A stretch of 40,573 bases of DNA from an uncultured Acidobacteriota bacterium (GTDB lineage: Bacteria; Acidobacteriota; Thermoanaerobaculia; Gp7-AA8), in contig CALMZP010000167.1 in NCBI GenBank assembly GCA_937870635.1, forward strand, positions 104,917-145,489, in the 5' to 3' direction. The position numbers were made by a program, and so were the translations under genes. Positions 1-40,573 of this stretch are shown piece by piece; position 1 is the stretch's first letter; each line of letters starts with the position of its first letter. Under the pieces are notes generated by a model that made no database searches, had not been told where the DNA came from, and worked only from the letters and a program-made list of their open reading frames with translations.

Positions 1-5
1 ACGAA

Positions 6-1103
6 ATGGAAGTGAATTTCGGTCCTCAGCACCCGTCGACGCACGGCGTGCTGCGAGTCATCCTCAAGGTCGACGGCGAACGGATCATCGACGCGAAGCC
101 GGTCATCGGCTATCTGCATCGCGGCACCGAGAAGCTCTTCGAGCACATGAACTACCCGCAGTGCGTGCCGCACACCGACCGCATGGACTACGTCGCCGCG
201 GCCACGAACAACCTCGGCTTCGTCGAAGCGGTGGAAAAGCTGATGGGCATCACCGCCCAGATCCCGAAACGCGCGCAGCTCCTTCGGGTCATCCTCTCCG
301 AGCTGCAGCGCATCTCGTCTCATCTGCTCTGGCTCGCGACGCACGCGATCGACATCGGCGCGATGACGCCATTCTTCTACACGTTCCGCGAACGAGAACA
401 GGTCCTCGACTTCTTCGAGGCGTACTGCGGTGCGCGCCTCACGCTGAACTGCATGCGCATCGGCGGGATGCCCGAAGACGTGCCGGCGGGCTGGCTCGAA
501 GACATCCAGGAATTCATCGATCGGTTCGACGTCGCCATCGACGAGTACGAGAATCTGCTCACCAACAATCGCATCTGGAAGCGCCGCACCGTCGGCATCG
601 GTGTGCTCTCGCCGGAGGAAGCGATCGAGTGGGGGATCACCGGACCGCCCCTCCGCGGATCGGGCGTGAACTGGGATCTTCGCCGCGCGCTGCCCTACGA
701 GTGCTATCCGGAGCTCGACTTCGAGGTACCCCTTGGAAAGAACGGCGATACCTACGACCGCTACCTGGTGCGCATGGAAGAGATGCGGCAGTGCCGCCGC
801 ATCATCCAGCAGTGCATCCCGCTCATCCGGCAGACGCCCGCGGGCGACATCAAAGCGAAGATCTCCCGCGTCATCCGCCCGCCCGAGGGGGAGGTTTACC
901 ACTCGATCGAGTCGCCGAAAGGGGAGCTCGGCTACTACATCGTCTCCGACGGCAAGAGCCAGAACGCCTACCGCTGCCACGTGCGCCCGCCCTCATTCGT
1001 CAACCTGCAGGCGCTGCCGGCCATGGCCAAGGGCCACCTGATCTCGGATCTCGTCGCGCTGATCGGGACCATCGACATCGTGCTGGGGGAGGTCGATCGA
1101 TGA
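6..1103 (+). CDS. nuoD: NADH-quinone oxidoreductase subunit D (complex I 49-kDa type)
   Basis: Peripheral-arm subunit of respiratory complex I that forms the quinone-reduction site together with NuoB and NuoH. The protein opens with the family hallmark [12 protein letters not shown] at residues 6-17, continues with [12 protein letters not shown] and the conserved HTDRMDY stretch, and ends with DIVLGEVDR, the usual C-terminus, so the 3' end is complete. The first Met lies only five bases into the window and the preceding in-frame codon (gaa) is also open, so the true start may be upstream and the gene may be 5' partial; 365 residues is slightly short for the family. It is followed by a heptamer palindrome and then nuoH rather than nuoE/F/G. 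Confidence 0.96.
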
Positions 1104-1113
1104 GGAAAACCGA

Positions 1114-1188
1114 AATGTTGAATGTTCAATGTTCAATGTTGAATGTTCAATTCAACATTCAACATTCAACATTCAACATTGAACATTC
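1114..1188. repeat. heptamer palindrome (TGTTGAA/TTCAACA units) between nuoD and nuoH
   Basis: About five 7-bp units of type TGTTGAA or TGTTCAA (1116-1150) are followed directly by about five of the complementary type TTCAACA (1151-1188). The two halves form a long, almost loopless AT-rich hairpin. It fills most of the nuoD-nuoH gap and ends about 20 bp before nuoH, leaving room for the GGGAGG ribosome site. The base composition is quite unlike the GC-rich genes on both sides. Confidence 0.9.
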
Positions 1189-1209
1189 TCGTGGGAGGGC
1201 GGTGGCCCC

Positions 1210-2385
1210 ATGAACCCCTGGATGACCTATCTGATCTGGCCACTGATCAAGTTCTCGATCGCGTTCATCGCCGTGCAGGCTCTCGTCGCCGCCATGAACT
1301 GGATCGAGCGCCGCCTCCTCGGATTTTTCCAGGCGAGGCTCGGTCCGAACCGCGTGGGGCCGTGGGGTCTGGGCCAGATCATCGCCGATCCGATCAAGTT
1401 CCTTCTGAAGGAAGACTTCGTTCCCGCGCGCGCCGAAAAGGTCGCCTACTACCTCGGCCCCATTCTTCCGCTGCTCCCGTCGTTCATCGTGTTCTGCCTG
1501 ATCCCGTTCGGGCCGCCTCCGACGTTCGCCGTGACGAACAACATCAACGTCGGACTGCTCCTGATCTTCGCGCTCACTTCCACCGCCGTATACGGAATCA
1601 TCCTCGGCGGCTGGGCATCGAACAACAAGTTCTCGCTGATGGGCGGCCTCCGCTCCGCGGCGCAGATGGTGTCGTACGAGGTTCCGCTGGGCCTCTCGAT
1701 CGTCGGCGTGCTCATGCTCACGCAGAGCCTCGAGCTCGAAGAGATCGTGCGCTACCAGGAGATGAATTCCTGGAACGTCTTCCCGCAGCTCGTGGCCTGT
1801 TTCATCTTCATCGTGGCAATGAACGCCGAGAACAATCGCACGCCCTTCGACCTGCCCGAAGCCGAGTCGGAGCTCGTGGCTGGATTTCACACCGAGTATT
1901 CGGCGATGAAGTTCGCCTTCTACATGCTCGGCGAGTATTCGCTGATGATCGTGAATTCATGTCTCGCCGTGACGCTGTTTTTCGGCGGCTGGTCGCTGGG
2001 CATGGGCGGCATCGGATTCACCACTGAAGTGATGCAGAAGATGGGATGGGTCGGCGGATTGATCGGCACCGGCATCTTCGTCACGAAGATGATGCTGTTC
2101 CTCTTCATGTACATCTGGTTCCGCGCGACCTTTCCCCGCTTCCGCTTCGACCAGCTCATGGACCTGGGATGGAAGTTCCTCATCCCTCTTGCTCTGGCGA
2201 ATATCTTCGTGACCGGGATCGTGCTTCTGGCATTCCCGTCGCGGCTCTACGGTGACACGGTGATCGCGGTCGGCGAGATCATGCTGACGGTCATCGGCAT
2301 GATCGTCATCGCTCTCACGCTCGTGCTTCTCTTCAAGCCGAAACGGCCCAAGGTGATCAATGCAAGTCGAGTATCCGAAGCCTAA
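1210..2385 (+). CDS. nuoH: NADH-quinone oxidoreductase subunit H
   Basis: Membrane subunit of complex I (ND1 type) that joins the peripheral arm to the membrane arm and lines the quinone tunnel. At 391 residues it is near or slightly above the usual family length. Recognisable motifs are the N-terminal MNWIERRLLGFFQARLGPNR region, ADPIKFLLKED, and the signature RTPFDLPEAESELVAGFHTE with the charged residues of the E-channel. Multiple hydrophobic helices run throughout, ending in a short KPKRPK tail. The ATG is preceded by GGGAGG about 11 nt upstream, just past the heptamer palindrome. Its 3' end overlaps nuoI by 26 bp, so the two are translationally linked. Confidence 0.97.
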   Translation: MNPWMTYLIWPLIKFSIAFIAVQALVAAMNWIERRLLGFFQARLGPNRVGPWGLGQIIADPIKFLLKEDFVPARAEKVAYYLGPILPLLPSFIVFCLIPFGPPPTFAVTNNINVGLLLIFALTSTAVYGIILGGWASNNKFSLMGGLRSAAQMVSYEVPLGLSIVGVLMLTQSLELEEIVRYQEMNSWNVFPQLVACFIFIVAMNAENNRTPFDLPEAESELVAGFHTEYSAMKFAFYMLGEYSLMIVNSCLAVTLFFGGWSLGMGGIGFTTEVMQKMGWVGGLIGTGIFVTKMMLFLFMYIWFRATFPRFRFDQLMDLGWKFLIPLALANIFVTGIVLLAFPSRLYGDTVIAVGEIMLTVIGMIVIALTLVLLFKPKRPKVINASRVSEA

Positions 2386-2896
2386 GTGGACGGACAAGTT
2401 TCTGCTCCTTGACATGTTCGAGGGGCTGAAGACGACCTTCAGGGAGCTGTTCCGTCCGAAGGTCACGATCCGCTATCCGGAAGAGCGCCTGGAGCCGGCC
2501 GACCGGTTCCGGGGGATGTTCCGCTTTTCGTACGACCGCTGTATCGCGTGCAAGCTCTGCGCGCTGGCCTGCCCGATCGACATCATCTACATCGACGTCC
2601 ACGACGAGACCATCGAACAGGAAGGCAAGAAGAAAAAGGTCAAGGTCCTCGACCGTTACGACATCGACGTCAAGCGATGCATGTTCTGCGCGCTCTGCGA
2701 AGAGGCCTGCCCGACCAAACCGAAATCGATCTGGCTGACCACGAAAACCTACGAGCTGGCCACGTACGACCGCAACGACCTGTACTTCAACATGCAGGAG
2801 CTCGAGTACTGGGACGATCGGCCGCGCTACACCGGCCTTCCTGAAGAAGAGGAGAAGCCGCGGATTGCCGACGAGCGTCGGATGCTGGGTGAATGA
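2360..2896 (+). CDS. nuoI: NADH-quinone oxidoreductase subunit I, 2x[4Fe-4S] ferredoxin type
   Basis: Electron-transfer subunit of complex I carrying clusters N6a and N6b, which pass electrons to N2 next to the quinone site. Two full cysteine motifs are visible: CIACKLCALACP (about residues 60-71) and CMFCALCEEACP (about 104-115), each with the CxxCxxCxxxCP pattern. The 178-residue length is normal. An extra lysine-rich segment (EQEGKKKKVKV) lies between the two motifs. The start lies inside the end of nuoH; nuoJ begins 3 bp after the stop. Confidence 0.97.
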   Translation: MQVEYPKPKWTDKFLLLDMFEGLKTTFRELFRPKVTIRYPEERLEPADRFRGMFRFSYDRCIACKLCALACPIDIIYIDVHDETIEQEGKKKKVKVLDRYDIDVKRCMFCALCEEACPTKPKSIWLTTKTYELATYDRNDLYFNMQELEYWDDRPRYTGLPEEEEKPRIADERRMLGE

Positions 2897-2899
2897 CCG

Positions 2900-3586
2900 A
2901 TGGAAGCACTGACCAGCGGCATGCCGTTTCTCGTGTTCCTGATCATCGGGACGATCGCCGTCGCCGCGTCGATTCTCGTCGTGGCCATGCGCAACCCGGT
3001 GCACTCGGCGCTGTTTCTCCTGCTGACCTTCCTCTGCGTCGCGGTGCTGTTCGTGCTGAAGGCGGCCGAGTTCGTCGCCGCAGTCCAGGTGCTCGTCTAC
3101 GCCGGCGGAATCATGGTGCTCTTCCTCTTCGTCGTCATGCTGATCAACGTCCGATCGCTGCCCGAAGAGCGGGTGATGTCGGCGTTCTGGAAGGGCGGGC
3201 TGGCCGTCGGGCTGGGGCTCTTCATCCTCTTTGCGGGTGTGGTGCGGCCCGGCGTCTATCACGAGCCGAAAGGCAATGAGCGCGACCTGCGCACCCAGAC
3301 CACTTACCGCATGCGCAAGGTGAGGAATGCCGACGGCACGGTGACCGAGCGCCGCGTCGGCCGCAGCCGAGTGGTCGGCAACTCTGAGGCGATCGGGATG
3401 GTCCTCTACCGCGACTATCTGGTGCCGTTCGAGGTCGCATCGCTGTTCCTGCTGGTGGCGATGATCGGCGCCATCGTGATCGGCAAGCGCGAGCTGCTGG
3501 CCGAGGAGGAGGAGTCGACGCCGCAGTTCATCCTCGATCGGGCGGAGAAGGAGAAAGAGGTGAAAGAGGTGGTCAATGGTCGGTAG
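2900..3586 (+). CDS. nuoJ: NADH-quinone oxidoreductase subunit J
   Basis: Membrane-arm subunit of complex I (ND6 type). The N-terminal 90 residues match the family: MRNPVHSALFLLLTFLCVAVLFV followed by the helix containing QVLVYAGGIMVLFLFVVML, where the conserved YAGGIMVLFLF forms the helix-3 pi-bulge region. A hydrophilic loop rich in Arg (about residues 115-155) separates this from the last helix, and a charged tail (EKEKEVKEVVN) ends the protein. It follows nuoI by 3 bp. The stop is only 10 bp before a dispersed inverted-repeat element that separates it from nuoK, which is unusual since nuoJ and nuoK normally abut. Confidence 0.95.
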   Translation: MEALTSGMPFLVFLIIGTIAVAASILVVAMRNPVHSALFLLLTFLCVAVLFVLKAAEFVAAVQVLVYAGGIMVLFLFVVMLINVRSLPEERVMSAFWKGGLAVGLGLFILFAGVVRPGVYHEPKGNERDLRTQTTYRMRKVRNADGTVTERRVGRSRVVGNSEAIGMVLYRDYLVPFEVASLFLLVAMIGAIVIGKRELLAEEEESTPQFILDRAEKEKEVKEVVNGR

Positions 3587-3596
3587 GGCTGATTTC

Positions 3597-3706
3597 ATCC
3601 CGAGCGAAGCGAGGGATCTCCGGTACCACCGGCAGGATGAAGGTTTCGAGCGCACGCCGGAACGATCCCCGCGGTGCTTCCGGAGATCCCTCGCTTCGCT
3701 CGGGAT
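3597..3706. repeat. dispersed inverted-repeat element, copy 1 (nuoJ-nuoK gap)
   Basis: Arms at 3597-3623 and 3680-3706 are perfect 27-bp reverse complements beginning ATCCCGAGCGAAGCGAGGGA. The 56-bp centre has a second short palindrome (CCGGTACCACCGG). The right arm ends exactly at the AAAGGA ribosome site of nuoK, so the element supplies nearly the whole intergenic region. The same arms recur at 4065/4151 and 22765/22898. No ORF or transposase is associated; it resembles a non-autonomous REP or MITE-like repeat. Confidence 0.92.
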
Positions 3707-3718
3707 AAAGGACTGTGA

Positions 3719-4033
3719 ATGATTGAAGTGGCCCCCAGCACTGCCGCCTATCTCATGCTCTCGGCGACGCTGTTCTCCATCGGGCTCGTCGGAGTGGTCA
3801 TCCGCCGCAACATGATCACCGTGCTGATGAGCATCGAGCTGATGCTCAACGCCGTGAACATCAACCTCATCGCGTTCTCGCACCGCCTCTCGTCGCTGGA
3901 AGGGCAGATCTTCGTGATCTTCATCATCGCCATCGCCGCGGGCGAAGCCGCCGTCGGGCTGGCGATCATCATCCAGCTGTACCGGCTGAAGAGCAGCGTC
4001 AATGTCGATGAAGCGAAGGTGCTGAATGGGTGA
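3719..4033 (+). CDS. nuoK: NADH-quinone oxidoreductase subunit K
   Basis: Small membrane-arm subunit of complex I (ND4L type), 104 residues with three transmembrane helices. The motif GVVIRRNMITVLMSIELMLNAVN carries the conserved proton-path glutamate of helix 2 (IELMLNA), and IIAIAAGEAAVGLAIII carries the helix-3 glutamate. The ATG is preceded by AAAGGA at 3707-3712, 6 nt upstream. The gene is bracketed by two copies of the same inverted-repeat element (3597-3706 and 4044-4198). Confidence 0.96.
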   Translation: MIEVAPSTAAYLMLSATLFSIGLVGVVIRRNMITVLMSIELMLNAVNINLIAFSHRLSSLEGQIFVIFIIAIAAGEAAVGLAIIIQLYRLKSSVNVDEAKVLNG

Positions 4034-4043
4034 CAAAGGGTTC

Positions 4044-4198
4044 ATCCCGAGCGACCGTTTCAGAATCCCGAGCGAAGCGAGGGATCTCCGGTACCACCGG
4101 CAGGGTGAAGGTTCTGAGCGGAGCCTGTCGGATCGAACCCGCCGGTGCTTCCGGAGATCCCTCGCTGCGCTCGGGATGCTGAAACAATCGCTCGGGAT
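4044..4198. repeat. dispersed inverted-repeat element, copy 2 (nuoK-nuoL gap), nested
   Basis: Inner arms at 4065-4091 and 4151-4177 match the 27-bp arm of the other copies, with one T-to-G change in the right arm. Outside these is a second pair, ATCCCGAGCG at 4044-4053 and CGCTCGGGAT at 4189-4198, joined to the inner arms by partly complementary spacers (GTTTCAG and CTGAAAC). The result is an extended stem of roughly 48 bp per side. It starts 10 bp after the nuoK stop and ends about 20 bp before nuoL. Confidence 0.9.
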
Positions 4199-4219
4199 TG
4201 ACCAGCAAGAGGGCAGCCG

Positions 4220-6391
4220 ATGACCTCCGCCCTCCTCGCAGTCGTCCTTCTCCCACTCCTCGGCGCCGCCATCAACGGCCTGCGCTCGTTTGCGAGCCCG
4301 AAAGAGAAGAAGAACCGCACCATCACCAACGCGGTGGCCATCGGTGCCACGGCGCTGTCGGCCATCATCGCCACGTTCGGCGTGGTGATGCCCTACATCG
4401 GCCACGGCACCGATACGCCGTTCGAGCACTCGTACTACACGTGGATTCCGGCCGGCATGGGGCAGGTGACCGGCGGATTCCTTTCGAGCTTCGATGTCGA
4501 CTTCGCCTTCCGGGTCGATCCGCTCTCCTGCGTGATGCTGATGGTCGTAACGTGGGTCGGTTTCCTGATCCACGTCTATGCCACCGGCTACATGTCACAC
4601 GAAGAGGGTTACACGCGCTTCTTCACCTACCTCAACCTCTTCATGTTCATGATGCTGCTCCTCATCCTCGGCGCCAACTACATGGTGCTGTTCGTCGGAT
4701 GGGAAGGGGTCGGACTCTGCTCGTACCTGCTGATCGGGTTTTATTACGACAAGAACTTCGCCGCCGACGCCGGGAAGAAGGCGTTCATCGTCAACCGCAT
4801 CGGCGACTTCGGTTTTCTCCTCGGCATCTTCCTGATCTTCAACACGTTCGGCAGCGCTGACTTCTCGAAAGTCTTCTCGCTCGCGTCCGCGGGAGGCGAG
4901 GCGCAGTACGGCGGAATCGCCACCGCGATCTGCCTGCTGCTCTTCGTCGGCGCGTGCGGCAAGTCCGCGCAGATCCCCCTCTATGTCTGGCTGCCGGATG
5001 CGATGGCCGGCCCGACGCCGGTGTCCGCGCTGATCCACGCCGCGACGATGGTCACCGCCGGCGTCTACATGGTCGTCCGGTCGAACGTTCTGTTCCGCAT
5101 GTCGCCGACGGCGATGGCGGTCGTGGCGATCGTCGGCGCGCTCACGGCGATCTTTGCGGCGACGATCGGTCTCGCGCAGAACGACATCAAGAAGGTTCTC
5201 GCGTATTCGACGGTCTCGCAGCTCGGCTACATGTTCATGGCCGCCGGCGTCGGCGCGTACACCGCGGCGATCTTCCACGTCATGACCCACGCGTTCTTCA
5301 AAGCCTGCCTCTTCCTCGGCGCCGGATCCGTGATCCACGGATGCGGCGGCGAACAGGACATGCGGAAGATGGGCGGGCTGCGGAAGTACATGCCGCACAC
5401 GCACAGGACGATGCTGATCGCCACGATCGCCATCTCGGGCGTGCCCTTCTTCGCGGGCTTCTTTTCGAAGGACGAGATCCTGGCGAACGCTTTTCACTAC
5501 TCGCCGCTGATCTGGATCATCGGCGCGGCCACGGCCGGCCTCACGGCGTTCTATATGTTCCGCCTCTACTTCATGACGTTCCACGGAAGCTATCGCGCCG
5601 CGCGCGTCGAAGGACACCCTGAGTCGGAACCGGAGCATGCAGGACACAACGTCATCTCAGGCATGCGCCATCTCGACGAGGGCGACCAGCATTCCGACAA
5701 GGCTCACGGCCATCACGTGCACGCGCACGATCCGCACGAATCGCCGTGGAGCATGACCGGCGTTCTCTGGATTCTCGCCGTGCTCTCGGTCGTCGGCGGG
5801 TACGTCGGCTGGCCGGCAATCTGGGGAGGCTCGTTCCCGACGCCCTTCCAGCACTGGCTCGAGCCGGTGCTGCTGCCGATCGGCGGCCACGAGTTCCACT
5901 TCGCCCACATGTCGCACACGGCGGAATGGATCCTCATGCTGCTCTCCGTCGGCATCGCCGGCCTGGGAATCCTGCTGGCATACCGCTTCTACAAACGCGA
6001 TGAGTCGTGGGCCGTTCCGACCAGGCTGGCCACGCGATTCGCGTTCGTCCATCGCGTTCTCGAGAACAAGTACTACGTCGACGAGTTCTACAACCGGTTC
6101 GTGGTCGGCGGCATGCTGTTGCTCTGCCGGGTTCTCTGGTGGATCGACGCGAACATCGTCGACGGGCTGGTGAACCTCGTGCGCCACGCGACGGTCTTCG
6201 TCGGCGGCCACGGCATGTCGCTCTTCGACAAGTTCGTCGTCGATGGCGCGGTCAACGGGGTGGCCTGGACCGCCGGGCGCGGATCCGGCGCGCTGCGCCG
6301 CGTGCAGAGCGGAGTCGTTCAGAACTACGCCCTCATCATGGGCGGCGGCATCATTCTCCTCGGGGTTGTCTATCTGTTCCTGAAGCCGTAA
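4220..6391 (+). CDS. nuoL: NADH-quinone oxidoreductase subunit L
   Basis: Distal antiporter-like subunit of complex I (ND5 type), responsible for one proton-pumping unit and the long lateral helix. Motifs include WEGVGLCSYLLIGFYY with the conserved glutamate of TM5, LYVWLPDAMAGPTPVSALIHAATMVTAGVYMVVR (TM7/8), and HAFFKACLFLGAGSVIHG. At 723 residues it is longer than the usual 610-680; a histidine-rich hydrophilic insert (about residues 465-510) explains part of the excess. The C-terminal third contains the lateral helix and final TM. The ATG is preceded by AAGAGGG 6 nt upstream; nuoM follows after 14 bp. Confidence 0.97.
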   Translation: MTSALLAVVLLPLLGAAINGLRSFASPKEKKNRTITNAVAIGATALSAIIATFGVVMPYIGHGTDTPFEHSYYTWIPAGMGQVTGGFLSSFDVDFAFRVDPLSCVMLMVVTWVGFLIHVYATGYMSHEEGYTRFFTYLNLFMFMMLLLILGANYMVLFVGWEGVGLCSYLLIGFYYDKNFAADAGKKAFIVNRIGDFGFLLGIFLIFNTFGSADFSKVFSLASAGGEAQYGGIATAICLLLFVGACGKSAQIPLYVWLPDAMAGPTPVSALIHAATMVTAGVYMVVRSNVLFRMSPTAMAVVAIVGALTAIFAATIGLAQNDIKKVLAYSTVSQLGYMFMAAGVGAYTAAIFHVMTHAFFKACLFLGAGSVIHGCGGEQDMRKMGGLRKYMPHTHRTMLIATIAISGVPFFAGFFSKDEILANAFHYSPLIWIIGAATAGLTAFYMFRLYFMTFHGSYRAARVEGHPESEPEHAGHNVISGMRHLDEGDQHSDKAHGHHVHAHDPHESPWSMTGVLWILAVLSVVGGYVGWPAIWGGSFPTPFQHWLEPVLLPIGGHEFHFAHMSHTAEWILMLLSVGIAGLGILLAYRFYKRDESWAVPTRLATRFAFVHRVLENKYYVDEFYNRFVVGGMLLLCRVLWWIDANIVDGLVNLVRHATVFVGGHGMSLFDKFVVDGAVNGVAWTAGRGSGALRRVQSGVVQNYALIMGGGIILLGVVYLFLKP

Positions 6392-6405
6392 GGAGCGTAG
6401 GAAGC

Positions 6406-8025
6406 ATGGGATTTCTCGAAGGCGTACCGATCCTGTCGATCATCACTTACGTGCCGCTGATCGGCGCGCTGTTCATCGTGGCTTTCATTCGCGGCGACAA
6501 CCATCGAGCGATCCGGAACATCGCGACGGGAGTCGCTCTCATCGACTTCTTCCTCTCGATCCCGCTCTGGTTCTACTTCGACCCGAAAGCATCCGGACAG
6601 GGGCTCTTTCAGTTCAAGGAAACGATCGACTGGATCCCCGCTCTCGGCGTCAAGTACTCGTTCGGCATCGACGGCATCGCCCTGCTGCTCATCCTCCTTA
6701 CTACGCTGACGGGCGTCATCGCGATCTATTCGTCATTCACGGCCATCACGCACCGGCAAAAGGAGTACTACGTCCTGCTCCTGCTTCTGCAGACCGGCAT
6801 GATCGGGACGTTCTGCGCGCTCGACTTCTTCCTCTTCTATGTCTTCTGGGAAGTCATGCTCGTACCGATGTACTTCCTCATCGGCATCTGGGGCGGCGGG
6901 CGCCGGCTGTACGCCGCGGTCAAGTTCTTCCTCTACACGCTGGCCGGATCGGTGCTGATGCTCCTCTCGATCCTGGCGCTCTATTTCTTCAACGACGGGG
7001 GGATCCCGTTCCTCAACATCAATGGACTGAACGCCGGCTATACGTTCGACGTTCTCCGTTTCCACGAGATCGGGCACCTCATTCCGCCCCAGCTCCAGTT
7101 CTGGATCTTCCTCGGATTTTTCTTCGGCTTCGCGATCAAGGTGCCGATGTTCCCGTTCCACACCTGGCTGCCTGACGCCCATACCGAAGCGCCGACGGCC
7201 GGATCGGTGATCCTCGCTGCGGTCCTTCTGAAGATGGGGACCTACGGCTTCATCCGCTTCGCCCTTCCGATTCTCCCCGACGCCACGCTTCGCGTCGTGC
7301 CCTGGATCGCCGCCCTCTCGATCATCGGCATCGTCTACGGCGCGCTCGTGACGCTCGTGCAGAAGGACATGAAGAAGCTCATCGCCTATTCATCGGTCTC
7401 GCATCTCGGCTTCGTCATGCTGGGGATGTTCGCGCTGAACCCGATGGGCATCCGCGGTTCCGTGCTGCAGATGATCAATCACGGCATCTCCACCGGCGCG
7501 CTCTTCCTTCTCGTCGGTGTGGTCTACGAACGGCGGCATACGCGCCTGATCGCGGACTACGGCGGTCTCGCGAAGCAGATGCCGAAGTACGCCACGATCT
7601 TTCTCATCGCCGCGCTGTCGTCGATGGGCCTGCCGGCTCTCAACGGATTCATCGGTGAGTTCACGATTCTTCTCGGCGTTGCAAACCGGAACATGACCTG
7701 GGCAGTTTTCGCCGCGCTCGGCATCGTCCTCGGAGCTGCCTATCTGCTGTGGCTCTACCAGAGAGTTTTCTGGGGACCGCTCGACAACCCGGCGAACCAG
7801 AAGCTCCTCGATCTCAGCGGGCGCGAGCTCCTCACGCTGCTCCCGCTGGTGATCCTCATGTTCTGGATCGGGCTCTTCCCTTCGACGTTCTTCGACAAGA
7901 TCGAGCAGCCGGTCGATTACATCGTCCGCAAAGTCGATCCGCAGTACTACAACCGGAAGCCGCTCACGCACCCGCCGGTGCCCGGCGGCGCGCACTCTGA
8001 CCAGGTGGCCGAGGCAAGGCAGTGA
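6406..8025 (+). CDS. nuoM: NADH-quinone oxidoreductase subunit M
   Basis: Antiporter-like proton-pumping subunit of complex I (ND4 type), 539 residues, about 14 transmembrane helices. Diagnostic segments are FYVFWEVMLVPMYFLIGIWGG (TM5 glutamate), FHTWLPDAHTEAPTAGSVILAAVLLKMGTYGFIRF (TM7/8 with conserved Lys) and AYSSVSHLGFVMLG. The frame is open further upstream inside nuoL, but ATG 6406 gives the family-like N-terminus MGFLEGVPILSIITYVPLIG and has AGGAG 10 nt upstream. The stop overlaps the GTG start of nuoN (GTGA). Confidence 0.96.
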   Translation: MGFLEGVPILSIITYVPLIGALFIVAFIRGDNHRAIRNIATGVALIDFFLSIPLWFYFDPKASGQGLFQFKETIDWIPALGVKYSFGIDGIALLLILLTTLTGVIAIYSSFTAITHRQKEYYVLLLLLQTGMIGTFCALDFFLFYVFWEVMLVPMYFLIGIWGGGRRLYAAVKFFLYTLAGSVLMLLSILALYFFNDGGIPFLNINGLNAGYTFDVLRFHEIGHLIPPQLQFWIFLGFFFGFAIKVPMFPFHTWLPDAHTEAPTAGSVILAAVLLKMGTYGFIRFALPILPDATLRVVPWIAALSIIGIVYGALVTLVQKDMKKLIAYSSVSHLGFVMLGMFALNPMGIRGSVLQMINHGISTGALFLLVGVVYERRHTRLIADYGGLAKQMPKYATIFLIAALSSMGLPALNGFIGEFTILLGVANRNMTWAVFAALGIVLGAAYLLWLYQRVFWGPLDNPANQKLLDLSGRELLTLLPLVILMFWIGLFPSTFFDKIEQPVDYIVRKVDPQYYNRKPLTHPPVPGGAHSDQVAEARQ

Positions 8026-9500
8026 CGTCAGGGGATATCGTATTTCTGGTGCCGGAGATCATCCTCACGATCGGCGCGTGTGCGCTGCTCGTCTTTCCGG
8101 TCCTCGGGAAAAGGGCGGCGGCGCAGTCCGCGAAGTGGATGATGATCGGCCTGCTCGCGATCACGGCGATCGCTGTGATCGTCTCCTCACACACGGTCAC
8201 GGACTTCGCCCAGAGCCGGCTCTTCGCCACGATGTTCGCGGTGGATTCCTTTTCGGTCTTCTTCAAGCTCATCTTCATCGCCGCGGTGGCGATGGTGACA
8301 CTGATGTCGGAGGATTACTTCCGCGATTCGAGATACTCGCCGTGGGAGTACTACTCGCTCCTCGCGTTCGCGCTCTGCGGGATGCTGTTCATGGCTTCCG
8401 GCATCCACCTGATCTCGATCTATGTCGGTCTGGAGCTGATGTCGCTCTCCAGCTACATTCTCGCCGGCTATTACAAGAGCGAGCAGAAATCGACCGAAGC
8501 GGCGATGAAGTACTTCGTTCTCGGCACCGTCAGCTCGGCGATCCTCCTCTACGGGATGTCCCTGATCTACGGCGTGTGCGGATCGCTCAACCTGATCGCC
8601 ATCGACCGGGCGATGTCGACGCTCATCACCAATGACGCCCTGATGCTCGGGATCCTGCTGCTCGCCGCGGGACTCTGCTTCAAGATCGCGGCGGCGCCGT
8701 TCCACGTCTGGACGCCCGACGTTTACGAGGGTGCACCGACGCCGATCACGGCGTTTCTCTCGACCGCTTCGAAGGCCGCGGCCATCGCGATCTTCGCGCG
8801 CATCTTCTATGTCGGCCTGCAGCACTTCCAGCTCGACTGGAGCTTCGTGCTCGCCACCGTTGCGGCGCTGTCGATGATCGTCGGGAATCTCGCCGCCATC
8901 ACGCAGGACAACATCAAGCGGATGCTGGCGTACTCGTCGATCGGCCACGCGGGGTATCTGCTGCTCGGCATCATTTCCATGAGCGAGATGGGGATGCGCG
9001 GCGTTCTCGTCTACACCGTCGTGTACCTGGCGGCGACGCTGGGCATCTGGGCGGCCGTTCTGATGCTGCAGCAGCACGAATATGCGGGCGAACAGGTCGA
9101 GGACTTTCAGGGGCTGCACACCCGCTCGCCGTTCTGGGCTTTCGCCATGGTCATGTTCCTGCTGTCGCTGGGTGGCATCCCCCCGACGGCCGGCTTCATC
9201 GGCAAGTACTATCTCTTCGCCGCCGCGATTCAGTCAGGATTCGGGTGGCTCGCCATCATCGCCGTCCTGATGTCCGCCGTGTCGATGTTCTATTACCTCC
9301 GCATCGTCGTGGCCATGTACCTCCGCGAAGGGAAGGATGCCCAGGTCTCCACGGCCGGCTCACTCCGCTTCGTCGGCGCGGCCTGCCTGGCAATCACGCT
9401 GTTTTTCGGTATCCTCCCGACTCCGCTGATCCGGCAGGTCGAAACTTCGGCCCGCTGGGTGGCGGCGCGAGCGGTGGCGGTTCCGAATGCCGGAAGGTAA
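8022..9500 (+). CDS. nuoN: NADH-quinone oxidoreductase subunit N
   Basis: Antiporter-like membrane subunit of complex I (ND2 type), 492 residues. Motifs: SIYVGLELMSLSSYILAGYY (TM5 glutamate), FHVWTPDVYEGAPTPITAFLS (TM7) and AYSSIGHAGYLLLG. The start is GTG at 8022, overlapping the nuoM stop as GTGA, with GAGGCAAGG just upstream. The last 14 bp overlap the next gene, an atpZ homologue, so complex I and ATP synthase genes appear to share a transcript. Confidence 0.96.
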   Translation: MTSGDIVFLVPEIILTIGACALLVFPVLGKRAAAQSAKWMMIGLLAITAIAVIVSSHTVTDFAQSRLFATMFAVDSFSVFFKLIFIAAVAMVTLMSEDYFRDSRYSPWEYYSLLAFALCGMLFMASGIHLISIYVGLELMSLSSYILAGYYKSEQKSTEAAMKYFVLGTVSSAILLYGMSLIYGVCGSLNLIAIDRAMSTLITNDALMLGILLLAAGLCFKIAAAPFHVWTPDVYEGAPTPITAFLSTASKAAAIAIFARIFYVGLQHFQLDWSFVLATVAALSMIVGNLAAITQDNIKRMLAYSSIGHAGYLLLGIISMSEMGMRGVLVYTVVYLAATLGIWAAVLMLQQHEYAGEQVEDFQGLHTRSPFWAFAMVMFLLSLGGIPPTAGFIGKYYLFAAAIQSGFGWLAIIAVLMSAVSMFYYLRIVVAMYLREGKDAQVSTAGSLRFVGAACLAITLFFGILPTPLIRQVETSARWVAARAVAVPNAGR

Positions 9501-9711
9501 GAAGGACCGCGGCAAGCAGTTCCGGCAGGGGCTCGAAGCCTCGTCGATCGGCCTCGTCTTCCCGATTGCCATCGCCCTCGGCTATCTCTGGGGGTGGGGC
9601 ATGGACAAGTTCTTCGGAACATCGCCCTGGCTCACGTACATCTTCGCCGGCTTCGGCGTGATCGCCGGCTTCGTGAATCTGTTCCGGTTCGCAGGGCGGG
9701 ATGGATCGTAG
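9487..9711 (+). CDS. atpZ: AtpZ/AtpI-family ATP synthase accessory membrane protein
   Basis: Short protein of 74 residues with a basic N-terminus (KKDRGKQFRQG), then two hydrophobic helices separated by WGMDKFFGTSPW and a short tail. This layout, including the GxxxDxxxGTxPW pattern after helix 1, is that of the ATPase_gene1/AtpZ family encoded first in many atp operons and thought to help assembly or cation supply of Fo. The ATG lies inside the 3' end of nuoN. Function is assigned from family and position; no enzymatic residues can be pointed to. Confidence 0.85.
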   Translation: MPEGKKDRGKQFRQGLEASSIGLVFPIAIALGYLWGWGMDKFFGTSPWLTYIFAGFGVIAGFVNLFRFAGRDGS

Positions 9712-9736
9712 GGCGGGGGGGGAGTGCGGCGCCTTC

Positions 9737-9803
9737 TGGATTTTAGATTTTGGATTTTGGATTTTGGATTTTTGGCCCAATCCAAAATCCAAAATCCAAA
9801 ATG
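9737..9803. repeat. heptamer palindrome (ATTTTGG/AATCCAA units) between atpZ and the atpI-like gene
   Basis: Four ATTTTGG-type units on the left (one variant, ATTTTAG) are followed by a short TTGGCC-like centre and three AATCCAA units on the right (about 9776-9803). The two sides are reverse complements and would fold into a stem of about 27 bp. It lies within the atp gene cluster. The same unit builds the palindrome at 27721-27800. Confidence 0.9.
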
Positions 9804-9827
9804 CAGGGCCATGAATCACCAAGCGCG

Positions 9828-10211
9828 ATGGAAAGGGAGCCGGCCGCAGAGATCATCCGCCGTATCCGGATGTTCAGCGCGGCGGCGTGGATGGCGTTCG
9901 CAATCTGGATGCTCGCCACGAGCGGCTGGTGGGGGTTCCTCGGATTGACTTGCAGTGCAGCGGTCGTTATGATCAACTTCCTTTGGCTGGAGGAGATTGT
10001 CGAACATCTTCTGCAGCCGGCCCCACACCCGCACGCTTGGAAGCTGACGTTGCGCTCTCTGGCGCGCTTCGCTCTCCTGGGTGTGGCACTAGTGGTCACA
10101 ATCTTCGTAGCTCGATTCAATGCGTTAAGTGTGTTGCTGGGATTCTCGGTCGTGGTGGTGGGAATCATCGGTGAAGCTCTGTACATGATCTACCGGAGTT
10201 TCGCGGAGTAA
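9828..10211 (+). CDS. AtpI-like ATP synthase protein I
   Basis: Predicted membrane protein of about 127 residues with two pairs of hydrophobic helices (about residues 14-55 and 72-122) and the segment VVMINFLWLEEIVEHLL between them, typical of the ATP-synt_I family, a non-structural companion of Fo genes. It sits between atpZ and atpB. The reading frame is open back into the heptamer palindrome (ATGs at 9750 and 9801), but residues there are only repeat translation; ATG 9828 begins a family-like N-terminus (MEREPAAEIIRRIRMF). No clear Shine-Dalgarno site precedes any of the candidates, so the start is uncertain. Confidence 0.75.
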   Translation: MEREPAAEIIRRIRMFSAAAWMAFAIWMLATSGWWGFLGLTCSAAVVMINFLWLEEIVEHLLQPAPHPHAWKLTLRSLARFALLGVALVVTIFVARFNALSVLLGFSVVVVGIIGEALYMIYRSFAE

Positions 10212-10229
10212 GGTGGCGTAGCCGCTTCA

Positions 10230-10934
10230 ATGGAACATCATCATTCAGTCCTCTACGAGCCGTTCAACAAGTACATCTGGCGGCATGCCTTCGGGTTCGA
10301 CGTTCCCGATCACGTGATCATGGCCCTTCTGGTGCTGCTGATCAGCAGCATCGTCTTCCCCCTCGCGGCGAAGAGTTTCAGCAAGGACAACCCGGGGCGG
10401 TTCCAGCATTTCCTGGAGATGATCGTGGGAGGCCTCAAGAGCCTTCTCGAAGACATCATCGGCCACGGCGCGGGAAGCAAGTACCTCTACATCATCGGCG
10501 GGTTCGCGGTGTTCATCTTCATGTCGAACATCTTCGGACTCTTCTACTTCCTGCAGCCGCCGACGGGCAATCCGAACACCACGTTCGGCCTCGCTCTCTG
10601 CTCGTTCCTCTACTACAACTTCCAGGGCATCAAGACCCAGGGTCTCCTTCACTATCTCAAGCATTTCGCCGGACCGATGCCGCTGCTTGCGCCGCTGATG
10701 ATCCCCATCGAGATCATCGGCCACCTCGCGCGCATCCTTTCGCTGGGCATGCGTCTCTTCGGCAATATCTTTGGTGAGCACACTGCCACCGGAATCTTCG
10801 TGGGCATGATGCCTCTCCTGCTGCCCTGGCCGATGATGGGCCTGGGGATCTTCGGCGCGTTCCTGCAGACGTTCGTCTTCATCATGTTGACGATGGTCTA
10901 CATCGGCGGCGCCGTCGCGGCGGAAGAACACTGA
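10230..10934 (+). CDS. atpB: ATP synthase Fo subunit a
   Basis: Stator subunit of the Fo motor that carries the two ion half-channels next to the c ring. The key segment is ILSLGMRLFGNIFGEHTATG, where Arg175 corresponds to the essential stator arginine. SNIFGLFYFLQPPTGNPNTTFGLAL is the conserved helix upstream, and there are about five to six transmembrane helices in 234 residues. The N-terminus (MEHHHSVLYEPFN) is short and has no signal peptide. atpE follows 50 bp later with a strong ribosome site. Confidence 0.96.
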   Translation: MEHHHSVLYEPFNKYIWRHAFGFDVPDHVIMALLVLLISSIVFPLAAKSFSKDNPGRFQHFLEMIVGGLKSLLEDIIGHGAGSKYLYIIGGFAVFIFMSNIFGLFYFLQPPTGNPNTTFGLALCSFLYYNFQGIKTQGLLHYLKHFAGPMPLLAPLMIPIEIIGHLARILSLGMRLFGNIFGEHTATGIFVGMMPLLLPWPMMGLGIFGAFLQTFVFIMLTMVYIGGAVAAEEH

Positions 10935-10984
10935 ACGGAACCGGTCACAAGACTTTGAAGAATTTCGCGAAAGGAGGAAACGGA

Positions 10985-11305
10985 ATGAGCAAGTTCAAAC
11001 CCGTATTGATCGCACTTGTGCTCGTGCTCACGGCGTCCGCCGTGTTCGCGCAGGAAGCGGCCACGACGACGCCAGCTGGAAACGGCGTTCGCTGGGGCGT
11101 TCTAGCCGCTGCGTTCGTTCTCGGCATCGCTGCCGCGGCCGGCGCCATCGGTCAGTCCCGCGCCATCGTCGCGGCTTGCGAAGGTATCGCCCGCAACCCC
11201 GGCGCAGCCGGCGCGATCCGTCTGGCCATGATCATCGGTCTGGCGCTGATCGAGTCGCTCGTCATCTACGCGCTGCTGATCGCCTTCTTCGTGTACCAGT
11301 TGTAA
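10985..11305 (+). CDS. atpE: ATP synthase Fo subunit c with N-terminal leader and Na+-type binding residues
   Basis: Proteolipid of the rotating c ring. ATG 10985 is chosen because AAGGAGG at 10971-10977 is ideally placed. Residues 1-22 (MSKFKPVLIALVLVLTASAVFA) form a signal-peptide-like leader followed by a short hydrophilic linker. The two-helix hairpin starts near residue 37, with the ARNPGA loop at 69-74. The ion-binding glutamate is Glu90 (LALIESLVIYA). Gln57, Ser91 and Tyr95 occupy the positions that, with Glu65, coordinate sodium in the Ilyobacter c ring (Gln32, Ser66, Tyr70). The Gln-to-Glu distance is 33 residues in both. The Thr67 position is Leu here. No other atp genes follow; a terminator does. 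Confidence 0.94.
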   Translation: MSKFKPVLIALVLVLTASAVFAQEAATTTPAGNGVRWGVLAAAFVLGIAAAAGAIGQSRAIVAACEGIARNPGAAGAIRLAMIIGLALIESLVIYALLIAFFVYQL

Positions 11306-11328
11306 CTTGCACCACCGTCGCTTCTGAG

Positions 11329-11360
11329 ACGCCCGGCGTGAGCCGGGCGTTTTGGTTTTC
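11329..11360 (+). terminator. rho-independent terminator after atpE
   Basis: Perfect 9-bp stem ACGCCCGGC/GCCGGGCGT with a GTGA loop (11329-11350), followed by TTTTGGTTTTC. It lies 24 bp after the atpE stop and closes the nuo-atp transcript. Confidence 0.88.
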
Positions 11361-11364
11361 TGCT

Positions 11365-11509
11365 GCCGTGACCGCCGCCCGCCCTCCTAACGTGACGCCC
11401 GCCACCCGTTCTACGCTGCACGCCCAGCCGCCGTACGGTGGGCGGGCGGCCGGCGTCACGGGTGGGGAGCGGCAGGCGTCACGGTGGCAGGGGCGGGCGG
11501 CGGCACGGC
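11365..11509. repeat. GC-rich imperfect inverted repeat
   Basis: The sequence from 11365 (GCCGTGACCGCCGCCCGCC...) reappears in reverse complement, with mismatches and small gaps, up to 11509, centred near CCGTACGG at about 11430-11437. The motif CGTGACGCC(C)GCCACCCG occurs on both sides and a similar string occurs at 39046-39085 before the second heptamer array. It holds no convincing coding sequence and is probably another dispersed repeat. Confidence 0.5.
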
Positions 11510-11554
11510 GGATGGCAGGCGAGTTGCTGAGCCGGCTACAGGGAGGAACACGCA

Positions 11555-11722
11555 GTGAATTGGTTCAATCTGTCCCTCGTGGGCTGGGTCATCGTCATCA
11601 TCGCCGTTGCGATCGCCGCCTATCGCTTCGGCGCCGACCCCGTCTGGATCGCCATCGGCGCTCTTCTTCTGCTCGGCCTCGGCGTGATCGCCTCGGTCAA
11701 ACACTCCAAGCCGCGGGTCTGA
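11555..11722 (+). CDS. small two-helix membrane protein, unknown function
   Basis: GTG-started frame of 55 codons preceded by GGGAGGAA at 11541-11548, an excellent ribosome site 6-7 nt upstream. The product begins MNWFNLSLVGWVIVIIAVA, has two hydrophobic helices (about residues 6-22 and 31-47) joined by YRFGADP, and a basic tail KHSKPRV. Codon use resembles neighbouring genes (GC-rich third positions). It is monocistronic, with a terminator upstream of it and a bidirectional one 21 bp downstream. I recognise no family; the evidence for coding is the ribosome site, hydrophobic pattern and framing terminators. Confidence 0.7.
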   Translation: MNWFNLSLVGWVIVIIAVAIAAYRFGADPVWIAIGALLLLGLGVIASVKHSKPRV

Positions 11723-11743
11723 CACGCCCGTCCGCACGGCAAT

Positions 11744-11777
11744 AAAAAAGCCGGCGCCTCGACGGCGCCGGCTTTTG
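11744..11777. terminator. bidirectional terminator between convergent genes
   Basis: Stem AAGCCGGCGCC/GGCGCCGGCTT with a TCGAC loop, flanked by AAAAAA on the left and TTTT on the right, so it can stop transcription from the small plus-strand gene and from the minus-strand secreted-protein operon that ends at 11798. Confidence 0.9.
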
Positions 11778-11797
11778 CTGTTGGCGTTTCGAACCGG

Positions 11798-12817
11798 TTA
11801 CTGAACCGAGACCATCCGGCGGAGTGCATCGATCGCGGTCGCCGCATTGAGATCATTGCTGAGCGAGACGGATCGCTGCTTCGACCACTCGCCATTGCGG
11901 TACACAACGTAATCGAGCGACTTCTCGTCATGCGTGTAGAGCGCGACGCTCTCGGCGTCGATCACAGCCGACACGCGCTTTTCGCTCGTCACCGAGAAGT
12001 CCACCGTCCGCATGTTGGGACCACGGACACCGATGGGAATGCGCACGCGTCCGTCGAGAACCGGACGTACGCGCAGGCGATGGATCGAGTTCGTCATGGC
12101 ATCGCCGAAGATCACTTCGACCGAGTCGCGCGCCGAGTTTGCGAACACGGCCGGATGACGGAGCACTTCGTTCGGCGTTGCAGTGACGAGCGGAGCGGTG
12201 CGATCGATGCTCGCGCCAGTGAACTCCACGAGATAGCGGAAGTCCTTGCTGGTCACGACGCCGTTGTCGATCCCAAGCATGGCGTAGCGGGCCCATTCAC
12301 CGTAGCCCGTCTCTTCCCACCACACCGCGTGGACGACGACCTGCGGAACCTGCGCGCGCTGGCCGTTCTCGCCGGCGGCTTCGATCGATCGGGTCACGGC
12401 GATGCGAAGGTTGCGGCGGAGCTTCCAGTCGACGCTGTCGAGCGCCGTGACGTCGCTCCACTCGCCGTCATGCAGCGAGGCGAAGAGCAGACGGCTGGAA
12501 AGGCCGCGATAAAGAGTTTCCTGCCAGAAGAGGAACAGCGTGCGTGAATCGGCATCGTACGCCAGCGCCGGATGGCTGTGCGCTCCGCCGACGAGCGAGC
12601 CGGGTACGACAGCGCTCGTCCGCTTTTCGCCGTCCTGGACGGTCATCGTGAGGTAGTAGGGGGAACGCCCTTCCTTGACGCTCGCGTCATGAACCGCGTC
12701 GACCGTGTAAACGATGCCGTCGGTCGTCAGCAGGACATCGCGCTCACGCAGTTCGCTCGCGGACGCCGGGGCGGCAACGAGGAGGAGAAGGGCGAGTGAT
12801 GAGAGGAGCCGTTTCAT
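11798..12817 (-). CDS. secreted protein of unknown function, last gene of the XRE-TPR operon
   Basis: 339 residues with a clear signal peptide (MKRLLSSLALLLLVAAPASA, cleavage after ASA). The mature part is beta-rich with several segments of the form LFLFWQETLYRG, VHAVWWEETGYGEW and VSAVIDAESVALYTHDE, suggesting a propeller-like fold, but I recognise no named family and no catalytic residues. The ATG overlaps the stop of the TPR gene as ATGA, so the two are coupled. The 3' end is followed by the bidirectional terminator at 11744-11777. Confidence 0.85.
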   Translation of the reverse strand: MKRLLSSLALLLLVAAPASASELRERDVLLTTDGIVYTVDAVHDASVKEGRSPYYLTMTVQDGEKRTSAVVPGSLVGGAHSHPALAYDADSRTLFLFWQETLYRGLSSRLLFASLHDGEWSDVTALDSVDWKLRRNLRIAVTRSIEAAGENGQRAQVPQVVVHAVWWEETGYGEWARYAMLGIDNGVVTSKDFRYLVEFTGASIDRTAPLVTATPNEVLRHPAVFANSARDSVEVIFGDAMTNSIHRLRVRPVLDGRVRIPIGVRGPNMRTVDFSVTSEKRVSAVIDAESVALYTHDEKSLDYVVYRNGEWSKQRSVSLSNDLNAATAIDALRRMVSVQ

Positions 12818-13698
12818 GCCTTGAGATTCACCATCGACCGGAGGTCGACTGCCATGAGGAAATGTTTGAGATGCCTGAAGTTCGGATAGAACTTCGCGAG
12901 TTTCCCGAAGTGGAATTCAGCGACCTCGAGGTCACCGCTCTTGTAAGCGGCTTCGCCAAGGAGGTAGTGGGCGTTGCGGACCTGACGGTTTTCGGAGGCG
13001 AGGTCGAGCCCCATCTCGCCCCAGTGCCGCGCTTCCTCGAGCTTGTCCTGCTCGATGTATCCGTAGCACAGATCGATGTACGCCTCTGCCAGTGAGCTCG
13101 GCGAAACGATGAGCGGCAGCGCCTGATGAATCAGGCTGAGGCCCGCTTCGACGTCGCCATTCAGCATGGTCGACGCGCCAAGGTTCTGCAGGGCCGCGCC
13201 GCGCGACAGGCTCTGTTCAGCGGGATCGGCGACGTGGCTGACCAGGTCCAGAGCGCGATCGAACGAACCGATCGCTTTCGCGAAATCGCCATCGATCTCG
13301 TAAAGGCCGCCAAGCTCGTTGTGCGCACCGAGCTCCCAGAGAGCTTCGTTGGCTTCGAGCGCCGTATCGAGCGCGATCTGCGCGTAGAAGATGCCGCGCT
13401 TCACGTCATTCTGCAGGCGATGCTTGTAGGTCAGCGCGTAGGCGGCCAGGAAGGTGTGGTGCGGGTTGCGCCGGCGCATCACGATCGCCGGAAGCTTCTG
13501 CACCTCGCCCGTGGTCTGCTCCATGGCGATGAGGACATCGGCCTTGTTGATCGTGATCAGCTCGCGCAGCTCTTCGTCGCCCGCGGCCTCGAGCGCCTGA
13601 TCGTAAAGATCGAGGGCCATCTCGAGCTCGTTGCGGCGAACGCAGAGGAGAGCCCGCTGCCGGAGCTCTTCTGCCGCTTTCTTGTCTGCATCAGTCAT
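12814..13698 (-). CDS. tetratricopeptide-repeat protein
   Basis: About 294 residues from ATG 13698 (MTDADKKAAEELRQRA). At least six helix-turn-helix repeats of TPR type can be followed, for example AHNELGGLYEIDGDFAKAIG, ALQNLGASTMLNGDVEAGLS, IDLCYGYIEQDKLEEARHWG and HYLLGEAAYKSGDLEVAEFH. There is no signal peptide, so it is probably cytoplasmic. The frame is open further upstream, but this start overlaps the end of the XRE gene by 8 bp and has GGGAGAG just before it. Coupled to an XRE regulator, it may act as its sensory partner, as TPR domains do in RRNPP-type regulators; that is inference. Confidence 0.85.
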   Translation of the reverse strand: MTDADKKAAEELRQRALLCVRRNELEMALDLYDQALEAAGDEELRELITINKADVLIAMEQTTGEVQKLPAIVMRRRNPHHTFLAAYALTYKHRLQNDVKRGIFYAQIALDTALEANEALWELGAHNELGGLYEIDGDFAKAIGSFDRALDLVSHVADPAEQSLSRGAALQNLGASTMLNGDVEAGLSLIHQALPLIVSPSSLAEAYIDLCYGYIEQDKLEEARHWGEMGLDLASENRQVRNAHYLLGEAAYKSGDLEVAEFHFGKLAKFYPNFRHLKHFLMAVDLRSMVNLKA

Positions 13699-14044
13699 CA
13701 GTCTCTCCCTCACCCTCGCCCCACGCGCCTTCTTCCTGCAGCCGCTTGAACGCGATGAAGTCTTCGACTTCGCGCTTCGCGGCCGCACTCAGCGATTTGT
13801 ACGTCTGCAGGATATCCGCACCCGACTCGGTTTCCTCAAAGAAATCGCCCATGCTCAGGTCGAATGTCTGGAGGATTTTCAGCAGCGTATCGAGACCGAC
13901 CTTGTACTCGCCCTGCTCCATCCGCGACAGATCGCTCTGATGGATGCCAATCTTCTCCGCGAGCGCGGTCTGCGTCAACTTGTGCTGACGGCGAAGCTGC
14001 CGGATTTTCCGGCCCACGAGCTCAACTTGTACGGTGCGTCTCAT
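13691..14044 (-). CDS. XRE-family helix-turn-helix transcriptional regulator
   Basis: 117 residues. The N-terminal half is a lambda-repressor-like HTH: VGRKIRQLRRQHKLTQTALA, then EKIGIHQSDLSRMEQGEYKVGLDTLLKILQTF (residues about 10-62), with recognition helix HQSDLSRMEQG. The C-terminal half is a short helical, acidic tail (SAAAKREVEDFIAFKRLQEE), likely for dimerisation or partner binding. It is the first gene of a three-gene minus-strand operon with the TPR protein and the secreted protein, and is divergent from the export permease. An AT-rich palindromic site lies 26 bp upstream of the start and could be its own operator. Confidence 0.92.
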   Translation of the reverse strand: MRRTVQVELVGRKIRQLRRQHKLTQTALAEKIGIHQSDLSRMEQGEYKVGLDTLLKILQTFDLSMGDFFEETESGADILQTYKSLSAAAKREVEDFIAFKRLQEEGAWGEGEGETDD

Positions 14045-14069
14045 TGCGGGTCTGCGTTGACTTTTATGC

Positions 14070-14081
14070 TATTAGACAATA
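14070..14081. promoter_or_regulatory. candidate operator/promoter of the XRE operon
   Basis: TATTAGACAATA: TATT and AATA half-sites around AGAC in an AT-rich island (14061-14085) between the divergent XRE and permease genes. On the minus strand it reads TATTGTCTAATA and is followed by CATAAAAG, so a promoter could overlap it. Small XRE regulators often bind such sites near their own start; no binding data. Confidence 0.4.
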
Positions 14082-14112
14082 ACATCGCCGCCCTTTTCAA
14101 GGGACATTTTTT

Positions 14113-14192
14113 GGACCTTAGACCCTGGACCCTGGACCTGGGGATGACCGGGTCGGGCACTCCCAGGGTCCAAGGTCCAGGGTCCAGGGTCC
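14113..14192. repeat. heptamer palindrome (GGACCCT/AGGGTCC units)
   Basis: Four units of type GGACCCT (14113-14140) and four of type AGGGTCC (about 14165-14192) in inverted orientation around a 22-bp GC-rich centre. T-tracts flank both sides (ATTTTTT before, TTTTTT after), so a plus-strand transcript would look like a terminator. The same AGGGTCC unit appears in the array at 39202-39237. It ends 4 bp before the TTG proposed as the permease start. Confidence 0.88.
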
Positions 14193-14196
14193 TTTT

Positions 14197-14973
14197 TTGA
14201 ATTTCCACCTCTTCCGCAAGCTGGTCGCCCGCGACCTCTCCGTCCGGTTCACCGGCTCGGCCCTCGGCGTTTTCTGGGCCGTCCTCCAGCCCCTGACCCT
14301 CGTCGCCCTCTATTGGTTTGTCTTCACCCAGATCTTCAAGGGGGGCCTCTTGCCGAGGACGGAGGAGTATTACGTGGAGTTTCTGATCGCGGGGCTGATT
14401 CCCTGGCTCGGGATCAATGAAGGGGTGATGCGGTCGACCACGGCCATGATCGACAACGCGCCGCTCCTTCGGAAGCTCCCTCTCAGCGGAACGCTGGTCG
14501 TGCTCGTGCCGAACGCCTCGGCGATGATCTTCCAGTGCATCGGCCTGGCTGTGTTCCTGGTCGTGCTCGCCGTCCAGGGTGTGTTCCCGCGGATGGTGTG
14601 GCTGCTGCCCCTGCCGCTGGTGCTGCAGTTCTTCCTGCAATCCGGCGTCGGCCTGATCCTGGCTGTCATGCATGGCTTCTTCCGCGATGTCACGCAGATC
14701 GTCGGGTTCGTGATGTCGGTGGTTTTCTACCTGAGTCCGATCCTTTATCCGCCCGTCGACCGGTTCGCCAATTTCTTTCAGTGGAATCCTCTGACTCCAC
14801 TGCTCGGTTTGTATCGGCGCGCTCTCCTCGGAGGAATCCCGGGAATCGGTTCGGCGGCCGCGTTACCTGCGTGGCCCTCGATCGTATTACTGACGGTCGT
14901 CGCTCTCGGGCTGTGTCTTGCCGGGTCGGCGCTCATGCAGAGGGCGCAGCCCGATCTCGCCGATCTCATCTGA
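14197..14973 (+). CDS. ABC-2 type polysaccharide/lipopolysaccharide export permease (Wzm/KpsM family)
   Basis: 258 residues with six predicted transmembrane helices. The N-terminus FRKLVARDLSVRFTGSALGVFWAVLQPL is the amphipathic interface helix typical of O-antigen and capsule export permeases, and PLTLVALYWFVFTQIF, the segment SVVFYLSPILYPP and GLYRRALLGG are also family-like. It should pair with the Wzt-type ATPase encoded 8 kb away at 22937, the only ABC ATPase in the window. The start appears to be TTG directly after the heptamer palindrome, without a good ribosome site; the conserved N-terminus leaves little room for a later start. Confidence 0.87.
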   Translation: MNFHLFRKLVARDLSVRFTGSALGVFWAVLQPLTLVALYWFVFTQIFKGGLLPRTEEYYVEFLIAGLIPWLGINEGVMRSTTAMIDNAPLLRKLPLSGTLVVLVPNASAMIFQCIGLAVFLVVLAVQGVFPRMVWLLPLPLVLQFFLQSGVGLILAVMHGFFRDVTQIVGFVMSVVFYLSPILYPPVDRFANFFQWNPLTPLLGLYRRALLGGIPGIGSAAALPAWPSIVLLTVVALGLCLAGSALMQRAQPDLADLI

Positions 14974-14994
14974 TCGAGCCAGCAGGAGAAATGA

Positions 14995-16701
14995 ATGTCG
15001 AATCGCAGTCTGGTTGCACTAGTGCTGTCTTTGTCGATCCTGACGCCGGTGATGGCGCAGATCACGGCTGCCTCGGCGGCGAACGCCGAGATCGAAGGCG
15101 GCACGCCGGCGTACGTGAAAGAAGAGACGCCCGAGCAGCGCCGCGCGCGTGTCGGTGAAGTGGATCCGGGCACGAATCCCGATCCGAAGGCGGAGTTCAG
15201 CCGCTTCGGGAAGAAGTGGAAGATCGAGCGGTACGAGCGCGAGTGGGCTGCATACGACGCGGCGCCCGGCTACGTTCGTCCGATGGCCATGGTCAACTTC
15301 GCGTTCGAGATCTACCAGCAGAACGAGAAGTACGTGTGGGTCTGGGTCCCGACGCAGGATGAGCTCGCGATCGCCGCGCAGGCTCCGCCTCCCGTCGAGC
15401 AGCGCTCGAAGTTCACCGAGCCGCAGCTCGCGTACCTGCGGCGCGTCGCGCCTGAGTTCATGGAGCTGACGCCGGCGCCGGTCGACAAGGTCGTTCGATT
15501 CGAGGCTTCGATGAAGGGGCTTCCGCAGGAAGGATCGTGGCGGAACTCGGCCGCCTTTGCCGACATGAACGGCGATGGCCACGTCGACATCATCGCTCCG
15601 CCCGAGCGCGGAACGCGCTCGGTCATGCCCGCGATCTTTCTCGGAGACGGGAAGGGGACCTGGACTCCGTGGGGCGCAGCCGTATGGCCATATCTCGTGC
15701 AGTACGGAAATGTCGTGGCGGCGGACTTCAACGGCGACAAGATCATGGATCTCGCGTTCGGCCAGCATCTGACGGGACCGCGCGTGCTCCTGCATGACGG
15801 CAAGGGGCGGTTCACCGACTCGAGCAACGGCCTCGCAAACGATCGCTTCCCGACGCGCCGCGTCGTGGCGGCGGACGTGGATGGCGACAAGGACATCGAT
15901 CTTCTGGCGCTGTACGAAGGTCCCGCGCCTGGCGTGCAGATCCACAATTCGAGAGTGCGCGCCTACATCAACGAGAAGAACGGATCGGAGTGGAGGATGG
16001 TGGGAGCCTCGAAAGACGCGGATCTCGTGTCGGGGGACTGGCTGGCGGTGGGCCGGTTCAACCGGGACAAGTATCCGGACTTCGTCAGCTCGAACCATTA
16101 CTTCCAGCGTCCGGAGACGCTCTACACGAGCGACGGCGCGGCGAAATGGAAGCTGGTCGACTGGCAGGACGGCGTACTCGTCCCGTATCTCTCCGTCTAC
16201 ACGGCCGTCGCCGCGGGACGGTTCGGCTCGCGCGATCTCGACGACGCGATCATGGCCTATCACCGCGCCTGGCCTGCCGATGTGGAGCAGGAGTTCGTGA
16301 AGAACCCGCCCATCACGTCACTCGTCGGCATCGACCGCATTTCGTTTGCCGGCAAGATTCCCACGCGCACGCCGATCATGCGGTTCGAGGGAACGCGTCC
16401 GATCTCGGGCCTCGCCGCCGCCGATTTCGACGGTGACGGGAAGAACGACATTCTCTTCACGCGGCACAATCCGCGCGAGGCCGTGCTGCTGCTCGGGGAC
16501 GGGAAGGGTGGGTTCAGGCGGGCGACGGTGGAAGGGCTGGAGCTGCTGGAGAATCCGAACTACGACATCAACATCGGTGATGTCAATCGCGACGGCCGTC
16601 CCGATGTTCTGGTGCTGCACGAGTCGAACTCGGAATCGCCGTTCGGGAAGCAGAATGGAGCGATTCGTTTCTTTCTGAACCGCGGACCGGCGAAGAAATA
16701 G
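14995..16701 (+). CDS. secreted FG-GAP/VCBS-repeat propeller protein
   Basis: 568 residues with a signal peptide (SLVALVLSLSILTPVMA). From about residue 185 onward there are six FG-GAP type calcium-loop motifs: DMNGDGHVD (about 189), DFNGDKIMD (243), DVDGDKDID (293), FNRDKYPD (355), DFDGDGKND (477) and DVNRDGRPD (529). These imply an integrin-like beta propeller. The region before them (residues 30-180) is a separate domain I do not recognise. ATG 14995 has AGGAGA 5 nt upstream; it follows the export permease by 21 bp and is probably co-transcribed. A role in surface adhesion or glycan binding is inference. Confidence 0.88.
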   Translation: MSNRSLVALVLSLSILTPVMAQITAASAANAEIEGGTPAYVKEETPEQRRARVGEVDPGTNPDPKAEFSRFGKKWKIERYEREWAAYDAAPGYVRPMAMVNFAFEIYQQNEKYVWVWVPTQDELAIAAQAPPPVEQRSKFTEPQLAYLRRVAPEFMELTPAPVDKVVRFEASMKGLPQEGSWRNSAAFADMNGDGHVDIIAPPERGTRSVMPAIFLGDGKGTWTPWGAAVWPYLVQYGNVVAADFNGDKIMDLAFGQHLTGPRVLLHDGKGRFTDSSNGLANDRFPTRRVVAADVDGDKDIDLLALYEGPAPGVQIHNSRVRAYINEKNGSEWRMVGASKDADLVSGDWLAVGRFNRDKYPDFVSSNHYFQRPETLYTSDGAAKWKLVDWQDGVLVPYLSVYTAVAAGRFGSRDLDDAIMAYHRAWPADVEQEFVKNPPITSLVGIDRISFAGKIPTRTPIMRFEGTRPISGLAAADFDGDGKNDILFTRHNPREAVLLLGDGKGGFRRATVEGLELLENPNYDINIGDVNRDGRPDVLVLHESNSESPFGKQNGAIRFFLNRGPAKK

Positions 16702-16731
16702 CCGCCGCGCGAGAGAAGTGTGAAATGATGT

Positions 16732-16759
16732 GGGGCGCCGCAAGGCGCCCCTTGTTTTT
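16732..16759 (+). terminator. rho-independent terminator after the FG-GAP gene
   Basis: 8-bp stem GGGGCGCC/GGCGCCCC with GCAA tetraloop (16732-16751), followed by TTGTTTTT. It lies 30 bp after the stop codon. Confidence 0.88.
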
Positions 16760-16875
16760 CGATGTGAGGTCTGACTGACCTCTGTTCATGCGGCATCGGC
16801 TTTGAATGCGACGCTCGGCTGCGGCCCCCCGGAGCGATGGTCCACGGGCCTATGCGGAAACGTCATAAAAATCTC

Positions 16876-16904
16876 TTGACTCAGTCTGGCTTTGCCCATA
16901 GAGT
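16876..16904 (+). promoter_or_regulatory. sigma-70-type promoter of the secreted 541-residue protein
   Basis: TTGACT at 16876-16881 and TAGAGT at 16899-16904 with exactly 17 bp between them. It is the best complete promoter in the window and lies 130 bp before the next start codon, in a 332-bp gap between a terminator and that gene. Confidence 0.75.
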
Positions 16905-16910
16905 ACGCCG

Positions 16911-17033
16911 AGTTAAAGACTACAGCTCTAGGGAAAGAAATCTGGCGCGGGAGGTGGTCATATCGCCGACAAAGGCTGATCAGACATCCTCATTGAGTAC
17001 CAAGGCAACCTAAATTTGTGTAGGAGATATCGA
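16911..17033 (+). other. predicted 5' untranslated leader
   Basis: About 120 nt between the expected transcription start (near 16911) and the ATG at 17034. It holds the ribosome site AGGAGA at 17022-17027 and a possible short GGCG/CGCC hairpin near 16942-16970. I compared it by eye with common riboswitch cores (including the GEMM c-di-GMP type) and saw no match. Bases 16760-16875 of the same gap show nothing recognisable. Confidence 0.45.
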
Positions 17034-18659
17034 ATGAAAAAGACTCTGATTCTAGCGATGGCGATCACCCTCGTTCTGACGGGTTCGCTGTTCGCAGCGA
17101 ATCGTCGTTTGGTCGCTGAGCCGAACGCCACGTTCACACCGGGCGTTGGCATCGGCGGCATCGGCGTCGCGGGCGCAGGCCCGACGACGACCAACAACGA
17201 CGACACGTGCGACATCGGTACGACCCCGGCAGCGACGCTGCTGCTTCCGTACTTCCGTGTCAACACGACCGACCTGAACACGATCTTCACGATCGTGAAC
17301 ACGTCGCCCCAGGCCCAGATCGCCCACGTCACCGTGTGGACCGACTGGTCCTTCCCGGTCCTCGACTTCAACGTCTACCTGACCGGTTACGACGTCCAGG
17401 GCCTCAGCCTCCGCGACATCATCTTCAATGGTGTCATCGCTCCGACGGCCACTGCCGGCGTCGCGGGCACCACGGACACGGGCTCCACGAGCTCGGGCAC
17501 GGGCCTCTCGCCGTACGGCGGGCTGTCTGACCGCACCGCGCGTCCGAACCCGAACTTCGCGGGCGACAAGGGCTCAACGGCTCTTGGCTGCTCGAACCTC
17601 CCGGGCTCCATCGGCCCGACCCTGACGACTGCCATTCAGAACGCGCTGGTCAACGGCACGTACGTGATCCCGGGCATCGTCGAGTCGTGCACCGCGGCCC
17701 AGCGTGTTGGTACCGCGGCCGGAACGGATGCGCTGCATCCGGCGAACACCGCCGTCGGCTACGTCACCATCGACGTTGCCAACAAGTGCTCGCTCCGCCT
17801 CCCGACCGACACCGCGTACTTCCGCACGGACATCCTGTTCGACAACACCCTCACGGGCGACTACGAGACGTTTGACGCCTCGGCGGCTTCGAACTACGCG
17901 GGTGGTACTCCGCTCGTTCACATCCGCGCCATCCCCGAGGGCGGCGCTGCCGGCGTTCTGCCGGCCGGCACCGCGGCCGCGACCAACCTTCCCTTCACGT
18001 TCTACAGCCGCTACCAGGCTGTGGCCGCGGGTGAAGACGTCCGCTTCGCAGTGTTCGATCGCCGTCAGCCGCTTCCGGCTCAGTGGGCCGCCCGCTTCAC
18101 GCAGGGTGGTGGTCTGAGCACCTCGTTCAACATCTGGCGTGAAGGTGTCACGGGCAACACGACCTGCGGCAACGCCTCGCTCAACGCCGCGCTCTCGATC
18201 GCTGAGATCGTCCGCTTCGACGAGCACGAGAACTTCACGACCTTCGCGGGTGCCGGTGGCGTTTCGCCGTCGACCCCGGCGGGTTCGCGCCTCAATGAAG
18301 CTTCCCGCGTTCCGGTCACCAGCTCGGTCTTCCCGGCCCAGCCTGGTACTGCCGGTGACGTCGGTGGCTGGATGTACCTCAACCTCGACAACGGGTCGCC
18401 GGTTCAGGACGTGACGGGTCTCGGTCTCGCGACCAACAACCCGCTCTATCCGACGACCGCGTTCGGTGGTCCGACGGTTGGCCGTCCGAGCCAGAACTGG
18501 ATCGTCGTCTCGATGACCGGTTCGGGTGCTTCGGCCGGTGCGCTCTCGGTTGACTTCGACGCGACCTGGCTTGGCAACGGCTGCTCGCCGGTTGCTGGTC
18601 AGAGCCCGGCGAACGGCGGCGCGGATCCGATCGGACCGGCCCCGAACGTCAACCCGTAA
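17034..18659 (+). CDS. abundant secreted protein, unknown family
   Basis: 541 residues with a signal peptide (MKKTLILAMAITLVLTGSLFA). The mature part starts with a Gly/Ala-rich stretch and then a domain with DDTCDIGTTPAATLLLPYFR, IFTIVNTSPQAQIAHVTVWT, and DFNVYLTGYDVQGLSLRDII, which reads as beta-sandwich. Six or so single cysteines could form disulfides. I recognise no named function. Signs of high expression: near-consensus promoter, good ribosome site (AGGAGA), strong bias to a few C-ending codons, and a very strong terminator. The gene stands alone between two other exported-protein genes. A structural envelope or S-layer-like role is possible but unproven. Confidence 0.88.
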   Translation: MKKTLILAMAITLVLTGSLFAANRRLVAEPNATFTPGVGIGGIGVAGAGPTTTNNDDTCDIGTTPAATLLLPYFRVNTTDLNTIFTIVNTSPQAQIAHVTVWTDWSFPVLDFNVYLTGYDVQGLSLRDIIFNGVIAPTATAGVAGTTDTGSTSSGTGLSPYGGLSDRTARPNPNFAGDKGSTALGCSNLPGSIGPTLTTAIQNALVNGTYVIPGIVESCTAAQRVGTAAGTDALHPANTAVGYVTIDVANKCSLRLPTDTAYFRTDILFDNTLTGDYETFDASAASNYAGGTPLVHIRAIPEGGAAGVLPAGTAAATNLPFTFYSRYQAVAAGEDVRFAVFDRRQPLPAQWAARFTQGGGLSTSFNIWREGVTGNTTCGNASLNAALSIAEIVRFDEHENFTTFAGAGGVSPSTPAGSRLNEASRVPVTSSVFPAQPGTAGDVGGWMYLNLDNGSPVQDVTGLGLATNNPLYPTTAFGGPTVGRPSQNWIVVSMTGSGASAGALSVDFDATWLGNGCSPVAGQSPANGGADPIGPAPNVNP

Positions 18660-18684
18660 TCCTCGCTACACGCAGTACGCGAAA

Positions 18685-18716
18685 GCGGGCCGGTTCGCCG
18701 GCCCGCTTTTTTTTTC
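18685..18716 (+). terminator. strong rho-independent terminator with UUCG loop
   Basis: 10-bp stem AGCGGGCCGG/CCGGCCCGCT around the extra-stable TTCG tetraloop (18685-18708) and eight Ts. It lies 25 bp after the stop of the secreted-protein gene. Confidence 0.93.
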
Positions 18717-18814
18717 CCTGGCAGTTTCGAGCGGGAAGCATCCCGGTCCAAAGTCAGTTCTCCGGCAGGTGATCAAGGTCCAAATTACCCGCTTCCATTT
18801 TTCCGGTTCGCTCT

Positions 18815-18820
18815 TATAAT
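18815..18820 (+). promoter_or_regulatory. -10 box for the PKD protein gene
   Basis: Perfect TATAAT in a locally AT-rich stretch 54 bp before the GTG start at 18874. The -35 is weak (TTCCAT at 18793-18798, 16 bp spacing). Confidence 0.55.
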
Positions 18821-18873
18821 AACTACGGCGGCGCGTGCGTCGGTCCCACACAATTTCCTGGGAGGGTGCAGTT

Positions 18874-21800
18874 GTGAAGAAACTACTTTCAGTCGCGGCA
18901 TTCCTGTTGTGCTTTGCAGGCTCTCTGTACGCAGAGGGGTACCTCTATCCAACAGGCCCGGCCGGCGGCCCACCGCAATCGTGTCCCGGTTGCCCGGCCC
19001 CGCGCACGTCGGACAACTCCACGACTCTGGAGAAGGTGTGGCCGTACGCGGATCCGATCGTCGGGTTCCACCGCTTCCTCGACTCGCTCTGGATCAAGGA
19101 CTGGCAGCAGCCGATTCGTACGGCTCGCGCCTTCCGGGCCACGGTCGTTCCCTCCCGCGGTCGAATCTACATGCGTATCGGCGGCGGCATGCTCGCTGCC
19201 TACGACATGAACGAGTTCCCCAAGAGACTGGCGCGGCGCGAGGAGCTCATGGCCGGCGCCCGTCGCACTACCCTCACCGGCGCCTTCGAAGGTTACGATC
19301 TCTATCTCCGCCCCGATAAGTACTTCTACGCGGAAAACAAGAGCACCGGCTGGACGACGCCGATCACCGACGGCCAGGAACGCCTCATGGCGTTCGACTA
19401 CGACGATCGCGGCTACGTCTACCTCGCCTACAGCCACTTCGGGTGGGGCATCGTCAAGGACAACGGCGCCAGCGACGGCAACCTCATGCAGAGCGTCAAG
19501 CAGATGTATGGGGATGTCACCAACAACATCGCCCCCAACAACATCTTCGTCCTCAAGGTCAACAGCCGGTACTACGCATTCGTCTTCGAGCAGGGCCAGG
19601 GCCAGCAGATGCAGGTGTGGGACGTCACGACGCCTGAAGCCCCGGTCCGCCAGGGCAACGCGGACATGCAGGTGAACAAGTTCGCGAAGATCGGTGACTA
19701 CTTTGCGGTCGTCCGCAACTTCACCGTCGAGGTCTACACGAACAGCGGTTTCCTTTCCAAGCAGCCGCCGATCTACACCGTCCAGCGCGGAAACGACATG
19801 TACTGGACGGTGGGCACAGACGGGACGCGGTTCTACGCCGCCAAACAGATGTCGAGCGGGAAGCTCGCCATCACCACCATCAACATCAATAACGGTTCGG
19901 TGTCCGAGTTCACCACGACTCCGGGCGGCAACATGAACCCGACTCAGCTCGAGGCTCATGACGGATATCTCACTGTTTACGGCGGCTCGGACCTGGGAAC
20001 CGATGTGTTCCTGTTCAAGCTCCTCGATGGAACACCGGAAAAGATCGACCTCAATCAGTGGGTGACGAAGTACTACAACGCACCCCCGACCGGTTATGTG
20101 CGGCCGCCCTCGGACCAGACGACCTTCTACCATGCCGCTCCGCTGAAAGTGGACGGCAAGGTTTACATCATCATGTCGATCTACGGACTCGGCGACGTCA
20201 TCGAGATCAAGTCCGCCGACGGGATCGTCGCGTCGCGCGTCGGGGCTCATGCCACGGGCGACGTCTTCTACGGCGACACCGTGGACTTCAGCGCCAGCAC
20301 CGCCGTCGGTGCTCCGGCCAAACAGGTCACCTGGGACTTCGGCAACCCCGAAGGCGCGCAGGTCAACAGCGCGGTCACGACGACGCCGGGAACGACCAGC
20401 CACACCTACTCCGGCATCACCTCGACCGTCCCGGTCACCCGCACCGTGTGGGCGCGCGCATCAGGCGCGGAGTCGTCCGTCAGCGTCACCCTCAAGCCGC
20501 CCACCGCCCGCTTCCGGATTCTCGGATCGACCGATCTTCTCTTCACGCAGCCCAACGCCAGCTCGCCCGCGCCGATCGTTCTCGGCGACGTCTTCGTCGA
20601 CGTTTCCGACGGCGATGTCACCGGCCATCTCACGACGTGGAATCTCGATGGTGTCTCCTCCGTGAAGACCGCGGGGTCGTCGCAGGATGTGGGCGGATGC
20701 GGTCAGCACACTCTGCATTTCACCGCGAACTACGGCGTGGTGAACGGCAATCTCGTCACCGGCAGCTACCCGCTGACGATCTCGCCCCTCGTTTACTCGG
20801 TCCGCCCCTTCGCAGCAGCGATGACGGGCCCGGTCAGTCTCGGGAACTCTCTGCAGTTCACCAGCGCCGGGCGTCCCTCCACAGCGCACCCGAGCACCTC
20901 CCTGATCAACCAATGGGATCTCGTCGATGCGAACAATCAGGTTCTCGTCGCCGGTCCCGCGAATGCCACGAGTTGGGCGATCGACAAGATCAACATCCGT
21001 CCCAACTCGCGCGTCCGTCTCAAGGTGACATCCTCCATCGTTCCGACGGGCGCATGCGCATCGATGACCGAGAGCGTCGCTTACTCCGATGTTCTCAACC
21101 CGCCGGATCCGGTCATCGGCGGCGGTTGCTCCACTTCTGCCGGCGATCCGCCGTGCAACTTCACGGCTACCTCGGCTGGAGGATCCAACGCTTCGCTCTG
21201 GACGAATGAATGGAGTGTCACCGGCGGGCCTGCCACACCATCCAGCGGCACCGGCTCCACGTTCTCTCCGACCTTCACCTCCACCGCGACCTACACGGTG
21301 ACGCTCAAGTCGACCAATGCCATCGGATCGGTCACCGTGTCGAAGTCTGTGCCGGCGGTTGCCGCTTCGCTCTGCCCGGCCATGGTCCCGGGCGTCAACA
21401 TCTTCGTCAAGTTCAATGGCAGCACCTGCTCGCAGGGCGGCGGAAGCTGCGTCCCCGGCGAACCGCTGACCTTCGATGTCGGCACGTTCCTCAACTACAA
21501 CCTCGGCTGCGCCACGCACACGTACCAGTGGAACGTGGCCGGTACACCGTCGAACCAGAAGAGCTTCTCACTGGCCCTTCCCTCGGGCTCGCATACGGCT
21601 TCCGTCATCGTCAGCAACGGTGCTGAGACGAAGACCCTGACCGCAACTGTCAACGTGGGTCAGATCATCCAGCCGCCTCCGCCGCCTCCTCCTCCACCGC
21701 CTCCGCCACCACCCGGCGGCTGCGGCACGATGAACAACAGCAACGTGTTCGTCACGTTCGCCAACACCGGCGGCACGTGCAACGAGAACAACCCGAACTG

Positions 21801-22707
21801 CCCGGCCAATCAGCAGATCACGTTCACCGCTGGAGCGTCGCAGTTCGCCGGCTATAGCTTCGCCTGCGCCACGCACGGCTTCAACTGGTCGATCGAAGGT
21901 CAGACCAAGACCGGCCAGAGCGTGACCCACACGTTCACGACGTCCGGCCCGAAGACGGTCTCGCTCACGATCAGCAACGGTTCCCAGCAGTTCACGACCG
22001 GCGCGACGGTGACCATCACCGGCGGCGGCGGGCCGACTCCGCCGCCTCCGCCTCCTCCACCGCCGCCTCCCTCGGGCTCCTGCGGCACGATGACGGCGAC
22101 CAACGTCTTCATCACGTTCGCTGCCCCGGGCGGGACATGCAACGAGATGAACCCGACCAACTGCCCGTCGAACCAGGAGATCGTCTTCGTGGCCGGCGCC
22201 TCGTCGTTCGGCACGGGCGGATACAACTTCTCGTGCGCCAACCATTCGTTCACCTGGACGATCGACGGCCAGACAAAGTCCGGTCAGACCGTCGGTCACA
22301 CGTTTACCTCGCAGGGTCAGAAGACCGTCAACCTCAGCATCAGCAACGGCACGCAGACCTTCCCGGTCTCGGCTACGCTGGTCGTGGGGGCGGGGGGGAT
22401 TCCGGCCACGCCGGACTTCACGATCGACATCGTGAAGTCGGTCCTGGTGCCGGGTACCTCGATCTTCAAGTTCGAACCCCTGATCAATCCGGTCGAGGCG
22501 AAGGCATCGATCCACACCTACGCCTGGAACTTCGGCGATGGCAAACCGGTCCTCGAGGTTCGCACTTCGGATCCGGTGTTCCACGAGTACATCCCGGCAT
22601 GCCCGACCTGCAAGGTCACGCTGACGGTGTACGACTCGTCAAACAAGCCCCTGGCAACGGTGACGGAGTCTCTGACACAGGGCCGGCGCCGCAGCGCAGG
22701 CCACTGA
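18874..22707 (+). CDS. large secreted PKD-domain protein with polyproline hinges
   Basis: 1277 residues from GTG 18874, chosen because GGGAGG lies 8 nt upstream and the product then begins with a clean signal peptide (MKKLLSVAAFLLCFAGSLYA). Residues about 30-440 form a repeat-rich beta domain, possibly a propeller. PKD/Ig-like modules follow (first WDFGNPEG near 490, last YAWNFGDG near 1215). Three related cysteine-containing modules (starting near residues 840, 950 and 1070, each with a core like CATHTYQWN, CATHGFNWS or CANHSFTWT) are joined by hinges of 14 (21673-21714) and 11 (22039-22071) prolines. There is no C-terminal sorting motif or membrane anchor. Likely a surface or extracellular carbohydrate- or protein-binding protein. 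Confidence 0.9.
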   Translation: MKKLLSVAAFLLCFAGSLYAEGYLYPTGPAGGPPQSCPGCPAPRTSDNSTTLEKVWPYADPIVGFHRFLDSLWIKDWQQPIRTARAFRATVVPSRGRIYMRIGGGMLAAYDMNEFPKRLARREELMAGARRTTLTGAFEGYDLYLRPDKYFYAENKSTGWTTPITDGQERLMAFDYDDRGYVYLAYSHFGWGIVKDNGASDGNLMQSVKQMYGDVTNNIAPNNIFVLKVNSRYYAFVFEQGQGQQMQVWDVTTPEAPVRQGNADMQVNKFAKIGDYFAVVRNFTVEVYTNSGFLSKQPPIYTVQRGNDMYWTVGTDGTRFYAAKQMSSGKLAITTININNGSVSEFTTTPGGNMNPTQLEAHDGYLTVYGGSDLGTDVFLFKLLDGTPEKIDLNQWVTKYYNAPPTGYVRPPSDQTTFYHAAPLKVDGKVYIIMSIYGLGDVIEIKSADGIVASRVGAHATGDVFYGDTVDFSASTAVGAPAKQVTWDFGNPEGAQVNSAVTTTPGTTSHTYSGITSTVPVTRTVWARASGAESSVSVTLKPPTARFRILGSTDLLFTQPNASSPAPIVLGDVFVDVSDGDVTGHLTTWNLDGVSSVKTAGSSQDVGGCGQHTLHFTANYGVVNGNLVTGSYPLTISPLVYSVRPFAAAMTGPVSLGNSLQFTSAGRPSTAHPSTSLINQWDLVDANNQVLVAGPANATSWAIDKINIRPNSRVRLKVTSSIVPTGACASMTESVAYSDVLNPPDPVIGGGCSTSAGDPPCNFTATSAGGSNASLWTNEWSVTGGPATPSSGTGSTFSPTFTSTATYTVTLKSTNAIGSVTVSKSVPAVAASLCPAMVPGVNIFVKFNGSTCSQGGGSCVPGEPLTFDVGTFLNYNLGCATHTYQWNVAGTPSNQKSFSLALPSGSHTASVIVSNGAETKTLTATVNVGQIIQPPPPPPPPPPPPPPGGCGTMNNSNVFVTFANTGGTCNENNPNCPANQQITFTAGASQFAGYSFACATHGFNWSIEGQTKTGQSVTHTFTTSGPKTVSLTISNGSQQFTTGATVTITGGGGPTPPPPPPPPPPPSGSCGTMTATNVFITFAAPGGTCNEMNPTNCPSNQEIVFVAGASSFGTGGYNFSCANHSFTWTIDGQTKSGQTVGHTFTSQGQKTVNLSISNGTQTFPVSATLVVGAGGIPATPDFTIDIVKSVLVPGTSIFKFEPLINPVEAKASIHTYAWNFGDGKPVLEVRTSDPVFHEYIPACPTCKVTLTVYDSSNKPLATVTESLTQGRRRSAGH

Positions 22708-22732
22708 GCTCTTCTAACAGCGGTATTAAGAA

Positions 22733-22764
22733 ATGGCGGGCCCTCGGGCCCGCCATAATTTTTT
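22733..22764 (+). terminator. rho-independent terminator after the PKD gene
   Basis: Stem of about 10-11 bp, ATGGCGGGCC/GGCCCGCCAT type (22733-22756), followed by AATTTTTT. Its T-tract runs directly into the left arm of the dispersed inverted repeat at 22765. Confidence 0.9.
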
Positions 22765-22924
22765 ATCCCGAGCGAAGCGAGGGATCTCCGGAAGCACCGC
22801 CGGGATCGAGCCCAGCGGGGCGAGACCGCCCGCCGCTCCACTCGCCTCAGCTGTGGCAGGACGAGTGCCCTCTCTATGATCAGCTCTGCCGGTGGTTCCG
22901 GAGATCCCTCGCTTCGCTCGGGAT
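22765..22924. repeat. dispersed inverted-repeat element, copy 3
   Basis: Left arm 22765-22791 and right arm 22898-22924 are identical to the 27-bp arms of the element between nuoJ and nuoK. The complementarity extends inward with mismatches (CCGGAAGCACCG against CGGTGGTTCCGG). The 106-bp centre differs from the other copies. It occupies the whole gap between a terminator and the wzt-type gene and ends 12 bp before that start codon. Confidence 0.92.
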
Positions 22925-22936
22925 AAACTACTTGTG

Positions 22937-24157
22937 ATGCCACCCGCTGTCCGTGCTTCCGGCCTGACCAAGCACTACGCCGTCTATCGACGGCCGGCGG
23001 ACCGTCTCATCGAGATCCTCAGCCGGCGGTCGCGCCACAAGACCTTCACGGCTCTGCAGGACGTGACGTTCGAAGTCGAGGCGGGGGAAACGGTCGGGGT
23101 CATCGGGCAGAACGGCGCGGGCAAGAGCACCCTCCTCAAGCTTCTCTGCGGGGTGACGCAACCGACCTCGGGGACGCTTCAAACGCGGGGCACCATCGCC
23201 TCGATCCTCGAGCTGGGCACCGGGTTTCACCCGGAGTTCACGGGCCGCGACAACGCCGGCCTGAACGCGGCCATCCTTGGACTCTCCGCTGACCAGGTGA
23301 AGGCGGCTCTGCCGGCGATCATCGAATTCTCGGAGCTCGGGTCGTTCATCGATCAGCCGGTCAAAACGTACTCGTCCGGCATGTACATGCGCCTGGCGTT
23401 CTCGGTCGCAGTGAACGTCGATCCCGACATCCTCGTGATCGACGAAGCCCTGGCCGTCGGCGACGGCCACTTTCAGAAAAAGTGCATCGACCGGATCCGC
23501 GAGTTTCAGGAGAAGGAGAAGACGATCCTTTTCTGTTCACACGCGCTCTACTACGTCACCTCGATCTGCAAACGGACGCTCTGGCTCGATCACGGCCGCG
23601 CGATGCGGTACGGCCCGTCGGTTGACGTCGTGCACGAGTACGAGCGGTTTCTCCTCGAGCGCGATCGCAGCCATCCCGCCAGCGAGCCCGCGGAGCCGAC
23701 GGTCACGCCGGTTCGAATCGCGGAGATCGAGGTCCTCGATCGCGCAGGTGAGCGCTCGCGAGAGTTCCGCCGCGGAGACGACATCGTCGTCCGCTTGCGC
23801 ATCGCCTCGGAAAATCCTGCGCAGCCGATTCACGTGATCGTGGGAGTGAGCCGGTCTGCCGACGATCTGCAGTGTTTCGCCGTTGGGACCCACCAGGACG
23901 GCCTGCCGCCGCTCTCCGGCCGATCGGAGTACGAGCTTCATCTGAAGCTGAGCGATGTCCCGCTGCAGCGCGGCGATTACAGCATCATCGCCTACGTGGG
24001 TGATGAGCATGCGATGACGGCGTTCGACCGTCGCGATCTGGTGCCGGGGTTCACGATCGCCAGCGACCGGTTCGACATCGGCCTGATCTCGGTGCGACAC
24101 CGGTGGGATTCGGCCGCCGTCGGCGCGAGCGAAGGGACGCCCGCCGCGAGACGATGA
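22937..24157 (+). CDS. ABC transporter ATP-binding protein of polysaccharide export (Wzt type, with C-terminal domain)
   Basis: 406 residues from ATG 22937. The nucleotide-binding domain shows Walker A GQNGAGKST (57-65), the signature YSSGMYMRLAF (from 145) and Walker B DILVIDEALAVGD (from 164, Glu170 catalytic). GTIASILELGTGFHPEFTGR is the segment typical of O-antigen and teichoic-acid exporters. Residues about 270-395 are a beta-rich extra domain in the position of the Wzt C-terminal glycan-binding domain. The likely partner is the permease at 14197. A possible -10 (TAAACT) ends 7 nt before the ATG and no ribosome site is seen. The stop overlaps the next gene as ATGA. Confidence 0.92.
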   Translation: MPPAVRASGLTKHYAVYRRPADRLIEILSRRSRHKTFTALQDVTFEVEAGETVGVIGQNGAGKSTLLKLLCGVTQPTSGTLQTRGTIASILELGTGFHPEFTGRDNAGLNAAILGLSADQVKAALPAIIEFSELGSFIDQPVKTYSSGMYMRLAFSVAVNVDPDILVIDEALAVGDGHFQKKCIDRIREFQEKEKTILFCSHALYYVTSICKRTLWLDHGRAMRYGPSVDVVHEYERFLLERDRSHPASEPAEPTVTPVRIAEIEVLDRAGERSREFRRGDDIVVRLRIASENPAQPIHVIVGVSRSADDLQCFAVGTHQDGLPPLSGRSEYELHLKLSDVPLQRGDYSIIAYVGDEHAMTAFDRRDLVPGFTIASDRFDIGLISVRHRWDSAAVGASEGTPAARR

Positions 24158-25194
24158 TCTCGCTCGTCGTCGTCAACTACCGCTCCGCGGCCCTTGCGGC
24201 GGACGCCATTCGTTCGGCACGGGCCTCGACGCGAACCGCCCTTCATGTCGTGGTCGTCGATAACAGTTGCGACGCCGCGGAAGCACGGGCGCTTCAGCCA
24301 CACGCCGATTTTCTGCTGGCAGCAGCGACGAACCTCGGCTATGCGGGCGCGATCAACGCCGCCAGGCCACACTGCAGGGGCGAAATCGTCATCCTCGCGA
24401 ATCCCGACGTCATCTTCTTCGACGGGGCCATCGGTCGACTCGCCGATGCGCTTGCCGATCCGGCAATCGCCGTCGCCGGCCCCGCTCTGTACTGGGATAA
24501 CGCGCTGGAGTGGATCCTGCCTCCGTCGGAACCTCACACGCTGCGCGGCAAGGTCGACGAGATACTCGCCTCGCGTTCGAACCTGTGGCGGTCGCTCCGA
24601 AGCAGGCGACGCCTGCGCCGGCGCCTGGCATTCTGGCGTCACCGGAAGACCACCCCGGTGCCGGCAATCTCCGGAGCGGTGATGGCGATCCGGCTTCGCG
24701 ACTTCGATGCCGCCGGCGGGTTCGATGAACGGTTCGCCCTGTATTTCGAAGAGACGGACTTTCTCCGCCGCGTCACGAAGCTCGGACGCCGCATCGTGTA
24801 CGTTCCCGCGGCGAAGTGCCGTCATCTCTACAATCAGAGCGCCGGCGCTGACACGGCGCGCGCTGCATCCCTGTTTCTTGCTTCGGAAGCGGTGTACTTC
24901 GGCAAATGGTATGGGACGGGTACCTATCGAGCTCTCAAAGCGCTCGAGCGGATGCCTCCCATCGAGAGCTGGGAGAGTTGTCCGGATCCACTGGACCTGC
25001 CCGAGCCCGGTCTTGTCGTCGAGGCCTCGCCGCTTGCGACGTTCGATCCCGCCGCCGGATTTTTCCCTCCATCGACGGGCGTTCGCCTGCCGGGTGAGGT
25101 CTGGGAGGCGTACCGGGGCGATGTGCTGTATTTGAGGGCAGTCGACCCGGCGTCAGCCCGGGTGGTCCTGACCTGCGTCCGGTACCGGACTTGA
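24154..25194 (+). CDS. family 2 glycosyltransferase (rhamnosyltransferase-like)
   Basis: 346 residues from ATG 24154, which overlaps the ATPase stop. GT-A fold motifs: ISLVVVNYRSAALA at the N-terminus, NLGYAGAINAA, the nucleotide-sugar/metal segment ILANPDVIFF, SGAVMAIR, and GGFDERFALYFEETDF with the probable catalytic carboxylates. Such proteins are usually cytoplasmic, attached to the membrane face, adding sugars to a lipid-linked glycan. The last 80 residues (after KWYGTGTYRALKAL) are an extra segment I do not recognise. Coupling to the Wzt-type gene points to synthesis of the exported glycan. Confidence 0.9.
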   Translation: MISLVVVNYRSAALAADAIRSARASTRTALHVVVVDNSCDAAEARALQPHADFLLAAATNLGYAGAINAARPHCRGEIVILANPDVIFFDGAIGRLADALADPAIAVAGPALYWDNALEWILPPSEPHTLRGKVDEILASRSNLWRSLRSRRRLRRRLAFWRHRKTTPVPAISGAVMAIRLRDFDAAGGFDERFALYFEETDFLRRVTKLGRRIVYVPAAKCRHLYNQSAGADTARAASLFLASEAVYFGKWYGTGTYRALKALERMPPIESWESCPDPLDLPEPGLVVEASPLATFDPAAGFFPPSTGVRLPGEVWEAYRGDVLYLRAVDPASARVVLTCVRYRT

Positions 25195-25195
25195 T

Positions 25196-25201
25196 TAGAA
25201 T
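25196..25201 (+). promoter_or_regulatory. -10-like box placed for leaderless transcription
   Basis: TAGAAT followed by 9 nt and the ATG at 25211. No Shine-Dalgarno sequence precedes that ATG and no convincing -35 is seen. Same arrangement as before 35343, 37016, 37051 and 39254. Confidence 0.4.
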
Positions 25202-25210
25202 CGTTACGGC

Positions 25211-26707
25211 ATGGCCGGCTCGACAGTATCGATTCTGGTGCCGGTGGGCGGCCCCTCCCAGCCGGCGACGGCGGTTCGCGAGACGATCGAGCGCTACCTC
25301 GCTACGACGGGATTCACGTTCGAGGTAATCGTTCTCGAGGACGAGTGTTACGGCGCGGCCGTGCGGCGGGGTATCGCGGATGCGCGCGGCAACGTCATCG
25401 TGATCGTCGATCCCGATCTGCCGTATCCGGTGACGGCGATTGGCGACGCCGTCGCGATGATCGAGTCGGGGACGACGGACGTCGTCTTCGCCGCTCCGCA
25501 TGACGGCCGCGGGGAGCCATCTTCGCTGGTTCGATGGGTGCTTGTGCCGTATCTGCCGGACACGTCCCTGAAGTTGAAGGCATTCTCCTCGTCGTCGGCG
25601 AAACTCGTCGCGGCGGAGACGAAACACGGCTCCGATGCCTGTGATCTCGAGATCGGTTTTCTCGTGAACAAGTACGGGTTTCGCGTGGAGCGGCTGCACG
25701 TGGAAGTGGCGCCCGGCGCATCGGTCCGCGCGATGAATCCGCTGCGCGCACTTCTCGGCGCGCTTCGAATCCGTCTGACGAACCGCAGCATGGGCTATCG
25801 CGCGGCGCGCCGCTGCCCGGTTTGTTTTTCACCCGAAGTCTGGACCTGCGCTCAGATCCCGGGCAACGTGGTGCGAGCCTGTGCGCGCTGTAAGTGCCGT
25901 TACCTCAATCAGTTCGCAATGCCGGACGAAGACGATACGCATCCGGTCAGGCGCGTTCTCCGCCCGCATCCGATTCCGCCGGAAATGCCGGAGATGGTCC
26001 ACTCGGATCCGGCACGCGCGAAAACGAGCCGCCGCCGGATCACCGTGCTGCGAAAGCAGGTACCTGCGCACGCGCGGCTGCTGGAGATCGGTGTGCGCGA
26101 CGGCAGTTTCGGCGCGGCCGCCTCTCAGGAGTACGACTACGTGGGGATCGACCGGTCGCCGGCCGTGGCCAGACATGCGCGCGGGCGAGGGCTCGAAGTT
26201 TACTGCGCGACACTGGCCAACTTCGTGAACACCGGTCCGGCGTTCGACGCGATCACGTCCTTTCACGTTTTCGAGAACATGCCCGATCCACACGACGCGC
26301 TCTCGCGTATCAAAGATCTCGTCAAACCGGGGGGCATCCTGTTTCTCACGACGTTCGATACCGAGGGATTGGTTTACCTGCTGACGGAGAGGAAGAGGAT
26401 GGCGCAGAACTTCCGCACGCATCTCATCCTCTACTCGCGGTCCGCGATGATCGAGCTTCTCGAGAATTCCGGTTTCGAGATCGAGTCGATCGGGCCCGAT
26501 TTCGAGTACCGCGATCACAAATTTCTCCGGCACGTGGTGGGCAGCCGGTGGCCGCTTGCCGCTCCTCTCGTCCGGGCCGCACTGAGGATCCTCCCCGATC
26601 CGCTTCTCGTGGGGACGGGCTCGATCCGCATCGTGGCCAGACGGCGCGCCGGCGCAGCACACAACGTCCGCTCTATTCGCGCCGTTGAACCGACGCATGC
26701 CCGTTGA
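25211..26707 (+). CDS. fusion protein: GT2-like domain, zinc ribbon, SAM-dependent methyltransferase
   Basis: 498 residues. Residues 1-190 read as a GT-A family 2 domain (TVSILVPVGGPSQPATAV, VIVIVDPDLPYPV), but the region after it is short and the usual acceptor-site ED motif is not evident. A four-cysteine ribbon follows, C202PVC205 and C224ARC227, as found before glycan or sugar methyltransferases. Residues about 275-440 are a class I methyltransferase: LLEIGVRDGSFG (SAM loop), YVGIDRS, FDAITSFHVFENMPDP and LKPGG-like VKPGGILFLTT. It probably makes and caps or modifies a sugar on the exported glycan. The end overlaps the next gene by 11 bp. Confidence 0.85.
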   Translation: MAGSTVSILVPVGGPSQPATAVRETIERYLATTGFTFEVIVLEDECYGAAVRRGIADARGNVIVIVDPDLPYPVTAIGDAVAMIESGTTDVVFAAPHDGRGEPSSLVRWVLVPYLPDTSLKLKAFSSSSAKLVAAETKHGSDACDLEIGFLVNKYGFRVERLHVEVAPGASVRAMNPLRALLGALRIRLTNRSMGYRAARRCPVCFSPEVWTCAQIPGNVVRACARCKCRYLNQFAMPDEDDTHPVRRVLRPHPIPPEMPEMVHSDPARAKTSRRRITVLRKQVPAHARLLEIGVRDGSFGAAASQEYDYVGIDRSPAVARHARGRGLEVYCATLANFVNTGPAFDAITSFHVFENMPDPHDALSRIKDLVKPGGILFLTTFDTEGLVYLLTERKRMAQNFRTHLILYSRSAMIELLENSGFEIESIGPDFEYRDHKFLRHVVGSRWPLAAPLVRAALRILPDPLLVGTGSIRIVARRRAGAAHNVRSIRAVEPTHAR

Positions 26708-27695
26708 TTCAGGGCGGTTCCTGACGCGCGCGTACCGTCCCGGGGATGAGCACGCGATCCTCGACCTCTTCGCCCGATCCTTTCACGCGCCGCGCACGCT
26801 CGAACAGTGGCGCTGGAAGTTTCAGGACAATCCATATGGGCGCGAGCGGATCAGCCTGACGTTTCAAGGGCCGGCGCTCGTGGCGCACTACGCCGGCTAT
26901 CCGGTTCCGTTCGCCATGCGCGACGGCGATGTCGTTGCCTATCAGATCGGCGACACGATGACGGATCCTTCCATTCGACACATCGGGCGAGGTCCGTCGA
27001 GCATCCTGGGTCAGACGGCTCTACACTTTTACCAGAACTTCTGCGAAGGGAAAGTCGCCTTCAACTACGGATTCAATGTCGCCAACATCCAGAAGTTCTC
27101 GCTGCGATTTCTTCGCAGTGATCGTGTGGAACCGGTCACGTATCGCGTGCGCGACCTTCGGGCGAGGCCTCTGCGGGCGATGCGTAGAGTCGAACGATGG
27201 GCGCGCGGCATCTCGCTCGAGCTCGTCCGGTCCGTCTCATCCGAGTGGGATGCGCTGCTCGCGCGCGTTCGCACGCACTATCCCTTCCTCGGCCTCCGCG
27301 ACTCGACCTATGTGAACTGGCGATATCTGCAGTGCCCCGAGCCGACGTACACCGTCGTGTCGCTGCGAAAGTGGGGGAAGCTCGCCGGCTGGATCGCGTT
27401 TCGGCTTCGCGAAGACCGTTTCTCGCTCGGAGACATGCTGATCGATCCAGATCACGCCGACGTTCTGGAGGTCGCGCTTCGACACCTTGTGACGGTGTTC
27501 CCGGCGTCTGTGATCGAGACCTGGTGTCCGCCGCGTCCGTCATGGCTCGACCAGTATCTTCGTGAGATCAGTTTCGAAACGCGCCCGGAACCGCAGGATC
27601 TGTCTGTCATGTGCGTTCCATTCATGCAGAAAAACGCGGTCGAGACGATGAGGGCCGATCTCTTTTACACAATGGGGGATAGCGACCTGTTCTGA
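26697..27695 (+). CDS. GNAT-like acyltransferase
   Basis: 332 residues from ATG 26697, overlapping the preceding fusion gene. The N-terminal part (FLTRAYRPGDEHAILDLFARSF, WRWKFQDNPYG, VAHYAGYPVPFAM) is typical of a GNAT fold of the two-domain type common in polysaccharide clusters; the second half (YPFLGLRDSTYVNWRYLQCP, WGKLAGWIAFRLRED) looks like a second GNAT-like repeat. The acetyl-CoA loop (R/QxxGxG/A) is not clearly visible, so enzymatic activity is uncertain. Position suggests acylation of glycan or sugar nucleotide. A heptamer palindrome follows it. Confidence 0.75.
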   Translation: MPVDSGRFLTRAYRPGDEHAILDLFARSFHAPRTLEQWRWKFQDNPYGRERISLTFQGPALVAHYAGYPVPFAMRDGDVVAYQIGDTMTDPSIRHIGRGPSSILGQTALHFYQNFCEGKVAFNYGFNVANIQKFSLRFLRSDRVEPVTYRVRDLRARPLRAMRRVERWARGISLELVRSVSSEWDALLARVRTHYPFLGLRDSTYVNWRYLQCPEPTYTVVSLRKWGKLAGWIAFRLREDRFSLGDMLIDPDHADVLEVALRHLVTVFPASVIETWCPPRPSWLDQYLREISFETRPEPQDLSVMCVPFMQKNAVETMRADLFYTMGDSDLF

Positions 27696-27720
27696 GGGGC
27701 CGGAGTGCTTGCAGACGGTC

Positions 27721-27800
27721 TGGATTTTCGATTTTGGATTTTGGATTTTGGATTTGGCCGGAGTCCAAAATCCAAAATCCAAAATCGAAAATCCAAAATC
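27721..27800. repeat. heptamer palindrome (ATTTTGG/TCCAAAA units)
   Basis: About five units of ATTTTGG type (27721-27755, one variant ATTTTCG), an 8-bp centre, then about five units of the complementary type (27763-27800, with the matching variant CGAAAAT). The variant units pair with each other, so the stem is nearly perfect over about 34 bp. Same unit as at 9737-9803. Confidence 0.92.
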
Positions 27801-27847
27801 TCCCGGGCGGGCTGGTTCGCCTCCTGCATGACGCACTCAGCAGTCTC

Positions 27848-28264
27848 ATGACGGAAACCGATCCCCGCAAGGACGACCGCACCAAACGGATCGCCGACGT
27901 CGACCGGAAGCGCGTCCTGGTCATCGACGACGACCTCCCTCTGCGGGGCATGCTGGCCGCCGCGCTGAGGCAGCATGGCTTCCAGGTCCTTCTGGCCGGC
28001 GACGGGGGTGAAGGACAGCGCGCCCTCACCATCCATCACCCTGATGTCATCCTGCTCGACCTCGCCATGCCCCACGTCAACGGATGGGACTTCCTTCAGC
28101 GCCTCAAGGAGACCGGCCACATCGGAAAGATTCCGATCATCGTGCTCTCCGCACACCTTCGCGTCGAGCCGCAGGCGGTCCTCCAGATGGGGGTCTCGGC
28201 GATTCTGCCCAAGCCATTCAACTTGACCGATCTCATCGATCTGATCGACCATCTCTGCCCGTGA
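27848..28264 (+). CDS. single-domain response regulator (CheY-like receiver)
   Basis: 138 residues from ATG 27848; the frame is open upstream only through the heptamer repeat. Receiver motifs are complete: acidic cluster Asp27-Asp28 (VLVIDDD), phospho-acceptor Asp71 (VILLDLAMP), switch Ser101 (IVLSAH) and Lys122 (LPKPF). A 20-residue polar N-terminal extension precedes the domain. There is no output domain, and no histidine kinase is nearby, so the partner is unknown. Its stop overlaps the GTG of the methyltransferase gene (GTGA). Confidence 0.92.
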   Translation: MTETDPRKDDRTKRIADVDRKRVLVIDDDLPLRGMLAAALRQHGFQVLLAGDGGEGQRALTIHHPDVILLDLAMPHVNGWDFLQRLKETGHIGKIPIIVLSAHLRVEPQAVLQMGVSAILPKPFNLTDLIDLIDHLCP

Positions 28265-28929
28265 GCCGGAATGATGCGGCGGCGCGTGTGGCGAGGCTGA
28301 TGCCGACGCGTTTTCTGCGCGGCTATGCCGGCTCGAAACTGCGCAACGATCCCGTTTACGAAGCCGTCGCCTCGCGCCTCGCGCCTCACCCGCAACCCAT
28401 CTTTGATCTCGGCTGCGGGATCGGCCTTCTCGGCTTTTATCTGCGCGAGGTGGGGATCGACGTGCCGGTCAGCGGCGTGGACCACGACGCGAAGAAAGTC
28501 GCTGCCGCCGCGGCGATCGGAACACGGTATGGCGGTCTTGCTTTCCGCGCAGGGGACGCGCGTGAACCCTTGCCACCTGGCTTGAATGTGGTCGCGCTCG
28601 ATATCCTCCATTACTTCACGGACAGCGAGCAGAACACGGTTCTCGAGTCCATCGCCGTCGCGGTTCCCCCCGGAGGGGTGGCGATCATCCGCGATGCTGT
28701 CCGCGACGGGTCGCTGCGTTACAGGCTTACGGCGGCTCAGGAAACGTTCTCGCGACTGATCCGCTGGCTGAAGGCGGAGCGATTGAACTTCCCGACGCGG
28801 AACCAGATCGTGCGGCCGTTCGCCGCACGTGGTTACGCGGCGGAGATCATTCCGCTCTGGGGGCGGACGCCGTTCAACAACTATCTCTTCGTCTTCAGGC
28901 GGCCGGCCGGAGGAAGCACGAACGAATAG
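28261..28929 (+). CDS. class I SAM-dependent methyltransferase
   Basis: 222 residues from GTG 28261, which overlaps the response-regulator stop; ATG 28300 is the alternative. SAM-binding motif I is IFDLGCGIGLLGFYL, motif II is VSGVDHD, and VVALDILHYFTD with VPPGGVAIIRDA are the later motifs. The C-terminal FNNYLFVFRRP is a normal final strand. Substrate not identifiable; nearby acyltransferase, glycosyltransferases and deacetylase suggest an envelope lipid or glycan. Its last 49 bp overlap, in convergent orientation, the 3' end of the deacetylase gene. Confidence 0.88.
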   Translation: MSRNDAAARVARLMPTRFLRGYAGSKLRNDPVYEAVASRLAPHPQPIFDLGCGIGLLGFYLREVGIDVPVSGVDHDAKKVAAAAAIGTRYGGLAFRAGDAREPLPPGLNVVALDILHYFTDSEQNTVLESIAVAVPPGGVAIIRDAVRDGSLRYRLTAAQETFSRLIRWLKAERLNFPTRNQIVRPFAARGYAAEIIPLWGRTPFNNYLFVFRRPAGGSTNE

Positions 28930-29630
28930 CCGCGCTCCTGAAGGGCATCGACGACGCGGGAGATGATCTCCACGGACCGCGGGCGCCCCTGATGCAGGAG
29001 CAGGATCGATCCCGGCCCGATATCGGGCAGCAGGCGCCGCAGGACCTTCTCCGGATCGCTGGTTGCCGTGTCGAAAGCGCGCGCCGTCCAGCCAACCAGT
29101 GTCATCGATCCGAGTGCCGGATGAACGAACGGATTCTTCATGCCGACCGGTGCGCGGAACATCACCGGCACCGATCCGGTGATTTCCCGCAGCACGCGAT
29201 TGCACTCCTCGACCTCCCGTCGGATCGCAGCGGGCGGGAGACACCAGAACGACGCACTGGGGTGTGAATACGAATGGTTTGCCACGCCGTGCCCGCGCCC
29301 GACGATCGTGCGGATTGCGTCGGGGTCGTTGGCCGCGGCTTCACCTTTCACGAAAAAGGTCGCGCGCGCGCCGCGTGCATCGAGCGCATCGAGGATCGCC
29401 GTCGTATCGGCCGTCGGACCGTCGTCGATCGTCAGCCAGAGCTCGCGGGCATCGGTATCGAATGTCGTCGCGACGGGCCCGAGCCACTGCGCGTTCGCGC
29501 GAAGTGTCGGATAGAGGACGAGCGCGTGCGAAACCATCACCATTCCCAGCGCCGCCCACGGTGACCACGGCCACATCAGTACCGCAAGCAGCGGCGCGAC
29601 GAAGAGGCCGGCGAGGATTGCCTTTCTCAT
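28881..29630 (-). CDS. polysaccharide deacetylase (NodB-type, CE4)
   Basis: 249 residues from ATG 29630, which overlaps the preceding stop as ATGA. Two hydrophobic N-terminal segments (about residues 4-19 and 22-40) should anchor it with the catalytic domain outside. NodB motifs are present: IDDGPT (Asp69/Asp70, motif 1), HSYSH (119-123, metal histidines), RAPVG (159-163), WTARAFDT and LLLHQG (motif 5). It likely removes N-acetyl groups from a surface glycan or lipid-linked sugar. Last gene of the six-gene minus-strand operon. Confidence 0.92.
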   Translation of the reverse strand: MRKAILAGLFVAPLLAVLMWPWSPWAALGMVMVSHALVLYPTLRANAQWLGPVATTFDTDARELWLTIDDGPTADTTAILDALDARGARATFFVKGEAAANDPDAIRTIVGRGHGVANHSYSHPSASFWCLPPAAIRREVEECNRVLREITGSVPVMFRAPVGMKNPFVHPALGSMTLVGWTARAFDTATSDPEKVLRRLLPDIGPGSILLLHQGRPRSVEIISRVVDALQERGYSFVLPPAGRLKTKR

Positions 29631-30154
29631 GCGAGGAGATCGTGTTCGTCCGCGGCGAATCGAGCGCGAAGCAGCCGTGTGACCAGCGATGCGATTGCGT
29701 TCATCGCCAGGCTCGCGAGGAAAAGCCACGCGATGATGCGGACCCACTGATCACTCTGTGCGAAATAGATGGCCGTCACGGTGATCGCCGTGATCGTGAC
29801 AAAGGAGTTCAGCCCGGTGTTGTCACGGTTCCGCCAGGCCTTGACGAAGCCTGGTGCGACGACGAACACCTGGAGGACGGCCGCGGCCACGAACGGAGCG
29901 AGCACCGCCGCGGCCGCCGAAAGCAGGACACGATCGAGGAGGGCGAACGTAAAGCAGCTCGCCGACGCCATGATCCATGCCGCGACCGTGTAATTCTCGA
30001 TTGCGCTCTGATCGCGGTCTATCCCCAGCGCCAGCCCCGCCTGCGGTTTCGGTCCGCTGCTCCGGAAGCGCGTCCATGCCAATAGCTTGAACAGCGCGAA
30101 GCGGTGCCGCGAGGGGAGCCACCGCGCATCGGCACGTTCGCGGACCACTTTCAT
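29627..30154 (-). CDS. membrane protein, unknown function
   Basis: 175 residues from ATG 30154, overlapping the acyltransferase stop as ATGA. About four hydrophobic helices (roughly 55-75, 77-102, 115-133, 138-160) follow a basic N-terminus of 50 residues. A polar loop AWRNRDNTGLNSF lies between helices 2 and 3. I recognise no family. Tight coupling on both sides suggests a role in the same envelope-modification pathway. Confidence 0.8.
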   Translation of the reverse strand: MKVVRERADARWLPSRHRFALFKLLAWTRFRSSGPKPQAGLALGIDRDQSAIENYTVAAWIMASASCFTFALLDRVLLSAAAAVLAPFVAAAVLQVFVVAPGFVKAWRNRDNTGLNSFVTITAITVTAIYFAQSDQWVRIIAWLFLASLAMNAIASLVTRLLRARFAADEHDLLA

Positions 30155-31059
30155 GCGGCAGCCTCGTCGTAGAACGGCTCGAACGCGAACCACTGATGCC
30201 AGCTGCCCCGCAATACGGTCTCGAGGTCCTTCACCCATGCCTCCACCGCGGGGCGGAGATCGTCCTCTCGATTGCGGCTGCGACGCTGCACATGGATAGG
30301 CGCGAACGTCTGCAGGGCATAGCTGCGCCGTCCTCTGCGGATGATGAAGAGGGGAAAGATCGGCACGCGCGAGGCCATTGCCAGCGCAAACGGTCCGGTG
30401 GGCATGGCCGCTCGCTTTCCGAAGAACTCCACGTCGATCGAACCGATGCCCGGTGTCACGCGGTCGCCCTGGATCGCCACGAGTTCTCCCGCTTCGATTG
30501 CATGAAGAAGGTCGATCGCGAGATCGCTCGTTCTGGCGCTGAAATCGACGCGGAGTGACTCTCCGCCGCGCCGTCCCCGCTGCTCCGACTCGAACTCCTG
30601 CGTCTCGGGATCCCGCTCGGGCGCGCGTACCATGACGATGCGCCGGTCGGACGTCGCGGAAAATACGTGCGCGCCGAGGTCGTAGTTGCCCATGTGAGCG
30701 GTGAGGATGATGGCGCCTCCCTGATGCTCATGAAGCGCACGGAAATGATCGAGGCCGACGAACCGCCAGTCGGGGAGGGTGCGGAACTCCTTGAAGCGCA
30801 CGTTGTCCGCGATCGTCCACGCGTAGTTCCAGAAAACCCGATACGTTCGCAGGAAGTTCGTCACCATCCATGATCCAGGTTTGATTGCCGCGAGATTCCG
30901 GATGACCCCGCGCCGGCCCGATCCCCACAGGAGAAAAAGCAGCGACCACATCGCGATCGCCACCGGTTCCGTGTAAGGAGGGGCATTGAGGACGGCATGA
31001 CGAAGCAGCTGCCGCCAGAAGACTCCGCGCGCGAGGAACCGCTTCGCCCATCGCTTCAC
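30151..31059 (-). CDS. LpxL/HtrB-type lysophospholipid acyltransferase
   Basis: 302 residues from GTG 31059, overlapping the GT2 stop as GTGA. The acyltransferase motif HMGNYD (His122 to Asp127) is intact, followed by family segments: VAIQGDRVTPGIGSIDVEFFGK with the second conserved site, and PTGPFALAMASRVPIFPLFI. An N-terminal hydrophobic segment (VAIAMWSLLFLLWG) anchors it to the inner membrane. The family transfers acyl chains to lipid A or to related glycolipids; with the surrounding glycosyltransferases it may acylate a lipid-linked sugar. Confidence 0.9.
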   Translation of the reverse strand: MKRWAKRFLARGVFWRQLLRHAVLNAPPYTEPVAIAMWSLLFLLWGSGRRGVIRNLAAIKPGSWMVTNFLRTYRVFWNYAWTIADNVRFKEFRTLPDWRFVGLDHFRALHEHQGGAIILTAHMGNYDLGAHVFSATSDRRIVMVRAPERDPETQEFESEQRGRRGGESLRVDFSARTSDLAIDLLHAIEAGELVAIQGDRVTPGIGSIDVEFFGKRAAMPTGPFALAMASRVPIFPLFIIRRGRRSYALQTFAPIHVQRRSRNREDDLRPAVEAWVKDLETVLRGSWHQWFAFEPFYDEAAA

Positions 31060-32252
31060 GTGTGGATGATATCGCCCAGTTTGCGTTCGACCGACGGAAC
31101 CGCCGGCCGAAGCAGCGCGAAGAGCGGGCTGCTCATCAGGCCGTCGTCGCCCGGGTACGTCGCGACGAAGTGAAGGGGAAAGCGCTCGAAGATCTCGCCG
31201 TCTGTGCGCTTGCGCCGTCCCTGAACGGTTTTTCTTTTTGTCATCAGGCTCTGCTCGTTCGTGAGGACCCACTCGAAAGCGCGGAACTGCATCGTGGTGA
31301 GCGGATCGTCGATCCTGGCCAGCGGTTTCGGTCCGAAGATGCGCCTGCGCACCCGGCCCAGCAGCGTCGAAGATTGTGGAGACTGCGATCCGGCAAACGG
31401 TCCGCGGCGCAGCTCATCCGCGCGGGCATTTCGCCGCGTCGCGTAGTGATGAAGGCGATGGAGGTAGGCGTAGAAGATCGCGCCCGCGGCCTCCGGCAGT
31501 GCGCCGAAGTTCTTGATCACTGTCTGTAGTGCGTTGCGTTCGAACAGGACTCCTCGCTCGAAGTTACCGAGGCGTTCGCTCGTGGCGCTGGAGGCGTGCC
31601 GGACGACGGCGCCGGGAACGAAGATGTGGCGATAGCCTGCGATCCACGACCGCCATCCGAAATCGACATCCTCGAGATAAGCGAAATAGTCTTCGTCGAA
31701 GGCTCCCAGTGAGACGAGCGCCTCCCGCCGGGAGATCATGTTGCCGCCGCACGCAAACAGGATGTCTTCACCGGCGGCGGGCTCGGGCTTCGATCCAATG
31801 GGTTTTCGGAACCCGTTCTGGAACGCGTGGCCGTCGAACGTCATCACGCCGCCGATGAAGTCGATCAGCTTTCCGCTCAGGTCGATGATCTTGCCGCCCG
31901 CCGACACCACGTCCGGTGGTGCGTCGTCGATCGCTTTCACCATCGCGGCGAGCCATCCCGGCTCCGGGACGGCATCGTTGTTGAGATAGACCACGTTGCG
32001 CGCCATCGAGCCTCGTAATGCCGCGGCGAGGCCTCCGGTGAATCCGCGATTCGAAGAAAGGGCGAAGAGTTTGACGCCTGGATGACGTGCCGCGATGGAC
32101 GCGGCGCTGCCGTCGGTCGAACCGTTGTCGACGACGGTCACGGCCGCGCCGTCGACGTCCGTGAGTTGCTGGTGCACCGCGGCGAGGCAGTCCAGGGTCT
32201 CCTGGCGGCTGTTCCAGTTGACGATGACGATTTCGACCGAGGGCGACGTCAG
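31056..32252 (-). CDS. family 2 glycosyltransferase, probable CTG start
   Basis: 398 residues if read from CTG 32252. The N-terminal GT2 strand VEIVIVNWNSRQETLDCLAA lies upstream of the first ATG/GTG/TTG in frame (GTG 32177), so the conventional start would cut off the nucleotide-binding strand. No ATG/GTG/TTG exists in frame further up. CTG 32252 overlaps the upstream stop as CTGA, exactly where neighbouring genes have ATGA or GTGA. Other motifs: NRGFTGGLAAALR, YLNNDAVPEPGW, CGGNMISRRE, GAFDEDYFAYLEDVDFGWR. It is probably a rhamnosyl- or similar transferase acting on the inner membrane face. Confidence 0.88.
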   Translation of the reverse strand: MTSPSVEIVIVNWNSRQETLDCLAAVHQQLTDVDGAAVTVVDNGSTDGSAASIAARHPGVKLFALSSNRGFTGGLAAALRGSMARNVVYLNNDAVPEPGWLAAMVKAIDDAPPDVVSAGGKIIDLSGKLIDFIGGVMTFDGHAFQNGFRKPIGSKPEPAAGEDILFACGGNMISRREALVSLGAFDEDYFAYLEDVDFGWRSWIAGYRHIFVPGAVVRHASSATSERLGNFERGVLFERNALQTVIKNFGALPEAAGAIFYAYLHRLHHYATRRNARADELRRGPFAGSQSPQSSTLLGRVRRRIFGPKPLARIDDPLTTMQFRAFEWVLTNEQSLMTKRKTVQGRRKRTDGEIFERFPLHFVATYPGDDGLMSSPLFALLRPAVPSVERKLGDIIHT

Positions 32253-33472
32253 AGAGTGCCTCCGATTCGTCGCCTGATCCGGTCGATGAACGACCGCGGC
32301 TGCTCAGGCACCTGAAGCCTGACGGCAAAAGCTTCCTTCGTCTCGTCCATGCGGGGATGGAGGCAGAACTCGCGCAGCGGAGCGAGGACGTGCGACCACT
32401 GGTGGTCGCGAACGAAGGATCGCGCGCCCTCAGCCAGGCTCTCGGCCCGGCGACCGTCCCGCAGGATGCGGACGATTTCCGTCGCGTACGCCTGAGCGTC
32501 ATCCGTCCGGATCACGGAGCCGGCCCGGTATTGATCGAGGATTTCATCGGTACCGCGCGCCGAACTCGTCACGACGGGCATGCCACCCCACAGATAGTCG
32601 TAGATGCGCGTCCGCATCGAGAGGTCGGTCTCGATCGATTGGGGGAACGTCAGCAGGGCGATGCGGAATCTCGCGAAGAATCCGCTGCGCTCGGCATAGG
32701 GAACCCACGGCTCGAACCGCACAAAGTCTTCATAGCCGTTGGCGCGGACATGCTCGATCGCGAGAGCGGTTTTCCCCTGGGGCGTCAGCTCCGGATTGGG
32801 ATGTCTGGTGAACGTGAGCGTCACACCCGGAACCGACCGCCGGGCGATGGCCACCGCATCGATCGCGAGAATCGGGTCGTACCAGTCGTAGATGCCGCCG
32901 AAGAGAATCGCATGGCTTTCGCGGGTGAGGTCGCCCGCGCTCCACTGCTGAACGCCGAAAGATGCGATCGCGATCAATGACGACAGCCGCGGATCTTCGT
33001 CGAACAACGCTGGATTGACGCGGCCGGCCGCGAGCAGCAGGCCGAGGTAGAAGAGCCGCTGAGCTTCGGAGGCGCAGAGGAAGAAGTCGCCATGGACGAG
33101 CGAATTGACCAGCGTCGCGTGGTCGTGGGTGAAGACCTCTGCGCCGCGTTCGCGGTAGTAGTGGAGGTTCTCGATGATGAAAGGGTCGTAGAGATCCACG
33201 ACTGTCGGCAGGCCGCGGGTGTGTGCGAAGAGGTCGTTCGCCGCGTGCCCCTGCACGACGGCAACGTCGGCCCGCCCCGTCTCATCATGAATGGCTTGTG
33301 GGGTCAGGACCGCCGTCGCAGCTCCCTCGACGGTTCCGCCATCGGGGCTGAGAATCGTGACGCGGTGGCCGTCGGAGCGCAGCACACGCGCCATCTCCAG
33401 GAATCGCACTCCGATGCCGGCGGGCTGCCGGTGTCCGAGCGGCTCGGGGCAGACGAGGAGGACCCGGGTCAT
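32249..33472 (-). CDS. GT-B fold glycosyltransferase (family 4-like)
   Basis: 407 residues from ATG 33472, overlapping the upstream stop as ATGA. N-terminal half: VLLVCPEPLGHRQPAGIGVR and EMARVLRSDGHRVTILSPDG (acceptor-domain Rossmann fold). C-terminal half: ESHAILFGGIYDWYDP, and the donor-site region RIYDYLWGGMPVVTSSARGTDEIL, followed by VIRTDDAQAYATEI. This matches group 1 glycosyltransferases acting in cell-surface glycan assembly. The donor sugar cannot be read from sequence. Confidence 0.87.
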   Translation of the reverse strand: MTRVLLVCPEPLGHRQPAGIGVRFLEMARVLRSDGHRVTILSPDGGTVEGAATAVLTPQAIHDETGRADVAVVQGHAANDLFAHTRGLPTVVDLYDPFIIENLHYYRERGAEVFTHDHATLVNSLVHGDFFLCASEAQRLFYLGLLLAAGRVNPALFDEDPRLSSLIAIASFGVQQWSAGDLTRESHAILFGGIYDWYDPILAIDAVAIARRSVPGVTLTFTRHPNPELTPQGKTALAIEHVRANGYEDFVRFEPWVPYAERSGFFARFRIALLTFPQSIETDLSMRTRIYDYLWGGMPVVTSSARGTDEILDQYRAGSVIRTDDAQAYATEIVRILRDGRRAESLAEGARSFVRDHQWSHVLAPLREFCLHPRMDETKEAFAVRLQVPEQPRSFIDRIRRRIGGTL

Positions 33473-35343
33473 CCCCTTCCTCGCAACCGATCGACCAGCG
33501 TATGGATCTTCCATGTGCGCGAGCTGAAGATCATGTCCAGCAGGCCCTGCAAACGTTCGGCCTCGGCCCGCGTCGATTGAAGAGCGGTGGTCGTTCGGTC
33601 CAGCGCGCCCCGAAGCTCGCCGTTCTCGCGCGCCAGCGCCGCGGCCTGTTCGGCGGGTCCCCGCAGCGCGGCCATGGTTCCCTCGAGCTGCTGGATGTAC
33701 ATCAGCTTCGCGTTGGTGGTCTCGTGAAGCGCTCCGATCTGGCGGAGCAGTTCCCGCTTCTCGCGCTCGAGGCGCACGATGTTTTCATCCGCGTGACCGC
33801 GCTGGCCCTTTTCCTCGACGAGCTGGATCGTCGCATCGGCGATGCGGCGCTTCTGCTTCTCCCATGCGTTGGCGATCACATCGTTCGTGATCCGGCTCGC
33901 ATGTTTCGTCCAGACCTGCAGCTTCGCGTCGCGGAATTTCCGTGTTCCTTCCGGCGAGTTCACCGTGATCGAGTCGCCCCCTTCGAAATGGCGGACCTCG
34001 CAGGTGATGCGGGGAACGCGAGCGAACTCTCCGCGCTCCGCAAGACGGATGAGGAAGTCCCAGTCTTCGAACAGATCGAACCGCGGGTCGAAGCCGTCCG
34101 CTTCGAGGAAGAGCTCCCGTGGAACCAGGAGGGTCGTCAGCGGGATGAAGTTGTCGATGAGAAGAAGATCGCGGTCGAAGTCGGTGGCGAACAGCCGCTG
34201 CCGTGCGCGCGATTCGTACGCGCCGGAAGGCCCCACACGAAGGAACGCCGACACGGCGTCCGTGTACCACGCCGCCTTTCCGCCGATGCTGATGGCGGCG
34301 GTGACCAGCGTGGAGAGATGTTCGGGATAGTAAAGGTCGTCGTCGTCGAGGAACGCGATGTGCGTTCCGGTCGCGGCGCGGACGCCGCTGTTCATCGCCT
34401 CCGACCGGCCCCGCGATGTCCCATGCTCGATGACCTTCGCGCCATCGATCTCCGGACGCGCTCCACCGTCATTCACGACGATGATCTCGGCCGGGTATTC
34501 GTTCGCGCGAATCGACGCGATGGCGTCGCGAAGAAGGATGGGTCGATCTTTGGTCCGGACAATCACGCTGACCGCGAGCTGCGGGCGCGCGACCTCGGTC
34601 ACGGCCACCTGACCCGCGGCGCGGCGCAGCTGGCTGAAGGGCGTGGTGTGGAGGCTGGGGAGCGCTGTCACCCAGTAAGCCTCCGCGGCCTTCGTCTCCG
34701 GCGGCAGGGTCATCGCGCGATACGCGTTGAGACCGCGAGCGTAGGCCACGTAATCCTTGAGCGCGACTTGCGATTCATGCGCCGCGATGGCCGCGTACTT
34801 CGCCTCGGCCACATCGGTGATGTCGACGAGCGCATTCGGCCGCAATGGCTGACTCACTTCGTAGAAGGCCACGCGCGTTGTGGCGAGCTCGGCGAACAGA
34901 TTCTCGTCGCGCTGCACCAGCTCGCAGAACGCTCGCGAAAGGGCAATGTGATCGGGATGGATCTCTACCGGGCTGGGAACGCAGACGATGTCGGGGCGGA
35001 ACGTGAGCAGCTCATCGCGGAGCGGCGCCGATACCGAGTCGTCGAGGCCGCGGTCGGGAAAGCGCAGAAAGCGGATGGTCGGAGCGCCGCCGAGGGCGGC
35101 CAGTCCGCGTCGTGATTCTTCCTCGCGCAGGGTCCGGTATGTGTCGTCATCTCCGGTCGCGCCGGTGGCCTTGGAACCATCCGTGGCGATCACCACGCGA
35201 ACGGAACGGCCGTCGCGAAGATGTTGCGCGAGAAGACCGCCGCAGCCGATGACTTCATCGTCGGGATGAGGAGCGAGGACGAGCAGCCGCTCGCCGCGGA
35301 GCGGCGCGGGCTCGTAGGGGATCGCCTCCGCTTCGACCAGCAT
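33469..35343 (-). CDS. PIG-L deacetylase - GT2 glycosyltransferase fusion with C-terminal coiled coil
   Basis: 624 residues from ATG 35343. Residues about 15-230 are a PIG-L/LmbE zinc hydrolase: LLVLAPHPDDEVIGCGGLLA (HPDDE 26-30) and the later SPVEIHPDHIALSRA. Residues about 255-490 are a GT2 domain: LAVSVIVRTKDRPILLRDAI, AFLDDDDLYYPEHL (DxD) and FDPRFDLFEDWDFLIRLAERG. From about 510 to 610 is a heptad-rich coiled coil (IVRLEREKRELLRQIGALHE, LEGTMAALRG). The enzyme may deacetylate an N-acetyl sugar and add or extend it. Likely first gene of the coupled six-gene operon; a TATAAT lies 9 nt before this ATG. ATG 35385 is an alternative start. Confidence 0.87.
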   Translation of the reverse strand: MLVEAEAIPYEPAPLRGERLLVLAPHPDDEVIGCGGLLAQHLRDGRSVRVVIATDGSKATGATGDDDTYRTLREEESRRGLAALGGAPTIRFLRFPDRGLDDSVSAPLRDELLTFRPDIVCVPSPVEIHPDHIALSRAFCELVQRDENLFAELATTRVAFYEVSQPLRPNALVDITDVAEAKYAAIAAHESQVALKDYVAYARGLNAYRAMTLPPETKAAEAYWVTALPSLHTTPFSQLRRAAGQVAVTEVARPQLAVSVIVRTKDRPILLRDAIASIRANEYPAEIIVVNDGGARPEIDGAKVIEHGTSRGRSEAMNSGVRAATGTHIAFLDDDDLYYPEHLSTLVTAAISIGGKAAWYTDAVSAFLRVGPSGAYESRARQRLFATDFDRDLLLIDNFIPLTTLLVPRELFLEADGFDPRFDLFEDWDFLIRLAERGEFARVPRITCEVRHFEGGDSITVNSPEGTRKFRDAKLQVWTKHASRITNDVIANAWEKQKRRIADATIQLVEEKGQRGHADENIVRLEREKRELLRQIGALHETTNAKLMYIQQLEGTMAALRGPAEQAAALARENGELRGALDRTTTALQSTRAEAERLQGLLDMIFSSRTWKIHTLVDRLRGRG

Positions 35344-35352
35344 CCGCGGCGA

Positions 35353-35358
35353 ATTATA
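35353..35358 (-). promoter_or_regulatory. -10 box TATAAT before the minus-strand glycan operon
   Basis: Perfect TATAAT read on the minus strand (plus-strand ATTATA), followed by TCGCCGCGG and the ATG at 35343. Transcription would start within about three bases of the ATG, so the message would be leaderless. No -35 consensus is seen. Confidence 0.5.
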
Positions 35359-35407
35359 TGTGCCGTTGCGGGTTAGGGCCGACATGACAGATGATGCGTG
35401 ATACGGA

Positions 35408-36145
35408 ATGCCGGACCGATACGTCATTGCCAACTGGAAAATGAACCTCCCGCCGGAGGGCATCGACGCTTATGCCGATGCGCTCAACCGGATCGAGGGA
35501 GGGAACGCGAGGCTCGTCATCGCGCCGCCCTATCCGTACATCGAGCGGGTTGCCCGCCGCGTTCGCGACGGCCACGGGGTGGCAGCGCAGAACTGTTCGG
35601 ACCACGACAAGGGTGCGTTCACCGGTGAGGTAGCCCCAGCCATGCTCCGCGAGGCCGGTGCACGCTTCGTGATCCTCGGGCACTCCGAACGGCGGGCGAT
35701 CTTCGGCGAGACGGATGGGATAGTGGCCCGGAAGGTAACCATAGCTCTCGCGACGAGCCTCACGCCGATTCTCTGCATCGGCGAAAATCTTCGGACCCGA
35801 GACGCCGGAAATGCCTCGCGCGTTCTCGCGGACCAGATCCGCGCTGCCGCGGAGGGCCTGGGCAGCGGTGCGGTCATTCTGGCCTACGAGCCCATCTGGG
35901 CGATCGGGACGGGGCGGAACGCCAGCGGCACGATGGTGGCCGAAACGGTCGGGCACATCCGGGACGCCATGGGCCGTTTCTGGCCCCAGGCGGCAGCGAA
36001 GGAGACCCCTATCCTTTATGGAGGCAGTGTCACCCCTGACAATGTCGCCGAGCTGGTGGGGCATGGTCACATTGACGGCTTCCTCGTGGGCGGCGCCAGC
36101 CTCGATTCGGGGAAGTTCGCGGCCATCCACCGCGCCCTCGCTTGA
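35408..36145 (+). CDS. tpiA: triosephosphate isomerase
   Basis: Interconverts dihydroxyacetone phosphate and glyceraldehyde 3-phosphate in glycolysis and gluconeogenesis. 245 residues, the usual length for a TIM barrel. All catalytic residues are visible: Asn9 and Lys11 (IANWKMN), His92 (ILGHSERR) and Glu161 (AYEPIWAIGTG); the phosphate loops are GTGRNAS and LYGGSVTPDN with GFLVGGASL. It is divergent from the PIG-L/GT2 operon with only 64 bp between start codons, and is followed by secG 66 bp later, a common pairing in bacteria. Confidence 0.98.
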   Translation: MPDRYVIANWKMNLPPEGIDAYADALNRIEGGNARLVIAPPYPYIERVARRVRDGHGVAAQNCSDHDKGAFTGEVAPAMLREAGARFVILGHSERRAIFGETDGIVARKVTIALATSLTPILCIGENLRTRDAGNASRVLADQIRAAAEGLGSGAVILAYEPIWAIGTGRNASGTMVAETVGHIRDAMGRFWPQAAAKETPILYGGSVTPDNVAELVGHGHIDGFLVGGASLDSGKFAAIHRALA

Positions 36146-36211
36146 CTCCCGGGGGGCGTTCGGGAAGAATTCCGCGCCTTGCCCCGTTAGGGCTCACGCA
36201 TCGGAGACTTC

Positions 36212-36556
36212 ATGACCGTTCTGCTTGTCATTCTGCACGTCATCACCAGCCTCTTCCTGATCCTCGTCGTCCTGCTTCAGCAGGGCAAGGGCGCGGACCT
36301 GGCGGGAGCTTTCGGCGGTGGCGGATCGCAGACCGCGTTTGGCGCGCGTGGCGCGACGACGCTGCTCCACAAGCTGACGACCGGGTTCTTCGTCCTATTC
36401 GTCATCACCTCGATGACGCTGGCGATCCTTCAGGCACGCCCGCGTGGTTCCGTGATGTCGGGACAGCCGGCGGCCGCGGCACCTGCGCCGGTAACACCTG
36501 CGCCGGTAACACCTGCGCCGGTAACACCTGCGCCGGCAACACCGGCGCAGCCGTAA
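36212..36556 (+). CDS. secG: preprotein translocase subunit SecG
   Basis: Accessory subunit of the SecYEG channel. 114 residues; the first 75 show two transmembrane helices (VILHVITSLFLILVVLLQQG and LHKLTTGFFVLFVITSMTLA) flanking the conserved QQGKGADLAGAFGGGGSQTAFGARG loop. GGAGA lies 4 nt before the ATG. The C-terminal tail is built from tandem 15-bp repeats encoding PAPVT (three to four copies, 36481-36540), a low-complexity addition that many SecG proteins carry in other forms. Confidence 0.95.
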   Translation: MTVLLVILHVITSLFLILVVLLQQGKGADLAGAFGGGGSQTAFGARGATTLLHKLTTGFFVLFVITSMTLAILQARPRGSVMSGQPAAAAPAPVTPAPVTPAPVTPAPATPAQP

Positions 36557-36575
36557 CGACGATCTTTGACGCTTT

Positions 36576-36660
<85 letters not shown>

Positions 36661-36692
36661 ATCTGTTTTGGATTCACGTCGCGTGATGTCGA

Positions 36693-37016
36693 CTACTTTC
36701 GGTCGGAGGCGCGCCGGTCGTACTCCGCGGCGCGGTCGAGAAACGTCTCGATCTGGCGGCCGAGGGTGAGCTTCTCGGCGAGGTCAGCGGCTTTGTCGAA
36801 TTCGGTGCGGAGACGCTGCCCTTCGGCGAGGTAATAGTCACGCAGGCCCGCCTCGATCTCGAACTCCGGATATTTCTCGGCGAGCGTCCGCATCCATTCT
36901 TCGACCTGGCGCCGCCGGTCCTTGTCTCCGCCGCCGCCCTTCAGTTCATCGAGCAGGCTCTTCACAACACCGGCGAGGATTTTCTGCTTCTGTTCCGAGA
37001 TTTCCGCTTCGCCCAT
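36693..37016 (-). CDS. small helical protein, unknown function
   Basis: 107 residues from ATG 37016. Highly charged and predicted almost entirely alpha-helical (SEQKQKILAGVVKSLLDELK, EEWMRTLAEKYPEFEIEAGL, LAEKLTLGRQIETFLDRAAE), with a GGGGDKDRRR turn near residue 30. There is no signal peptide or membrane segment. A TAAGAT box ends 8 nt before the ATG and no ribosome site is present. The gene is divergent from the biotin carboxylase, with 34 bp or less between them. I recognise no family. Confidence 0.72.
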   Translation of the reverse strand: MGEAEISEQKQKILAGVVKSLLDELKGGGGDKDRRRQVEEWMRTLAEKYPEFEIEAGLRDYYLAEGQRLRTEFDKAADLAEKLTLGRQIETFLDRAAEYDRRASDRK

Positions 37017-37024
37017 GGCCGCGC

Positions 37025-37044
37025 ATCTTAGTACGAATACAATG
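37025..37044. promoter_or_regulatory. divergent -10 boxes between the small helical protein and biotin carboxylase
   Basis: Minus strand: TAAGAT (37030-37025), 8 nt before ATG 37016. Plus strand: TACAAT (37039-37044), 7 nt before GTG 37051. Both spacings place transcription starts at or within two bases of the start codons. No Shine-Dalgarno sequence is available for either gene. Confidence 0.45.
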
Positions 37045-37050
37045 CGCGCC

Positions 37051-38550
37051 GTGAAAGTGCTGATCGCGAATCGCGGTGAGATCGCGGTGCGAATCACTCG
37101 AGCGTGCCGCGAGCTCGGTTATCCCACGGTGGCCGTGTATTCGGAGGCCGATCGAGCCGCGCTCCACGTCCTTTACGCCGATGAAGCGATGCCGATCGGG
37201 CCTGCGCCGTCGCGCGAGAGCTATCTGCGTGTCGACAACATTCTCGACGCTGCGAAGAAGACGGGGGCCGAAGCCATTCATCCCGGGTATGGGTTTCTGG
37301 CGGAGAACGCTGATTTCGCCAGGGCCTGCCGCGATGCCGGGCTGATCTTCATCGGGCCTTCACCTGAATCGATCGAAGCGATGGGATCGAAGACGGAGAG
37401 CCGCCGTCGCATGCAGGCCGCGGGCGTCCCAGTCGTCCCCGGCCTCACCGAAGCCGTGAAGTCGTTCGAGGAGATCTCCGCCTTCGCCAGGTCGGCGGGT
37501 TTCCCGATCATGATCAAGGCCAGCGCGGGCGGCGGCGGGAAGGGCATGCGCTTCGTGGAACGCGATGCGGATCTGCGCGCCGCGTTCGAGCGAGTGAGCA
37601 GCGAAGCGGAATCGTTTTTCGGCGATGGATCCGTTTACGCCGAGAAATTCGTTCCTTCTCCGCGCCACATCGAAGTCCAGGTCCTCGGCGACCAGCACGG
37701 CAACCTGGTTCATTTCGGCGAACGCGAGTGCACGTTGCAGCGCCGGCATCAGAAGGTCGTCGAAGAATGTCCTTCGCCGGTCGTCGATGCCGAGCTTCGG
37801 GAACGGCTCGGCGCGATGGCCGTGAAGGCAGCTGCGGCTGTCAATTACTACTCGGCGGGGACGATCGAATGTCTCATGTCACCGGGCCGCGACTTCTATT
37901 TTCTGGAGATGAATACGCGTCTTCAGGTCGAACATCCTGTGACCGAGATGGTGTGGGGCGTCGATCTCGTGAAGGAACAGCTGCGCGTCGCTCGCGGTGA
38001 AAGGCTGGAAATCCGCCAGAGTGACCTCGCGCCGAAGGGCCATGCCATCGAGTGCCGCATCTACGCCGAGGATCCGTCTCGGAACTTCGCGCCGTCGCCG
38101 GGCCTCATCCGCTACATCAATCTTCCGCAGGGACCGGGCGTGCGGAACGAGAACGGTGTGTATGCCGGCTACACGGTCCCGGTCCACTACGATCCGATGC
38201 TCTCCAAGCTCGTCTGCCACGCGGCGGATCGCGGCGAGGCGATCGGGCGGATGCGCAGGGCGTTGACCGAATATCGCGTCGAAGGCATCGACACGACGAT
38301 TCCGTTCTTCACGTTCATCATGAACCACCCGGATTTCGTCGCCGCGCGGTTCGATACCGGTTTCATCGACAGCCTTCTGGGTCATGCCGATTTCGCGCGC
38401 GGCCCGGCGGATGAAGCGACCGTCGATGCCGCGATCACGGCGGCCGCGATCATGGCTTTCGAAGACTCGCAGCGGGTGCAGATCCCGACCGATCGCGATT
38501 CGCCCTGGAAACGCGCGGGACGCGCGGAAGGGGTGCGAGGCCGCGAATGA
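37051..38550 (+). CDS. acyl-CoA carboxylase biotin carboxylase subunit (AccC/PccA type)
   Basis: ATP- and bicarbonate-dependent carboxylation of the biotin carrier, for acetyl-CoA or propionyl-CoA carboxylase. About 499 residues from GTG 37051, giving the family-typical MKVLIANRGEIAVRI; ATG 37042 would add three residues but overlaps the likely -10 box. Motifs: HPGYGFLAEN, the ATP-grasp glycine loop IKASAGGGGKGM, EKFVPSPRHIEVQVLGD, GERECTLQRRHQK, and EMNTRLQVEHPVTE with the catalytic residues. It is longer than typical AccC (about 450), like alpha subunits of acyl-CoA carboxylases but without the fused carrier; the carrier is the next gene, overlapping as ATGA. Confidence 0.95.
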   Translation: MKVLIANRGEIAVRITRACRELGYPTVAVYSEADRAALHVLYADEAMPIGPAPSRESYLRVDNILDAAKKTGAEAIHPGYGFLAENADFARACRDAGLIFIGPSPESIEAMGSKTESRRRMQAAGVPVVPGLTEAVKSFEEISAFARSAGFPIMIKASAGGGGKGMRFVERDADLRAAFERVSSEAESFFGDGSVYAEKFVPSPRHIEVQVLGDQHGNLVHFGERECTLQRRHQKVVEECPSPVVDAELRERLGAMAVKAAAAVNYYSAGTIECLMSPGRDFYFLEMNTRLQVEHPVTEMVWGVDLVKEQLRVARGERLEIRQSDLAPKGHAIECRIYAEDPSRNFAPSPGLIRYINLPQGPGVRNENGVYAGYTVPVHYDPMLSKLVCHAADRGEAIGRMRRALTEYRVEGIDTTIPFFTFIMNHPDFVAARFDTGFIDSLLGHADFARGPADEATVDAAITAAAIMAFEDSQRVQIPTDRDSPWKRAGRAEGVRGRE

Positions 38551-39041
38551 AATTTGTCGCCCAGCACGAGGAGCGCACGTTCGAAGTGGAAGTGGAACGT
38601 TCCGGCAGCGGCTACCGGGTCCGCCTCGACGATCGCTGGATCCATGCCGATCTGGTCGACGCCGGAGGTTACGTCCGGTCGCTGCGCCTCGAAGACGGCA
38701 AGCAGTTCTCGCTGATCCATCATCGCAACGGAACGATGCACGAGATCACGCTCGGCGGTTCGAATGTGACGGTAGAGATCATCGATCCGCTCGCCCTGCG
38801 CCGCCGTCGTGAGGACGACGCCGGAAGTGGCGGAACGATCAAGGCGCTCATGCCCGGCCGGGTCACCCGCATCCTCGTTGCCGAAGGCGATACGGTGCGC
38901 AAGGGCACGGGACTGTTGATCCTCGAAGCGATGAAAATGGAGAACGAGATCCAGGCGCCCGCCGACGGCATCGTGGACCGCATTTTCGTCACCGCCGGCC
39001 AGACAGTCGAGGGCGGCGCCGAACTGTTGCACTTGGGATAG
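38547..39041 (+). CDS. biotin carboxyl carrier (biotinyl-domain) protein
   Basis: 164 residues. The C-terminal 75 residues form a biotinyl/lipoyl domain: IKALMPGRVTRILVAEGDTV, and the biotinylation motif EAMKMENEI with the target lysine codon at 38934-38936, then IFVTAGQTVEGGAELLHL. The N-terminal 90 residues (FEVEVERSGSGYRVRLDDRW) resemble the BT-like linker domain of propionyl-CoA carboxylase alpha chains. The pair of genes is therefore a split version of a biotin carboxylase-carrier polypeptide. No carboxyltransferase subunit is in the window. Confidence 0.95.
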   Translation: MKFVAQHEERTFEVEVERSGSGYRVRLDDRWIHADLVDAGGYVRSLRLEDGKQFSLIHHRNGTMHEITLGGSNVTVEIIDPLALRRRREDDAGSGGTIKALMPGRVTRILVAEGDTVRKGTGLLILEAMKMENEIQAPADGIVDRIFVTAGQTVEGGAELLHLG

Positions 39042-39104
39042 CCACCGCCCGTCCGCCGTGACGCCACCCGCCCGTCCCGCCGTCACTATTCATTGCTCAG
39101 CGTC

Positions 39105-39237
39105 TATCCTCATCCTTCATCCTTCATCCTTCATCCTTCATCCTTCGTTCATCTTTCATCGTTCATCGTTCATCGTTCGTCCAAGGTCCAAGGTCCAAGG
39201 TCCAGGATCCAGGGTCCAGGGTCCAGGGTCCAGGGTC
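39105..39237. repeat. composite heptamer array, one-sided, four unit types in one phase
   Basis: From 39111 to 39236 eighteen consecutive 7-bp units stay in register: CATCCTT x5 (39111-39145), then CGTTCAT-type x5 (39146-39180), CCAAGGT x3 (39181-39201), CCAGGAT (39202-39208) and CCAGGGT x4 (39209-39236). Unlike the other four arrays it has no inverted partner. The CCAGGGT part matches the right arm at 14165-14192. It lies between the biotin carrier gene and the kinase-like gene, and the TATAAT of the latter starts 5 bp after the last unit. Bases 39042-39104 before it are GC-rich and resemble 11365-11409. Confidence 0.93.
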
Positions 39238-39241
39238 CCTC

Positions 39242-39247
39242 TATAAT
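39242..39247 (+). promoter_or_regulatory. -10 box TATAAT for the kinase-like gene (leaderless)
   Basis: Perfect TATAAT, then six C residues, then ATG 39254, so the message would begin at or next to the A of the start codon. No ribosome site is possible in this spacing. Upstream lies the heptamer array, which would have to supply any -35 element. Confidence 0.6.
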
Positions 39248-39253
39248 CCCCCC

Positions 39254-40573
39254 ATGTCGTCCGTTCCCACGGTAGGTCCTTACCGCCTCGGCGAACGTCT
39301 GGGCACTTCTGTCTGGAAAGCGGTCGACTCGCGTAACGACAAGCCCGTCGCGCTCAAGATCCTCACCAAGCAGCTGCCGAAGGAACCCGCGAAGCGCGAT
39401 GCGTTCCTGCGCGAAGTCCGCGTCGCGGCGGCCCTTTATCAGACGTTTCTCGTCCCCATCCAGGAGGTCGTGCCGATCGGCGACAACCTCGTCCTCGTGA
39501 TGGATTTCATCGAGGCTCAGGCTTTCGCGAAGCGCCTCGGTGGCAAGCCGGCTGACCGTCCCGAGTTCTTCCGTCTCGCAGCGCAGCTGACCGACGCGGT
39601 CCGGTTCCTTCAATCGAAGGGACTGGTTCACGGCAACATCAACGCCGACTCGGTGATGGTCAACGCGGCGGGGCAGGTGAAGCTCGGCGGCCTCAATCTG
39701 TTCAATCTCCTCCCGAGGCCCGACGGCGTGTCGCCGCAGTTTCAGCAGAAGAGCTCTGATCCGCGCAGCGTGGCGTACATGGCGCCCGAGCAGATCACCG
39801 GTCAGAAGGCCGATCCGCGTACCGACGTTTATTCGCTCGGGGTGGTCATGTACGAGATGGCCACCGGCCGTCTGCCATTTCCGGCGACGAGCGCCGGCGA
39901 TCTGGCGCGCGCGATCGTGGAAGGGAATCCGGTCTCGCCGAAGACTGTCCATCCGACGATCGATCCTGCCATCGTCAACATCCTCGGCCGCTGCCTTTTC
40001 AAGAATCAGTTCAGCCGTCCGAAGGATGCGAAAGCCGTCCTCGAGGATCTGACGAAGTCCGACCCGAGCGCGGCCAAAGCCGTCGCGGAGACCTCTACAC
40101 GAACTCCCGCCGCGACCCCGGCGGTCGCGGACGATCCCGCCTCGAGGGAGAGCATTCTGCTCGTCGCCGACGTTGCCGATCTTGCGGCGCTGGCAGCGAA
40201 AGATCCGCAAGCGAGCGCGAAAGCCATCGCGCGGATGCAGCTGCTTCTCGGAGAGTCGGTCTACCTGTTCGATGGAAAAGTCATCGATCCGTTTTCGAAA
40301 CGGCTCATCGCCGAGCTTCCGAATGTCGAGAACGCGCTCGAGGCGGCGCGCAAGGGAGAGTTCGACTTCTCACCTGAACAGCAGGAGCCGCCCGTCGTGC
40401 CTGTGCGACTCCTCCTTCACGCCGGGAACGTCGTCACGCGCGACGGCGTGGTCGAGGGAGATGCAGTGACGAAAGCGTTCGCTGCTCTCGAGCAGCTTCC
40501 GCCGATGCAGCTTCACCTCACCGAAGAGTTTGTCCGCCGGGCCAGGGGGAGCGTGCGTGTGCGCGATGCGGGC
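39254..40573 (+). CDS. serine/threonine kinase-like protein, predicted pseudokinase (3' partial)
   Basis: At least 440 residues, running off the window. The fold of a bacterial PknB-type kinase is clear: glycine-loop region GERLGTSVWKAVD, beta-3 Lys35 (VALKIL), alpha-C Glu54 (FLREVRVA), YMAPEQ, and DVYSLGVVMYEMATGRLPF. But the catalytic loop reads HGNINADS at 126-133 instead of HRDLKPxN (Asp128 is Asn, Lys130 is Asn), and the DFG aspartate is Gly146 (VKLGGLNLF). Both catalytic aspartates are therefore missing, so it is probably a pseudokinase acting as a scaffold or sensor. Residues about 290-440 form a second domain I do not recognise (SILLVADVADLAALAAKDPQ). Confidence 0.87.
   Translation, partial: MSSVPTVGPYRLGERLGTSVWKAVDSRNDKPVALKILTKQLPKEPAKRDAFLREVRVAAALYQTFLVPIQEVVPIGDNLVLVMDFIEAQAFAKRLGGKPADRPEFFRLAAQLTDAVRFLQSKGLVHGNINADSVMVNAAGQVKLGGLNLFNLLPRPDGVSPQFQQKSSDPRSVAYMAPEQITGQKADPRTDVYSLGVVMYEMATGRLPFPATSAGDLARAIVEGNPVSPKTVHPTIDPAIVNILGRCLFKNQFSRPKDAKAVLEDLTKSDPSAAKAVAETSTRTPAATPAVADDPASRESILLVADVADLAALAAKDPQASAKAIARMQLLLGESVYLFDGKVIDPFSKRLIAELPNVENALEAARKGEFDFSPEQQEPPVVPVRLLLHAGNVVTRDGVVEGDAVTKAFAALEQLPPMQLHLTEEFVRRARGSVRVRDAG

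Follow-up and report, generated by a model that had tools for sequence, protein, structure and literature searches.

The closest precedent for the repeats described here is found in Geobacter metallireducens, where heptamer and octamer sites are paired across opposite strands (PMC2700814). These 'global regulator' sites of classes 1–3 include four octamers GTTGCTYN and five heptamers MTYCTGA, and binding of an IHF/HU-type protein to the paired sites has only been proposed (PMC2700814). The same genome contains GGGACCG elements, each consisting of four tandem heptamers, in 49 places (PMC2700814). The GGGNATC heptamers of Xanthomonas and Nostoc are dispersed, intergenic and quadruplex-forming, and the study describing them cites an excess of heptamers in bacteria and a possible link with the polymerase footprint (PMC4692102). 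A role in translation was proposed for direct TAACTGA repeats in Beggiatoaceae and cyanobacteria (PMC4679880). We found no literature on heptamers in Acidobacteria.

The array investigated here is located at 39111–39236 of the window (the whole stretch of 40,573 nucleotides that was analysed) and consists of eighteen 7-base words, a 127-bp block within 39105–39237. It lies inside its contig, and gene order is conserved on both flanks. The array starts 64 bp past the stop codon of a plus-strand gene (38547..39041) for a 164-amino acid biotin carboxyl carrier protein (Pfam Biotin_lipoyl, 6.1e-19), which is itself downstream of the gene for biotin carboxylase. The best named match to the carrier protein, from an Acidobacteriota MAG, is only 40% identical. 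The array ends 2 bp ahead of a TATAAT sequence (39242..39247, plus strand), the −10 box of an apparently leaderless gene for a serine/threonine protein kinase (39254..40573, plus strand; Pfam Pkinase, 5.3e-28) that continues past the window end. The box starts 12 bp ahead of the ATG, leaving 6 bp in between. A −10 box at this position recurs across the family and was found in relatives both with and without an array; where an array is present, the −35 region consists of repeat units. Terminator and sigma-70 scans at the array locus returned no site, and an Rfam search of the window returned only a tRNA.

Read from 39111, the words are CATCCTT (five times), CGTTCAT, CTTTCAT, CGTTCAT, CGTTCAT and CGTTCGT, followed by a second block of CCAAGGT (three times), CCAGGAT and CCAGGGT (four times), with CCCTC-TATAAT directly after. 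The initial annotation had written these eighteen words correctly and had sorted them into four unit types. The words are real, but only two cores are left once TTCATC and GGTCCA are placed, and the units were then no longer taken at face value. CATCCTT and CGTTCAT are the same core in different rotations, being 6/7 identical when written as TTCATCC and TTCATCG compared to 4/7 in the earlier frame. CCAAGGT and CCAGGGT likewise reduce to a single core, GGTCCAN, whose A/G variant is freely mixed in arrays genome-wide. By homology the array is therefore two cores, TTCATCN and GGTCCAN, that belong to two common repeat families and are joined end to end. The TTCATCN arm (39109..39179, plus strand, right-arm orientation; N = C, T or G) reads CTCATCC, four TTCATCC, a remnant TTCG, TTCATCT, three TTCATCG and another remnant TTCG. 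The GGTCCAN arm (39180..39239), also on the plus strand in right-arm orientation, comprises the CCAAGGT, CCAGGAT and CCAGGGT words. Units CCAGGGT and CCAAGGT compose the palindrome at 14112–14192 as well, so the last unit type is common to both, as had been stated before.

The initial annotation also held that 7-bp phase is never lost along the array, from which there would follow a 7-bp rule so strong that joins of unrelated units stay in phase. All 18 words do fit a 7-bp grid, and the change from CCAAGGT to CCAGGGT is in phase. Any abutting 7-bp arrays fit one grid, however, because the start of the second unit is a free choice of rotation, and the fit seen here is mostly an artefact of that choice. 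A true phase test needs a core common to both arrays, and the TTCATC join is the one homologous join between distinct blocks at this locus. TTCATC occurs at 39116, 39123, 39130 and 39137 in phase 0 and at 39148, 39155, 39162 and 39169 in phase 4; the middle step is 11 bp, with the 4-bp remnant TTCG shifting the register by 4 bp. Because this remnant closes both TTCATCN blocks, they form a plus-strand super-repeat of two 32-bp copies (39116–39147 and 39148–39179; 4 × 7 + 4 bp; TRF period 32, 87%), and TRF needs 9% indels on 39106–39182. The GGTCCA core is at phase 6, and phase is undefined at the TTCATCN-to-GGTCCAN join, which was found only here in the genome. Randomly phased joins elsewhere had been named beforehand as the result that would refute the claim. 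In a genome-wide pattern search with offsets counted from matched letters, the only two other TTCATCC-to-TTCATCG joins of two units were offset by 6 bp (C147:81337–81384) and 4 bp (C157:45528–45559). A phase rule at joins is absent, and the reading that invoked one is extremely improbable.

A tandem-repeat scan had been suggested with the initial annotation, and we ran TRF on a genome sample of 1,005,092 bp in stretches. Period 7 dominated: 271 arrays had this period, compared to 8 with period 6, 8 with period 8 and none with period 5. The 7-bp rule for unit length is thus real, supported genome-wide by the 271 arrays of many families in 1.0 Mb, but the argument for it from in-phase joins fails, given that homologous joins are out of phase. 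A Markov-1 copy of the 1.0 Mb contained no array of any period below 11, and with zero period-7 arrays in this copy the window array is far from chance. In a 305-kb subset with crude gene calls, 61 of 65 period-7 arrays were outside genes. The genome thus contains about 270 period-7 arrays per Mb; they fall into about ten families and are nearly always intergenic, and the window array is ordinary for its genome, one among many hundreds of 7-bp intergenic arrays. With 7-bp units repeated in tandem at numerous intergenic sites, these arrays belong to the dispersed intergenic heptamer repeats (SSR type). Pattern searches of the genome gave 309 matches to three TTCATCC units (at most one mismatch, both strands, overlaps counted), 55 to three TTCATCG units (at most two mismatches) and 178 overlapping matches to three CCAGGGT units (at most two mismatches). 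AACCGTT and TTCATCC also form long homogeneous arrays. Contigs C41, C46, C83, C130, C133 and C159 end in heptamer arrays; the assembly therefore breaks at long arrays, which are probably under-counted.

Neighbouring arrays are mostly inverted relative to each other. Among 114 cases less than 400 bp apart in the 1.0 Mb, 94 had the same unit in inverted orientation, 3 were direct and 17 other, whereas shuffled units gave expected values of 8.8 inverted and 9.6 direct. Arms were 3–5 whole units long in 150 of 188 cases. The gap between paired arms was mostly 3–30 bp, or 80–230 bp with another palindrome of the CACGTCATCCTGAG...CTCAGGATGACGTG type inside; this second dispersed palindrome was seen within the long-loop heptamer pairs of L075, L077 and L079 and in many AACCGTT pairs. 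An inverted partner of at least 11 nt within 300 bp was detected for 43 of the remaining 81 arms (control rate 1.2%). Both window arms are among the 38 true orphans, out of 269 arms, that have no partner, and no missing left arm was found in 38300–40100. Complete two-armed elements are present elsewhere in the window at 27721–27800, 9737–9802, 1114–1188 and 14112–14192, with GATTTTN (twice), AATGTTN and GGTCCAN as cores; the GGTCCAN element (14112..14192) has the standard layout, TGGACCC... / ...CCAGGGT.

The families of this genome resemble Geobacter classes 1–3 in their short tandem arrays, opposite-strand pairs, variable distance, intergenic location and degenerate positions (PMC2700814). 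Geobacter has about 8–24 pairs per class, compared to about 94 pairs in 1.0 Mb and about ten families here; in addition, the pairs here are often placed around another palindrome, the cores differ and the window array is unpaired (PMC2700814). The Geobacter-type paired layout is hence a property of the genome-wide families, with their 94 inverted pairs, and not of the window array. The GGGACCG elements are similar in having four tandem GC-rich heptamers, but they also occur inside genes and were not described as paired (PMC2700814). The TAACTGA repeats are also intergenic heptamers, and many of them are located just upstream of start codons, as is the window array, but TAACTGA is one fixed unit in direct orientation that lacks inverted pairing (PMC4679880). 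The GGGNATC repeats are likewise dispersed intergenic heptamers, often of about four units and with varying unit number; they differ in using a single G-rich unit, whereas this genome uses many units, nearly all of which lack G-tracts and most of which form inverted pairs (PMC4692102).

Changes within units were not evenly distributed in some families. A single column held 30 of the 38 arm-level changes in GATTTTN arms, with all three other bases seen, and the corresponding values were 34 of 55 for GGTCCAN arms and 22 of 36 for AATGTTN arms. One of seven positions is thus nearly free in the three commonest short-arm families. No significant column bias was observed for the long AACCGTT and TTCATCC families, and therefore a 6+1 rule is not valid for all arms. 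Of all the observations, this column constraint hints most strongly at selection; the bias could come in part from a few old unit variants that spread with the elements. A mirror test for hairpin-templated correction found no excess of variants common to both arms of a pair (p = 0.73 for outer and 0.23 for inner). The other six columns are therefore not maintained by pairing of one arm with the other.

The nearest genomes compared were other genera of the same family. At the carrier–kinase junction, a short gap that lacks an array was found in G001, G002, G005, G006, G007 and G009, inverted GTCGGGN arrays in G004 and G017, an inverted GGCAGAT/GCCATCC pair in G008, and other palindromes in G010, G013 and G014. 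Palindromes related to the CACGTCATCCTGAG.../...CTCAGGATGACGTG type fill this junction in G010 and G013. At a second junction (window 27696–27850), the counterpart of the GATTTTN pair of this genome is GTCGGGN in G004, another palindrome in G008 and a short gap in G001, G002, G006, G007, G009, G010 and G011. At these two junctions, the site in related genera is thus empty, occupied by a heptamer pair built on a different core, or filled by an unrelated palindrome. A mobile element (MITE) would be expected to have a target-site duplication and a linked transposase; no duplication was evident by eye at the two presence/absence loci, and the genome has three Y1-type transposase genes. Among 61 genomes, (GGATTTT)3 and (GGTCCAR)3 occurred only in this one (G000), and (TTCATCS)4 occurred in 10, all of the same family. 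Given the other cores at the same junctions and this restricted distribution of units, pitch and layout are shared and cores are local. Arrays of 8 bp were also found in G008, G009 and G013, and 7 bp is therefore not absolute in the family. One G008 locus (L163 18586–18657) is an inverted pair of 8-bp arrays, GCCTCCNN, with six fixed and two free positions, similar to Geobacter GTTGCTYN. No period-7 array was detected in class-level relatives, for each of which 20 kb was sampled. In other phyla, 7-bp arrays that form short inverted pairs and have degenerate columns were recognized by eye in an NC10 MAG (L121 2889–2958) and a Gemmatimonadetes MAG (L113 2614–2716), which suggests that the paired layout is widespread.

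We considered what else could account for the arrays. Pure replication slippage favouring 7-bp steps, set by the DNA polymerase footprint and involving neither selection nor an element, would explain why period 7 is dominant across many unit families and why long homogeneous AACCGTT and TTCATCC arrays exist, and the footprint idea is cited in the literature (PMC4692102). Slippage alone, however, cannot create an inverted second array (94 inverted compared to 3 direct neighbours) and cannot concentrate changes in one column; the result for class-level relatives also speaks against it. With its standing weakened by the pairing, we regard this explanation as unlikely, and it still appears the most plausible of the alternatives.

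If the inverted arms instead served as RNA hairpins or terminators, the majority of arms being paired, the loops of 3–30 nt and the frequent location of elements near a stop codon would all be expected. The window array, however, has neither a partner arm nor a terminator-like site, and variants are not mirrored between arms. The elements are also distributed over co-directional, convergent and divergent gene pairs (17/11/8, compared to 79/34/38) about as intergenic space allows. These observations render a hairpin function improbable. A G-quadruplex element, as proposed for the GGGAATC heptamers of Xanthomonas and Nostoc, fits one part of the array: at 39212..39235 (plus strand) a canonical motif of exactly four GGG tracts is separated by 4-nt loops. 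Four G-tracts of at least three residues were present in just 6 of the 269 sampled arms, however, and the commonest units, GGATTTT, CCAAGGT and AATGTTC, are unable to form a quadruplex. This explanation is very unlikely.

We favor, with a probability of about 0.6, a joint explanation in which two right arms without partners make up the array; the arms would derive from dispersing paired elements, change by slippage of whole units and contain 6-bp steps recognized by a putative reader. The two dispersed right arms lie between the end of the biotin carboxylase/carrier operon and the kinase −10 box. Each pair would be a dispersing intergenic element, with arms that lengthen and shorten by slippage in whole units. 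Spread of a unit variant by slippage would keep the register, and a small deletion within a unit, such as TTCATCC to TTCG, would break it. The window array most likely arose from two elements side by side, with left arms that were lost or never formed. Less certain is the suggestion that six fixed and one free base pair may be kept since something, probably a DNA-binding protein, reads 6-bp steps.

A broader and quite speculative proposal is that bacteria of several phyla share one class of intergenic element, in which 6-bp cores at a 7- or 8-bp pitch (six fixed and one or two free positions) make up two arrays in inverted orientation. The cores would be lineage-specific and fast-changing, and pitch and paired layout would be kept because a putative repeat-reading DNA-binding protein, or evolving paralogues, recognizes them. 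With about 270 arms per Mb the system is unusually dense and provides many natural replicates of one layout with different units. It could decide whether polymerase slippage or a protein that reads 6-bp steps underlies the recurrence of 7 bp in intergenic repeats of bacteria.
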